Source: Methanocaldococcus bathoardescens
GTDB taxonomy: Archaea; AGJL01; Methanococci; Methanococcales; Methanocaldococcaceae
Assembly (NCBI RefSeq): GCF_000739065.1
Contig: NZ_CP009149.1
Location: 992,001-1,056,000, forward strand
Reading direction: 5' to 3'
Length of the DNA stretch: 64,000 nucleotides
Shown here: positions 1-64,000 of the stretch, one piece after another
Layout of the letters: each line of letters opens with the position of its first letter
How positions within the stretch are numbered: the stretch's first letter is position 1
Notes under the pieces: model-generated
What the model was told of the DNA's origin: nothing
What the model saw: only the letters and a program-made list of their open reading frames with translations
Database searches by the model: none
Translations under genes and position numbers: made by a program

Positions 1-2
1 CT

Positions 3-389
3 ACTGCTGAAATTATATTGAAGTCGTTATGTAATGTTGATAAAGTAAAAGAGTTGAAGTTTGATAGTCCATTTGAAGAGGATGTCTATAATGAACTAAC
101 AAAAAGAGGATATATTGTTGATACTCAAGTTGGATGTTCAAGATATAGAATTGATTTAGCCATAAAGCATCCTAAAGAAGATAGATATATTTTAGGAATA
201 GAATGTGATGGAGCAACATATCACAGCTCAAGAAGTGCAAAGGAAAGAGATTTATATAGGCAGAAATTCTTAGAAATGAAGGGATGGAAGATAATAAGAA
301 TTTGGAGTAGAAATTGGTGGAAAGACAAAGAGAAAGAAATTGAAAGAATTGAAAATGAAATAAAAAGAATTTTAAGTAATAATGCTTAA
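3..389 (+). CDS. C-terminal part of a DUF559/Vsr-like nuclease-domain protein (5' end outside window)
   Basis: The frame is open right to the window edge, so this is the tail of a longer protein whose start I cannot see; a TTG at 18 is only an internal codon. The visible 128 residues carry the pattern SPFEEDVYNEL, then RIDLAI, then GIECDGATYH, then KIIRIWSRNW. This is the PD-(D/E)XK-type very-short-patch-repair or DUF559 fold that is commonly found at the C-terminus of large superfamily I helicases. The likely catalytic residues are the D of RIDLAI and the E/D of IECDG. A role in DNA processing is inferred from the family. Its stop overlaps the outermost start of coaBC. Confidence 0.65.
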   Translation, partial: TAEIILKSLCNVDKVKELKFDSPFEEDVYNELTKRGYIVDTQVGCSRYRIDLAIKHPKEDRYILGIECDGATYHSSRSAKERDLYRQKFLEMKGWKIIRIWSRNWWKDKEKEIERIENEIKRILSNNA

Positions 390-1596
390 GAGTGAAATCA
401 TGCATCCAACTAAACTATTAAAAGGGACTAAATCAAAGCTCTTAGAAGGTAAAAAAATATTAGTTGCTGTAACTTCATCAATAGCAGCTATTGAAACACC
501 AAAGTTAATGAGAGAGTTGATAAGGCACGGAGCAGAGGTTTATTGCATCATTACAGAGGAAGTTAAAAAAATTGTTGGTAAAGATGCTTTAAAATTTGGT
601 TGCGGAAATGAGGTTTATGAGGAAATAACTGGAGATATAGAGCATATTTTACTATATAATGAATGTGACTGCCTTTTAATATATCCAGCAACAGCCAACA
701 TAATTTCAAAAATAAACTTAGGAATTGCTGATAATATTGTAAATACAACAGCTTTAATGTTTATTGGAAATAAACCAATATTTATTGTCCCAGCAATGCA
801 TGAAAATATGTTTAATGCTATTAAAAGGCATATAGATGAGCTTAAAGAAAAAGATAACATCTATATAATACCTCCAAAGTTTGAAGAAGGGAAGGCAAAA
901 GTTGCCAGTGTAGAGGACGTTGTTAATTTTATTATTGAAAAAATTGGGAATAATTTAAAAAAAGAAGGAAATAGGGTTTTAATATTAAATGGAGGGACTG
1001 TTGAGTTTATAGATAAAGTTAGAGTTATATCTAATTTATCATCCGGAAAGATGGGTGTTGCATTAGCAGAAGCTTTTTGCAGAGAGGGCTTTTATGTTGA
1101 AGTTATAACAGCCATGGGATTAGAGCCACCTTACTATATAAAGAATCATAAGGTTTTAACAGCTAAGGAGATGCTAAATAAAGCTATAGAGCTTGCTAAG
1201 GACTTTGATATTATTATTTCATCAGCGGCAATATCTGATTTTACAGTTGAGACATTTGAAGGTAAGTTGAGCTCTGAAGAAGAACCAATATTAAAGTTAA
1301 AGAAAAATCCAAAAGTTTTAGAAGAGTTAAGGAAGATTTATAAGGACAAGATAATTATTGGATTTAAAGCAGAGTATAATTTAAATGAGGAAGAGCTTAT
1401 AAATAAGGCTAAGGAGAGATTAAATAAATACAATTTAAATATGATTATAGCCAATGATTTAAGTAAGCATTACTTTGGAGATGACAGCATTGAAGTTTAT
1501 ATTATAACAAAATCTGAAATTGAAAAAATCTCTGGCTCTAAGAAAGAAATTGCTGAAAAGATTGTGGAAAAGGTTAAAGAGTTGGTGAAATTATGA
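382..1596 (+). CDS. coaBC: Coenzyme A biosynthesis bifunctional protein CoaBC (phosphopantothenoylcysteine synthetase/decarboxylase)
   Basis: CoaBC couples 4'-phosphopantothenate to cysteine (CoaB) and decarboxylates the product (CoaC), two steps towards coenzyme A. The N-terminal half is the FMN-dependent decarboxylase: a [14 protein letters not shown] start, LGIADN, and PAMHENMF, which matches the PxMxxxM substrate motif. The C-terminal half from about residue 195 is the synthetase, with NGGTVEFID and [10 protein letters not shown]. The length of 404 aa matches the family and the archaeal homologue MJ0913. An ATG at 400 has a better spaced GTGA upstream and is an alternative start. The gene overlaps the Sec61 beta start by 4 bp (ATGA), which suggests translational coupling. 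Confidence 0.93.
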
Positions 1597-1754
1597 GCAA
1601 AAGAGAAGAGACAGGTTTAGCTACAAGTGCAGGATTAATAAGGTATATGGATGAGACATTTTCAAAGGTTAGAGTTAAACCAGAACATATTATTGGAATT
1701 ACTGTTGCATTTGTTGTTATTGAGGCAATTTTAACCTATGGAAGATTTCTCTAA
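1593..1754 (+). CDS. secG: Preprotein translocase subunit Sec61 beta (SecG-type)
   Basis: This 53-residue protein has a polar N-terminus ([21 protein letters not shown]), a KVRVKPEHI segment and one C-terminal membrane helix ([15 protein letters not shown]). That is the layout and size of archaeal Sec61 beta, the small tail-anchored partner of SecY and SecE. It starts inside the coaBC stop codon, and its own stop ends one base before the stop of the convergent phosphoesterase gene. The [11 protein letters not shown] block is the conserved archaeal signature. I am confident of the family. Confidence 0.9.
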
Positions 1755-1755
1755 A

Positions 1756-2475
1756 TTATTTTCCTAAAAATAATCTTTCCCCTAACCATTCTGGCAATCC
1801 ACTTTTAACTATTTTTTCATAAGCTTTTCTAATATTATATTCAACTCTAACAATCTCTATTTTGAAATCTTTTTCATCGAAGATACAATAGCTCGCTTTA
1901 TTTATTCCATCCCTTGGCTGTCCTACACTTCCAGGATTTATTAGATATCTTTTATCCTCATCTAAAAATATCTCACCCTCATGCAACAATACATTTTTCT
2001 CTTCAGAATTTACAAATGGTATGTGAGAATGTCCAACAAATATTAAATCCCCATACTCAAATACATCATCAACATAATCTGGGAATAGATATTCCCACAA
2101 CTCAGGATATTTAGGATTTGCATGTGAGAAGATAACTTTTTTGCCTTTTATCTTTTCTTCAATAACTAATGGCAAAGAATCTAAAAATTTTAAATTTTCA
2201 GGTTTTATAACATTTTTAGTCCATAATATTGCTATAGCCCCATATTTATTAAAGTAATCTAAGCTTTCTTTTCCTAAAACACCATAATCATGATTTCCAG
2301 CTACACATTTACATTTAAGCTCTTTTATTAATTCTATGCATTCGTTTGGATTTGCCCCATAGCCAACAATATCTCCCAAGCACACAATTTCTCTAATGTT
2401 TCTATTTTTTATATCTTCTAAAACTGCCTTCAAGGCCTCTAAGTTAGAATGAATATCACTTATTATAGCCATCAT
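1756..2475 (-). CDS. Calcineurin-like metallophosphoesterase (YfcE/MJ0912-type)
   Basis: A 240-residue phosphodiesterase of the two-metal calcineurin-like fold. All the metal-binding blocks are visible in order: DIHSN near the N-terminus, GDIVGYG, GNHDYG, SHANPKYPE and GHSHIPF, followed by INPGSVGQPRDG. The natural substrate is not known; related proteins cleave model phosphodiesters or cyclic nucleotides. Two adjacent ATG codons (2475 and 2472) are possible starts, both better than an upstream GTG. The gene converges on secG with essentially no gap. Confidence 0.88.
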   Translation of the reverse strand: MMAIISDIHSNLEALKAVLEDIKNRNIREIVCLGDIVGYGANPNECIELIKELKCKCVAGNHDYGVLGKESLDYFNKYGAIAILWTKNVIKPENLKFLDSLPLVIEEKIKGKKVIFSHANPKYPELWEYLFPDYVDDVFEYGDLIFVGHSHIPFVNSEEKNVLLHEGEIFLDEDKRYLINPGSVGQPRDGINKASYCIFDEKDFKIEIVRVEYNIRKAYEKIVKSGLPEWLGERLFLGK

Positions 2476-2617
2476 GCCAACCACATTAAAACCTTTTTTA
2501 AAATTAACTTTATCTTAGTAACATTTAAATATAAGTTGAGCTAACATCCTAAGATAACATAAAAAGTATTATTATAATAATAAAAATCAAAAATTAGTAT
2601 TAAAAAGTGTGATAATT

Positions 2618-3712
2618 ATGCAGTATATCTATCCATTCACTGCTATCGTTGGACAAGAAAAGATGAAGAAAGCATTAATTTTGAATGCAATTAATCCAAA
2701 GATTGGTGGAGTTTTAATTAGGGGAGAGAAGGGAACAGCAAAATCTACAGCTGTTAGGGCTTTGGCAGATTTATTGCCAGAGATTGAAGTTGTTGAGGAC
2801 TGTCCATTCAACTGCGACCCAAAAGGAGAGTTATGTGATATCTGTAAAGAAAAGAAAGAGAGAGGAGAGCTAAAAACTATAAAAAAGAAGATGAAAGTTG
2901 TTAATCTTCCAATTGGGGCTACTGAGGATAGAGTTATCGGAACATTAGATATAGAAAAAGCAATAAAAGAAGGAATTAAAGCATTAGAACCAGGAATTTT
3001 AGCAGAGGCAAATAGAAATATTCTGTATATTGATGAAGTTAATTTATTGGATGACCACATAATCGATGTGTTGTTGGATGCAGCAGCGATGGGATGGAAT
3101 ATTATTGAAAGAGAAGGAGTTAAGATAAAACATCCCTCAAGATTTATTTTAGTAGGAACTATGAACCCAGAAGAGGGAGAGTTAAGGCCTCAAATTTTGG
3201 ATAGGTTTGGTTTGATGGTTGATGTTGAAGGATTAAACAATATTAAAGATAGAGTGGAGGTTATAAAGAGAGTTGAAGAGTTCAATAATAATCCAGAAGA
3301 GTTCTATAAGAAATTTGAAGAAGAACAGAAAAAATTAAGAGAAAAGATAATTAGAGCAAGAGAGATTTTAAATAAAGTTGAGATAAGCGATGAACTCTTA
3401 GAATTTATATCAAAAGTTTGTATTGAGTTAGGAATTCAAACAAATAGGGCTGATATAACTGTTGTTAGAACAGCTAAAGCTTTAGCCGCTTATACTGGAA
3501 GAACAAAAGTAACCTTAGATGATGTTAAAGAGGCTATGGAATTAGCTCTGCCACATAGAATGAGAAGAAAACCTTTTGAACCACCACAATTAAATAGAGA
3601 GAAATTAGATCAGATGATTAATGAATTTAAACAGCAAAAGAATAATGAAAATAATGAAGAAGAAAAAAAGGAACATGAAAATGATGACGTAAAAAAAAAC
3701 ATGATGAAATAA
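2618..3712 (+). CDS. chlI: Cobalt/magnesium chelatase AAA+ subunit, ChlI/BchI-like (zero-frame product)
   Basis: The first 340 residues form the AAA+ motor of the chelatase: Walker [16 protein letters not shown], the cysteine-rich ChlI insert ([15 protein letters not shown]), Walker [13 protein letters not shown] and a C-terminal helical lid ([21 protein letters not shown]). Metal chelatases need this ATPase together with a ChlD-like and a CobN/ChlH-like subunit; a cobN gene converges on this locus at 8358-4672, so cobalt insertion for cobalamin is the likely job. I chose the ATG at 2618 because GTGA lies just before it. The frame enters a Glu/Asn/Lys linker, reads through nine A at 3691-3699 and stops 11 bases later, while the ChlD half continues in the -1 frame. 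Confidence 0.87.
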
Positions 3713-4671
3713 GAAATGAAAATGATGAAGAAAATGAGGATTCAAATAATCAAAAAAATAATAATAACAATAATGAAAATGAAAATAAAGATGAATCTAA
3801 TCATGACGACTTTGAAAAGACCTTTGGTGTAGATGATAGCATTAAAGTTAATCCAAAACTAATACAATTTAAAATTAAGGATAATATCCATAGATATGGC
3901 TCTGGAAGGCATATTAAAAGTTATAGTAAGAGAGGCAGGTATGTTAAATTCAAACCTGCTAAGGATAAAATCGTTGATATTGCCTTTGATGCAACATTTA
4001 GAAGAGCGGCAATACATCAAAAAAGAAGAAGAGAAAAGGCAAATAAAGAATTAGCCATCTATTTGGAAAAAGAAGACATTGTAGAAAAGGTTAGACAGAG
4101 GAAGATATCATCCCATATATTGTTTGTTGTTGATGCAAGTGGTTCAATGGGAGCTATGAGAAGAATGGAAGCTGCTAAGGGAGCTATAATCTCTCTACTT
4201 TTAGATGCCTATCAAAAGAGGAATAAAATTGGAATGATTGCATTTAGAAAAGATAGGGCTGAGCTGATTTTACCTTTCACATCCTCAGTAGAGCTTGGAG
4301 AGAAACTACTTAAAGATTTGCCAACTGGAGGAAAAACTCCTTTAGCTGATGCATTTATTAAAAGCTATGAGGTCTTTGACAGAGAACTTAGAAAAAACCC
4401 AAACATAATTCCAATAATGATTGTAATTAGTGATTTCAAACCAAATGTTGCCATTCATAAAGACTATGTTAAAGAGGTTTTTGATGCGTGTGAGAAGATA
4501 GCTGAAAAAGGAATAAATGTTATATTAATCGATACAGAGCCACAATCATTTATAAAGATTGGGATTGGAAGAGAAATAGCTGATAGATTTGGATTTAAGT
4601 ATTATAAAATAGAGGAATTGAGCAAAGATAAAATTTTGGATATTTGTAAAAATTTGGCGATAGAGCATTAA
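2618..4671 (+). CDS. chlD: Full-length ChlID chelatase subunit, predicted by -1 frameshift or transcript slippage at 3691-3699
   Basis: If the ribosome slips back one base, or the transcript gains one A, at the A9 run, translation reads on as [14 protein letters not shown] through an Asn/Glu/Asp-rich linker into a von Willebrand A domain. The MIDAS motif DASGSM is clear at about 4132-4149, and the domain ends at 4671. The product is about 684 aa, the normal layout of ChlD/BchD (AAA+, acidic linker, VWA). The downstream part has no good start of its own before about 4063, so it is best read as the second half of this gene. Programmed frameshifting in chlD that yields both small and medium chelatase subunits has been reported for prokaryotes (work by Antonov, as I recall it). 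A sequencing error is the alternative. Confidence 0.75.
3691..3700 (+). promoter_or_regulatory. Slippery A9-C site, predicted -1 frameshift signal in chlI/D
   Basis: Nine A followed by C contain the heptamer A AAA AAC in the zero frame, the classic tandem-slippage pattern. A -1 shift joins the ChlI frame to the ChlD frame; without it translation ends at 3712. An AAGGA stretch about 20 nt upstream could act as an internal Shine-Dalgarno stimulator, which is inference. Confidence 0.6.
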
Positions 4672-7600
4672 TTAAAGCCTATCTTCTATCATTCCTTCGA
4701 TTTCTAAATATTTCTTCCTCAATTTCTCTTTCATCTCCTCATCTGCCTTCCACATCCCTCTTTCTATTGCCTCCAACAACCTCTCAGCTATATTTAACAA
4801 AGCATAAGGATTGTTTTCTTTAAAAAACTCCTCCATTTCTTTATCAAACACATATTTTTCAGCTATCTTTTCATACATCCAATCATCTATTATCCCAGAG
4901 GTTGCATCCCACGCAAACATATGGTCAATATACTTTGAAAAATCAGCAGCTCCTTTATATCCATGCCTTTTCATTCCTTCAATCCACTTTGGATTCATTA
5001 TTTTTGTTCTAAATATCTCCTTACCCTCCTCTTTTAGATGTTTAATTCTTATATCATTTGGATTTGATGTGTCTCCAACATAGCTCTTTGGCTTTTTGCC
5101 AGAGAAATGAGTTACAGCAGCAATTAAGCCACCATAATAACTATTGAAGTCATCTCCCTCAAATATATCCCATTCTTGGCTATTTTCATTTTTAACGGTT
5201 AGTTCAATTTTAGACAACCTATTTATAAACTCTTCTTTTGCCTCAGCCCCATAAATACCTTTTCCATAAGCATAGCCCCCCCACTCAACATAAACCTTGG
5301 CAAAATCCTCTATTGATTCCCAATTTTTTTCATCTATTAGATGAGAGACGCCAGCTCCATAACAACCTGGTTTATCACTAAATATCCTATATAATGACGT
5401 TTCTTTAGCTGTTTTTTCATCAATTCCCTTCTTTATCTTTTCTTCAACCTCTTCTTTATAATGTTTTTTTACATAGTTCATCTCATCTGGTTCATCTAAG
5501 TTAGCTACCATCCTTATTGCCTCATCTATAAGCTCAACAACGTTTGGAAATGTATCTCTAAATAATCCACTAATCCTTAAGGTTACATCAATTCTTGGCC
5601 TTCCCAATTCCTCTAATGGGATAACTTCTAAACCAACTACTCTCCCCATTTTATTCCAAACTGGCTTAACTCCCAATAGATATAAAATCTCTCCAATATC
5701 ATCTCCTTTAGTCCTCATAGTTGGAGATCCCCAAACAATAATGCCAATATATTCTGGATACTTCCCTTCCTCCTTTAGATATTTTTCAATCAACTGCTCT
5801 GCCAACTTTTTACCCATTTCATAAGCAGATTTTGTTGGAATCTCTTGAGGATTACATGAATAAAAGTTTCTTCCAGTAGGAAGGCAGTTTATATCTTTTG
5901 TAGGAGCACCAGCAACTTTTGGTGGAACATAAAAGCCTTCTAAGGCATTAACCGCATTTATAATTTCTTCATCAACCCTCATTAAGTTTCTATAGATTAT
6001 TGAGACAGTTTTTAAAACTTCTCTTAATTTAGAGTTTATTTTTACTGTTTTTAGCTCATCGATTTTATTTTCATCAAAATTATATTCCATATATTCTTTT
6101 ATCAGATTTAATCCAATTCTATTTATTTCATCTAAGATTTTGTGATTTTTTCCTTTATTTTCATTTAGTTTTTCCCAATCATATCCTAAAATCTCAGCCA
6201 AAATTTCTAAGTAATTGAATTGATACCTAATAATCATAAACAGCATGTTAATTAATTTCTCTCCTTCCAATGGCACTCCCATTATGTGCAAACCATCATT
6301 TATCTGCCTATTCTTTAAAGTTTCTAAGTAATCGTGGATTTTATTTAACAGTTTTTCAAAATTCTCATCATTTATCTCTTCATCTATAACCTTTCCATCC
6401 AATAAATCTTTATCTAACTTTAACTCTTTAATTTTCTTTAAAATCTCTTTCTTTAAAAATTCTTTTTTCTCTTTATTCTCTGTTTCATAATAATCATCAA
6501 TACTCTTTTCTAACTCTACTAAATCACCATACAAATCAGATATTGTCATTGGTGGGATTAAATGGCTTATAATTGTTGCATAGCTCCTTCTTTTAGCTTG
6601 AGTCCCCTCTCCTGGATTATTTACAATAAATGGATAGATATTTGGTAACTCCATACAGATGTCTGGATAACATTCATTAGATAATCCAACACACTTTCCA
6701 GGAAGCCATTCTAAATTGCCATGCTTTCCTATATGCATTATTGCATCTGCTTTGAAAACCTCTTTAATCCATTTATAAAAAGCAATGTAATAATGAGTTG
6801 GTGGCAAATCTGGAGAGTGGTATATAGCAGAAGGATTCTCTCCAAATCCTCTTGGTGGCTGAACTGAGATAAAGACGTTTCCATTAATTATTCCAGGAAT
6901 AATTAGCTCTCCATTAAAGTTCATAACTTCTCCAGGAATGGCTCCCCAGTTTTTTATCAACTCTTCTTTAACTTTATCTGGTAGAGAGCTAAACCATTTC
7001 TCATAATCTTCTTTCTTTATTTTCCCTACGGCCTTTTTTATTATCTCTTCAGTTAAAAATCTCTTATCATTTGTAGCATAGTTCAGCATTTTCTTTATTA
7101 GTTTAATCCCATTTTCTGGGATTTCATCAACTATAAAACCCCTCTTCTTCATCTCCTTCAAAATATTAACAACACTCTCTGGGCTATCTAAACCAAATGC
7201 ACTCGCTATCTTGTCATTCCTTGGTGGATAGTTGTGAAAAATTATGACTATTTTTTTATCTTTATTTGGTTTTAATTTTAGATTTGCATATCTTAGAGCT
7301 AAATCAACTATCTTCTCAGCCCTATCTTTTATAGCCTTGTACTTAATAATTGGGACTCCAACTTCTCCATCCTTTATCTTCTCCTTTCCTCCTATTGGGA
7401 AATGTATTATTGCTCCATCAAACTCTGGCATCGCCATTCCAATGATTAAATCAATTGGATTTAAGCCAGAGACTGAATTTTTCCATTCTTCAATAAATCC
7501 TGTCGATATAATCCCCTGCAGTATTGGAGCATTTAACTCTTTCAAAAACTCTGGCTCATCTTTTAACAACTCTGCCTTAACACCCATTGAAAGTGTGAAC

Positions 7601-8358
7601 ATTGTTGTATTAATTAGAGCATGAATTATTGGCTTCCCATCTTTGTAAAAGAATCTTTTAAATGTTTCTAAAGTTCCTATAGAGCCAAGTTCGTTCTTTA
7701 AATGAGAGCTAAAAACAGCTATTGGTATCCCTCCTTTATTCTCAATAATCTCTATTAAATCATTGACATAGTCAATGTTATTTGCAACAAACCAATTTCT
7801 ATAAAACAAAATTCCTATGAATGGCTTATCTAAATCTCTGCCTAATTCTTTTAGATAGTTGAGATAATCATCCAATGTTTCAAAGTATTTTCCTTTATAG
7901 TAAATTCCTTGCCATGGCATTGGTTTTGGTTCTTCGTAGCTCACATCTAAATTTCCAAACTTATTTGCCAAGTATAGGAGGAGATTTTTATAGTTGTAGA
8001 TTCCTTCATAAGCTAAATATTTAACAACTTTATCCTTTACCTCATCATCTACAGTTCTATCCTTCTCTAAATCTGGATGAACTTCAGTGATTGTTGGTAA
8101 CGGTAAAAATGGGATGTTATGCTTTTTACAAAACTCAGCCAACTCATCGTAATACTTGAAGGCATTTTTCCCTCCCATAAGTTTTGTAAAAACAATATTT
8201 GCATCTTTAATAAACTCTAAAAATTCTTCAAACTCCTTTCTGCTACATTTATAATCCAATATTTTAAATTCAATGCCATATTTTTTAATCTCTTTATATG
8301 CTTCTTCAAAAACTAAGTCATCACTATCTATTGTTGAAACAAAACCAATCTTTATCAT
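4672..8358 (-). CDS. cobN: Cobaltochelatase large subunit CobN (ChlH/BchH-like)
   Basis: At 1228 aa this has the length of CobN/ChlH, the porphyrin- or corrin-binding subunit that takes the metal. The family blocks are present: HNYPPRNDKIASAFGLDSPES near residue 380, VQPPRGFGENPSAIYHSPDLPPTHYY, HIGKHGNLEWLPGK, NNPGEGTQAKRRSYATIISHL and the C-terminal YGAGVSHLIDE and SYVGDTSNP regions. I chose the ATG at 8358 with GGTGA upstream over an outer GTG. It converges tail to tail with chlID (the coding regions meet at 4671/4672). Cobalt is favoured over magnesium because methanogens make cobamides and not chlorophyll; nickel insertion for F430 uses the unrelated CfbA. Confidence 0.9.
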   Translation of the reverse strand: MIKIGFVSTIDSDDLVFEEAYKEIKKYGIEFKILDYKCSRKEFEEFLEFIKDANIVFTKLMGGKNAFKYYDELAEFCKKHNIPFLPLPTITEVHPDLEKDRTVDDEVKDKVVKYLAYEGIYNYKNLLLYLANKFGNLDVSYEEPKPMPWQGIYYKGKYFETLDDYLNYLKELGRDLDKPFIGILFYRNWFVANNIDYVNDLIEIIENKGGIPIAVFSSHLKNELGSIGTLETFKRFFYKDGKPIIHALINTTMFTLSMGVKAELLKDEPEFLKELNAPILQGIISTGFIEEWKNSVSGLNPIDLIIGMAMPEFDGAIIHFPIGGKEKIKDGEVGVPIIKYKAIKDRAEKIVDLALRYANLKLKPNKDKKIVIIFHNYPPRNDKIASAFGLDSPESVVNILKEMKKRGFIVDEIPENGIKLIKKMLNYATNDKRFLTEEIIKKAVGKIKKEDYEKWFSSLPDKVKEELIKNWGAIPGEVMNFNGELIIPGIINGNVFISVQPPRGFGENPSAIYHSPDLPPTHYYIAFYKWIKEVFKADAIMHIGKHGNLEWLPGKCVGLSNECYPDICMELPNIYPFIVNNPGEGTQAKRRSYATIISHLIPPMTISDLYGDLVELEKSIDDYYETENKEKKEFLKKEILKKIKELKLDKDLLDGKVIDEEINDENFEKLLNKIHDYLETLKNRQINDGLHIMGVPLEGEKLINMLFMIIRYQFNYLEILAEILGYDWEKLNENKGKNHKILDEINRIGLNLIKEYMEYNFDENKIDELKTVKINSKLREVLKTVSIIYRNLMRVDEEIINAVNALEGFYVPPKVAGAPTKDINCLPTGRNFYSCNPQEIPTKSAYEMGKKLAEQLIEKYLKEEGKYPEYIGIIVWGSPTMRTKGDDIGEILYLLGVKPVWNKMGRVVGLEVIPLEELGRPRIDVTLRISGLFRDTFPNVVELIDEAIRMVANLDEPDEMNYVKKHYKEEVEEKIKKGIDEKTAKETSLYRIFSDKPGCYGAGVSHLIDEKNWESIEDFAKVYVEWGGYAYGKGIYGAEAKEEFINRLSKIELTVKNENSQEWDIFEGDDFNSYYGGLIAAVTHFSGKKPKSYVGDTSNPNDIRIKHLKEEGKEIFRTKIMNPKWIEGMKRHGYKGAADFSKYIDHMFAWDATSGIIDDWMYEKIAEKYVFDKEMEEFFKENNPYALLNIAERLLEAIERGMWKADEEMKEKLRKKYLEIEGMIEDRL

Positions 8359-8470
8359 AAGTATCACCAATTATATTAAACAAAATCTTAATTAACTTAA
8401 CAATATCTTTAGTTTATTATTTATTTATCATCTTTTTATCACTTTTTATAATAAAAATTTGGTGAATGGT

Positions 8471-9316
8471 ATGAAATATTTAATATTAAAGGTAACAAAT
8501 AGATGTAATCTTAACTGTCTCTACTGCTATGCAAATAATAAAAATAATAAAGATATGGATTTTAAAACAGCTAAAAGTGCTATTGACTATTTACTAAGCT
8601 TAGATAATAATTTGAAGATACAATTTACAGGTGGTGAGCCACTATTAAACTTTAAATTAATTGAAAAAGTTGTTGATTACTGCAATGGTAATTATAGTAA
8701 TAAAAATATAAAATATGCAATCCAAACAAATGCTACTCTAATAAACGAAAAAATAGCTGAAAAGATTAAAGAGCTTGATATAAAAGTTGGTGTTAGTATA
8801 GATGGATTAGAGATAAATGATACTCTAAGACCCTACAAAAATGGAAAGCCATCAACCTTAGACACATTAAAAGGCATGTATCTCTTAAAAGCTTATAATA
8901 TCCCTTATGGAGTAACAACCGTTGTTACAAACAAAAATCTTCCATACTTAGAGGAGTTTGTTAATTATTTAATTGCCTTTGGTGTAAAGAGCATAAGCTT
9001 TGACTTATTAAAGCCAAAGAAAAAAGAACATTTAAAGTTAATGCCAAACATTGAAGAATTTAATAAACTGTTAAATAAATTTGGAAGATATCCAATCTAT
9101 ATAAAGAACTTACAAAAAAGACCTAAGGGAAGATACTGCTATTTAAACTCTGGGGATTTGCTATTTGTTAATGAATTTGGAGATATTTATTTATGCCCTA
9201 CATTAGAAGGACTTTCCTGTTTAGGAAATATAAACGATAAAAATAAAATAAAATTACCAAAGGTAAAAAGTAATAAATGTTATGCAAGAGAGTTTTTGAT
9301 AAAACATTTAAAATAA
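8471..9316 (+). CDS. Radical SAM protein with C-terminal auxiliary cysteines (SPASM-like)
   Basis: The CX3CX2C cluster motif CNLNCLYC sits at residues 12-19, followed by FTGGEPLLNF (the GGEP SAM-binding block) and a TIM-barrel body including VSIDGLE. The C-terminal part has CYLNSGDLLFVNEFGDIYLCP...C, spacing typical of SPASM or twitch auxiliary clusters found in peptide-modifying enzymes. I see no short precursor peptide gene nearby, so the substrate is unknown. The start at 8471 is preceded by GGTGA. The gene lies between cobN and a convergent methyltransferase and may not belong to either unit. Confidence 0.8.
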   Translation: MKYLILKVTNRCNLNCLYCYANNKNNKDMDFKTAKSAIDYLLSLDNNLKIQFTGGEPLLNFKLIEKVVDYCNGNYSNKNIKYAIQTNATLINEKIAEKIKELDIKVGVSIDGLEINDTLRPYKNGKPSTLDTLKGMYLLKAYNIPYGVTTVVTNKNLPYLEEFVNYLIAFGVKSISFDLLKPKKKEHLKLMPNIEEFNKLLNKFGRYPIYIKNLQKRPKGRYCYLNSGDLLFVNEFGDIYLCPTLEGLSCLGNINDKNKIKLPKVKSNKCYAREFLIKHLK

Positions 9317-9326
9317 ATAAAGTTAC

Positions 9327-10424
9327 TTAAATCTTTTCAATAACCAAAATTCCGTTCCCTAAGCTTTCAATTTTGAAATCATATCCTAACGATTCGAGAA
9401 TATTAACTATATCCTTCTCTGAATAATATCCTCTGAATCTTCTATTTAACCTATTATAGAACTCAAATACTTCTTTACAAATATTTTCATTCTTATCCAG
9501 CATAAACTCTTCTGAAATGAATATTTTACCCCCACTATATATAGAAGACATCATCTTATTTAAAAACTGCTTTAATGACGGAGCATATTTCATTGTATGT
9601 GAGCATATAACATAATCATATTTTTCTTTAGGAATTATCTCAGCAAAGTCTATATTTTTAAGTTCATAGGAATCACAATACAATCTTTTAATTCTACATT
9701 CTGCAATCTGTAAAAGCCCCTTAGATATATCAACCCCCATGTAATAACCTTTTGGATATACTATGTCCATAAAGTATTTTGGCGACCTTGAACCACACCC
9801 AACGTCCAATATATAGTCCTCCTCACTAATCTTTAAATAATCACTGGCTATCTCTCTGCATAATGAATAGTATGGACTACTCAATATCATATCCCAGATG
9901 TCAGGGTCTTTCTTAAAGCTTATAGCAATCTTTGGATGGCTGTAACTTATTAGAGCATATCTTGATACGTGAGTTATAAAGTTATATTTCATTACATAAT
10001 CACTAATAATTTTATCAAATTTTGGCATTTTTATATTTATTTCAAAATCTTCATTTATCTCAATTTTATCATCTTCATATTTTAAAATTTCCAATTTTAG
10101 AGCTGTTTTTATATAATCAAGGATAAACTGTTTATTTGGATACCTAACTAATAAAGGAACATCATCAATTTTTGGGTGATACTTTGCAATTATTGGGAAA
10201 ATACCAAATTCTACACCCTGTTTTATAAATGTAACAAGTAACTCATAACTTAAATACTCTATAGTATTATCAATCATTTCTATTTTCTTTTTTAATTTTA
10301 TTTCAGATGGCATTATGTCATTTACTACTTCACTAATAATCTCCTCTAATATTCTTGAATCCTCACCTATATCAAATGATCCTCCCCCAACCAAATTTTC
10401 AATTTTTGCTGAATCGAATTTCAT
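9327..10424 (-). CDS. Class I SAM-dependent methyltransferase, unknown substrate
   Basis: About 365 aa. The C-terminal half, from about residue 200, is a Rossmann-type methyltransferase: motif I LDVGCGS, then MGVDISKG, and YVICSHTMKYAP in the motif IV region. The N-terminal 190 residues are a helical extension that I do not recognise. The gene starts 2 bp after the stop of the helix-turn-helix gene at 10427-10762, so the two form a unit. The start ATG at 10424 has GGTG upstream. A similar HTH/methyltransferase pair exists in M. jannaschii beside the archaellum region, as I remember it. Confidence 0.75.
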   Translation of the reverse strand: MKFDSAKIENLVGGGSFDIGEDSRILEEIISEVVNDIMPSEIKLKKKIEMIDNTIEYLSYELLVTFIKQGVEFGIFPIIAKYHPKIDDVPLLVRYPNKQFILDYIKTALKLEILKYEDDKIEINEDFEINIKMPKFDKIISDYVMKYNFITHVSRYALISYSHPKIAISFKKDPDIWDMILSSPYYSLCREIASDYLKISEEDYILDVGCGSRSPKYFMDIVYPKGYYMGVDISKGLLQIAECRIKRLYCDSYELKNIDFAEIIPKEKYDYVICSHTMKYAPSLKQFLNKMMSSIYSGGKIFISEEFMLDKNENICKEVFEFYNRLNRRFRGYYSEKDIVNILESLGYDFKIESLGNGILVIEKI

Positions 10425-10426
10425 AA

Positions 10427-10762
10427 TCACCACCTTAAAGATTCTATAAAGTCACTATCTTGGTCTTTTAGTATTTCCACTATTTTCTTCCCATAATCTG
10501 TTAGTTTGTATAATTTCATCCCTCCCCTTTCTACGCATTCTACTAAACCCAACTCTATAAGTGAAAAATGACCATTATATCTACCATTCATACCTTTTAA
10601 ACATCCAAGCACATTACTTGGGTCGGATTTAACTCTTCTTGATATTTCTGAGAGATAAATACCATAAGGATACATTTTATACAGCAGATACAATATTTTC
10701 TTCCTTAACTTACTTTTATTCAGCGACCTAATAATCATTGGGTCGATAAATGCCAAACTCAT
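10427..10762 (-). CDS. Winged helix-turn-helix transcriptional regulator
   Basis: This 111-residue protein has the look of an archaeal winged-helix regulator: KILYLLYKMYPYGIYLSEISRRVKSDPSNVLGCLKGM (the helix-turn-helix), then SLIELGLVECVERGGMKLYKLTDYGKKIVEIL (the wing and dimer helix). The ribosome binding site is a strong GGAGGGAG. It stands first in a two-gene unit with the methyltransferase and lies downstream of the large secreted-protein gene in the same direction. What it regulates is not shown by the sequence. Confidence 0.8.
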   Translation of the reverse strand: MSLAFIDPMIIRSLNKSKLRKKILYLLYKMYPYGIYLSEISRRVKSDPSNVLGCLKGMNGRYNGHFSLIELGLVECVERGGMKLYKLTDYGKKIVEILKDQDSDFIESLRW

Positions 10763-10831
10763 GTTTCTCCCTCCCTCATAAGTATCATAACGATGGAACT
10801 ATCTCATTTTATTGTTCAAAGGGCAAAACGA

Positions 10832-13411
10832 TCATCCAAACAATCCAAAAATTGTTGAAACAATACTACCTATTACTCCAGCTACTTTACTAAATATTGA
10901 ACTATTTTGAGAATTAACTTTGTTTGTATTTTGGATATTTCTTACTATATTTCCATTATTATCTTTTGTTTTAATATTAGAAGAAGATTTTGTCATATTT
11001 TCATAAGATTCCAAAGAATTGATATTTTTTTCATTTTTCTTAGGAAGTTCATATCCTCCTCCCCCATTACTTTTATTTATTTTAATAGATGTTGATTTTT
11101 TCAAAATTACAGGAACTTTTTGATAATTGAAGAGAGCAAAGTCATTAATTCTAACATATAAAGTTATATTGTAAGTTCCATTTTCCAAATTCTCCAATTT
11201 TAAAGGAATCGTCAATTCTTTCTCAGATTTTGGATAAACATCTGTTTGGAAAACGGAGCTTTTATAGTAGATATTTGAACCCCTACTAACTTCAACCCAA
11301 TATTGAACTGTTAAATTCACTGGAAACTTGTCATTTCTAATTTTTACATTTAATACACTATTATTGTAGCTTAAATCTCCAATATTTACCGGAGAAATAA
11401 CTTCCGTAACTACATGCGTCCCTGTAGGTATTTTATTTCCTAACATATCAATTGCTGAATACCTTCCAACTCTATAGTAATCTGACATTTTAACTAAATG
11501 AATTCCATAACCTTCAGTGTATATAATATCAACATTCTCCACAGATTTTGGAATTACGTGAGCTACAGTGTATCCTTCAAATCCCTCCTCGAAAAAGATT
11601 GGAAATGCCACTTCAGCTTCTGAATAGTTATCTAATTTAACTGTTTTAATATCACTTTTTGCTCTAACATTTCCATCTTTGTCAATAACCTCAACCCACA
11701 CGTCACATTCAACTTTAGAATTTAATTTGTTTCTAATCTTAACTATACAAGTGTTGTTAAATCCTGCAATAGGTTTGGCTGAATATACTCCTCCATCTCC
11801 TTTTATTACATTTATTCTTCCCAATAATAATGTGTTATTGTATTGTACTTTTACAATATCTATTGGCAATATTGCATAGAAATGAACTACACTTGTATAA
11901 TCTTTAGCCCCTCCTTTAACTGAAACTGTAATTTTTAAATCACCATTTACTTCCTTGTAAAATACTATTGGAACATTTATTTCTTTAGTTCTATGAGGTT
12001 CTATAGTAAATGGAATTTCCTTAGTGTGATTTGCTGTTCCATCTTTAAAATTATCATCTATAGTAATTTTACCTGATAATGTTCTATTATAAATATTTTT
12101 TATAACGATAGTCATATTATATGTCTTCCCAACCAATACATATCCGCTAATATTTGACCCTCTATCAATTTTTTCATCATTTGGTAAAATTATTTTTTCA
12201 ATAATTACCGGTGGTATAGGTTTTGGGTCTATATTAATACTGTAAGACTTTTTAAAGATTAAACTATCAACATCTATAGGATTTATAGTTACCTCTATAT
12301 TTTTACTACCTTTCTTTGTATATATCGGGACTATTATATCCTTTGTTTCTTTTTTGTCAATATTAATTACTTTACTAAACATTCTATTATCATACTTAAC
12401 AGTCAGTTTAGCTAAAACATCCCTATCATATTTGTTCTCCACAGTAATTTTTAAAATAGATAATATTGGGTCGTCTTCAATATAATATCTTGGCAATACA
12501 TCATCTTTTTGTAAATATTTGTCTGACAACACTTCCCTTATCTCATCATCTAAAATATCTGCTGAGTCATAAAAATTTTTTACAATATCTGAAGTGTTTT
12601 CATCAATCTTTCTGTAAAGTTCCACATTCTTTACAACAACTGGGAGGTAATAATATTTTATCATACTTTTATAGTCATAGTATATTCCAGAATCGTCTCT
12701 CCTTTGAATAGTTTCTTCAATACCATCAATAGTATGAGTAACGTTCATTATCTCTACATTTGTTTCAACTGTAAATTTTTCTTTATCAAGAACAATTTTA
12801 GGCACTTTAAAAGATACTTTTACTTCCTCTCCAAAAGGCACATATACTGTTTTAAAATCGTCTTTACCGTCGTAAATTATATTATTTCCATCTTTTAAAT
12901 TTATCCAAACTTTGGCAATATAATCGCTCTTTGCTGTAGGATTGCTTTTTAAAATTACATCAAACCAGTTAGAATAGCAAACTTCAGAGTTTTCAATATC
13001 ATATGAATCCTGACAAGTTACATTCTTAACATCTACTGGAAAATACTGTCTCACTTTAACTGTTGTTGAAGCTATAGTTTTTCCATTTTCAATTAACGAT
13101 ATCTTAGCATCATGTTCCTTATCATCACTAATTGGAACTCTCACTTCCACAATTTTTTCTACATGGCTGTTTGGTGGTAGAGGTATTAAGCCAGATTCCC
13201 AAGTTTTTCCTTCACATTCTACCTTAACTATAACATCATGCTCATATTCATCTTTATTTACGATACCCAAATACAGAACCTGCTCACTAATATCTACATG
13301 CATTATTGGTGAATTTGGTGGGTCGTATGGTGACCATACTTTATACACACTAACATCTGCACATACAACTGGCAATAGTAAGAGCAAAAGAACCAATGCT
13401 ATTTTTTTCAT
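10832..13411 (-). CDS. Large secreted beta-sandwich-repeat protein with signal peptide
   Basis: An 859-residue protein with an N-terminal signal peptide (MKKIALVLLLLLLPVVCADV) and long stretches of alternating beta-strand sequence resembling repeated CARDB or Ig-like domains, for example VKVECEGKTWESGLIPLPPNS and recurring VPI-type strand ends. The last 60 residues are a Ser/Asn/Lys linker followed by a hydrophobic tail (VAGVIGSIVSTIFGLFG) that could be a membrane anchor. Many NXS/T sequons are visible, fitting a glycosylated surface protein. It sits next to flaK and the archaellum genes, so a cell-surface or adhesion role is plausible, but no function is proven. Confidence 0.65.
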   Translation of the reverse strand: MKKIALVLLLLLLPVVCADVSVYKVWSPYDPPNSPIMHVDISEQVLYLGIVNKDEYEHDVIVKVECEGKTWESGLIPLPPNSHVEKIVEVRVPISDDKEHDAKISLIENGKTIASTTVKVRQYFPVDVKNVTCQDSYDIENSEVCYSNWFDVILKSNPTAKSDYIAKVWINLKDGNNIIYDGKDDFKTVYVPFGEEVKVSFKVPKIVLDKEKFTVETNVEIMNVTHTIDGIEETIQRRDDSGIYYDYKSMIKYYYLPVVVKNVELYRKIDENTSDIVKNFYDSADILDDEIREVLSDKYLQKDDVLPRYYIEDDPILSILKITVENKYDRDVLAKLTVKYDNRMFSKVINIDKKETKDIIVPIYTKKGSKNIEVTINPIDVDSLIFKKSYSINIDPKPIPPVIIEKIILPNDEKIDRGSNISGYVLVGKTYNMTIVIKNIYNRTLSGKITIDDNFKDGTANHTKEIPFTIEPHRTKEINVPIVFYKEVNGDLKITVSVKGGAKDYTSVVHFYAILPIDIVKVQYNNTLLLGRINVIKGDGGVYSAKPIAGFNNTCIVKIRNKLNSKVECDVWVEVIDKDGNVRAKSDIKTVKLDNYSEAEVAFPIFFEEGFEGYTVAHVIPKSVENVDIIYTEGYGIHLVKMSDYYRVGRYSAIDMLGNKIPTGTHVVTEVISPVNIGDLSYNNSVLNVKIRNDKFPVNLTVQYWVEVSRGSNIYYKSSVFQTDVYPKSEKELTIPLKLENLENGTYNITLYVRINDFALFNYQKVPVILKKSTSIKINKSNGGGGYELPKKNEKNINSLESYENMTKSSSNIKTKDNNGNIVRNIQNTNKVNSQNSSIFSKVAGVIGSIVSTIFGLFG

Positions 13412-13670
13412 AACTCTCCCCTTACTAAATGGCTATGAAAATGAAAATTTGTGTTATTTTAAAATTCCCCCTCCCCATATTAATATATTATGATATATTT
13501 AGTTTATTTATTGGCTTATAGTTTTATTTTTTAGTATCATTACATTTTAGTTAAGATATAATACTACTTTATGTAAAATAATTATATAAATTTGTTAGCA
13601 CAAATTAATTTCTACATTTATCGAAATCTAAATACTTAGATAAGAAATATCTAAAAATAAGGGGGAAAGA

Positions 13671-14378
13671 ATGATAAATTTTGTTATTGGGGCAATAGGA
13701 TTACTAATAGCTTCAATTTATGATTTAAAATGTAGAGAGATTGAAGACTATATCTGGATTTCAATGGCTATTTTTGGATTTCTCTATAGTATTTACCTAT
13801 CATTAATATCTCACAATATATTATACGTTATCCAATCATTTGTTGGATTTATAGTTTGTTTCTTTTTAGGATTTTTTATGTTTCTATTAGGTGCAGGAGG
13901 GGGCGATGGAAAACTATTAATGGGAATTGGGGCATTGATTCCAAAATATAATATGCCAATATACACGCCATTAGGCATAATCTTAAATTATCACCCATAC
14001 ATCCCATCTTTTCCAATAATGGTAATTATCAATGCAATATTTTTCTCTATAACTCTCCCAATCATCATATTTTTAAAAAATATAATTAGAGGAGTTAAAC
14101 CAAAGACAAAAAAAGAATTTATATGTATGTTTATTGGCGAAAAAATGAAAGTTTCTGAAGCTATGAAAAAAGAGAGGTTAATTCTTGGAAATCAAGAAAA
14201 TCTAAAACTACTACCAAGTGCTGAAAAAGATTATGATTTTTCAAATTTTGATAAAAATGAAGAAATTTGGGTAACTCCTGCTATACCGTTTGTTGTGCCG
14301 ATATTTTTATCCTACCTATTAACACCAATTATAGGCGATAAAATTATCGATATCTTTCTCTCAATTTTTGGACTATAA
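13671..14378 (+). CDS. flaK: Prearchaellin (preflagellin) peptidase FlaK/ArlK
   Basis: A 235-residue polytopic aspartic peptidase of the type IV prepilin peptidase family. The two catalytic aspartates are visible: D18 in SIYDLKCREIEDY and the GxGD-type aspartate in GAGGGDGKLLMG. It cleaves the short leader of archaellins after Gly, and FlaB1-B3 in this window end their leaders in GKKG or SRRG. It lies on the opposite strand and converges on flaJ, the last gene of the archaellum operon. The start at 13671 is preceded by GGGGGAAAG. Confidence 0.92.
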   Translation: MINFVIGAIGLLIASIYDLKCREIEDYIWISMAIFGFLYSIYLSLISHNILYVIQSFVGFIVCFFLGFFMFLLGAGGGDGKLLMGIGALIPKYNMPIYTPLGIILNYHPYIPSFPIMVIINAIFFSITLPIIIFLKNIIRGVKPKTKKEFICMFIGEKMKVSEAMKKERLILGNQENLKLLPSAEKDYDFSNFDKNEEIWVTPAIPFVVPIFLSYLLTPIIGDKIIDIFLSIFGL

Positions 14379-14389
14379 AAAATTTATTT

Positions 14390-16069
14390 TTAGTATACTG
14401 GAACTGAAACTCCTAAAATCTGTGAAACTATTAGCTTTGTTATATATGCCACTATAGCACATATCCAAAGTATTATAACAAAGTGTAATAGGGCTACGTA
14501 TTTATGCCCTCCATCCATTATTTTAATTAATACAGCTGAAATTGCTGAATAAATAACAAGAGAACCAAATATTATATACTCAATAAGTCCTGAATCATTT
14601 ATTGGTGCGATATGTAAAATTTGAATAACGGTTTCAGGGATATTTAATGAAGAATACAACTCATTAATCATCTTAGCAACCCCTAATGAAGCAAATAATG
14701 CTAAAGCCAAACCTCCCCCAAGACCATAAACCACCCCAACAAATTGCTGTATATTCTGATACTTAGATTTTCTTAATTGCACTATCTTACGGAAATTCTT
14801 ACTTATTATTTCAGCTGCTGTTTTTGGGTCGCCTCCAAAGTATATACATCTCGAAAATATATCTGAAAATAATTGTATTAAATAACTACATGAATCAAAA
14901 CCAAATAACCTCCAAGATTTATTCGAGTCTATATTTAAAGCTAATCTCTTATATAATCTCTTAATATCTTCGGTTAACGGCCCAAAATCGTGATTTGATA
15001 GATATTCTAAAGAATCCACCATTCCTCCCCCTTTAGCACTTACTGAATCTCCCAAAGACCTTAAAAAATCAGGAAATACAAACTCTTTTCTCTTTACTTT
15101 ATTTTCCTCTCTCAGTGTGATAATCCCTGCTATAGCAAGTGGTGTAAATCCTAAAGCTATCAGTATCATATAAGGTATTTTATAAAATGGAGATAATCCA
15201 ACTATAAACTTAGCCCAAATAAGAAATGGTAAAAATATTATAGTTAGTATAATTGATATTATTAACCATTTTCTGAGTTTTATATCAGTTTCTGTAGGTT
15301 TTTCTCCTGTATGCCATAATCTATCAAATGGTAGTCTGTTTTTTATTACAATAACAATAAGCAATTCAATAGCAAAAAATGCAAATAGTGATATTGTTGC
15401 CATAAAGACGAAATCATAAGGTAGCAAGAATGGAACTAAAATTGAAAAAGCTAAGAAAAACGCTACAGATGTCATCCCACTAACATACAGCTCTTTATAC
15501 ATATCAAGCGAATATAACATTCTTTTGTAAAATGCAGCATAATCATCCATAACAATATCTTGCTCTTTTATTAAAAATTCTTTAAGTTCTTCCCCACTAT
15601 CTAATGCATAAGCCAATCTATCCAAAAAATCTGCAAACTCACTACTTGGAGTCCTTTGTGCTAAAAATCTACAAGCTTCAGCTAATGAACGCCCCCATTT
15701 ATCTGTTAAGACGTACAATTTTTCAGATTCTTTCGCTAATTCTCCAAGTTCTTCCCTTTCTTCTGAAAGTATTTTTAATAAATCTTTTCTATTTAAATCA
15801 GTTATAGATAAGGTCCCAAATTTCGTAATAAAAATATGTAATCTCTCATTTATTTTATTTTTTTGAGAATCTAAAACAATATAAGGATAACCAATTGCAC
15901 TGGCAATTATTATAATTGGTAAAGTCAAATATATATATAAAATAATTCCACTAAACAACATAAAACCTAATATAGTTAAAACAATAGAGGCAATAACAGC
16001 AGGCAATACAATTTTTAATAAATAATCTTTGGGCTTAAGCCCAATTCTTGGCAGTAAATCGAATACCAC
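14390..16069 (-). CDS. flaJ: Archaellum membrane platform protein FlaJ/ArlJ
   Basis: FlaJ anchors the archaellum motor in the membrane. The protein is about 560 aa with several membrane spans (near residues 20-70, 200-240, 270-310 and at the C-terminus) and the T2SSF-like cytoplasmic domains typical of the family (FLAQRTPSSEFADFLDRLAYALDSG and FPDFLRSLGDSVSAKGG). I chose the GTG at 16069 because GAGGTG stands upstream at normal spacing. It is the last gene of the fla operon, 10 bp after flaI. Confidence 0.9.
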   Translation of the reverse strand: MVFDLLPRIGLKPKDYLLKIVLPAVIASIVLTILGFMLFSGIILYIYLTLPIIIIASAIGYPYIVLDSQKNKINERLHIFITKFGTLSITDLNRKDLLKILSEEREELGELAKESEKLYVLTDKWGRSLAEACRFLAQRTPSSEFADFLDRLAYALDSGEELKEFLIKEQDIVMDDYAAFYKRMLYSLDMYKELYVSGMTSVAFFLAFSILVPFLLPYDFVFMATISLFAFFAIELLIVIVIKNRLPFDRLWHTGEKPTETDIKLRKWLIISIILTIIFLPFLIWAKFIVGLSPFYKIPYMILIALGFTPLAIAGIITLREENKVKRKEFVFPDFLRSLGDSVSAKGGGMVDSLEYLSNHDFGPLTEDIKRLYKRLALNIDSNKSWRLFGFDSCSYLIQLFSDIFSRCIYFGGDPKTAAEIISKNFRKIVQLRKSKYQNIQQFVGVVYGLGGGLALALFASLGVAKMINELYSSLNIPETVIQILHIAPINDSGLIEYIIFGSLVIYSAISAVLIKIMDGGHKYVALLHFVIILWICAIVAYITKLIVSQILGVSVPVY

Positions 16070-16079
16070 AATAACCACC

Positions 16080-17723
16080 TCAAATTGGGAATGGAAGCCC
16101 CTCCAAACCTTTTTCGTAAAACGCCCATATTATATCTCTAACTTGATAATAATCGAAAATTTCTCTCGCTATCATCTCTTCTAAGATTCTTGCTCTTAAC
16201 TCTAACTCATTATAAATATCTCTCGGGTCTTCATAACCTGCTGCTTTAGCTATCTTCTCTTCTAAAACATAGCTGTTGTTTCTACCTGTAAATACGTGTC
16301 TATCTTTATCTGGCTCCCATTGGAACACAGCTCTTGTAATAACTCCATCTACTTCCTTATAGTATCCTTCAATTTCTTCAATAGTAACAACTCTTCTCAA
16401 AACCTTACCTCTCTGATAAACCGCCAATTGGAATAGTGCAACGTTTAAGTTATCCATAAATGTTAATGGAACATTAATAGGGTCTCCATTCAACCTCTGT
16501 ATCATCTTTCTAACATTAGCTGCGTGGAATGTTGAAAGAACAGGGTGTCCAGTCTGCATAGCCTGGAAAGCAACTGCTGCCTCAACACTCCTAATCTCTC
16601 CAACAATAATATAATTAGGTCTTGACCTCAATGCAGCCCTTAACAAATCAAAGAGTGTAACTCTACTCTCTTCTGGCCCTCTTTCTCTTGTAATCAACTG
16701 TTGCCATACTGGATGAGGTGGTTTAACCTCTGGAGTATCTTCACAAGAGAATATTTTTGAATTTGGTTTTATAAATGGTAAGATTGCATTTAATGTTGTA
16801 GTTTTACCTGATGCAGTTTCTCCACATATAAAGATACTCATACCATATTCTAAACACAGCCATAAATATGCCGCAATTTCAGTAGAGAATGTTCCCCAAC
16901 TAATAAGCTGTGTAACACTGATAGGGACATCTGTAAATTTCCTAATTGTAAATGACGGCCCCTTTGGAGAAACATCTGTAGAGTAAACGATGTTGATTCT
17001 TGAACCATCTGGTAGAGCTCCATCAACTATTGGATGGGCATCTGAAACAGGCCTCCCCATTCGTTCTCCTATATTCTTTAAATAATCAGCAAGCTCAATT
17101 TCATCTTCCCATGTAATATTGGTAGGCAACATTCCAAAAATCTTATGAACTACATGACAATTTTTTGGTCCAATAACGTGAATATCTTCTAAGTACGGAT
17201 CTCTGGCAATAGGTTCAAGATTTCCCAACCCTATTAAGTCTCTCTTTAAGATATAAAGATATTTTCCCCTCTCTTCTGGAGTGATTTTAATTTTATTATC
17301 CACAAATTTAAAAACTCTTTTAAAAAATCCCTCTTTTTCTTGTGTTTCAGTAACCTTTGTACATGCATTAAATAATCTGACTAAAACTTCTTCAAATTCT
17401 TCCACACTTTTAGGTGTTTCTTCATAGGGTGCAAGCTCCAAAATTCTATTTAATATCATTTTATATTTTAATTTCTCTTCAGGTGTTTCTAATTTTGGTT
17501 CAATAACTATATATTTTGTTTTAGTTTCCGGAGTTCCAAAGATATGAATAAATATTGGATCCCCAATTGGATAAATAATATTTGGGTATTTTAGTTCTTT
17601 TAATTCTCTCGAAAGTGATACCATAAAATCTGGAATTCTCATATAAATTCTCTTAAAGTTTTCAATATATTTTCGTAAATGTGGATTTCTATTCATTGCT
17701 TCTCTTAATTCCGCTTCACTCAT
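16080..17723 (-). CDS. flaI: Archaellum motor ATPase FlaI/ArlI
   Basis: A type II/IV secretion superfamily ATPase that powers archaellum assembly and rotation. Visible motifs are Walker A FICGETASGKTTTLNA, the Asp box and Walker B RPNYIIVGEIRSVEAAVAFQAMQTGHPVLSTFHA with its His box. The length of 547 aa matches the family. The ATG at 17723 (MSEAELREAM) is preceded by GGTGAT; a GTG further out is a weaker choice. It follows flaH by 21 bp and precedes flaJ. Confidence 0.95.
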   Translation of the reverse strand: MSEAELREAMNRNPHLRKYIENFKRIYMRIPDFMVSLSRELKELKYPNIIYPIGDPIFIHIFGTPETKTKYIVIEPKLETPEEKLKYKMILNRILELAPYEETPKSVEEFEEVLVRLFNACTKVTETQEKEGFFKRVFKFVDNKIKITPEERGKYLYILKRDLIGLGNLEPIARDPYLEDIHVIGPKNCHVVHKIFGMLPTNITWEDEIELADYLKNIGERMGRPVSDAHPIVDGALPDGSRINIVYSTDVSPKGPSFTIRKFTDVPISVTQLISWGTFSTEIAAYLWLCLEYGMSIFICGETASGKTTTLNAILPFIKPNSKIFSCEDTPEVKPPHPVWQQLITRERGPEESRVTLFDLLRAALRSRPNYIIVGEIRSVEAAVAFQAMQTGHPVLSTFHAANVRKMIQRLNGDPINVPLTFMDNLNVALFQLAVYQRGKVLRRVVTIEEIEGYYKEVDGVITRAVFQWEPDKDRHVFTGRNNSYVLEEKIAKAAGYEDPRDIYNELELRARILEEMIAREIFDYYQVRDIIWAFYEKGLEGLPFPI

Positions 17724-17744
17724 TATTATCACCAAAACTTAAAA

Positions 17745-18437
17745 TTATGCAACAGATGCAATCTCAACAGCAATACCAATCTTAGGTTCTACTCTAAACA
17801 CAATATTCTTCTGATATGGTCCAGGAGCCATATTATACTTCAATATCTTAGCTAAGTTTTTTAAATTTCCAGCAAATGCAAATATTTCCGTTTTTATTAA
17901 CATTGTTGCAGAAGTTCTTATTACTGTTAAAACCGATTCTGGCAATTCCTTTGGGTTTATTGTGCAAATTATTATTTTCTTTAAAGCCGTAATTCTCTTA
18001 AAAAAAGCCATTAAATCATTAACATTAACTTCACTTGCATCATTTGTTATCAATGCAGATAGAGAATCAAATATAATAACATCTTTTTCATAAAACGCTC
18101 TTGTTTCCATAACTTTTTTTAAAAATCCATCCTTTTTTTTATTATCTGCAATTAATGGATAGACAGGAATATACAATAAAGCTCCAGATAATAATTTTTT
18201 ATTAATAGGATAATCCAAAGAGTTCATCTGCTTTATAAATTCTAATGTTGTAAGTTGGGTGGAAACATAAGTTACTGAATACCTATTCTGTAAAAACCCA
18301 TAAGCCAATCTTTGGCATAAGACAGATTTACCTGTACTTTCCTCTCCCTCAATTATTATTAAACTACCATATGGAATACCACCCCCAATTCTTTTATCTA
18401 AATCATCTCTACTCAAATCAATTCTTGCCAGTTCCAT
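17745..18437 (-). CDS. flaH: Archaellum RecA-like ATP-binding protein FlaH/ArlH
   Basis: FlaH is a RecA/KaiC-fold protein that binds ATP and FlaI beneath the motor. The protein begins MELARIDLSRDDLDKRIGGGIPYG and carries Walker A IEGEESTGKSVLCQRL; the Walker B region is VIIFDSLSALI. The length of 230 aa is standard. An A8 run inside this gene (coding strand, at about 18133-18140) does not break the frame, a useful control for the A9 breaks seen elsewhere. The start at 18437 follows GGTGG. Confidence 0.93.
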   Translation of the reverse strand: MELARIDLSRDDLDKRIGGGIPYGSLIIIEGEESTGKSVLCQRLAYGFLQNRYSVTYVSTQLTTLEFIKQMNSLDYPINKKLLSGALLYIPVYPLIADNKKKDGFLKKVMETRAFYEKDVIIFDSLSALITNDASEVNVNDLMAFFKRITALKKIIICTINPKELPESVLTVIRTSATMLIKTEIFAFAGNLKNLAKILKYNMAPGPYQKNIVFRVEPKIGIAVEIASVA

Positions 18438-18455
18438 AATCCCCACCTAAAAAAC

Positions 18456-18914
18456 TTAAGAAGAAATAAATCCTCTAATAACCCTTGAAATCCCAGAATC
18501 TGAAACAACTTTTATCTTATGATACCCAGTTTCATTGTAATTTACATCAATCTCCCCCACATCTCCGGGATATAATACGTTACTTCCAGGAGTCGTTAAT
18601 TGCTTAGTAGTATTAATCCCAACAATATTTCCATCAATAATTACCGTAAATGTATCATTTGTAAATATAATTGGGTCTTTACCTGTATTCTTAATATAAA
18701 TGATAGTTATACCTGCTGAACTATTTCTTGTTATGTTCCCCGGGTCATTTATAATTTCAAAATCTTGTGATAGTTTAGTAGCTAACGCGTCACCTTTTTT
18801 TCCAATATTTATAGAGATTTTATAAGTGGATGTTGTTAAAATCCCTGCAACAAATGCAGCGATTAACAATACAGCAACAAACATAACTATTTCAGACATT
18901 GCATTTGATGCCAA
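18456..18914 (-). CDS. flaG: Archaellum stator-type protein FlaG/ArlG
   Basis: A 152-residue protein with an N-terminal membrane helix resembling an archaellin (MSEIVMFVAVLLIAAFVAGILTTSTYKISINI) and a beta-rich outer domain. FlaG forms filaments capped by FlaF and anchors the motor to the S-layer. It lies between flaF and flaH, with a 75-bp gap before it that holds AT-rich sequence and no gene. Confidence 0.85.
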   Translation of the reverse strand: MASNAMSEIVMFVAVLLIAAFVAGILTTSTYKISINIGKKGDALATKLSQDFEIINDPGNITRNSSAGITIIYIKNTGKDPIIFTNDTFTVIIDGNIVGINTTKQLTTPGSNVLYPGDVGEIDVNYNETGYHKIKVVSDSGISRVIRGFISS

Positions 18915-18989
18915 TTAAATCACCTTAAACATACATAAAGTAAATTTTAATAAGAAATTAATATAATAAATCATGCAGGGGTCGCCAAG

Positions 18990-19406
18990 TTATTGTGAAT
19001 AGAAATACATGTTTCCATTATCTGAGACAATACATATTCTATTTGGTTGTGTCCAATTTACTATAATTGTTATGTTATCAAGTGGAACCAGGTATTTTTT
19101 TAATTGAGGGTAGTAAGATATATTTTCCTCTGGAACTACACTACCATCAAATAATATGCTAAATTTCTCAGGTTCAACTACTACTGAACCATTATTGTAT
19201 ATAGTTATATTTGTCTGTGAAGTACTAATTCTAACATCAGTAATTACTAACTTTTCATTTAGTTTATCATGTAAATGGGAATAATATACATTATATGCAT
19301 CATTGATGCTTTCATAATGATTGTCTATAGTCACATAAAGATACGCTCCACATATAAGCAATGCAATAATCATCACTGTCGCTCCTACTACTGAACTAAA
19401 TCCCAT
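18990..19406 (-). CDS. flaF: Archaellum stator protein FlaF/ArlF
   Basis: A 138-residue protein with an N-terminal hydrophobic helix (MGFSSVVGATVMIIALLICGAYLYV) and a beta-sandwich domain rich in NIT and NG motifs (VRISTSQTNITIYNNGSVVVEPEKF). This matches FlaF, which binds the S-layer and holds the rotor. The start overlaps the flaE stop by 11 bp, suggesting translational coupling. Confidence 0.85.
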   Translation of the reverse strand: MGFSSVVGATVMIIALLICGAYLYVTIDNHYESINDAYNVYYSHLHDKLNEKLVITDVRISTSQTNITIYNNGSVVVEPEKFSILFDGSVVPEENISYYPQLKKYLVPLDNITIIVNWTQPNRICIVSDNGNMYFYSQ

Positions 19407-19809
19407 AGAACTGTTCAGCCCCCTTCTTTATTTTTCTTAATTCCCATTCAATTTTATCAAGCAATCCTGCAGATATCTGCTTTCCATTCAATCTTTCAAT
19501 GAATAATAATGATATTATATGATCTGCTATATTTAATTTTCCTGAACCTTCAACTACATTTTCCTCATCAACTTTAATTCCCTTTAGGAATTTTAATAAT
19601 TTTGTTAATGCTTTATCTCCCAACCATCCAAGCATGTAATAAAACTCCAATACATCAGGTACATTTTCAGAACCAACTCTTTCACATAGATATTCTAACC
19701 ACTTTAATGCCATGATAATCGCAATTGGGTCATTATCAGGAATATCTTCTAATTTAGCAGGTTTGTGTATCTCTAATATTGTTGAAGCCATTGCATCCAT
19801 CTGATACAC
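19396..19809 (-). CDS. flaE: Archaellum accessory protein FlaE (FlaD/E domain)
   Basis: This 137-residue protein is a free-standing FlaD/E domain: IPDNDPIAIIMALKWLEYLCERVGSENVPDVLEFYYMLGW, with SGKLNIADHIISLLFIERLNGK near the end. The same pattern closes FlaD in this operon, so the two are paralogous. FlaC, D and E form the cytosolic ring that connects the motor to chemotaxis in Euryarchaeota. The RBS is GGGGGTG. A 106-bp gap separates it from flaD and may hold an internal promoter. Confidence 0.9.
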   Translation of the reverse strand: MYQMDAMASTILEIHKPAKLEDIPDNDPIAIIMALKWLEYLCERVGSENVPDVLEFYYMLGWLGDKALTKLLKFLKGIKVDEENVVEGSGKLNIADHIISLLFIERLNGKQISAGLLDKIEWELRKIKKGAEQFYGI

Positions 19810-19820
19810 CCCCTTAAGTT

Positions 19821-19900
19821 AATGATGATTATTAATGATGATTATTTTTGTAATTGTTATATGATAATTTTTTAGAATTTTATTTTATATAATTTTTTAA
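19821..19900 (-). promoter_or_regulatory. Possible internal promoter and tandem repeat in the flaD-flaE gap
   Basis: The 106-bp gap inside the archaellum operon contains a 13-bp tandem direct repeat AATGATGATTATT (19821-19833 and 19834-19846) and, further upstream for flaE, a TATA-like TTATATAAAATA. This may be an internal promoter for flaE and later genes; the call is weak. Confidence 0.3.
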
Positions 19901-19915
19901 TTCTTGGTTATTAAT

Positions 19916-20857
19916 TTAGATTGATTGTAATTCTTCAGCCCATTTTTTTATTCTTCTAATTTCTATTTCTAACATTTCAAGAACTTCAGGATCTATTGGC
20001 CTACCAGCAAGCTTTTCAATGTATAATAATGACATTATATGGTCACTTGGAGATAATTTATCTCTCGGTCTTATGTTTTCCATATCAAGTATTATTCTCA
20101 TATTTTTGGTGAATCTCAATAATTTTAATATAACTTTGTTTGATATCCATCCAATTTTATTGTAGTAATCTAAAACATCAGGTAGATTTGTAATACCTAC
20201 TTTACTAATCAAAAACTCTAACCATTTAAATACCAAAGTCATAGAAACTGCATCTTCAGGAATATCATTTAATCTATATTGCTTTTCTTCTTCAATAGAT
20301 GACATAGAGCTTCCCTCCTTAGGAGATTCCTCAGATACTTCCTGTTCTTTTTCTTTAATTTCTTCTTCCTTAATCTCCTCAACTTTTTGGATTTTCTCTT
20401 TTTCAGGTTCTACAGTTTCTTTGGTTTCTTCAATTTGTATAGTCTCCCCAGCTTCTTTCTCTTTAACAGCTTCAACATCTTCTTTAACTTCTTCTTTGGT
20501 TTCTTCAACAGTTTCAGTTTTTTCTATCTCTTCTGAAAGTTTAGTTGAAGCAGCCATTGTAGTAAGTTTCATTATAGTATCAAGTTTCTGCTCAAGATTC
20601 TGAAGTTTTTTATTAAGCTCTTCTGTTTTGTCCTCTCTTCCTTTAGATAAAACCTCACTAATTCTTTCGATAATTTTATCAAGCTGTCTTTTGGTAACTC
20701 TCTTACCCCTCAAATTATTTTTTAACAATATTATAACGAAAGAGGGTAGTTTTGATTTTAGATTATCCAAATATTCTTCAATTTCATCTTCAGTAAGAAT
20801 TTCTTCATCAGAAAGTATAGGAATTGATGACATTTCATTCACTGTTTTTTGTATCAT
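19916..20857 (-). CDS. flaD: Archaellum accessory protein FlaD
   Basis: The 313-residue protein has an N-terminal helical part, a long Glu/Lys/Thr/Val-rich low-complexity linker (about residues 110-205, repeats of EETKE-type sequence) and a C-terminal FlaD/E domain (DIPEDAVSMTLVFKWLEFLISKVGITNLPDVLDYYNKIGW). FlaD is part of the cytosolic switch ring. The ATG at 20857 has a strong GGGGAGG, although it lies 23 bp inside flaC; a second ATG at 20833 directly after the flaC stop, with AGTGA, is an alternative start and could give a shorter form. Confidence 0.9.
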   Translation of the reverse strand: MIQKTVNEMSSIPILSDEEILTEDEIEEYLDNLKSKLPSFVIILLKNNLRGKRVTKRQLDKIIERISEVLSKGREDKTEELNKKLQNLEQKLDTIMKLTTMAASTKLSEEIEKTETVEETKEEVKEDVEAVKEKEAGETIQIEETKETVEPEKEKIQKVEEIKEEEIKEKEQEVSEESPKEGSSMSSIEEEKQYRLNDIPEDAVSMTLVFKWLEFLISKVGITNLPDVLDYYNKIGWISNKVILKLLRFTKNMRIILDMENIRPRDKLSPSDHIMSLLYIEKLAGRPIDPEVLEMLEIEIRRIKKWAEELQSI

Positions 20858-21427
20858 GGGTATCCTCCCCGGACACTGACTTTATAAGCTCCTCCTCTAA
20901 CACATCCTCAATTATCTCTTCAAGGTCAATATTAAGCTGGTTTAAGTATAATGAACCTAATATAATCAAGTCATTTGTGAGCTCCTCAACAGTTTTTTTA
21001 AGTCTTTTATATTCAGTTTCTAATCTTTCAAGTTTTTCTAAACTTGTTGCAGTTATTTTTGAAACACCAATAAACGGGTTAATTTGATTTGACACAACTT
21101 CATAAAGAGCCATTATATCTTGCAAGTTTTCATTAATCTTATTAAGTTCTATTCTTAGCATTTCATTTTCTTTTCTTAGGTTATTTAGTGAAGATTCAAA
21201 TCTTGGCAATCTCGATTCAATATCATTAACTTTTGCCATTAGACCTTCAGTAGTTTCCATTAAATCTCTGACTGTTCGTTCAAGTTCCTCATATCTATCA
21301 GTATCTTCAAAATCTTCAAGAGCTTCTTCATCAATAGAAAGTTCATCTGTTTCTATTTGTTGTTTTTTTTTAATTTTAAGTTAGACAACTTATTTTTTAT
21401 TGATTCAATGATATCTTTTATCCCCAT
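20835..21427 (-). CDS. flaC: Archaellum accessory protein FlaC, reading frame interrupted at an A9 run
   Basis: A start with GGTGAATCC at 21427 gives MGIKDIIESIKNKLSNLKLKK, then the frame meets a TAG just after nine A (21371-21363 on the minus strand). Shifting back one base, as if there were ten A, continues as KKKQQIETDELSIDEEALEDFEDTDRYEELERTVRDLM and on through the whole coiled-coil FlaC body to 20835, about 197 aa, close to the usual FlaC size. The remaining long frame alone starts only at an internal ATG (21260). Either the gene is expressed by frameshifting or slippage, it is a mutant, or the base count is a sequencing error. Confidence 0.8.
21363..21371 (-). promoter_or_regulatory. 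A9 slippery run at the flaC frame break
   Basis: The coding strand reads TTA AAA AAA AAC AAC AAA TAG in the start frame; the run is nine A followed by C, the same string as in chlI/D. A -1 shift restores FlaC. Unlike in chlI/D, the unshifted product would be only about 26 residues. Confidence 0.55.
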
Positions 21428-21471
21428 AAGGATTCACCTTAAAAAATTTAAGTGTTTAAAAAAATGCCAAA

Positions 21472-22155
21472 TTACTGAAGTGGCACTACATGCTCAGTAA
21501 ATGTTGATGGGGCTATAAACTCAATAATACCTGAAGCTCCATATTCTGGAATTACTTCCCCATAAACTTTATCTCTTGGAGTTATTGGCATACCAATAGC
21601 AGTTAAGTTAATGGCAATCACTGCTTTATCTCCAAAGTTCATTGTTGGGTGGGTAGTATCACTCATTGAACCATCCCCATCCTGTAAGACAATTACACCA
21701 AATGTTACATTATTGTCTGACTGAGCATTTGTTAGAGAGCTCCAGAAATCTTTTAAATTGGAACTATCTGTCCCAAATAGATCCTTAGTCCCGTTATTCG
21801 CACAATCTGCCAATATTCCAGAATATACCAAAGATACTTTTTTATTTCCATTTGATATTGTAACTATTGTCGATGATAAATCAATCTCATCTCCAATATT
21901 TGGAGATATAAATATAACTAAGCTTCCTATTTCACTTTTATCCGGTGCATATCCCACAACCTTCACTACTTGGACACCACTTGCTACTTGTTTAGTACTT
22001 TCTTGTCCTACTCTTGCAGCTTTGTGTTGCAAATTACTTGCCGTGTTTATAATAACTGCCGCTGCTACTGCAGCGACTAATACTAAAGCGATGAAAATGA
22101 TAAGCGTACCTATACCAACCGCCCCTCGGCGACTTTTAAGATATCTCAACAACAT
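21472..22155 (-). CDS. flaB3: Archaellin FlaB3
   Basis: Third archaellin of the operon. From the ATG at 22155 (AGGTGG upstream) the leader is MLLRYLKSRRG, cleaved by FlaK before AVGIGTLIIFIALVLVAAVAAAVI, the hydrophobic filament core. The mature protein ends EFIAPSTFTEHVVPLQ. It is more divergent from FlaB1 and FlaB2 than these are from each other; in related methanogens the last archaellin makes the hook-like segment, which is an inference here. Confidence 0.93.
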   Translation of the reverse strand: MLLRYLKSRRGAVGIGTLIIFIALVLVAAVAAAVIINTASNLQHKAARVGQESTKQVASGVQVVKVVGYAPDKSEIGSLVIFISPNIGDEIDLSSTIVTISNGNKKVSLVYSGILADCANNGTKDLFGTDSSNLKDFWSSLTNAQSDNNVTFGVIVLQDGDGSMSDTTHPTMNFGDKAVIAINLTAIGMPITPRDKVYGEVIPEYGASGIIEFIAPSTFTEHVVPLQ

Positions 22156-22217
22156 ATTTGGCCACCTCAATATAAAATAAGTTTTCTTAGAAAATTTAAA
22201 AAAATTAAATTAGGGGC

Positions 22218-22889
22218 TTATTGAAGTTGTATTACAGTTTGAGTGCTTAAGTATGTAGCAGGTGTTGTGAATTCTATAACTGCTGGAGCTCCAAACTCTG
22301 GAACTACTGAACCAGTTACTGTTGTTCTTGGATCTAAGTTAAGACCAATTTTAGTAGCGTTTATTGTTAAAGCAACGATATCTCCTTTGTTGATTACTGG
22401 AGTATTTTGCTTGCATGAACCATCTGAATCTTGTATGACTATAATTCCAAACTGTGCTTTATCTGTAACAGAAATGTTCTCCCATGCTTCGAGAGTAGTA
22501 TTAGTAACTTCTCCCCCACCTGTTAAATTATTATATGCAGTTGAATTATAGTATAATACTGCCTTTTTATCGCCATCTGTAATAAATATCTTTGTTTGAT
22601 TTAAGTCAATTGGAGCACTTCCAGCATTTGGAGTAATTAAGATTGCTAATCCATCTACTGCTGTAGCATCACCATTAAGAATTCCTAAAACCTTAAGTGT
22701 TGAAAGACCACTTGCAACTTGCTCAGTACTTTCCTTACCTGTAGCCATTGCTTTTTGTTGCAAGAATCCACTTGTGTTAATTAAGACAGCTGCTGCAACT
22801 GCAGCTACTAAGACCATAGCTATGAAGATTATCAAAGTCCCTATACCCATAGCCCCTTTCTTACCTTTTAGGAATTCAAGAAGTTTCAT
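22218..22889 (-). CDS. flaB2: Archaellin FlaB2
   Basis: A 223-residue preprotein with leader MKLLEFLKGKKG and mature start AMGIGTLIIFIAMVLVAAVAAAVL. It ends EFTTPATYLSTQTVIQLQ. NAT/NIS sequons suggest N-glycosylation on the surface. Its first 194 bp including the RBS are identical at the DNA level to flaB1, while the middle of the genes differs. Confidence 0.95.
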   Translation of the reverse strand: MKLLEFLKGKKGAMGIGTLIIFIAMVLVAAVAAAVLINTSGFLQQKAMATGKESTEQVASGLSTLKVLGILNGDATAVDGLAILITPNAGSAPIDLNQTKIFITDGDKKAVLYYNSTAYNNLTGGGEVTNTTLEAWENISVTDKAQFGIIVIQDSDGSCKQNTPVINKGDIVALTINATKIGLNLDPRTTVTGSVVPEFGAPAVIEFTTPATYLSTQTVIQLQ

Positions 22890-22900
22890 TTTGTATCACC
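22707..22900 (-). repeat. 194-bp direct repeat, copy in flaB2 (identical to 23409-23602 in flaB1)
   Basis: Positions 22707-22900 and 23409-23602 match base for base where I compared them, offset 702 bp. The block covers the RBS, leader and hydrophobic core of flaB2 and flaB1. Identity through synonymous sites and into the untranslated leader points to recent gene conversion. Confidence 0.9.
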
Positions 22901-22943
22901 CGTAAGTAGATTTTATATTTATTTAATTAAGATTTATTTAAAT

Positions 22944-23591
22944 TTATTGTAATTCAATTATGGTGTTTGTGTATGCGGCTGGTGTTGTGAATTGAATAAC
23001 TGCTGGAGCTCCAAACTCTGGCTGGTACTGTCCTGAAACTTCTGCTCTTGTTGGTATTTCTTTACCAAATACTTGTGATACATTTACAAGCAATACAGCA
23101 ATATCCCCTTTGTTAATAACTCCATCATCTAATGAACCATCTGCATCTTGAATTACTCCAACAACGTATCCTTTAGCAGTTGCGTTTGACCAATCTCCAA
23201 CTGATGTACCAAATATATCTGACACACCTAATGTCTGAGTTGTAGTACCGTTGTATGTCAAAGTGTGTGACTCACCATCGTATGTCAAGAACAATTTTGC
23301 CTCTTTTAAATCAATTGGAGCACTTCCTGCATTTGGAGTTACGTAGATGGCAATCCTATCAATTCCGTTAGTTCCATCATAGTGTCCTGTAACGCCTATA
23401 CACATTAAACCACTTGCAACTTGCTCAGTACTTTCCTTACCTGTAGCCATTGCTTTTTGTTGCAAGAATCCACTTGTGTTAATTAAGACAGCTGCTGCAA
23501 CTGCAGCTACTAAGACCATAGCTATGAAGATTATCAAAGTCCCTATACCCATAGCCCCTTTCTTACCTTTTAGGAATTCAAGAAGTTTCAT
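22944..23591 (-). CDS. flaB1: Archaellin FlaB1
   Basis: A 215-residue preprotein, first gene of the archaellum operon, with the FlaK-type leader MKLLEFLKGKKG and the archaellin hydrophobic core AMGIGTLIIFIAMVLVAAV. The variable outer domain (about residues 65-165) differs from FlaB2, and the C-terminus QFTTPAAYTNTIIELQ is again archaellin-like. The RBS is AGGTGATAC. A 346-bp upstream region holds its promoter. Confidence 0.95.
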   Translation of the reverse strand: MKLLEFLKGKKGAMGIGTLIIFIAMVLVAAVAAAVLINTSGFLQQKAMATGKESTEQVASGLMCIGVTGHYDGTNGIDRIAIYVTPNAGSAPIDLKEAKLFLTYDGESHTLTYNGTTTQTLGVSDIFGTSVGDWSNATAKGYVVGVIQDADGSLDDGVINKGDIAVLLVNVSQVFGKEIPTRAEVSGQYQPEFGAPAVIQFTTPAAYTNTIIELQ

Positions 23592-23601
23592 TTTGTATCA
23601 C

Positions 23602-23937
23602 CTGACACATTATTATCTCATATTGCTATAGTATATTCCCCCACACAATTCCCCTACACAACCCTCAATCCACCTTCGATATATACTGTAATTTTCTTAA
23701 AATATATTCTTTTTGCGTAATCTATTACGTATTCGGTTTTATCGGTGTTTATGTAGTGATTTATGTATGTAAACGATAGTCGAATTTTAAATAACAAATT
23801 AACGTAATAATAACGTAATAATTATGCTAAATTTTATAAATATTTTATGAATAAGAATAAATAATAGAAGATTTAAATATTAAATTAAAGTATACTTAAT
23901 ATTTATGAATTTATATAAATTATAATTAGGTGAGAGT
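23602..23937. promoter_or_regulatory. Divergent promoter region between flaB1 and the zinc-ribbon gene, with a cluster of ACGTAAT-type sites
   Basis: This gene-free stretch holds the flaB1 promoter on the minus strand (candidate TATA boxes AATATATTTT at 23699-23708 and GTATATATCG at 23678-23687) and a TATA box for the plus-strand gene (TTTATATAAATT near 23909-23920). It also has an inverted repeat CGTAAT-CT-ATTACG at 23716-23729 and a perfect 11-bp tandem repeat AACGTAATAAT at 23801-23811 and 23812-23822. The shared CGTAAT core looks like a regulator site. The flaB1 leader would be long, about 80 nt. Confidence 0.5.
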
Positions 23938-24282
23938 ATGGAAGATAATGAAATATTAAAAACCCTATCTAACGAATTATTGAAAGGAGCAAAAATGCTC
24001 TCAACTCATTGTCCAAAATGTGGTTATCCATTATTTGAAAAGGATGGAAAGACATATTGTCCAGTATGTGAGAAATTTAAAAATGAAGTTGAAGAAATTG
24101 AAAAAAATAAAATAGAACGTGATAGTAAAGCAGTCGATAAAAAAGTAGATATTAATAGAATATTAATAGAAAAAATAAATTATTTAGCAATGAAACTAAA
24201 AGATGAAAGTGAAATTGGCAGAATTAAAGAAATAGGTGAAGCATTATATGTACTAATTAAAATCAAAAAGAAAATTGAATAA
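23938..24282 (+). CDS. UPF0148-type zinc-ribbon protein (autoantigen p27 family)
   Basis: A 114-residue protein with a zinc ribbon near residue 26 (CPKCGYPLFEKDGKTYCPVC) and a charged helical C-terminus. This is the archaeal relative of the Sjogren/scleroderma autoantigen 1 family (as I recall MJ0890); its function is unknown. It is divergent from flaB1 and converges on the membrane phosphatase-like gene with a 2-bp gap. The RBS is AGGTGAGAG. Confidence 0.8.
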   Translation: MEDNEILKTLSNELLKGAKMLSTHCPKCGYPLFEKDGKTYCPVCEKFKNEVEEIEKNKIERDSKAVDKKVDINRILIEKINYLAMKLKDESEIGRIKEIGEALYVLIKIKKKIE

Positions 24283-24284
24283 AG

Positions 24285-25682
24285 CTATTTTATTATTTTT
24301 ATTTTAGATATTGAAATATCTATTCCCTCTTCTGGAGAGATTTTGAGATTATTATATCTAACAATTAAATTATAAGTTTTTTCTTTTTCCTTAATTTCCT
24401 CAAAAAGTTCAATTGAGGTAGCATTTTTATATAGGACATTTCCATTTTTTACATCAACTAATTCTATGTTGTTGTTTTTTGATTTTATTGATATGTAATA
24501 ATATCCTTGTTCTGGGAAAATTATGGATATTGGTATATAATCGGTACCTTTTGAAATTTTATCCACTTGAAACTTTACTAAAATTTTTAAACTATCCTTA
24601 TCATTAGATACAGCACTTGTATTTAAAGAAGATGTTGTTTTGATAATTGGTGACGAATTATTGGAAATATTTATTAATTTTTTATTAACTTTTTTATTAT
24701 CTACATTTATTGTTGAGATTTTCGAAATATTTGGTTGGTATAATAAGTTATCACTAATGTTATTAATAATATTGCCGCTATAGTAATTATTTGAGTTTTT
24801 AGAGTGTAGCACTACAAACAATCCCAATATAACAATTAAAATTAGAATAGACACTAATGCAACATTTTTAATTATTTTTAATTCAATATTTTGAGATATT
24901 TCTTTTTTATCTTCTAATATATGCTCATGTTTCTCTATTTTTAATTTTGGCTTTCCTACTTTAACAAGTTTATCATCTATTGGTTTTTCATCAAAAGATA
25001 CAATAAAAAGAGGTGTATTGTTATCTAAATTTAGATTATTTCTTAATCTTTCTCTTATTTTATCAATATTTTCCCTATTAGATACTATGCTATTTATCAA
25101 GTCTAAAATCCTATATTTAAATGGCTCAGCAATTAGCTTATTATTTTCATTTTTAAATTTAAATACTTTTCCATTGAGTTTATTACTGCAGGCAATAACA
25201 CTTTTTGGATTTTCTATCAATTTACTGAATTTTATAAATTTTTCCCAATATCTTAGATTATAGTTATCATCCAAATCAAAAGGGCAGTATAAACAGTAAT
25301 CTTTATCAATAACAAACACAGGTGAATTTCCTAAAGAAAATAACATTAATTTTCCATTTCTGTATATTCCCCAAGCAATGGATATATTTAAATTATCGTA
25401 GTCAATTTCTTTCTGTTTTAAAAATTTATCTATCCTCTTAAATCCTTCATAGAATCCAACTTCTATAAGATTTTTTAAGTTAGTTATATATCTGTTGTTA
25501 TAAACCTCAGTACAAAATGTTCTTGAAAAAATTTCGGATATCTTAAATCCATACCTCAATTCATTTGGCTCATCACATATAACAAAAACAAGAAAATTCT
25601 CATCTTCATCTAATATATAGTAGGAATACTCACTATAATTACTATCAAGTAAATAACCACTTGAAATGGAAAGAGCTATCAT
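24285..25682 (-). CDS. Membrane protein with cytosolic PP2C-like domain, one membrane helix and outer beta domain
   Basis: 465 aa. Residues 1 to about 240 read like a degenerate PP2C/SpoIIE-type phosphatase fold: NISIAWGIYRNGKLMLFSLGNSPVFVID resembles the PP2C strand leading to GDSR, but the usual metal aspartates are not obvious. A single helix VALVSILILIVILGLFVVLH lies near residues 274-293, followed by an Asn/Ser-rich linker and a terminal beta domain of about 90 residues (GTDYIPISIIFPEQGYYYISIKS). The layout suggests transmembrane signalling, with the catalytic fold possibly acting as a pseudophosphatase. It has no close operon partner; its 5' end is divergent from the metallo-beta-lactamase gene. 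Confidence 0.5.
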   Translation of the reverse strand: MIALSISSGYLLDSNYSEYSYYILDEDENFLVFVICDEPNELRYGFKISEIFSRTFCTEVYNNRYITNLKNLIEVGFYEGFKRIDKFLKQKEIDYDNLNISIAWGIYRNGKLMLFSLGNSPVFVIDKDYCLYCPFDLDDNYNLRYWEKFIKFSKLIENPKSVIACSNKLNGKVFKFKNENNKLIAEPFKYRILDLINSIVSNRENIDKIRERLRNNLNLDNNTPLFIVSFDEKPIDDKLVKVGKPKLKIEKHEHILEDKKEISQNIELKIIKNVALVSILILIVILGLFVVLHSKNSNNYYSGNIINNISDNLLYQPNISKISTINVDNKKVNKKLINISNNSSPIIKTTSSLNTSAVSNDKDSLKILVKFQVDKISKGTDYIPISIIFPEQGYYYISIKSKNNNIELVDVKNGNVLYKNATSIELFEEIKEKEKTYNLIVRYNNLKISPEEGIDISISKIKIIK

Positions 25683-25769
25683 AACCCCCACCAAAATATA
25701 TTCAAAGATTTAATTAACTTAAGTTTTTGATAATATTTATATCTTAGCCAAAATTATGTTGGTGATAGA

Positions 25770-26390
25770 ATGATTCTAAAACTTAATGGATATGGTTACA
25801 GCTCAAACTCTTACTTAATAATTGGAAAGAAAAATATTCTCATAGACCCAGGAACTTCTGGGACATTTAACATATTAATGGAGGAATTAGAAAGAAATGG
25901 TATAAAAGATATTGACTTAATAATAAATACTCATTGCCATTTTGACCACTCATCAGCAGATTATTTAATTGAAGAGCATTTTAATTGCCCAACAGTAATA
26001 GAAGATAAAGAAGTTAAGCATTTAAAAAATGGAGATGAAGTTACTGTATCATCCTTATTTGGAGCTAAACTCAATCCACCAAAAGAAATAATCCCACTAT
26101 CTGAAATTGAAGAAGAGTTAAAAAACTATGGTTTAGAGGTTATAAGAACCCCTGGGCATACTTATGGCTCTATTTCAATAATCTATGAGAATAATTTAAT
26201 AACTGGAGATACAATCTTTGCTTATGGAGTAGGAAGATGGGATTTACCTACTGGAAATATTATTGAGCTAAGAAACTCTATAAATACATTAGAAAGAATA
26301 GCCAATGAAAGAAATATAGACAAATTATATCCCGGACATGGAGAAATTGGAAATAGGATGGCTTTTAGCTATGCAAGGCTTTTTATATAA
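25770..26390 (+). CDS. Metallo-beta-lactamase-fold hydrolase (glyoxalase II-like)
   Basis: A 206-residue hydrolase with the two-metal signature THCHFDHSSAD at about residues 53-63, then RTPGHTYGSISI, ITGDTIFAYGVGRWDLPTG and YPGHGEIG. This order is that of the glyoxalase II-like subgroup. The substrate is unknown. The start at 25770 follows TTGGTGATAG. It stands 24 bp before cofC and probably shares its transcript. Confidence 0.85.
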   Translation: MILKLNGYGYSSNSYLIIGKKNILIDPGTSGTFNILMEELERNGIKDIDLIINTHCHFDHSSADYLIEEHFNCPTVIEDKEVKHLKNGDEVTVSSLFGAKLNPPKEIIPLSEIEEELKNYGLEVIRTPGHTYGSISIIYENNLITGDTIFAYGVGRWDLPTGNIIELRNSINTLERIANERNIDKLYPGHGEIGNRMAFSYARLFI

Positions 26391-26414
26391 ATAAAAACAG
26401 TCATTGGGATAAAA

Positions 26415-27074
26415 ATGAAAGTTCTAATCCCTGTATCACCAATAAACTCACTAAAAACAAGATTATCAGAGTTTTTAAGCAATGAAGAGAGAAAAAATTT
26501 GTTATTAAATATGCTTAGAGATATTAGAAAAGCTTTAGAAGGTTTAGATGTTGTTATTGTTAGTAAAGATGAGGAAATATTGAATTTTGCTAAAAATGAA
26601 TTAAAAGCAGAAACTATTAAAGAAAAATATAAAGGATTAAACAATGCAATAAAACAAGCATTTGAGGAAATTGAGGATGAAGAAGTTATGATAATCCCAG
26701 CAGACATCCCATTAATTAAGAAAAAGCATATTAATGATATTTTAAAGCTTTCCAAGGATTATGATATGATTATATGTCCATCAAGAGGAGGAGGGACTAA
26801 TCTATTATATTTAAAGTCAAAAAATTTGATTGAAATGAAATATGAAGGTTTCAGTTTTTTAAAACATTTAGAAGAGGCAAAAAAGAGAAATTTAAGATAT
26901 TACATTTATGATTCCTTTTTAATCTCTGTTGATATCAATACACCAGAGGATTTGGGAGAGATATTCATTCATGGAAATGATACATACACAAAAAATTATC
27001 TAAAAAGCTTAGGAATTGATGTAGAGCCAAAGCACTCATCAGCTGGAAGATTTGTGGTTAAAAGAGGGAGATGA
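26415..27074 (+). CDS. cofC: 2-phospho-L-lactate guanylyltransferase CofC
   Basis: CofC activates 2-phospholactate with GTP in coenzyme F420 synthesis. The N-terminus [30 protein letters not shown] is the conserved nucleotide-binding block, followed by IIPADIPLI and [15 protein letters not shown]. The length of 219 aa is usual. Its stop overlaps the moeA start (ATGATGA). F420 is the electron carrier for Fsr and for methanogenesis in this organism. Confidence 0.93.
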
Positions 27075-28933
27075 TGAGATATCTAACTTTACATAGTATT
27101 GAAGAAGTAAAATCTATAATAAATGAGCATTTAAAAAAATTAAAAAATGAGGTTGAAGAGGTTGATTTATTCAGTGCAGTTGGGAGAGTTTTGGCTGAGG
27201 ATATATTTTCTAATATAGATGTCCCACCTTATGATAGGGCAAAGATGGATGGTTATGCTGTTAAAGCAGAAGATACCTATGAAGCAGATGAAGACAATCC
27301 AGTAGAGTTAAAGGTTATTGGCTCTTTAAAAGCTGGGGAGATTAAAAACTTAGAAATAAATAATGGAGAGTGTGTTGAGATAGCTACAGGGGCAATAATT
27401 CCAAAAGGAGCTAATGCTGTTGTTATGGTTGAATACACTGAAAGAGATAATGATAGAGTTAAGATATACAAGGCAGTCCCGCCAATGGAGAACATCCAAT
27501 TCACTGGCTCAGATATAATGGCTGGAGAGCTTGTTTTAAGAAAAAATACCAAATTAACACCAAGAGATATTGGTGTTTTGTCAGCTATAGGTAGAAGTAA
27601 AGTTAAAGTTTATAAAAAACTAAAATTTGGAATAATATCTACTGGAAATGAGATTATAAGCCCAGAAAAACCATTAGAGTTTGGAAAAATCTATGATATA
27701 AATTCTTACACTTTAGCATCTTATATAAAAAATCTTAACTACGATTTTGAATTCTTTGGAATAGCCAAAGATGATAAAGAGGATTTAAAAGAAAAGATTA
27801 AAAAAGCATTAAAATGTGATATAATCCTATTAAGTGGGGGAACTTCTGCAGGTGTAGGGGATTTAACTGAAACAGCTATAAAAGAGCTTGGTGGGGAAAT
27901 CTTAGTTCATGGAATAAAGATAAAGCCAGGAAAACCAACGATAATTGGAAAAATTGATAATAAGTTAATTGTAGGATTGCCTGGCTATCCTACTTCATGC
28001 CTAACTATATTTGATGTGTTCTTTGGAGATGAAAAAAATGTTATAAAGGCAGAGTTCCCACAAAGACATATATCAGCAAAAGGAAGAACGGAATATTTGC
28101 CAGTTATTTTAGTTAAGCATAAAAATGGATTCTCAGCTTATCCAATAACTAAGGGAAGTGGAGCTATAACTTCCTTAGCAGAAGCAGATGGATATGTAAT
28201 TATTGATGAAAATAAAGAAATTTTGGAAAATGAAACTGTAGAGGTTCATCTATTTGGAGATGTTAAAGTTGGATTAAATATTATTGGCAGCCATTGTATT
28301 GGAGTAGATATAATTTTAAAAGAGGCAAAGTTATTGGCAAAGACGATAAATGTTGGTTCTTTGGGAGGTTTATTGGCAATAAAAAGAGGAGAAGCAGATA
28401 TAGCTGGAATTCATTTGTTGGATGAAAAAACAAACATTTATAATATTCCATTTTTAGAGAGATATAAAATTAGAGATGCTGTATTAGTTAGAGGCTATAT
28501 TAGAGAGCAAGGATTTATGTTTAGGAAAGAATTAGGCTTTAATACAATAGAAGAAATTGTAAAAAATATTTATAACTTAGAGTTCATAAATAGAAATAAA
28601 GGCTCTGGAACAAGAATACTATTTGATAAATTTTTAAAAGAACACAAAATTAATCCAAAAGAGATTAAAGGTTACAATATAGAGGCAAAGACACATTCAG
28701 CAGTTGCTACAGCTATAGCAATGAAAAAGGCAGATATTGGTTTGGGGATAAAGACGGTTGCAGAGCAGTATGGTTTAGAGTTTATTCCATTAGCTAATGA
28801 GCATTATGACTTCTTAATTAGGAAGGATAGATTTAATGATGAAGATGTGAAGAAATTCATTGATGCCTTAAAAAAAGCCAAATTACCATTCAAAAAGCCA
28901 GATAATTGTGGAAAAATTATATGGGAAGGATAA
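27071..28933 (+). CDS. moeA: Molybdopterin molybdenumtransferase MoeA fused to a periplasmic-binding-like C-terminal domain
   Basis: Residues 1 to about 400 are Moe[43 protein letters not shown] and [16 protein letters not shown], then LPGYPTSC. MoeA inserts Mo or W into the pterin cofactor, used here by formylmethanofuran and formate dehydrogenases. Residues 400-620 form a second domain of the substrate-binding-protein type ([36 protein letters not shown]...[14 protein letters not shown]), known as a C-terminal fusion in archaeal MoeA and perhaps binding molybdate or tungstate. Two adjacent ATG codons (27071 and 27074) overlap the cofC stop. Confidence 0.92.
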
Positions 28934-28936
28934 AAA

Positions 28937-29046
28937 TTAGTTCTTTGCAAAAGTTATTAAAATTAACTAAGGAAGATTGAACGCCTTCTTATAGAAGGCG
29001 TTCATTATATACCTTTCTTATTCCAAAATGTTTTGCAAAGAACTAA
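28937..29046. repeat. Nested-palindrome element P1 (110 bp) between moeA and polB
   Basis: Perfect 16-bp terminal inverted repeats TTAGTTCTTTGCAAAA (28937-28952) and its complement (29031-29046) enclose a central hairpin with 11-bp arms TGAACGCCTTC (28978-28988) and loop TTATA. The element begins 3 bp after the moeA stop. It is homologous along its length to P2 at 35185-35298, in opposite orientation. It could be a MITE, a structured RNA or a processing signal. Confidence 0.85.
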
Positions 29047-29089
29047 CATAATCCTCTAAATGGCTACTAAATATTATTTTTTATTGGGG

Positions 29090-31930
29090 ATGGATATGGA
29101 AAAAATTGATACTTTGATAGACAACACATATAAAACTGTTGATGATAGAGCAATCATTTATCTCTACTTAATTAACTCTATTTTAAAAGATAGGGATTTT
29201 AAGCCATATTTTTACGTTGAATTAAATAAAGATAAAGTTAAAGATGAAGATATTGAGACAATAAAAGATTTTCTTTTAAAAAATGATTTATTAAAGTTTG
29301 TTGAAAATATTGAGGTTGTTAAAAAAATTATTCTTAGAAATGAAAAAGAGGTTATTAAAATTATAGCAACTCATCCACAAAAAGTTCCAAAACTTAGAAA
29401 ACTTAGAGAATGCCCAATTGTTAAAGAGATTTATGAGCATGATATTCCATTTGCTAAAAGATATTTGATAGACAATGAGATAATTCCAATGACATATTGG
29501 GATTTTGAAAATAAAAAACCTGTAAGCATTGAAATTCCCAAATTAAAGGCTGTTGCTTTTGATATGGAAGTTTATAATAGAGATACTGAACCAGACCCAG
29601 AGAGAGATCCTATTTTAATGGCAAGTTTTTGGGATGAGAATGGAGGGAAGGTTGTAACTTACAAAGAATTTGACCATCCAAATATAGAAGTAGTTGAAAA
29701 TGAGAAAGAGTTGATTAAAAGAATCATTGAAACATTAAAGCAGTATGATATAATCTACACTTACAACGGAGATAACTTTGATTTTCCTTATTTAAAAGCG
29801 AGGGCTAAACTTTATGGGATAAATATTGAGTTGGGAAGGGATAAGGAGGAGTTGAAAATAAAGAGAGGAGGTATGGAGTATAGAAGCTACATTCCAGGAA
29901 GAGTTCATATTGACCTATATCCAATATCAAGGAGATTGCTAAAATTAACAAAATATACTTTAGAAGATGTAGTCTATAATTTATTTGGAATTGAAAAGCT
30001 AAAAATTCCGCATACAAAGATTGTAGATTATTGGGTAAATAATGATAAAAATCTAATTGAATATTCCCTACAAGATGCTAAATACACATACAAAGTTGGA
30101 AACTACTTCTTTCCATTGGAGGTTATGTTCTCAAGGATAGTTAATCAGACATTATTTGAAATTACAAGGATGACTTCTGGGCAGATGGTTGAATATCTAC
30201 TAATGAAAAATGCATTTAAAGAAAATATGATGATTCCAAATAAACCAGATGAAGAAGAGTATAGAAGGAGATTATCAACAACTTATGAAGGAGGATACGT
30301 CAAAGAACCAGAAAAGGGGATGTTTGAAGACATAATTAGTATGGATTTTAGAAGCCTTTACCCCTCAATAATTATTTCATACAATATAAGCCCAGATACA
30401 TTAGATTGTGAGTGTTGTAAAGATATCAGTGAAAAAATCTTAGGGCATTGGTTTTGTAAAAAGAAAGAGGGATTGATTCCAAAAACATTAAGAAATTTAA
30501 TTGAAAGAAGAATAAAAATTAAGAAAAAAATGAAAAAAATGAAAGATGTTGAAGAAATAAATGAAGAATATAATCTTTTAGATTATGAGCAGAAATCTTT
30601 AAAGATTTTGGCTAATAGTCATTATGGTTATTTAGCTTTCCCAAGAGCAAGATTTTACAGCAGAGAATGTGCAGAAGTTGTTACTTACTTAGGAAGGAAA
30701 TATATACAGCAAACAATGGAAGAGGCTGAAAAATTTGGATTTAAGGTCATATATGCTGATAGTGTTACTGAAGATACAGAAATTATAGTTAAGATAAATA
30801 ATGAAATAAAATTCATAAAAATTAAAGATTTGTTTAAAAAAGTTGATTACACAGTTGGAGAGAAAGAATATTGCATTTTAAACAGTGTATATGCCTTAAC
30901 CTTAGATGACAATGGAAAATTAGTTTGGAAAAAAGTGCCTTACGTTATGAGACATAAGGCAAATAAAGAGGTTTATAGAGTCTGGATTACCAACAGTTGG
31001 CATATAGATGTTACAGAAGACCACTCACTAATTGGCTATAAAAACAAAAAGTTCATTGAAATAAAACCTACTGAAATTAAAGAGAAAAATATTAGTTTAA
31101 TAGCTTTAGATGAAAATCTTAAAGAATATAACTTTGTAAATGTAAAAAAAGTTGAAAAAATTAACTACAATGGCTATGTTTATGATATTGAGGTTGAAGA
31201 CACTCACAGATTCTTTGCAAATGGAATTTTAGTCCATAATACTGACGGTTTCTATGCGATTTGGAAAGAAAAAATTAGTAAAGATGAGTTAATAAAAAAA
31301 GCTTTAGAATTTGTTGATTATATAAACTCAAAACTACCCGGCACTATGGAGTTAGAATTTGAGGGATACTTTAAAAGAGGTATATTTGTTACTAAAAAGA
31401 GATACGCCTTAATTGATGAAAATGGAAGAGTTACAGTTAAAGGTCTTGAGTTTGTTAGAAGAGATTGGTCAAATATAGCAAAGATAACTCAAAGAAAGGT
31501 TTTAGAAACATTATTAGTTGAAGGTAGCATAGAAAAAGCTAAAAAAATAATTCAAGATGTTATTAAAGATTTGAGAGAAAAGAAGATAAAAAAAGAGGAT
31601 TTAATAATCTATACTCAACTAACAAAAGACCCTAAGGAGTATAAAACCACAGCTCCACATGTTGAAATTGCTAAAAAATTGATGAGAGAAGGGAAGAGAA
31701 TAAAAGTCGGGGATATTATTGGTTATATAATAGTTAAAGGAACTAAATCTATAAGTGAGAGGGCAAAACTCCCAGAAGAAGTTGATATTGAGGATGTGGA
31801 TGTTAATTACTATATTGATAATCAAATTTTGCCTCCTGTGTTGAGGATTATGGAAGCAGTTGGAGTTTCAAAAAATGAGTTGAAGAAAGAAGGGGCTCAA
31901 TTAACCTTAGACAGATTTTTGTTTAAATAA
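29090..31930 (+). CDS. polB: Family B DNA polymerase with in-frame mini-intein
   Basis: The main archaeal replicative/repair DNA polymerase. The exonuclease domain has FDMEVYN and YNGDNFDFPY; the polymerase domain has MDFRSLYPSIIISYNISPDT (motif A), LKILANSHYGY (motif B) and motif C split by an intein into YAD and TDG. The protein ends AQLTLDRFLFK, a PCNA-binding PIP box. After splicing it would be about 786 aa, the usual size. The start is uncertain: ATG at 29060 lacks an RBS, 29090 and 29096 lie beside GGGG; homologues begin near here. The nested palindrome P1 sits just upstream. Confidence 0.93.
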   Translation: MDMEKIDTLIDNTYKTVDDRAIIYLYLINSILKDRDFKPYFYVELNKDKVKDEDIETIKDFLLKNDLLKFVENIEVVKKIILRNEKEVIKIIATHPQKVPKLRKLRECPIVKEIYEHDIPFAKRYLIDNEIIPMTYWDFENKKPVSIEIPKLKAVAFDMEVYNRDTEPDPERDPILMASFWDENGGKVVTYKEFDHPNIEVVENEKELIKRIIETLKQYDIIYTYNGDNFDFPYLKARAKLYGINIELGRDKEELKIKRGGMEYRSYIPGRVHIDLYPISRRLLKLTKYTLEDVVYNLFGIEKLKIPHTKIVDYWVNNDKNLIEYSLQDAKYTYKVGNYFFPLEVMFSRIVNQTLFEITRMTSGQMVEYLLMKNAFKENMMIPNKPDEEEYRRRLSTTYEGGYVKEPEKGMFEDIISMDFRSLYPSIIISYNISPDTLDCECCKDISEKILGHWFCKKKEGLIPKTLRNLIERRIKIKKKMKKMKDVEEINEEYNLLDYEQKSLKILANSHYGYLAFPRARFYSRECAEVVTYLGRKYIQQTMEEAEKFGFKVIYADSVTEDTEIIVKINNEIKFIKIKDLFKKVDYTVGEKEYCILNSVYALTLDDNGKLVWKKVPYVMRHKANKEVYRVWITNSWHIDVTEDHSLIGYKNKKFIEIKPTEIKEKNISLIALDENLKEYNFVNVKKVEKINYNGYVYDIEVEDTHRFFANGILVHNTDGFYAIWKEKISKDELIKKALEFVDYINSKLPGTMELEFEGYFKRGIFVTKKRYALIDENGRVTVKGLEFVRRDWSNIAKITQRKVLETLLVEGSIEKAKKIIQDVIKDLREKKIKKEDLIIYTQLTKDPKEYKTTAPHVEIAKKLMREGKRIKVGDIIGYIIVKGTKSISERAKLPEEVDIEDVDVNYYIDNQILPPVLRIMEAVGVSKNELKKEGAQLTLDRFLFK
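30761..31240 (+). other. 160-residue mini-intein at the pol-c (YADTDG) site of PolB
   Basis: The intein begins with Ser (SVTEDTEIIV, block A), has block B as HIDVTEDHSLIG and blocks F/G as YDIEVEDTHRFFANGILVHN, with the C-extein starting at Thr (TDGFYAIW). The terminal His-Asn and +1 Thr are present, so it should splice. At 160 aa there is no room for a LAGLIDADG homing endonuclease. Tli Pol and the Mja Pol-2 intein use this same insertion site. Confidence 0.93.
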
Positions 31931-31932
31931 AT

Positions 31933-33468
31933 TTATTTGAAGAAAGCATCTAATGTTAATTGTTTCCCTTTATCTTCTTTCTTTTTCTTCTCCTTCTTTT
32001 TCTCTTTTTTAGTTTCTTTTTCTTCTTCAACCTTTGGTTTTTCCCCTATCTTTTCTTTAGTTTCTTCTTTAACCTCTTTCTCTACTTCCTTTATCTCTTC
32101 TTTTTCTTTAACTTCTTTAGGTTGTATAATTAGCTGTGGTTGCTCTTCCTTAGCTTTTTCTTCTTTTTTCTTTTCTTTCTCTAATTTCTCTTTATCCTTT
32201 TTCTTTTTTCTCTCTAATTTTTTCTTTTCTTTTAATATCTTCAAGATTTCAGAAGCTAATTTATCACCAACTAAAACTTTCAGTTCATCTTCTTTTATTT
32301 CAAAGTAATCAACTAAATCAGCGGCTATAGATGGATTTTCTTTAGCTAAGATTTTGAGCATTTGCAAATCAAATCTCGCTCTCTTTGATGAAGTATGTGT
32401 TTTTTCACCAATTTTCTTTAATATTTTATTTAATATTTCTCTCTCTGCCTTTGTTTGTGTCAATAATCTAAATATCTTTGGATAACTGTAAGGCGTCCAT
32501 TTCCTATACTTTTCATCTTTTGAGAGAGCAACACCAGCAGTCATTAGCGTTGTTGCATACTTCCAAAAGCCATAGTTTTGCCTTCTCATCACTCTACCTA
32601 AATATCTATCTGCCTTTGAAAGATATTCAAAAGCTCTTGCCACTTCTTCTAACTTTTCATATTCTTTTGGAACATTTTCAGCTATCCATTCAATTATAAC
32701 ATCTGGTGTTTCATCCACATTCATTAATGCAGTTGTAGCTATTCCATAATGAGTTGTTTTTAAAATAACCCTTAAAGCATCAAATATATTTGCCTCTCTC
32801 TTCCTATCTGGCAATTTTTGGGCAGCTTCATAACTCAAATCTCCAGATAAAGCTAAAGCCTCTAAATCATTTATTGCACTTCTTAAATCTCCAGCTGAAT
32901 GTTGAGCAATCATCTTTAATGTTTTATCATCCACATCAAGTCCCTCTTTTTCAGCTATCTTTTTTAGAACTTTATAGACAGAATTTGTATGTACTGGATT
33001 TAATTGAATTATCTCAACATAAGGTAGAAGATTCCTTATTGATGTAGCATAGGCATCATTTGCAGTTAAAATTATTGGGTTCTTTGCCTTCTTTATAACT
33101 TTTATGAGTTCAGAGACTCCTCCAGCGTCTTCTTTTCCTGAAATACCATCAACCTCATCCAATATAATTAAAAATTTTTTGCCAAAGATAGATGATGATG
33201 TAGCAGCATGTCCCACAACTTTTTTTATAACTGAAGCATTTCTCTTATCACTCGCATTGAGTTCAATAACTTCAAATCCATAATCGTTGGCTAAGGCATA
33301 AGCTAAAGTTGTCTTTCCACAGCCTGGGGGACCAACCAACAAGATTGGTTTTGGATTCTCTCCTTTTAAATAACTTTCAATCCATGTTTTTAATTTCTCT
33401 TTAACTTTGTCATGCCCTGCAACTTCCTTCAATGATTTTGGTCTATACTTTTCCACCCAACTTAACAT
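31933..33468 (-). CDS. rfcL: Replication factor C large subunit
   Basis: The clamp-loader large subunit that helps load PCNA. The AAA+ domain starts [23 protein letters not shown], with Walker [17 protein letters not shown] and Walker [11 protein letters not shown]. The C-terminus is a highly charged Lys/Glu stretch of about 100 residues ending in a PIP box QLTLDAFFK. The length of 511 aa fits, and no intein is present. It converges on polB with a 2-bp gap, so two PCNA partners lie tail to tail. Confidence 0.94.
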
Positions 33469-33487
33469 AAACAATCCCTAACTAAAT

Positions 33488-34498
33488 TTATTTTTTATTA
33501 ATTTTGAAGTCCAAAGCTAATATATATTCTCTTGGTGCATAGCTCTTAACTATTCTTTTTTCCAAAACTTCACAATCACATTTTTTCTCAAATAATTTTA
33601 TTGCATCATCAAAATCTTTTCCAATTGTGTAATAGTGTATAACTCCTCCCTCTTCTACAATATCCAATGCCTTATCAACAAACTCATGGGCATATTTTGG
33701 CAGATTCATTATAACCCTATTTCCTTTAACATCGACCTCTCTAACATCACTCAATATTGGTACTATCTTATGCTCTAATTTATTTAACTTTATATTCTTC
33801 TTTAAAAGTTCTATTGCATGTGGATTTATATCTATGGCATAGATTTTTTTAGCATTTCTACAGGCAATTGAAAACGGCCCCACACCAGCAAACATATCAA
33901 CAACTACATCATCTAAGGTAACCTTTTTCATTATTCTTGCTCTCTCTCCACTCAATCTTGGTGAGAAATAAACTTTTGCAATATCAACATAAAGCCTATA
34001 ACCATTCTCTTTGTGGATTGTTAAAGTTCTATTCTCTCCTGCTAAATGCTCCAACTCTCTAACTCTAAACTCTCCTTTAACTTCACTCTTTCTTCTAAAA
34101 ACTCCTTTGCATGGAATTAATTTATAAGCCAATTCTCCAATCTCTTTTCTTGTTTTTTCATCAATCTCATCGGAAATTTGCAGTATTACTAAATCACCAA
34201 CTACATCATAAGAGAGGGATATTAAACCTTCATCAATCTCCTTTCTATATTTTTTTGATATTATTTCCCTAAAACTTGGTTTTTTAATTATTTCTTTTTT
34301 CTTAAGCTCTTTATCAACTAACTCAAACTCAATATTTAAAATACTTTTTAAAATCTCTTCATCAACATCTTTTATCGGCAAATAGAGATAATCTCCCTCG
34401 GATGTTATTTTATAGTCCTTGTTTAATAAGTTATTTTCTATTAATATTCTTCTCGTTTGCTCACCATGTTTTTTGTTTATTTTTAGGCAGAGTGGCAT
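33488..34498 (-). CDS. trm5b: tRNA (guanine37-N1)-methyltransferase Trm5
   Basis: Trm5 makes m1G37 in tRNA, which prevents +1 frameshifting. The 336-residue protein has the N-terminal D1 and D2 domains and a class I methyltransferase domain with YFSPRLSGERARI, VVDMFAGVGPFSI and MNLPKYAHEF (the NPPY-like block). It matches the structurally studied MJ0883 in layout. It lies between rfcL and a second methyltransferase in the same direction, gaps of about 20 bp. Confidence 0.93.
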   Translation of the reverse strand: MPLCLKINKKHGEQTRRILIENNLLNKDYKITSEGDYLYLPIKDVDEEILKSILNIEFELVDKELKKKEIIKKPSFREIISKKYRKEIDEGLISLSYDVVGDLVILQISDEIDEKTRKEIGELAYKLIPCKGVFRRKSEVKGEFRVRELEHLAGENRTLTIHKENGYRLYVDIAKVYFSPRLSGERARIMKKVTLDDVVVDMFAGVGPFSIACRNAKKIYAIDINPHAIELLKKNIKLNKLEHKIVPILSDVREVDVKGNRVIMNLPKYAHEFVDKALDIVEEGGVIHYYTIGKDFDDAIKLFEKKCDCEVLEKRIVKSYAPREYILALDFKINKK

Positions 34499-34516
34499 AG
34501 AATCACCAAAACTATC

Positions 34517-35107
34517 CTATTTCTTGCTTCTTAAAACTCTATATCCACCTTTTATTGTAACCGTCTCAACATTTCCAAAAACTTCTTCCATATATTTAGC
34601 TAATGACTTAGCCCCTTGCTTTGTTTGAATAACCACCCAAATCTCTCCTCCTTCTTTTAAAATCTCTTTACCTTCCTCAATAATTTTATGTAAAACTTCC
34701 TTTCCAGCTCTTATTGGTGGGTTTGTTATAATTTTATCATACTTTTTATCCTTAACATTTTCATATAAATCACTATGAACTACTCTAATATCATAATTTT
34801 CTAAATTATTTAGTTTTATGTTCTCTTTAGCTAATTTTATAGCTCTTCTATTTATATCAGCCATTGTAACTGATTTAACTTCATCAGCTAAAGCTATTCC
34901 AATAACTCCATAACCACAACCTAAATCTAAAATATCATCATCTTTATCAACAACTACATTTTCAACTAAAATCTTAGTTCCTTTATCAACCTTTCCATAA
35001 GAAAAAACACCAGCATCTGTTTTAAATTTTAATTTTTTTCCTCTTAAAATATCCTCAACAATTTTTATATCTGATTTGGCTGTTGGCTTTTCAGAGAAAT
35101 AGTGCAT
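34517..35107 (-). CDS. Class I methyltransferase, RsmC/MJ0882-like
   Basis: A 196-residue small methyltransferase with DLGCGYGVIGIALADEV (motif I), MADINRRAIKLAKENIKLNN and the NPPIR catalytic block (ITNPPIRAGKEVLHKII). These features match the N-terminal-domain-less RsmC family, probably an RNA or protein modifying enzyme; the substrate is not known. It is first in the unit trm5-rfcL and divergent from argF, with the P2 palindrome between them. Confidence 0.87.
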   Translation of the reverse strand: MHYFSEKPTAKSDIKIVEDILRGKKLKFKTDAGVFSYGKVDKGTKILVENVVVDKDDDILDLGCGYGVIGIALADEVKSVTMADINRRAIKLAKENIKLNNLENYDIRVVHSDLYENVKDKKYDKIITNPPIRAGKEVLHKIIEEGKEILKEGGEIWVVIQTKQGAKSLAKYMEEVFGNVETVTIKGGYRVLRSKK

Positions 35108-35184
35108 TTTATCACCAAAATGTTTATAACTAAGTTTAAATTAAAATAATACACTTAATTATAAAAATTAGTTGGCATCTATGC

Positions 35185-35298
35185 TTATAGTTTTTTGCAA
35201 AACATTTTGAAATACATAAGGTATAGATGAACGCCTTCCTTTGGGAAGGCGTTCAAATCTTCCAAATAAATTTTAATAACTTTTGCAAAAAACTATAA
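35185..35298. repeat. Nested-palindrome element P2 (114 bp) between a methyltransferase gene and argF
   Basis: Perfect 18-bp terminal inverted repeats TTATAGTTTTTTGCAAAA (35185-35202) and its complement (35281-35298) enclose a central hairpin with 12-bp arms TGAACGCCTTCC (35228-35239, loop TTTG). Reverse-complemented, it aligns with P1 over nearly its whole length; arm differences in both stems are matched on both sides. It stands in a divergent promoter region, so it is not a simple terminator. Confidence 0.85.
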
Positions 35299-35325
35299 TA
35301 ATCTTATGCCTTTTAAGGTGATAAA

Positions 35326-36240
35326 ATGCATCTCTTGGATTTGGATGTGTTAAGTAGAGAAGATGTGCTAAAAATCATTGAATATGGAATATACTTCAAA
35401 AAAAATAGAAGAAAACATGAAAAAGTATTAGATGGAAAGAGTGTGGCGATAATATTTGAAAAGCCCTCAACAAGAACGAGAATGAGTTTTGATATTGCAG
35501 TATATGAATTAGGGGGACATCCATTAATAATGAACCAGAATGAGATACACTTAGGAAAGAAAGAGTCTATAAAAGATACTGCAAAGGTTATGAGTAGGTA
35601 TGTAGATGCTATAGTAGCAAGAGTTTATAAACACAGACATTTGGAAGAAATGGCTAAGTATTCAACAGTTCCTGTTATAAATGCGTTGAGCGACTTAGCC
35701 CATCCTTGCCAAATATTGGCTGATTTAATGACAATAAAAGAATATAAAGGTAAATTTAATGGATTAAAAATAGCTTATTTAGGTGATGGAAACAACGTCT
35801 GTAATTCTTTAATTTTAGGTTCTGCTTTAGTAGGAATGGATATGGTTGTTGCTACACCAAAAGGTTACGAGCCAAATGCTAAAACAGTATTAAAAGCTAA
35901 GGAAATCATTGAAGAGTATGGAGAAGGTTCTTTAACATTAACAAACAATCCAATAGAAGCAGCTGAAGATGCTGATATATTATATACTGATGTATGGGTT
36001 AGTATGGGTGATGAGAAAGATAAAGAAGAAGTTTTAAAAATCTTCCCACCATTCCAAATCAATAACAAACTCTTAGAATATGCTAAAGATGATGTAATTG
36101 TTATGCATTGCCTTCCAGCAAATAGAGGATTAGAGATAACTGATGATGTTATTGATGGGGAGCATTCAGTTGTTTATGATGAGGCAGAGAACAGATTGCA
36201 CGTTCAGAAGGGAGTGTTTAAGTTTATATTTGAACAATAA
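35326..36240 (+). CDS. argF: Ornithine carbamoyltransferase
   Basis: This enzyme makes citrulline from ornithine and carbamoyl phosphate in arginine synthesis. Motifs are [12 protein letters not shown] (carbamoyl phosphate), [26 protein letters not shown] (ornithine loop) and MHCLPANRG. The 304-residue length is standard. The start at 35326 follows GGTGATAAA. The P2 element ends 27 bp upstream, close to where its TATA box should lie. Confidence 0.95.
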
Positions 36241-36248
36241 TTTTGAAT

Positions 36249-37184
36249 TTAGAATATAAGAATTACCAACAAAATTAACAATATCTTTACCATAACACTT
36301 ACCATATAATTTATTACTGCCAATTTCAAACCAAATCTTCCAAATAAAGATACATAGGTTCCAATAGAATGCTTTAAATAAATCATCGTCACTCCAATAA
36401 TATTTCCAATTAATAATATTATTAATGCCTGTTTCTCATTTAAAACACCATTTTTTATTAAAATATCAACTGTGGCATATCCAGCAGAGAAATGGGCAAG
36501 ATTTGCAACCAATACAGCTATAGCTTCCCCCGGCAAATCAAGAATTCTAAATATTGGGCTAAATAGTCCTTTAACAACATCCATTAAACCAAGTTTTATC
36601 AAGAAGTTTATTAAAAAAGTAAATATCACAATCATTGGAATAACTTTTTTTAAAATTTTCAAAGATTTTTTAAAACCTTTAATTATAACCTCTCTATTAA
36701 ATACAATTTTTTCATCGCTATTATTGCCTATTTTTATCTGTTTTCTCTCAAAAAATATATTTGCATATAAAATTCCAATCAATGCCTGCAAAAATCCAGA
36801 GAGAATATTTAAAAAAACATAAATAATTCCCAATTTATAACCAAGGATAACAACAGCCAATGGCAATTGAACTCTAAAAACACTTTCCCCTAAAATTGTG
36901 GGTAAAGGGCTAATTATAGTTGTTATTATAACTTCTTTTTCATTAACCTTATTTTCTTTATAAAAACCGGCTAACATTGACTTTCCAACTGTTGGATTTA
37001 TAAAATTTCCTAATAAAGACACTACACACTCTTCTGGAAGGTTAGAGATTAAACAAATTGGCTTTGTTATTTTTTTAATTTTGCTTATTAGATTAGTCTC
37101 TTCTATAATACTTGCAATAGTAATTCCAATAGATGAAAGAAGTATTATTTTAGTTAGATATGACAAGATATACATAATATACAT
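36249..37184 (-). CDS. Nucleoside-recognition (Gate) domain membrane protein, paralogue A
   Basis: A 311-residue polytopic membrane protein of about eight to nine helices. The blocks GNFINPTVGKSMLAGFYKENKVNEKEVIITTIISPLPTILGESVFRVQLP and HFSAGYATVDILI match the Gate/nucleoside recognition family. It is a distant copy of the protein at 38081-39025. Together they bracket cfbC, in the same direction. The cargo is unknown; the name nucleoside recognition is only a family label. Confidence 0.75.
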   Translation of the reverse strand: MYIMYILSYLTKIILLSSIGITIASIIEETNLISKIKKITKPICLISNLPEECVVSLLGNFINPTVGKSMLAGFYKENKVNEKEVIITTIISPLPTILGESVFRVQLPLAVVILGYKLGIIYVFLNILSGFLQALIGILYANIFFERKQIKIGNNSDEKIVFNREVIIKGFKKSLKILKKVIPMIVIFTFLINFLIKLGLMDVVKGLFSPIFRILDLPGEAIAVLVANLAHFSAGYATVDILIKNGVLNEKQALIILLIGNIIGVTMIYLKHSIGTYVSLFGRFGLKLAVINYMVSVMVKILLILLVILIF

Positions 37185-37205
37185 ACTATCACAAAAAACA
37201 AAAAA

Positions 37206-46985: not shown

Positions 46986-47873
46986 ATGAAATATGCATTT
47001 TTCTTAGGATGTATCATGCCACACAGATATCCTGGAGTTGAGAAGGCTACAAAAAAGGTTATGGAAGAGTTAGGAGTTGAGTTAGAATACATGCCTGGAG
47101 CATCATGCTGTCCTGCTCCTGGAGTCTTTGGTTCTTTTGACCAAAAAACATGGTTAACTTTAGCTGCAAGAAACTTATGCATTGCTGAAGAGATGGGTTT
47201 AGATATTGTAACTGTATGTAACGGTTGTTACGGTTCTTTATATGAAGCGGCTCACATATTACATGAAAACAAAGAGGCATTGGACTTTGTAAATGAAAAA
47301 TTAGACAAAATTGGTAAGCAATACAAAGGAACTGTCAAAGTTTTACACTTTGCTGAATTAATCTATAAAGAGATTGGTACTGAGAAGATAAAAGAGAAAG
47401 TTGTAAAACCTTTAAATAATTTAAATGTCGCTATTCACTACGGATGTCACTTCTTAAAGCCAAGTGATGTTAAGCACTTAGATTCACCAGAAAGACCAAC
47501 ATTATTAGAGGATATTGTTGCTGCAACAGGAGCTAAGCCAGTTAAATATAAAGATTACTTAATGTGCTGTGGAGCTGGAGGAGGGGTTAGAGCAAGATTC
47601 TTACAAACTGCATTAGATATGACAAGAGAAAAAATAAGAAACATGTTGGAAGTAAATGCAGATTGTATAGTTAATGTCTGTCCATTCTGTCACTTACAGT
47701 TTGATAGAGGGCAAGTAGAGATAAAAGAGAAGTTTGGTGAAGAATACAACTTACCAGTCTTACACTTAAGCCAGTTGTTAGGTTTAGCATTTGGAATGAA
47801 ACCAGAAGAGTTAGCTGTTAGTGTCCATGCCATTCCAGTTGACCCAGTTTTAAAGAAATTAGGAATAGAATAA
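46986..47873 (+). CDS. hdrB: Heterodisulfide reductase subunit B
   Basis: HdrB reduces the CoM-S-S-CoB heterodisulfide made by Mcr, at two noncubane [4Fe-4S] clusters held by two CCG domains. The visible motifs are GASCCPAPG with CNGCYGS, and [24 protein letters not shown] with [11 protein letters not shown]. The length of 295 aa is standard. It forms an hdrCB unit. After the stop there is a T-rich terminator region up to about 47950. Confidence 0.96.
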
Positions 47874-48037
47874 ACCATTAGATTAAATACAATCTTTTTT
47901 ATTTGCATTTTTTTATTTTATCTCTTTTTTTAGATTTTTAATAAAGTCAATACTAACTTTTTTAAATGTCTATTTTCAATTTGTAATTAAAAATTTTTAC
48001 AGAAGAGTAAATATTTATATAGTAATTTGGTGAAATT

Positions 48038-49117
48038 ATGGTTAATAATAGAAATGAGATAGAAGTTAGGAAGTTAGAACATATATTTTTATGTAGTTAC
48101 TGTGATGTTGAATATGAAAAAACAACATTATTAGAGGATATTGAACTAATACATAAAGGAACTTGCGGAATTAATTTTAATGATATAGAAACAGAAATAG
48201 AATTGTTTGGAAAAAAATTATCTGCCCCAATTATTATTTCTGGTATGACTGGGGGGCATAGTAAGGCAAAGGAAATAAATAAAAATATTGCCAAGGCAGT
48301 TGAAGAACTCGGCTTAGGAATGGGTGTTGGTTCTCAAAGAGCTGCTATTGTTAATGAAGATTTGATAGAAACATACAGCGTTGTTAGGGATTATACAAAC
48401 AATTTAGTTATAGGTAATTTAGGAGCTGTTAATTTCATTGTTGATGATTGGGATGAAGAGATAATTGATAAGGCAGTTGAGATGGTAGATGCTGATGCTA
48501 TGGCTATACATTTCAATCCATTACAAGAAGTTATACAGCCAGAAGGTGATTTAAACTTTAAAAACTTAGATAAACTTAAGGAAGTTATTTCAAATTACAA
48601 AAAAAGCTATAAAAATATTCCATTTATTGCCAAACAAGTAGGAGAGGGTTTTTCAAAGGAAGATGCATTAATTTTAAAAGATATTGGGTTTGATGCAATA
48701 GATGTTCAAGGAAGTGGAGGTACTTCATGGGCAAAGGTTGAGATTTATAGAGTTAAAGATGAAAACATTAAAAATTTAGCTGAAAGATTTGCCAATTGGG
48801 GAATCCCTACTGCTGCGTCAATATTTGAAGTAAAAAGTGTTTATGATGGCATAGTTATTGGTTCTGGAGGAATAAGAGGAGGTTTAGATATAGCCAAGTG
48901 TATAGCAATTGGCTGTGATTGTTGTGCCGTTGCTCTGCCTATATTAAAAGCAAGTTTAAAGGGCTGGGAAGAGGTTGTTAAAGTTTTAGAGAACTATATA
49001 AAAGAGTTAAAAATTGCAATGTTTTTAGTTGGGGCTAAAAATATTAAAGAACTTAAAAAAACCCAATATATAGTTAAAGGAACTTTAAAAGAATGGATTT
49101 CACAAAGATTAAAATAA
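48038..49117 (+). CDS. fni: Type II isopentenyl-diphosphate delta-isomerase
   Basis: An FMN- and NADPH-dependent isomerase that interconverts IPP and DMAPP. The 359-residue barrel protein has ISGMTGGHSKAKEINKNIAKAVEELGLGMGVGSQRAA, KQVGEGFSKEDA, IDVQGSGGTSWAKVE and IGSGGIRGGLDIAK. It feeds the prenyl synthase encoded 1.6 kb downstream. The RBS is TTGGTGA. With rnj and idsA it makes an isoprenoid/RNA-decay cluster. Confidence 0.94.
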   Translation: MVNNRNEIEVRKLEHIFLCSYCDVEYEKTTLLEDIELIHKGTCGINFNDIETEIELFGKKLSAPIIISGMTGGHSKAKEINKNIAKAVEELGLGMGVGSQRAAIVNEDLIETYSVVRDYTNNLVIGNLGAVNFIVDDWDEEIIDKAVEMVDADAMAIHFNPLQEVIQPEGDLNFKNLDKLKEVISNYKKSYKNIPFIAKQVGEGFSKEDALILKDIGFDAIDVQGSGGTSWAKVEIYRVKDENIKNLAERFANWGIPTAASIFEVKSVYDGIVIGSGGIRGGLDIAKCIAIGCDCCAVALPILKASLKGWEEVVKVLENYIKELKIAMFLVGAKNIKELKKTQYIVKGTLKEWISQRLK

Positions 49118-49277
49118 AGAGGTATTGTTAATACTGTTATTCCATTATGGTTTTTATTTTATCTTAGATGTTAGTCTGTAAATTAAATTTATTTAAAACA
49201 ATTAAAATATTTACAGACACAAATAAAAAATTAGAGAAGCTATGAAATTAAAATAAAAATTATAAGGATGTGAGAGT

Positions 49278-50624
49278 GTGAAATTGGAAATTATTGCAAT
49301 TGGTGGTTATGAAGAAGTTGGAAGGAATATGACGGCTGTTAATGTAGATGGAGAAATTATAATATTAGATATGGGGGTTAGACTGGATAGGGTTTTAATT
49401 CATGAAGATACTGACATATCAAAACTTCATAGCTTAGAGTTAATTGAAAAGGGAATAATTCCAAACGATACAGTTATGAAAAATATTGAAGGAGAAGTTA
49501 AAGCTATTGTTTTATCTCACGGCCATTTAGACCATATTGGAGCTGTTCCTAAATTAGCTCACAGATACAACGCCCCAATAATTGGAACACCATATACAAT
49601 TGAGTTAGTTAAAAGAGAAATTTTAAGTGAGAAAAAATTTGATGTTAGAAACCCTTTAATTGTTTTAAATGCTGGAGAATCTATTGATTTAACCCCAAAC
49701 ATAACATTAGAGTTTATTAGAATAACCCACAGTATCCCAGATGCTGTTTTGCCTGTTTTGCATACACCTTATGGAGCAATAGTTTATGGTAATGACTTCA
49801 AATTTGATAACTTCCCAGTTGTTGGTGAAAGACCAGATTATAGGGCAATAAAAAAAGTTGGTAAGAATGGAGTTTTATGCTTTATCTCAGAAACCACAAG
49901 AATAAACCATGAAGGTAAAACACCGCCAGAGATTATTGCTTCTGGTTTATTAAAAAATGATTTATTAGCCGCTGACAATGATAAAAATGGTATTATTGTA
50001 ACAACATTCTCTTCCCATATTGCAAGGATAAAATCAATTACAGACATAGCCGAAAAAATGGATAGAACCCCTGTTTTATTAGGAAGAAGTATGATGAGAT
50101 ACTGTGGAATAGCCCAAGATATTGGTTTAGTTAAATTCCCTGAAGATTTAAGGATTTATGGAGACCCAAGTTCAATAGAGATGGCTTTAAAGAATATAGT
50201 TAAAGAAGGTAAAGAGAAATATTTAATAATAGCTACAGGGCACCAAGGAGAGGAAGGGGCAGTGTTATCAAGAATGGCTACCAACAAAACACCTTACAAG
50301 TTTGACAAATATGATTGTGTTGTGTTCTCGGCAGACCCAATTCCAAACCCGATGAATGCTGCTCAAAGATACATGTTAGAATCAAGATTAAAACTATTGG
50401 GAGTTAGAATATTTAAAGGAGCTCATGTTTCAGGACATGCTGCAAAAGAAGACCATAGAGATATGTTGAGGTGGTTAAATCCAGAGCATATAATTCCTTC
50501 ACATGGAGATTTCAATTTAACTGCTGAATATACAAAATTAGCTGAAGAAGAAGGTTATAGATTAGGAGAAGACGTCCATTTATTAAGAAATGGACAATGC
50601 CTAAGCTTTGAGAGAATTATTTAA
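49278..50624 (+). CDS. rnj: Archaeal ribonuclease J (beta-CASP metallo-beta-lactamase nuclease)
   Basis: A 5'-to-3' exoribonuclease of the beta-CASP family. The metal site is SHGHLDHIGAVP near residue 80, with THSIPDAVL, ATGHQGEEGAVLSRM and VSGHAAKEDHRDMLRWLNPEHIIPSHGD. The length of 448 aa is that of the archaeal RNase J, shorter than bacterial forms. The start is GTG at 49278 after TGAGAG. It lies between fni and idsA, an arrangement I recall from M. jannaschii. Confidence 0.93.
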   Translation: MKLEIIAIGGYEEVGRNMTAVNVDGEIIILDMGVRLDRVLIHEDTDISKLHSLELIEKGIIPNDTVMKNIEGEVKAIVLSHGHLDHIGAVPKLAHRYNAPIIGTPYTIELVKREILSEKKFDVRNPLIVLNAGESIDLTPNITLEFIRITHSIPDAVLPVLHTPYGAIVYGNDFKFDNFPVVGERPDYRAIKKVGKNGVLCFISETTRINHEGKTPPEIIASGLLKNDLLAADNDKNGIIVTTFSSHIARIKSITDIAEKMDRTPVLLGRSMMRYCGIAQDIGLVKFPEDLRIYGDPSSIEMALKNIVKEGKEKYLIIATGHQGEEGAVLSRMATNKTPYKFDKYDCVVFSADPIPNPMNAAQRYMLESRLKLLGVRIFKGAHVSGHAAKEDHRDMLRWLNPEHIIPSHGDFNLTAEYTKLAEEEGYRLGEDVHLLRNGQCLSFERII

Positions 50625-50686
50625 CCAAATTTAACTTAATTTTTTCTTTAACAATTAATTAATAATCTAAGATGAGGGGTGAAATT

Positions 50687-51643
50687 ATGCTCTTTGATAA
50701 AAATATATTACAAAAAATTGATGAAGAATTGAAAACTTATGTAGATATAGATAATAATAAGTTATATAATGCATCAAAACACCTCTTATTTGCTGGAGGG
50801 AAAAGGATTAGACCATATTTAACTGTTGTAACCTATATGTTAAAGAAGGATGACATTGAAGAAGTTCTTCCAGCTGCTGCAGCTGTTGAACTCATCCACA
50901 ATTACACCTTAATACACGATGACATTATGGATAACGATGATGAAAGAAGAGGAAAGCCAACAGTTCACGTTGTTTTTGGAGAGCCGATGGCTATATTAGC
51001 TGGAGATTTATTATATGCTAAAGCTTTTGAAGCTGTTTCAAGAATAAAAGATAATAAAAAAGCTCATGAAGTTTTAAAAATCCTATCAAAGGCTTGTGTT
51101 GAGGTTTGTGAAGGACAGGCAATGGATATGGAGTTTGAAAACTACTATCCCACAATGGAAGAATACTTAGAGATGATTAGAAAAAAGACAGGAGCTTTAT
51201 TAGAAGCTTCTATAGAGATTGGAGCAGTTATGGCAGAATGTAATGAAGAAGAAAGAGAGGCATTGAAAGAATATGCAAAAAGGATTGGATTAACTTTCCA
51301 AATACAGGATGATGTCTTAGATTTAATTGGAGACCAGAAAAAGTTGGGTAAGCCAGTTGGAAGTGATATAAGGGAGGGGAAGAAAACTATAATTGTTATC
51401 CATGCTTTGAAAACATTAGATGAAGAGAAAAAGAAAAGATTATTGGAAATTTTAGGAAATAAAGATATTGGAGATGAAGAGATTAAAGAGGCTATTGAGA
51501 TATTAAAGCCATCAATTGAATATGCCAAAGAACTTATGAAACAAAAAACTGAAGAAGCTAAGAATTATTTAAAGATATTTGATAAAAACAGAAGAAAAGT
51601 TTTAGAAAATTTAGCTGACTTTATAATAAGTAGAGTTTATTAA
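50687..51643 (+). CDS. idsA: Bifunctional short-chain isoprenyl diphosphate synthase (farnesyl/geranylgeranyl)
   Basis: This enzyme extends DMAPP with IPP to make the C15/C20 chains of archaeal lipids. Both aspartate-rich motifs are seen: HDDIMDNDDERRGKPTVH (first) and IQDDVLDLIGDQKKLGKP (second), with GKRIRPYLT and the G-GQAMD block. The length of 318 aa is standard. The ATG at 50687 has GGGGTGA upstream. The Q2 hairpin element follows the stop directly. Confidence 0.94.
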   Translation: MLFDKNILQKIDEELKTYVDIDNNKLYNASKHLLFAGGKRIRPYLTVVTYMLKKDDIEEVLPAAAAVELIHNYTLIHDDIMDNDDERRGKPTVHVVFGEPMAILAGDLLYAKAFEAVSRIKDNKKAHEVLKILSKACVEVCEGQAMDMEFENYYPTMEEYLEMIRKKTGALLEASIEIGAVMAECNEEEREALKEYAKRIGLTFQIQDDVLDLIGDQKKLGKPVGSDIREGKKTIIVIHALKTLDEEKKKRLLEILGNKDIGDEEIKEAIEILKPSIEYAKELMKQKTEEAKNYLKIFDKNRRKVLENLADFIISRVY

Positions 51644-51654
51644 GCTCCAAGGGG

Positions 51655-51775
51655 AAAACCACCTATTGGGATACCCAGAGCGGGGCTTCACTACGTTCAG
51701 CCCCACTGTAATCTAAGAGGCATTTACTTCCGTTAGGAAGTAAATGCACCCTGTTTTAGTCAAGCTTTTACTAAA
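51655..51775. repeat. Hairpin element Q2 between idsA and the next gene
   Basis: The gap holds the string CCTATTGGGATACCCA (51662-51677, shared with Q1 apart from one base), a hairpin GGGGCT...AGCCCC (51682-51704) and a 12-bp perfect stem GCATTTACTTCC-GTTA-GGAAGTAAATGC (51720-51747). The region is GC-richer than its surroundings. It may be a nonautonomous transposon remnant or a structured RNA. Confidence 0.65.
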
Positions 51776-51790
51776 AGGTTGGGTGATAAT

Positions 51791-52276
51791 ATGAGAATCC
51801 CTAAACTATATGTTGAAAATGCAGATAAACATGAAGGTAGAAAGGTAGTTATTGAAAATGATGGAAAAGTTATAAGATTCTTAGATAGAGATGAAGAATA
51901 CAAAGGAGATGGAAAGGTTTTATATCAAGTTATATACGATGATTTTGATAACTATGTATTAATGGGACAAGTAACGAGAGATATGGTTATAGAGTATGAA
52001 GTTGGAGGGGTTAAGCAGATAAACTACATCAAAAAAGGAACAAGATTATTAGAAATCCCTGCTGAAGGTTACAAAGTTTACCCAATTGTAGATTTTGGTT
52101 GCAGAATTTTGGAAGGGCATAGAATAGCTGCTTTGCAAAGTAGAAAAGGAGATATAAGGTTTGTTAATACTCCAGTTAATGGGATTGTGTTATTCTTAAA
52201 AGAAGTTCCAGCAAAGAGAGAAAACTATGTATTTTATATATTACCGGAAGAAGAAATTAAATTTGAGGAAGAGTAA
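51791..52276 (+). CDS. Conserved methanogen protein, DUF2118-like with biotinyl/lipoyl-type fold
   Basis: A 161-residue protein. The part near VDFGCRILEGHRIAALQSRKGDIRFVNTPVNGIVLFLKEVP resembles a biotinyl/lipoyl-carrier fold (TP-NG-V turn) but lacks the lysine that is modified in true carriers, so it is probably structural. It matches what I recall of MJ0859, of unknown function. The ATG at 51791 follows TTGGGTGAT. It leads a unit of three small genes. Confidence 0.7.
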   Translation: MRIPKLYVENADKHEGRKVVIENDGKVIRFLDRDEEYKGDGKVLYQVIYDDFDNYVLMGQVTRDMVIEYEVGGVKQINYIKKGTRLLEIPAEGYKVYPIVDFGCRILEGHRIAALQSRKGDIRFVNTPVNGIVLFLKEVPAKRENYVFYILPEEEIKFEEE

Positions 52277-52299
52277 TTTATATTAATTTGAGGGATATT

Positions 52300-52605
52300 A
52301 TGAATAATAATGACAAAATGGAGTTTGTTGCTACCCTAATCTCAATATTAACTGTTAAAGAAGCATTAAATAGTGAAATGGAAAACTTTGTTAGAGTTAG
52401 AGCAGCTATTGATAAAAGAGAGTTAAAAGATGATGACAAAGTGGCTATCTTTAATATAAATTCAACAACAAGTTATCAGGTATTTTTTATAGATAAAGAT
52501 ACGGATATAGAAAAATTGAAGGAAGAGTTTAAGAAGATGAATGTAAGACTTAATTACGATAGTGAGCAAGTTCTAAAAAGATACATTGAGAGGTTAAAGA
52601 AATGA
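52300..52605 (+). CDS. Conserved methanogen hypothetical protein
   Basis: A 101-residue soluble protein (MNNNDKMEFVATLISILTVKEALNSEMENFVRVRAAID) with mixed helix and strand and no motif I can name. It corresponds in place to MJ0858, which I recall as hypothetical. The start has GAGGG upstream. Its stop overlaps the following ATG by 4 bp, so the two are coupled. Confidence 0.65.
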   Translation: MNNNDKMEFVATLISILTVKEALNSEMENFVRVRAAIDKRELKDDDKVAIFNINSTTSYQVFFIDKDTDIEKLKEEFKKMNVRLNYDSEQVLKRYIERLKK

Positions 52606-53129
52606 GGGATGCGAGAAACTTAGATAAGCAGTGGGTTGTATTGTCTGAGTTATCAGCTGAATTGGTTAATAGAGGAATTAAAGTTCCTGAAATTGTTTTT
52701 GAAAAGCTTAGATTAGCTAATACTCTCCTTTCTTATTACATTTTAGACCCACATACCTCTATAAATATACTATCAAATGTTGAAAGAGAACTGAATTATG
52801 TTCAATCTCAATTATTTAGTTTGTGTGATACTGAATTAACTGAAAAATACCTAAATAAGATGATAAAGGCAGTTAGAGGAGAACTTGACGTCAAATTTCC
52901 ATTAAGTAAAAGCAACTACAATAAAGAGGTTAGAAAAAGAGGAAAAGTTGAATCTATAAGAGTGAAGTTGCAGAAAGAAATGCAGATTGAAAGGCTAAGT
53001 GACTTAGGGGAGTGGCATGGGGTTATATTTGAATATAGTGATGAAAGAGATAAGGTAATTATTGAAGGTAACATAGACAGAGTAAAAAAAGCTTTAAAGG
53101 ACTTTGCAATTATGTGTAAAGAAGATTAA
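52602..53129 (+). CDS. Conserved methanogen hypothetical protein (DUF2096-like)
   Basis: A 175-residue charged protein (MRDARNLDKQWVVLSELSAELVNRGIKVPEIVFEKLRLANTLLSYYILDP). The first half is helical and the second has VKLQKEMQIERLSDLGEWHGVIFEYSDERDKVIIEGNIDRV, an alpha/beta segment. It matches the position of MJ0857 and may belong to DUF2096, which I am not sure of. Overlap ATGA with the previous gene suggests coupled translation and a joint function. Confidence 0.65.
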   Translation: MRDARNLDKQWVVLSELSAELVNRGIKVPEIVFEKLRLANTLLSYYILDPHTSINILSNVERELNYVQSQLFSLCDTELTEKYLNKMIKAVRGELDVKFPLSKSNYNKEVRKRGKVESIRVKLQKEMQIERLSDLGEWHGVIFEYSDERDKVIIEGNIDRVKKALKDFAIMCKED

Positions 53130-53150
53130 ATATTATTTTTCTTTAAAAAT

Positions 53151-53855
53151 TTAATCTAACCTTATTGATTTTCTTGTAATGAACAAACAATATGGGTCGC
53201 CAACAGCTTGACATTTTTTTTCTACAACATCCACAATATATTTTCTATCCACCATATTTTCTAAACATCCTGCTATAAATCCTGCTGTTAAATAACAAAC
53301 CGGTTCTGATGCTCTACAATTTTTACATTCTTTATTATTCCTAACAATAATTGTCAAAGGTTCAGATTTTTCAATACTTGTTTCTCCAAACTCTTCTTTC
53401 ATAAAATTAATCATATCCTCGTAATTATTAATTCCTAATTTAATTGCATAATCTTTACCAATATCATAAAAAATTCTTGTTACATTATTTCCTAAATAGT
53501 ATTTCCTTAAATATTCTTTTGTATATGCAATAAGAGATACTGGACCATCAAAAGCACAAAATTCTCTTTTTTCTTTTTCTCCTTCAACTTCCCCTCCCCC
53601 TTCTTCGGAAGCGATTTTAATCTTATACTCTTCTTCTCTAAGTTCTTTTTCTAACTCTTCTAAAGGAGGATATGCTTCTAATATTAATTCATGGAGCCGT
53701 GTTCCTTCTGTTAATTTTAAAACTTCTTTTAACAATTCTTTATTGTCTTTATATTTTTCTAATAAGTTTTTCATCATAGTTAATTTAATACCCATAAATT
53801 TCGCTCTATTATCAATAATTCTCAGCATTTCAATAATCTTCATCGCGTTAGTCAT
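53151..53855 (-). CDS. V4R (4-vinyl reductase) domain sensor protein
   Basis: 234 aa. The C-terminal half matches a V4R domain: CKNCRASEPVCYLTAGFIAGCLENMV, then VDVVEKKCQAVGDPYCLF, the family pattern E-x2-C-x-A-x-G-D-x2-C-x-F, with cysteines that can bind zinc or a cofactor. V4R domains bind small, often hydrophobic ligands in regulators such as DmpR, and occur in bacteriochlorophyll enzyme BchJ. The N-terminal part is helical (residues 1-85) with an acidic linker, without a DNA-binding motif that I recognise. It starts 19 bp after the FIST/HTH gene, so the two are an operon. Confidence 0.75.
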   Translation of the reverse strand: MTNAMKIIEMLRIIDNRAKFMGIKLTMMKNLLEKYKDNKELLKEVLKLTEGTRLHELILEAYPPLEELEKELREEEYKIKIASEEGGGEVEGEKEKREFCAFDGPVSLIAYTKEYLRKYYLGNNVTRIFYDIGKDYAIKLGINNYEDMINFMKEEFGETSIEKSEPLTIIVRNNKECKNCRASEPVCYLTAGFIAGCLENMVDRKYIVDVVEKKCQAVGDPYCLFITRKSIRLD

Positions 53856-53874
53856 TCAAATCACTCTTCCTTAT

Positions 53875-55437
53875 TTATAAAATTTTTAATACCCTCTCTC
53901 TTCCTGCTTTTTTAATTTTATATTCAAAATCAAGTTCCTCATCAATCTTTTTCAATACTTCTTTTAAGTTATCTATATAGTATTTTCCTGTTATGTCAAT
54001 ATACCCTACTATTCCCCTCTTTTCTAAATTCTTTAATATATCCCTAAGCTTTTCTATAGGTATTTTTGTTACTTCTGATAACTCTTTTATATTCAACTCA
54101 TCATAGATTAAATTAACTATAACTTCAATTTCTTCATCAGTAAAATTAAAGTTTTTTAGAGATTCTTTCCAATTTACACATATATCTTCTAACCCAAACA
54201 CAACCCCAGTAAATGATAGATTGTTGTGAAATCTCATTATATCCTTAGATATTGTTTCTCCATAAGATAGCCAGCCAATACAATTATCTCCAATAACATA
54301 TTTATCAATTTTTTTGATATCATTATAAAACTCCAAGAAATATGGAAGGGGATTTTCCTCAAATTTTCTATATAATGGATTTTTAAGAATTTCAATTCCA
54401 TAACATTCGTTTATAAAAATAAGTGGATTTTTATAATCTTTTTCAATAATCCTTATCTTATCAGAAAGTGCTTTAACTTGCCTCTCTAAATCAGTTCTCA
54501 TCAATATTAAAAACGACCCTTCTGCAATTTTTCTTCTAAATATTAATCTATTCCCATCAACATCTTCTAAGAATGTAGTTATAGCATTTCCATTTATATC
54601 AATAAAACCTAATGGATGAATAAGATAAAAGTTTATATATTTTAATCTTTCCTTTTTGTTAATTCTTAGGTATTTTTCAATAACTTTTGTTGGTAATTTT
54701 GTATATTCGGATATCATCTCTAAGTATCTTTGATAAGCAGGTTTTCCATCTAATTCATAAACTACTCTCCCCTTTGCCTTAGTAACTCTTGCATATATAT
54801 TTGTTGGCTCATATCCATGCCCATAAATTAAATCAAATTTTAATTTTCCACCAATAACTCCAAAAACACAGCCATCTCTAACAATATTTCCTTTATATAT
54901 CAAAAAAATTTTATCAAATGAACCGTCATCTCCCGCAGTTCCTCCAACAATTGGAAAGCCAAGCTCTTTCCCTAAAACATCCAATATCTCTTGTTCATGA
55001 TTTGCATTCCAATCAAAAAATATAAATCCAAGAAACTTATCTTCTACATCTAATGAATACATATATTTTTCTCTAAGTGTATTTTTAATATCTGTTGCAA
55101 CTATCTTTCCTGTTTCTTCTGCACCCTTTTCTATTTTTTTATAAGTAGTTGCATATTTATAATATCTATCAAAAGCTAAAATTAAAACACCATCATTTTT
55201 TATATATTTATTTCCTACAAATGTCCCTCCCGTAGAACATCCAATAAGTCCATCTAAGGAAACATATTCTTTTATTCCTTCAAAGACCATTTTTAATTTC
55301 TCTTCATCAAATACCGATGTAATAAATATTATTAGAGATGGCCTACCTATTTTTCTTTTAATCTCTACCCCAATTTCCAACCCATCCTCGTAAGGATTTT
55401 TTATCTTTTTGTGAATGTATAATTTATGTAGTTGCAT
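53875..55437 (-). CDS. FIST-domain sensor protein with C-terminal helix-turn-helix domain
   Basis: About 520 aa. Residues 20-240 match FIST_N (IGVEIKRKIGRPSLIIFITSVFDEE, GLIGCSTGGTFV, FPIVGGTAGDDG, FDLIYGHGYEPT) and residues 240-400 match FIST_C (LIFRRKIAEGSFLILMR, FINECYGIEI, WLSYGETI). The last 80 residues (LIYDELNIKELSEVTKIPIEKLRDILKNLEKRGIVGYI) are a winged helix. FIST domains are thought to sense amino acids or other small ligands; coupling to an HTH would make this a one-component regulator. The ATG at 55437 follows AGGTGTG. It pairs with the V4R gene, and an IS element abuts its promoter. Confidence 0.78.
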   Translation of the reverse strand: MQLHKLYIHKKIKNPYEDGLEIGVEIKRKIGRPSLIIFITSVFDEEKLKMVFEGIKEYVSLDGLIGCSTGGTFVGNKYIKNDGVLILAFDRYYKYATTYKKIEKGAEETGKIVATDIKNTLREKYMYSLDVEDKFLGFIFFDWNANHEQEILDVLGKELGFPIVGGTAGDDGSFDKIFLIYKGNIVRDGCVFGVIGGKLKFDLIYGHGYEPTNIYARVTKAKGRVVYELDGKPAYQRYLEMISEYTKLPTKVIEKYLRINKKERLKYINFYLIHPLGFIDINGNAITTFLEDVDGNRLIFRRKIAEGSFLILMRTDLERQVKALSDKIRIIEKDYKNPLIFINECYGIEILKNPLYRKFEENPLPYFLEFYNDIKKIDKYVIGDNCIGWLSYGETISKDIMRFHNNLSFTGVVFGLEDICVNWKESLKNFNFTDEEIEVIVNLIYDELNIKELSEVTKIPIEKLRDILKNLEKRGIVGYIDITGKYYIDNLKEVLKKIDEELDFEYKIKKAGRERVLKIL

Positions 55438-55525
55438 ATAGACACACCTAAAAATCACAAAAAGTTTTTTCAATAATTTATTTTATTTGTTGTAAATTAT
55501 ATATAAATTTTTCTTAAATTAAAAT

Positions 55526-56229
55526 AGAGACTGTCAGGTTAAATTTTTATCAATATGTCGATAAAAAATAGTAAATATGAAGCTCGCAATAGATGTAATA
55601 AAGGAGAGAATCGAAGAGAAGAAGCTTTTTAAGAGGAATAGGAAGTCGATAGAAGTTAAAATCTTAGCAGGGCTTTTATACTACCTCGGGTTATCGTTGA
55701 GGAAGACGAGTTTATTTCTCTCCCAATTCGAAAGTATAAGCCACGAGTCAGTTAGAGTTTATTATCACAAGATTAAAGAGGTTTTAAACAAGCCTGAGAA
55801 GACTGTAAGAAGGTTAATTGCAATCGACGAGACTAAACTAAAGGTCGGAGATAAGAATATTTACGTATGGTCTGCTATTGACGTTGAATCGAAGGAATGC
55901 TTGGGAGTTTATATATCAAAAACAAGAAATTACCTCGATACTATATTATTCGTTAGGAGTATATTAAAATTTTGCTCGAATAAGCCCAAGATTTTAGTCG
56001 ATGGTGGAAAATGGTATCCGTGGGCATTGCAGAAGTTGGGCTTAAAATTTGAAAGAGTCCGATTCGGACTGAGAAATTATGTAGAAAGCTTCTTCTCACT
56101 ACTCAAACGAAGAACAAAAACATTCTCCAACAGATTCCCAAATAATAGTAAGTTCGATACAGTTATCAGTTGGATAAAAAGCTTCATGATGTTCTATAAC
56201 TGGATACTATCGATAACTTGACAGTCTCT
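55526..56229 (+). mobile_element. IS6-like insertion sequence, about 704 bp, complete
   Basis: Terminal inverted repeats AGAGACTGTCAGGTTA (55526-55541) and TAACTTGACAGTCTCT (56214-56229) match at 15 of 16 positions and bracket a single transposase gene. No 8-bp target duplication is seen: the flanks read ATTAAAAT on the left and GGTTAGAT on the right. This fits a rearranged or deletion-forming insertion. Confidence 0.9.
55577..56221 (+). CDS. IS6/IS240-type DDE transposase
   Basis: A 214-residue transposase. An N-terminal helix-turn-helix ([29 protein letters not shown]) precedes the DDE core with acidic residues at D84 (IAIDETKL), D142 (ILVDGGKWY) and E170 ([13 protein letters not shown]). 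It fills the element almost end to end and appears intact. M. jannaschii carries related short transposases. The coding strand is richer in CG dinucleotides and arginine codons than neighbours, consistent with mobility. Confidence 0.92.
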
Positions 56230-56231
56230 GG

Positions 56232-56354
56232 TTAGATGACGTTTTATTTAATTATAAAGATTTTAAAACTAATATAGAAAAACTATTTTCTACTAATAAA
56301 GAAGGAAAGAAAACTCTAATTATGAGGTTATCAACTTCGAATGCATTAAAATAA
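56232..56354 (+). pseudogene. Orphan 3' end of an unidentified gene cut by the IS element
   Basis: Directly after the right end of the IS an open frame of 40 codons reads LDDVLFNYKDFKTNIEKLFS and on to TAA at 56352-56354, with protein-like composition and no start codon near its head. No matching 5' part exists left of the IS, where the FIST promoter lies. It looks like the surviving tail of a gene whose front was removed by an IS-adjacent deletion. I cannot name it. Confidence 0.55.
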
Positions 56355-56377
56355 AAAAAGAATAAATTAAGAATTTT

Positions 56378-57337
56378 TTATAATAGTTTGTTAAGTGGAT
56401 GTGAATCAACTGGAGATATACCCATATCTTTTGCTGCTTCTGCAATTACCATATCTGTCATAGCTACCGCTGGGAATGCTAACTGAGCGTTGTCAATTGG
56501 ACCGTAAAGGACAAAGTCTCCTGCTGCCATAACTTGGATTAAGTTTGCTCCAATGTCACATACGTGGTGGACATCTTTAGCTAACTGTGCCTTACCGCTC
56601 TCTCTTAACTGTTTTCTAAATGTTCTTAACCAGTCCCATGCTGATGGAATGTTGTGAATACCACTTCCAACAGGCATTCCTAATTTTGCTTTGACAGCAA
56701 ATGATGCTCTAACCGCGTTACCTGCTCCACTTCCTAATGGTGTAACTGCAACGTCAATTAATGGGTATTTAATTCCTGCCTTTTCAGCTAATTCTAACAT
56801 TCCCTTATCTGCTGTTTTTCCACCATTTAAGAGAACATTAATTTTTCCTTCAACAGTTGAATCCATTGGGTCGAAACATAGGATGATTGATGCTTCTAAA
56901 TCACTTTCTACTAAGTTTTGGAACTCTTCATCATCAATAGAAACGTTGATAGAGTTGTAAATACACTGGTCAGCATAACCTGCTTCAGTAGCTCTCTTTG
57001 CAGCAGCCATTCTTGCTTCTTTTGCTGTTGAGTCAAGCAACATTGGACCATCCCAAATCTCAGCAACGAAATCAATGTAATTAACCAATGCTTCAGGTGT
57101 TCCTCCAAATACCTGAACTAATGCAGGGTTTCCTGTAATATCCTCCATCTCTGCTTGTTTATTGATTAAATCTTCTGCTGCTGCTTTATCAAATATACCT
57201 TTCTTAGGGTCTTCAACAATCTTGTGTCTTGCATAGAAGATAGTTCCTGCCAAAGCAGTTGGGTGTTCTCCTGGTTGTCCTCCGATTTTTCTTCCTCCAA
57301 TCTCTACAACCATCTGTTCTTTTTCAAATTTAAACAT
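56378..57337 (-). CDS. mtrH: Tetrahydromethanopterin S-methyltransferase subunit H
   Basis: MtrH transfers the methyl group from methyl-H4MPT to the corrinoid bound by MtrA. The 319-residue barrel protein has MFKFEKEQMVVEIGGRKIGGQPGEHPTALAGTIFYARHKIV, then DSTAKEARMAAAKRATEAG and VGSGIHNIPSAWDW. It is last in the mtr operon. The RBS is GAGGAG. The orphan gene end and the IS lie behind it. Confidence 0.97.
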   Translation of the reverse strand: MFKFEKEQMVVEIGGRKIGGQPGEHPTALAGTIFYARHKIVEDPKKGIFDKAAAEDLINKQAEMEDITGNPALVQVFGGTPEALVNYIDFVAEIWDGPMLLDSTAKEARMAAAKRATEAGYADQCIYNSINVSIDDEEFQNLVESDLEASIILCFDPMDSTVEGKINVLLNGGKTADKGMLELAEKAGIKYPLIDVAVTPLGSGAGNAVRASFAVKAKLGMPVGSGIHNIPSAWDWLRTFRKQLRESGKAQLAKDVHHVCDIGANLIQVMAAGDFVLYGPIDNAQLAFPAVAMTDMVIAEAAKDMGISPVDSHPLNKLL

Positions 57338-57358
57338 ATTCTCCTCACCCCATCATAA

Positions 57359-57595
57359 TTATTGTGACATTTTCATTATTAATTGCATTATATTCAACAA
57401 ATTAGGCAATACAACTGATATTATAGTTCCAATAATTAAACCGTAAGCAATTCCTACATCTCTTCCAACTTTTTTACCTGCTCTTTGGAATATCTCAGCA
57501 TTTGTGTTTTCTACTTTTTCTTCAAGTTCATCAAGTTTTTCCATTAATCTTTTAAAATCCTTTGTAGGAGTAACAACAGTGGGAATTTCGCTCAT
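57359..57595 (-). CDS. mtrG: Tetrahydromethanopterin S-methyltransferase subunit G
   Basis: A 78-residue subunit with the MtrG pattern: IPTVVTPTKDFKRLMEKLDELEEKVENTNAEIFQRAGKKVGRDVGIAYG and a C-terminal membrane helix. It is distinct from MtrF by the long NAEIFQRAGKKVGRDVG block. It follows mtrA by only 4 bp, leaving no room for mtrF, which stands between mtrA and mtrG in other methanogens. Confidence 0.93.
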   Translation of the reverse strand: MSEIPTVVTPTKDFKRLMEKLDELEEKVENTNAEIFQRAGKKVGRDVGIAYGLIIGTIISVVLPNLLNIMQLIMKMSQ

Positions 57596-57599
57596 TCAA

Positions 57600-58361
57600 T
57601 CACCCTATCAACATTTTTAATATAACTGGAATAATTACCAACACAAATGCCATAACTGAACCAATGATAACTCCATGTGTTGATTTTGCAAAGACCCCTG
57701 ATGATAATCCAATATCTCTTGTCATCAATCCAACTTTATACTCTAATTTATCTAATATTTTATCACAGTATTCTAAATCAGGTTCAACAACTTTTGGAAT
57801 TCCTTCAATTTCAAAACCTTCTTCTTCCCCACCTTCTTTTGCTCCACCACCTTCTAAATCAATAACCATTGGGTCTTCATCGATAGCTCCTGGGTCTTTG
57901 CTTATACACTCTTTTATTGCTTGTGTTATTTTACCAGTGTCTTCAACATCGATTAAGTCAACGACTTCAACTATTTGTCTTCTGAATCTTTCAACAGCTT
58001 CTTTATCAACGTTTTCTAAGAATGGGATAGCTCCTTTCGCTCCGATAATTCCTCCATCGTCTCCGATACCGTTTTCCCATAATGCTTTAAAACACTGTCC
58101 TGTTATGTGTCCCTGAACTTCTGAACCGCAAAGAACCATGAATCTAATGTTTGGGTTTGATATGTAGTTTGCTACGACTTTTTCAATACCTAAGTTTTCT
58201 GTGTGGCAAGGTCCAGCGATAGCAGCTCCAGCATCGATACAAGCTTGCTCTAAACCGTGGGAACCAAGTGTTACTACTCCAACACAGCTCTCTGGGTTAC
58301 CGACAACATACTCCCCAGAGACGATTGGCCATCCTGGTGCTGGGGATTTTTTGTTAGCCAT
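57600..58361 (-). CDS. mtrA: Tetrahydromethanopterin S-methyltransferase subunit A (corrinoid-binding)
   Basis: MtrA carries the corrinoid whose methylation state drives sodium transport. The soluble domain has [29 protein letters not shown] and [14 protein letters not shown], where His85 matches the known cobalt ligand His84 of Methanothermobacter. An acidic Gly/Glu linker follows near residue 175, and the last 60 residues ([26 protein letters not shown] plus a membrane helix) resemble MtrF. Length 253 aa is slightly longer than usual. The RBS is GGAGGTG. Confidence 0.94.
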
Positions 58362-58375
58362 GTTTTAGCACCTCC

Positions 58376-58699
58376 TTATTGGATTAAACCTGGGAATAAT
58401 TTAATTATTGTAAATATTGCAAGTGTCATTATTGCTAATGTTATCCAAAATCCAAAGAATATTCCTTTGAAATAACCAGATATTGCATAAACTCCATCTC
58501 TATTTGGATATGAAACTAATGGTGAGTATCTTGGGTCTAATGAATTCTCTAATGCAGTAACCAATTTTTCCAACTTCTGAACTCTTTCTTCTACATGAAT
58601 TAAATCAACTACAAGGATATCTTTTCTCATCTCCGCTACTAAACCAGAATTAACTTCCATAACAATGTCAAGTTCAGGACATACCTTAACAATTTCCAT
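58376..58699 (-). CDS. mtrB: Tetrahydromethanopterin S-methyltransferase subunit B, downstream copy
   Basis: A 107-residue membrane subunit: [54 protein letters not shown], then one C-terminal membrane helix ending LFPGLIQ. This copy is intact, lies next to mtrA with a 14-bp gap, and therefore looks like the ancestral mtrB. Its first 104 codons lie in the 898-bp duplicated unit and are repeated in the upstream copy at 59268-59597. Confidence 0.93.
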   Translation of the reverse strand: MEIVKVCPELDIVMEVNSGLVAEMRKDILVVDLIHVEERVQKLEKLVTALENSLDPRYSPLVSYPNRDGVYAISGYFKGIFFGFWITLAIMTLAIFTIIKLFPGLIQ

Positions 58700-58708
58700 C
58701 TTTCCACC

Positions 58709-59275
58709 TTACTCCTCCTTCTTAGGAATTTCTGGAGTGTATAAAACTGCACATGCATCTTTAAATGACATCTTAACAAATTTCACATATACAATTGCCC
58801 ACAATATTATTGAAACAACCATTGATATAACATCTAATTTAACTACTGAGAAGACAAACCAGCTTATTAAACCACAAGCAATTGCTAATGTTAATGTTCT
58901 TTTGTGGCTTTCATTTGGCCCTAAACATGCGTTGAATGGGTGCAATATAGACATACCTGCTACTATAAATGCCAAAGCCATAACTCCTGAGTTTAAAGCT
59001 CCATCAACAAATGCAGCTGGTTCTAAACTTCCAACATAAGCTGTTGTAAATCCTAACAAAGCTAAAGCCCCTGCAACTGACAAGAAAGTCATACTTCTAA
59101 CCATAATTGGAATTTTCATTCCTACTGGTTTAACTGTTAAGTTACCAACTATAACTCCAACCACCAATGCAATAATTAATGTCAATATAGGGGCTATTAA
59201 ATAGGTAATTCCTAAAGCTTTTGGAATTAAAACTCCTGCTACTGCAGCTAATGTTCCCATACCTAAACTAACCAT
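58709..59275 (-). pseudogene. mtrC: N-terminally truncated mtrC copy in the duplication
   Basis: The 188 codons from an internal Met are identical to residues 78-265 of the complete MtrC at 59607-60404. The first 77 residues, including the first two membrane helices, are missing. The frame begins inside the last codons of the extra mtrB (overlap of 8 bp), without a clear RBS, so it might be translated only by reinitiation. It is probably nonfunctional, but a shortened MtrC could be made. Confidence 0.85.
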
Positions 59276-59597
59276 ACCAATTGACGCCTGGGAATAATTT
59301 AATTATTGTAAATATTGCAAGTGTCATTATTGCTAATGTTATCCAAAATCCAAAGAATATTCCTTTGAAATAACCAGATATTGCATAAACTCCATCTCTA
59401 TTTGGATATGAAACTAATGGTGAGTATCTTGGGTCTAATGAATTCTCTAATGCAGTAACCAATTTTTCCAACTTCTGAACTCTTTCTTCTACATGAATTA
59501 AATCAACTACAAGGATATCTTTTCTCATCTCCGCTACTAAACCAGAATTAACTTCCATAACAATGTCAAGTTCAGGACATACCTTAACAATTTCCAT
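59268..59597 (-). CDS. mtrB: Second mtrB copy with altered C-terminus
   Basis: 109 codons, identical to mtrB through LFPG and then VNWYG instead of LIQ, the change coming from the duplication junction. The membrane helix is intact, so the protein could still fold and enter the Mtr complex. It follows the complete mtrC by 9 bp, as in the ancestral order. Dosage of MtrB would be doubled if both are expressed. Confidence 0.85.
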
Positions 59598-59606
59598 CTT
59601 TCCACC

Positions 59607-60404
59607 TTACTCCTCCTTCTTAGGAATTTCTGGAGTGTATAAAACTGCACATGCATCTTTAAATGACATCTTAACAAATTTCACATATACAATTGCCCAC
59701 AATATTATTGAAACAACCATTGATATAACATCTAATTTAACTACTGAGAAGACAAACCAGCTTATTAAACCACAAGCAATTGCTAATGTTAATGTTCTTT
59801 TGTGGCTTTCATTTGGCCCTAAACATGCGTTGAATGGGTGCAATATAGACATACCTGCTACTATAAATGCCAAAGCCATAACTCCTGAGTTTAAAGCTCC
59901 ATCAACAAATGCAGCTGGTTCTAAACTTCCAACATAAGCTGTTGTAAATCCTAACAAAGCTAAAGCCCCTGCAACTGACAAGAAAGTCATACTTCTAACC
60001 ATAATTGGAATTTTCATTCCTACTGGTTTAACTGTTAAGTTACCAACTATAACTCCAACCACCAATGCAATAATTAATGTCAATATAGGGGCTATTAAAT
60101 AGGTAATTCCTAAAGCTTTTGGAATTAAAACTCCTGCTACTGCAGCTAATGTTCCCATACCTAAACTAACCATACCAATTGACGGAACCCCAGTCCCAAG
60201 ACCGTAAGCAGCAACTTTTCTAACAGTATTAGCTCCTGCAACACACGCTGATGAAACCAACAATCCACCAATTAACATTGACAAACCGTAATCTGACAAG
60301 AAGTGTGCCGCATAAATACCTATCAATGATAAAACTACACCAGCTGCAAATATTTGGCTTTCAGGATAAAGTTCAGCTGCATGACCTCCTCCACCGTGTG
60401 CCAT
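59607..60404 (-). CDS. mtrC: Tetrahydromethanopterin S-methyltransferase subunit C (complete)
   Basis: A 265-residue membrane subunit with about eight helices, starting [34 protein letters not shown]. MtrC, D and E form the membrane core that couples methyl transfer to sodium export. The complete copy runs across the upstream end of the duplication (at 60184, codon 74). The RBS is GGTGATAG. Confidence 0.95.
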
Positions 60405-60423
60405 ACTATCACCAAAAATTTTT

Positions 60424-61113
60424 TTATAATGCCATTGCTACTGCAACTATTCCACAAACTAATGAAGCCACTAATGAAGCAATAACCCCATTTGGCATTT
60501 TCTTGAATTTTGGGTCGTGGAAACCTTCAATAGTACCTCCAATGTTGTATGAAGCAAGAACTGCATTTATAAAGAAGAACCCTACTGCTAACATTCCAGC
60601 AACTGCTGGGGTGAATCCAAGGTTTATCAATGCAATGTAAGCTAAAGCCCCTCCGAGACCTCCTAAAGCAGCCCCTATTAAACCACTAACAAAACAAACT
60701 GTTGGAACTCCATGTCCTGTAGTCCCCGGTGTAACATAAGGTTTTTGTGGGTCTTTTGTTATAGGGTCGATTTCACACTTATCTGCAGCAGGAACAACTC
60801 CAACTCCAAATACATAGATTAACTGTCCAATCAACATTGTTACTCCAAGCATAATCATTGAACCAACAGCTCCTGATAATAAGATTAACAAAAATCCTAA
60901 ACCATCAATTCCAACTTTTGAGGCCATTACAGCTGCTGCCATTAATCCTGTAAAACCTGCCCCTGCTGCCAACTGGGTTGTACCTGTCCCAACCCCAGTA
61001 GATGTTGCCATTGCTGCTGGAGCTCCTCCGACAGGAACAAAGTGAACACTTGCATTAATTATTGCCCCTGCGATAGTTATTTCAGCTAATGAAATTAACA
61101 AACTTGCATCCAT
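60424..61113 (-). CDS. mtrD: Tetrahydromethanopterin S-methyltransferase subunit D
   Basis: A 229-residue membrane subunit with glycine- and alanine-rich helices: [53 protein letters not shown], and [27 protein letters not shown] between helices. This matches MtrD. It lies 12 bp after mtrE and 19 bp before mtrC, outside the duplication. Confidence 0.95.
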
Positions 61114-61125
61114 AAAATATCACCC

Positions 61126-62028
61126 TTACTTTGTATATGGACCGTATTTGTTTCTTGCAAAGACCTCAACCTTTCTATTTGCTATAGCTAATAAAGCTAC
61201 AATTATTAAACCAACGACTATTGAGATAATTGATGCTGAAATAACATTTCCTCCTTGTAATACATCCCCAATTACTCCTCTCCATCCGTCTAAGAAAACA
61301 ATCAAACCAAAGCATAAACCGGTTAAAACTCCTCCTACTCTAACACAGAAATATGATGAATCCATTCCATTTCTTAAACCGTATTCTGCTTTAACATCAA
61401 TATCTCCATGGTTAGCAACAGGTACTCCTCCTCCAAATGGATATTTCTGATACTCTCTTTCAGCACCATAGTGAACGTCTCCAGTTGATGAACCAATTGC
61501 CCCAACAGTAATCCCAAATATCAATGCAATCAATGGTAACGGGAATGGATTCCCTAATACAGCATTAGCTAAGTAAGCCATTAAAACCATACAAAATACA
61601 GCAATAAAACCATGTCCAACAATTGGGCCTATGTGGCTCATTACAATATCCCAATAAACAGGCTGTCCAAAGTTCTTTGACTGCCCTACAATTCTACCCA
61701 AGTATGCTGAAATTGCATAAGCTCCATGAACAAAAGCAGCAACCCCTGCACCAAGAATCAACGCTAAAATTGGAGCTACTCCCATTTGCATAATGGCATA
61801 AGCAACTGTCCCTGCAACTGCAACATACAAACCATAAGAAACTGGCTCCCCTGATATAGCCTTGTTAAAGTATCTATGTATATTCCCCATTTGTGGAGCT
61901 AACTGAACCTGTGAGTTTGGGTTTGACTGAGAACCAACATCAGACTCTACATCTTCTGCACAACCAGCAACTGTCGCTAATGCTCCACTTAAGGCAAGAG
62001 CCCCGAGGGCAATTAGTGTTGCATCCAT
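61126..62028 (-). CDS. mtrE: Tetrahydromethanopterin S-methyltransferase subunit E
   Basis: First gene of the operon; a 300-residue membrane subunit: MDATLIALGALALSGALATVAGCAEDVESDVGSQSNPNSQVQLAPQMGNIHRYFNKAISGEPVSYG, with GSSTGDVHYGAEREYQKYPFGGGVPVANHGDID, a strongly conserved MtrE loop. The ATG at 62028 has GAGGTGAT. It takes part in sodium translocation. Confidence 0.96.
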   Translation of the reverse strand: MDATLIALGALALSGALATVAGCAEDVESDVGSQSNPNSQVQLAPQMGNIHRYFNKAISGEPVSYGLYVAVAGTVAYAIMQMGVAPILALILGAGVAAFVHGAYAISAYLGRIVGQSKNFGQPVYWDIVMSHIGPIVGHGFIAVFCMVLMAYLANAVLGNPFPLPLIALIFGITVGAIGSSTGDVHYGAEREYQKYPFGGGVPVANHGDIDVKAEYGLRNGMDSSYFCVRVGGVLTGLCFGLIVFLDGWRGVIGDVLQGGNVISASIISIVVGLIIVALLAIANRKVEVFARNKYGPYTK

Positions 62029-62039
62029 TCCTATCACCT

Positions 62040-62248
62040 CATTTTACATAAAAGTTAGTTTTTATGGAGGTTAATATATAAGGTTTTCTATTTAGTTCTG
62101 TTAAAATTCACTTAATTTTTATTTAACTTTCTTTTAGTTATGAAAAACATTCTAAATATCTAAAAACTAATCAAATCTTAATTTTTTGAATTTTATGTTT
62201 TAATACTCTTAACAATGCCAACATAATAAAAAAATAAAAAATTTAGAT
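62040..62248 (-). promoter_or_regulatory. mtr operon promoter and mcr terminator region
   Basis: On the minus strand a TATA box CCTTATATATTAA (62071-62083) lies about 43-55 bp before mtrE, giving a leader of roughly 20 nt. Directly after the mcrA stop there are T-rich runs (62220-62245 region) that can end mcr transcription, so mcr and mtr are probably separate transcripts. I see no gene in the gap. Confidence 0.6.
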
Positions 62249-63910
62249 TTAGTGAGCTGGAATGATTGGGTCTCTCTCTCCAGCAGGTTCGAACTCTCTT
62301 AAAGCACCTCTTGCGAACTCTTTTCTTGGATATCTGAAGTCGAATATCAATGATGGGTCTGCAAATGCAACTTTAATTAATGGGTTCAATGCGAATGCAT
62401 CTCCTCTTGCTGAGTGTGCTGCTTGTGTAATTCCAGCATACTCTCCTTGGTGACCGACGTTCATTGCATAGTTTGGATAGTTTGGACCTCTTAACTCTAA
62501 TGGTGAACCTTCGTCGTTTCTGAATGACAATGAGTTAGCAGCTCCACACTGGTCTTGCAAGTCGTATCCGTAGAATCCTAATCTACTGTGGTACTCTTTA
62601 TGCAATATCTGGCTTAAGTACCATCCGTTAACTCCAGCGTTTGAGTTTCCAGTAGCTAATGCTACTGAAATACCTGATGCAGCAGCTGTAACTGCAGCTC
62701 TTTGTGAACCTCCGAAGTGGTCTTCTAATAATGCTGGGAAGCTGTCGTATTGCTCTAATGCGTATAAGGTAACTTCTGTTGCAATGTCTTCAACAACATC
62801 CATTGTAGCCTTTACACTGTTGCATCCACCATATTTCTTGGTTACATAGTCGTATCCGTAGTATGAGAAGTCATCTAAGATATCATCTGTATATGCTGCA
62901 GTAGCGTACTGTGTAAATCCAACCCCTCCAGACATGTAACTTCCTAACCAGATTTGGTCATATAACATTGCCCCAGCAGCAACAACTTCTAATGACTGCT
63001 CAACAGGGTCGTCTGAAACTCTTGTTGTTTGAACAACGTCAGCTAAGATACCGAAGAACATTCCTCCTGGTTCATTTGGCCCTCTTGCTCTTCTTGCTGG
63101 TAAGAATGAAGCCATTTGAATGACATCTGCGTGCTTAGCTGCGTATGAGAAGTCAGCGATAGCAGCTTCCCCAGCACAGAGCTTGTATGCTGTAATGAAT
63201 GACATTCCAATCTGCATTGCACTCCATCTTGCGATTGTACCTCCATCACAAACTCTACCAACTAATGTTGGAACTCTTGAAACTTGGTATGTTCTCTTAC
63301 CAATTGCTTTCTTGATTTGCTCTGCTTGCTCTTCTGGGAATAACTTGTTGATGTCAATTAAGAATCTCTTGTCGATTTCATCTGCCAATTCGTCATCTCC
63401 AGTGAATATCTTAGCATAACAGTCCCAAACTAAACCAGGATGAACCTCAACCATGTGCTCTTGGACAACAGCCCCTCCTGGTAAAGCGTGGTTGATTGTC
63501 TCCATGTATTCGTTAATTGTTTCTGGTGTAACCTCTACCCCTAACCTTTTCTCTAATACAGCGTGAGCTGTATCCATCCCTACAATAACTGTTCTTCTTA
63601 TATCGTCCCAGAATTGCTGCATTGCAGCGTTGTTCATGAAGTGTAAATCGTCTCCTTCAACAATTGCATCTGTATTTGAAACTTTGTAAGGCATTAATTT
63701 TCTCTGACCTAATGGAACCCCAATATCCGGGTTGTAGAATGGAATTCCTCCTCTCTTTTCAATTAATTTTTGTGCTGCCTCAACGAATTCTCTCTTTCTT
63801 GCTGACTGTTTCCATCCACCGAAGATGTAGAACTTAGTGTATTTTTCTTTTGGGTCTTCTTCGAACTTCTCCTTTAATGCTTTTAAGAACAATCTTTTTT
63901 CAGCATCCAT
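62249..63910 (-). CDS. mcrA: Methyl-coenzyme M reductase I subunit alpha
   Basis: The catalytic subunit that holds F430 and makes methane from methyl-CoM and CoB. The 553-residue sequence [35 protein letters not shown] is characteristic. The sites of known modifications are present: [12 protein letters not shown] (methylarginine region), [14 protein letters not shown] (thioglycine and methylglutamine region) and [29 protein letters not shown]. The ATG at 63910 with AGGTGA at 5-nt spacing is preferred to a GTG at 63919. The other mcr genes lie beyond the window end. Confidence 0.98.
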
Positions 63911-64000
63911 CGGGCTCACCTCTGTGAGGACGTTTTATTTTTATTTTATTTTTGGTTTTATTTAAGATTTTCTTAAGATTTTAAGTTTTTTGGTTTTTAA

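Follow-up and report, generated by a model that had tools for sequence, protein, structure and literature searches.

Documentation of -1 recoding in cellular genes of Archaea is sparse according to PMC8211752, where a single archaeal case of -1 ribosomal frameshifting is reported, that of fucA1 in Saccharolobus solfataricus. Closest to the locus studied here is chlI/D, a Mg/Co-chelatase-like gene, the -1 recoding of which has already been published for Methanocaldococcus and Methanococcus (PMC3711429; PMC8211752; PMC5009743); chelatase cassettes in E. coli were reported to shift at 63, 40 and 10% when they contained 11, 9 and 7 A's, respectively (PMC3711429). As to the archaellum gene flaC, its deletion renders Methanococcus maripaludis non-archaellated, the FlaC of M. 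voltae has been described as a membrane protein, and the fastest swimmers reported are M. jannaschii and M. villosus (all in PMC4187195). ArlC, ArlD and ArlE are thought to form the ring and the switch that binds CheF, and are described as having no transmembrane segment (PMC8978795). The comparison presented below makes it very probable that flaC (arlC) of Methanocaldococcus and related thermophilic genera is itself a recoded gene.

The flaC locus and its chlI/D counterpart

The window, i.e., the whole stretch of DNA that was analyzed, comprises 64,000 nucleotides of Methanocaldococcus bathoardescens (NZ_CP009149.1, positions 992,001 to 1,056,000), and coordinates are given relative to its first letter. 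The flaC gene lies on the minus strand, in the fla cluster, between the archaellins and flaD/E; its neighbor is an archaellin gene (21475-22170), and the cluster also contains the Arch_fla_DE genes (19919-20857 and 19399-19809) and a FlaH-like gene of the KaiC family (17748-18446). Membership in the FlaC/ArlC family was indicated by this position, as well as by a match to the FlaC_arch domain (PF05377; 21069..21233, minus strand), which covered residues 10-64 of a 141-aa frame with an E value of 9.1e-21 and scored 74.5 bits against a cut-off of 27.8.

The start of flaC is preceded by an RBS-like GGTGA (21434..21438, minus strand), and an SD-like motif is also found ahead of the flaC start in most relatives. 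Translation in the 0-frame from the ATG at 21427 produced MGIKDIIESIKNKLSNLKLKKNNK, followed by TAG; this upstream frame of 24 codons plus the stop (21353..21427, minus strand) encodes an amphipathic-helix-like N-terminus and is constrained in relatives. The body of FlaC is carried by the -1 frame, which is open from stop to stop over 20835..21380 (minus strand), and over the 180 bases past the A run this -1 frame alone scored as coding. The putative slip site at the junction is an A9-C string (21362..21371, minus strand), consisting of nine A's from 21371 down to 21363 and a C at 21362; it is phased TTA AAA AAA AAC, and the in-phase heptamer A_AAA_AAC occupies 21368-21362.

The original prediction had held that flaC needs a -1 shift at A9-C, with the same string and direction as chlI/D, and this was indeed confirmed in the sequence. 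On the plus strand of the window, the chlI part of chlI/D runs in the 0-frame to a TAA (2618..3712; sequence and domain search), and the ChlD-like part with its VWA domain is in the -1 frame (3688..4671, plus strand). The slip site between them, again on the plus strand, spans 3691..3700, with A9 at 3691-3699, C at 3700 and the in-phase heptamer at 3694-3700. The phase is GTA AAA AAA AAC, such that string, phase and the sign of the shift are all as in flaC, and the slip sites of both genes are kept across Methanococcales. The common slippage mechanism that had been suggested for the two genes is supported by these four features taken together.

Conservation of the break and of both frames

A flaC gene was found in 25 of the 36 Methanococcales genomes searched, and these were the same 25 that carry flaH; because it is confined to this set, flaC is not a decaying leftover. 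The other 11 genomes, near-complete ones included (e.g., G007, G009, G010, G011, G034, G035), gave matches to neither flaC nor flaH, which suggests that the whole archaellum set has been lost in them. Among the 25, the -1 break at the A run is present in 17, namely all ten Methanocaldococcus genomes and seven from genera g3 and g4 of family f2. Genus g1 was identified as Methanocaldococcus after a named copy of one locus (Methanocaldococcus sp. SG1), and g3 as Methanothermococcus after named copies; genus g2 we take to be Methanococcus, and the names of g4 and g5 and the thermophile and mesophile labels are likewise assumed by us. At the level of loci, the 25 genomes gave 26, since G027 contributes two, and these comprised 18 broken and 8 intact ones; G027, a bin that is 64% complete, was scored as broken by its A10 locus. 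The run was typed at 24 of 30 oriented loci, while L021, L025, L028, L030, L032 and L034 were read separately; L013 and L014, the contigs of which have the same lengths as those of L009 and L012, were left out as apparent duplicates of these two in a different collection. It is to be noted that L034, the second locus of G027, has the same sequence as L017 and contains A9 where its kin have A10, which places the downstream part in the third phase, unfit for a -1 shift; this is either a population variant or an assembly error.

The run in Methanocaldococcus is A9 in nine of the ten genomes and A11 in one, and in the seven broken f2 genomes it is A10, directly followed by TAG. It is located at codon 17-20 in Methanocaldococcus and at codon 11 in f2, in different alignment columns, and despite these differing positions its length stays between A9 and A11 at all 18 broken loci. 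The FlaC tree implies two changes of state, although a single one is also admissible, and G022 forms a long branch in it; the slip site may either have arisen twice or have moved, both of which are compatible with the tree.

In the remaining eight of the 25 genomes (seven of g2, and G022), flaC is in one intact frame, and its N-terminus is homologous to that of the broken genes. The intact MPNISEIIEEIKQKIKLGKK matched the recoded f2 sequence, MPNISEIIEEIKKK followed by IAFGKK, without a gap, and because of this match to the N-terminus of an intact homologue, the recoded product would be the ordinary protein. An unbroken homologue that corresponds to the predicted recoded product thus exists in eight genomes.

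Selective constraint was evident on both sides of the junction. The pooled pN/pS of the upstream 0-frame was 0.13 for the seven f2 loci and 0.39 for nine Methanocaldococcus loci, and that of the downstream FlaC core was 0.13 (six loci). The contrast between frames was strong in f2, where the minimal changes in the upstream 0-frame numbered 1, 1 and 12 at the three codon positions; in Methanocaldococcus it was weak over a short segment, with a pN/pS of 0.50 in frame +1 versus 0.39 in frame 0. For most loci, the upstream segment showed an amphipathic-helix pattern, with muH at about 0.5-0.6 and a shuffle p of about 0.01-0.09, and the helix has diverged in L009 and L010 (muH 0.41, p 0.13). Overall, the break and the shift site are kept between species and both frames are constrained, as is characteristic of programmed -1 recoding.

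On the strength of these sequence comparisons, it is very probable that the flaC split is bridged by programmed -1 recoding through slippage on the A run. In the mechanism that we propose, the first 14-37 codons of flaC would be read in one frame and the remainder in the -1 frame, and the machinery, whichever enzyme it may be, would slip on the 9-11 A's at the junction, such that a fraction of the products would be full-length FlaC of about 183-199 aa and the rest a short N-terminal peptide; in the polymerase version, the messages concerned would gain one extra A. The likely use would be to keep the share of FlaC, a motor or switch component, constant in what an archaellin-rich operon produces, and such control of its dose relative to archaellin would be the simplest purpose.

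Long A runs and the putative slipping machine

Long A runs are rare in this genome. In its single contig of 1,607,556 bases, both strands counted, there are six runs of at least A9, and the string A9-C occurs only twice, in flaC and in chlI/D. Two of the other four runs are in frame, 6 and about 9 codons before the stop; of the remaining two, one is a T9 immediately beyond the stop codon of an L12-like ribosomal gene, which is on the opposite strand, and the other is intergenic. The window holds exactly two nine-A/T runs, i.e., those of flaC and chlI/D, in agreement with the original prediction, for which no other A9 had been noticed in a coding frame there. The gene context of A9 runs was surveyed in G000, G001, G002 and G003, and interior A9 runs that remain in frame were found in the relative G001. 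Together with the two in-frame A9 runs near C-termini, these exclude, by the criterion set with the original prediction itself, a strict code in which A9 means frameshift, although they do not argue against recoding as such. The idea of a mechanism tuned to A9 therefore stood only in part: it agrees with A9 in nine of ten Methanocaldococcus genomes, and is at odds with A11 in the tenth, A10 in f2 and the A9 runs that stay in frame.

Runs of A8 number 92 genome-wide. Of these, 34 were in the sense direction in genes with the frame kept, one was at a sense frame change, two were at antisense frame changes that resemble gene ends, and 55 had a flank that was not clearly coding, such that breaks near gene ends may escape this test. 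The A8/T8 runs of the window, at 18133, 35398 and 53214, were among the 92, and no frame change was flagged at any of them, as had been noted earlier for the A8 runs in flaH and the V4R gene. A second pass through the A8 runs for a flaC-like shape gave a single match, L146, which by eye was an ordinary in-frame gene start. The one A8 run at a sense frame change lies outside the window (L132, G000:C1:289568-289577) and breaks a sodium-dependent-transporter-like gene with the opposite sign of shift; in G003, G006 and G011 this gene is uninterrupted, with 493-496 aa in a single frame. A break of this kind is what a private indel or a base-calling error looks like, and it served as the contrast case for the reading of the flaC break as a sequencing error.

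The rarity extends to a depletion with a distinct onset. Compared to synonymous shuffles, sense runs of at least A8 in the window were depleted (4 observed versus 20.6 expected, with none of the 300 shuffles below 12), and sense A7 runs were not (46 observed versus 36.9 expected). For A/T runs in the window, 58, 3 and 2 were counted at lengths seven, eight and nine, where a first-order Markov model predicts about 54, 22 and 8, which shows the same sharp drop. Since the depletion sets in at A8 and not at A6-A7, it points to a minimum run length, as in polymerase slippage; it could also stem from DNA-replication slippage.

We estimate an even chance that slippage of the RNA polymerase is the main step in the heat-loving species. 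Transcriptional realignment calls for a homopolymer of at least about 8-9 bases without interruption, and A9-A11 was found at all 18 broken flaC loci. The dnaX gene of Thermus provides a precedent with a run of nine bases (PMC5009743), and the absence of a common RNA fold after the run (see below) also speaks for the polymerase. In chlI/D, the codon ahead of the lysines varies (GTA, ATA, TTA, CTA) while its final A is constant, even though A-ending codons are far from universal in usage, at 22% for Val, 44% for Ile and 67% for Leu. Against a polymerase mechanism, the chlI/D genes of three g2 genomes (L091-L093) retain the -1 break although their run is no longer than A6 and ends right before TAG, and the 0-frame of the f2 flaC stops directly after A10; the former fits ribosomal slippage and the latter ribosomal slippage at a stop.

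The strongest rival is, in fact, a purely ribosomal programmed -1 shift, in which tRNAs would slip at a heptamer within the run (A_AAA_AAC/AAG or A_AAA_AAA) with no part played by the polymerase, and its likelihood falls somewhat short of even. An in-phase heptamer is present at the broken loci typed, namely A_AAA_AAC/AAG in Methanocaldococcus and A_AAA_AAA in f2; nonetheless, a heptamer of this type is contained in any A9 and is not diagnostic in a run so long. The ribosomal reading gains from the g2 chlI/D genes, which would work, if at all, with A6, from the 63, 40 and 10% shifts of the E. coli cassettes with 11, 9 and 7 A's (PMC3711429), and from the f2 stop right after the run. It is weakened by the flaC runs, which stay at least nine long at all broken loci, and by the avoidance in genes of runs of at least A8 but not of A6-A7. 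Moreover, no downstream RNA fold was shared among ten folded stretches (nine flaC, one chlI/D; 37 C), of which one had a z below -2 (L006, -2.77), although not all -1 sites need structure. Twelve chlI/D loci, when folded, gave no consistent signal, L083 alone reaching a z of -3.1, and no clear fold was seen downstream of the A6 in L091-L093. There is a small chance that polymerase and ribosome both slip. Polymerase slippage is slightly favored over ribosomal slippage, from which it is not separated by these data. In its broadest form, which we put forward tentatively, the polymerase reading would hold that the heat-loving Methanococcales permanently express at least two unrelated genes, chlI/D and flaC, by way of RNA-polymerase slippage at long A runs, which are purged elsewhere; the flaC slip site, having arisen at or moved to two codon positions in two families, would determine how much of a motor or switch component is made from an archaellin-rich message.

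Other readings of the break fared less well. The upstream frame could be a separate leader peptide, with translation of FlaC initiated within the -1 frame and no slip involved, and this is improbable. An ATG does stand at the start of the core in six of the ten Methanocaldococcus loci, one with an SD-like motif, and because of these ATGs a second, shorter FlaC product is possible in some Methanocaldococcus loci. However, between the run and the core an ATG is absent in 15 of the 18 broken loci, and L019 and L026 have neither ATG nor GTG nor TTG there; furthermore, the N-terminus is part of the same protein in intact homologues, and the upstream frame shows conservation at the protein level.

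Phase variation, which the original prediction had entertained, would have the DNA run change its length between generations and turn FlaC and motility on and off, and is very unlikely. The presence of a homopolymer within a motility gene would suit it, as would the run of one bin locus, which is A9 instead of the A10 of its kin. However, an in-frame run length was found in none of the ten Methanocaldococcus genomes and at none of the other broken loci, the odd A9 locus of the f2 bin being also out of frame, such that on and off lengths do not occur side by side among the ten Methanocaldococcus and the broken f2 loci; in addition, the position of the run within the gene has shifted, and yet all 17 genomes concerned, with G027 represented by its A10 locus, show the same -1 break. 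Phase variation at the DNA level was therefore rejected. Lastly, that the break is a sequencing error or the gene dead is scarcely credible, for although homopolymers are error-prone and the same genome has one private A8 break of opposite sign, the identical break recurs in 17 of 25 flaC-bearing genomes, which in practice excludes the common base-calling error that had been raised, the core has a pN/pS of 0.13, flaC is retained exactly where flaH is, and the frame is kept at 34 sense A8 runs.

Significance and relation to known systems

If G003 is M. jannaschii, as we presume, a fast swimmer carries a broken flaC and must have a way of bridging the break. Should slippage be the only source of FlaC, very fast-swimming archaea would depend on recoding to build their motor, and a conserved N-terminal helix would be missing from gene models in which an internal ATG is taken as the start. 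This helix is of interest because FlaC was called a membrane protein in M. voltae (PMC4187195), yet ArlC/D/E are described as being without a transmembrane segment (PMC8978795). No earlier report of flaC recoding was found in the literature searched, although the supplementary tables of PMC3711429 may list a flaC cluster; as far as that literature shows, flaC would, if the proposal is true, be the first archaeal motility gene for which programmed slippage is described.

Among the known systems, dnaX of Thermus thermophilus (PMC5009743) resembles flaC in belonging to a thermophile and in having a nine-base run, at which slippage is transcriptional; in dnaX the unshifted frame gives the long product, whereas in flaC only the slip would do so, and with archaeal machinery. 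The tssM gene of Citrobacter rodentium (PMC4256274) likewise encodes a component of a cell-surface machine and is interrupted early, its product being restored by transcriptional slippage; it belongs to a different domain of life, and the flaC break recurs across two families. The fucA1 of Saccharolobus solfataricus shares with flaC the -1 recoding of an archaeal cellular gene; it is ribosomal and, as reported, concerns one gene in one strain (PMC8211752), while the flaC break extends across genera and has no recognized stimulator. The nearest relative is chlI/D, which has the A9-C string, the phase and the -1 direction in common with flaC in the same genome, and the site of which is conserved order-wide; its 0-frame product, however, is long and probably a useful subunit, whereas that of flaC is a peptide of 14-37 aa, so that in flaC only the shifted product looks useful.

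Follow-up and report, generated by a model that had tools for sequence, protein, structure and literature searches.

The mtr operon of Methanocaldococcus bathoardescens appears in its genome assembly with an exact tandem duplication, raising the question of whether the cell really carries this rearrangement or whether it was generated during assembly. We analysed the locus in a window of 64,000 nucleotides, corresponding to bases 992001-1056000 of the single-contig, 1,607,556-bp genome. Direct base comparison bore out the 898-bp duplication described by the original prediction: positions 58389-59286 (copy 1, minus strand; mtrC' and nearly all of mtrB) and 59287-60184 (copy 2, minus strand; the remainder of mtrC and almost the whole of mtrB') are identical at 898/898 bases and lie head to tail, and as the copies share 0 nt of extra identity on either flank, the coordinates of the duplication are exact. 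At the junction between them (59286/59287), mtrB is interrupted 14 nt before its stop codon and abuts codon 74 of mtrC; the joint is blunt, without microhomology. Both copies lie in the one contig, and the unit is absent elsewhere in the genome. Whilst the copies show 0 differences between them, 93 mismatches in 896 positions separate the unit from that of the closest relative (G006; mean identity of 91.7% over six Mtr proteins). This complete identity fits an assembly artefact or a very recent event alike.

On the coding (minus) strand the genes run in the order mtrE (61126-62037; TIGR01113), mtrD (60424-61113; TIGR01112), mtrC (59607-60404; 265 aa, full length and matching the full TIGR01148 profile), mtrB' (59268-59597; 109 aa), mtrC' (58709-59275; 188 aa), mtrB (58376-58699; 107 aa, with the normal tail), mtrA (57600-58361; 253 aa), mtrG (57359-57595; TIGR01149) and mtrH (56378-57337; TIGR01114), all confirmed with NCBIfam models; mtrB and mtrB' were assigned by sequence and profile match. 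The gene order proposed earlier is thus correct, although incomplete in what it implies, as its 'A' is an MtrA-MtrF fusion and the ordinary mtrA-1 is missing.

Of the two supernumerary genes, neither is probably a real one. MtrB' keeps 104 MtrB residues, including the native leader and the whole helix, and is an intact MtrB by profile, ending in VNWYG where MtrB ends in LIQ. From its start in mtrC codon 74, the duplicated unit first offers a Met at MtrC residue 78, where MtrC' would begin; MtrC' comprises MtrC residues 78-265 (TIGR01148 positions 77-264 only) and lacks two predicted helices of MtrC. The junction does not preserve the reading frame, and MtrC' shares its first 8 nt with the end of MtrB'. 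The data do not support an altered dose of MtrB or a working short MtrC, as translation of MtrC' would have to begin at an internal Met in a different frame from MtrB', with no evident ribosome-binding site.

To place the duplication in context, we searched 40 relatives (one genome per species), found MtrC in 31, and read the operon from each of these. None of the 31 operons contains the duplication, and both mtrC and mtrB are single in 31/31; the tails of MtrB differ between species. A functional duplication, selected for a higher dose of MtrB or for a short MtrC, would be in keeping with the intact MtrB profile of MtrB', but its absence from all 31 operons, the lack of any difference between the copies and the loss of two predicted helices from a protein that forms a six-helix bundle in the solved Mtr complex (PMC10998594) make this explanation extremely improbable.

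The mtrA region varies by lineage, with some relatives carrying mtrA-1 and a separate mtrF, and others an mtrA-F fusion behind mtrA-1; this fusion corresponds to mtrA-2a in Wang et al. 2015 (PMC4632066). The window has a single mtrA gene, which lies between mtrB and mtrG and is such a fusion of the mtrA-2a type ("mtrA-2"; TIGR01111 and TIGR02507, PF04208 and PF09472). Hence, of the two-mtrA operon of Methanococcales, the fusion is present and mtrA-1, with its own C-terminal transmembrane domain, is absent from the assembly: a G006 mtrA-1 query against the whole assembly matched only the fusion, and the mtrA-1 tail alone found no match in this genome, the same query matching 8/9 control genomes. 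The mtrA-1 tail is kept in 30/31 relatives' operons. The exception, G016, is a draft in 120 contigs; in its congener G024 both mtrA copies are present. The G016 locus (L036) displays an mtrA-F fusion only, with neither an mtrA-1 tail nor the duplication, which reflects either another collapse or a real deletion.

Several relatives keep a short mtrA-1 remnant from which the corrinoid domain is gone and in which the C-terminal helix is retained, whilst the window has only the fusion. In one related genus (L042, L043, L047, L048, L050, L054 and L055) these remnants measure ~106-127 aa (L043:5589-5921 is an example), and the corrinoid domain is found only in the mtrA-F fusion. A Pfam search of one such truncated remnant returned no family matches. 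The remnants suggest that transfer of the catalytic domain to MtrF does not entail loss of the stalk helix. In the solved complex (PMC10998594) the central stalk has three C-terminal helices of MtrA at its core, so it would be surprising for an operon lacking such a helix to work. We think that mtrA-1 was lost here in assembly.

A link between the missing gene and the duplication came from the closest relative. In G006, mtrA-1 and mtrA-2 share a 544-bp perfect direct repeat (L026:5483-6026 and 6231-6774) that begins 27 nt upstream of the ATG in both genes and within the end of mtrB, so that a 27-nt piece including the mtrB end is also found upstream of mtrA-2. As a relic, it shows that an exchange between the two mtrA genes, by gene conversion or duplication, extended into mtrB. 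The G006 repeat starts within the last mtrB codons, at the transition from attcccagg to tttaattcaataaggaggtgctaaaacATG; mtrB in the window reads attcccagg followed by tttaatccaataaggaggtgctaaaacATG, and the boundary between these two strings is the exact end of the duplicated unit (58389/58388). The breakpoint at 58388/58389 thus coincides, to the base, with the left edge of the G006 repeat. Under random placement of an 898-bp unit in the operon, the chance of a breakpoint falling exactly on the repeat edge is ~0.0009 (~0.09%). Unitig computation on G006 agreed, as the doubled piece starts at the breakpoint base for k from 63 to 401, and the graph branches there. The corresponding stretch in the window (57845-58388, minus strand; the 27-nt leader and MtrA domain, with its extent projected from G006) is single here and double in G006, and is thought to be collapsed. 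We infer the repeat in M. bathoardescens from G006, the shared leader being shorter in other genera.

Taken together, these data suggest that the duplication is an assembly artefact, an unmerged contig overlap at a collapsed mtrA repeat, to which we assign a probability of about 0.88. The real operon would most likely read E-D-C-B-[R]-A1tail-[R]-Ftail-G-H, as in G006, where R, the MtrA domain with its 27-nt leader, occurs twice in identical form. At such a repeat the assembly graph would branch, with mtrB and the mtrA-1 tail both entering one MtrA domain that exits to both tails. One contig, X (E-D-C-B), may have stopped at the first base of R, its end being copy 2; a second, Y, perhaps a gap-closing product, would have begun at mtrC codon 74 with copy 1, crossed mtrB and one collapsed R, and continued by way of the mtrF tail and mtrG to mtrH. 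These contigs would then have been joined end to end, leaving the 898-bp overlap unmerged and dropping an mtrA-1-specific piece of ~200 bp; the lost mtrA-1 tail would resemble EIALLEARMRILSEKINSS. Such a join predicts an exact head-to-tail copy meeting at a blunt junction, with the MtrA domain single and the mtrA-1 tail lost. Consistent with this, the copies are identical and head to tail, the junction is blunt, sequence unique to one repeat copy is missing (with positive controls for its detection), and the breakpoint marks the border of a repeat that exceeds short reads in length, as judged from the 544 bp in G006. The presence of both mtrA copies in this organism, like the contig history, is deduced from these observations.

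Amplification and an evolutionary snapshot of subunit duplication had been offered alongside an artefact by the original prediction; the artefact is favoured by the breakpoint at the G006 repeat edge, the missing mtrA-1, the lack of any difference between the copies and the finding that no relative carries the duplication. False duplications at contig boundaries are a documented class of assembly error (PMC8081667). Several points count against an artefact here. The assembly is one closed contig, is 99.92% complete and shows no other tandem duplication in the 464-kb sample described below, and the repeat is extrapolated from a relative, G006, whose Mtr proteins are 91.7% identical. Contigs from k-mer assemblers usually extend into a repeat; the exact stop of a contig at the repeat edge suggests an overlap-type assembler or trimming. 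A real loss of mtrA-1 through recombination between the two MtrA domains is also possible, the tail being absent from G016 too. A literature search found no account of how the strain was sequenced and assembled. Elsewhere in the window, a 194-bp perfect repeat survived assembly, as expected if only longer repeats failed. It forms the exact common start (22707-22900 and 23409-23602) of two adjacent archaellin-like genes at 22218-23591, so named from sequence appearance only, and resembles the product of a recent gene conversion.

A genuine duplication in the cell is unlikely on this evidence. It could have arisen as a real and very recent C'-B tandem duplication in the sequenced culture, accompanied by a separate loss of mtrA-1 through recombination between near-identical MtrA domains, in which case the extra MtrB with its changed tail may function and MtrC' would be debris. 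This takes the sequence as deposited, finds in MtrB' a native leader and whole helix in a protein whose tails vary between species, and invokes recombination between mtrA copies, documented as gene conversion (PMC4632066). It would require two events, leave the breakpoint at the repeat edge (~0.0009) as an unexplained coincidence and deprive the cell of the MtrA stalk helix, and we regard it as distinctly improbable. We also sampled 464 kb of sequence, comprising the window and 20 evenly spaced 20-kb stretches, and found no other exact tandem duplication, which counts further against it.

Most of the breakpoint coincidence would be removed by a single repair event, in which a break in mtrA-1 was mended by MtrA-domain annealing, with mis-primed copying from the homology edge back through mtrB into mtrC. 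Such an event would cause the mtrA-1 loss and the duplication together, side by side, and the two changes do adjoin each other. The joining end in mtrB must, however, also fall exactly at the homology edge, no MtrA stalk helix would be left and we know of no precedent for this exact outcome; we consider it very improbable.

Three other origins were considered and rejected. Insertion-sequence-driven duplication does not apply, as the IS240-like transposase gene (55577-56221) lies beyond mtrH and adjoins neither end of the unit. Short-repeat recombination is rejected because the two ends of the unit have no bases in common, and a genome-wide habit of tandem duplication because no second one was found in the 464-kb sample. 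The IS240-like copy just downstream of mtrH spans 55526-56228, and a second copy at L059:16338-17040 matches it at 97.7% identity across 703 bp. The latter contig also carries, close to its start, exact runs of 234 and 343 bp (L059:235-468 and 1063-1405) that are repeated at a 5,010-bp offset.

Taken at face value, this genome points to three changes in the central energy-conserving enzyme of these methanogens, namely a surplus MtrB, an odd, shortened MtrC and a lost mtrA-1, and all three are probably false. Gene conversion between mtrA-1 and mtrA-2 makes the mtr operon an assembler trap, and for this reason an apparent absence of mtrA-1 from other genomes, G016 among them, warrants checking. 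It is quite unlikely that the sequence is real, with one repair event at the mtrA repeat having removed mtrA-1 and supplied an additional mtrB together with a short mtrC, leaving the sodium-pumping methyltransferase Mtr to run with the MtrA-MtrF fusion and no MtrA anchor helix; were the locus real, it would suggest that Mtr may work without that helix.

Compared with the Mtr complex of Methanothermobacter marburgensis (PDB 8Q3V, PMC10998594), the assembled window encodes MtrB, C, D, E, G, H and a fused MtrF in full, but no MtrA C-terminal anchor helix. It resembles the mtrEDCBA1-A2(F fusion)-GH operon of Methanococcales (PMC4632066), as found in G006, in gene order and in the mtrA-F fusion (mtrA-2a), and differs from it as assembled in lacking mtrA-1 and in the duplication of C'-B. 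The false 'homotype' duplications of PMC8081667 were described in vertebrate long-read assemblies, whereas the present case concerns an archaeal genome, lies beside a presumably collapsed repeat and is deduced from the assembled sequence; common to both is an exact end-to-end copy at a presumed contig end.
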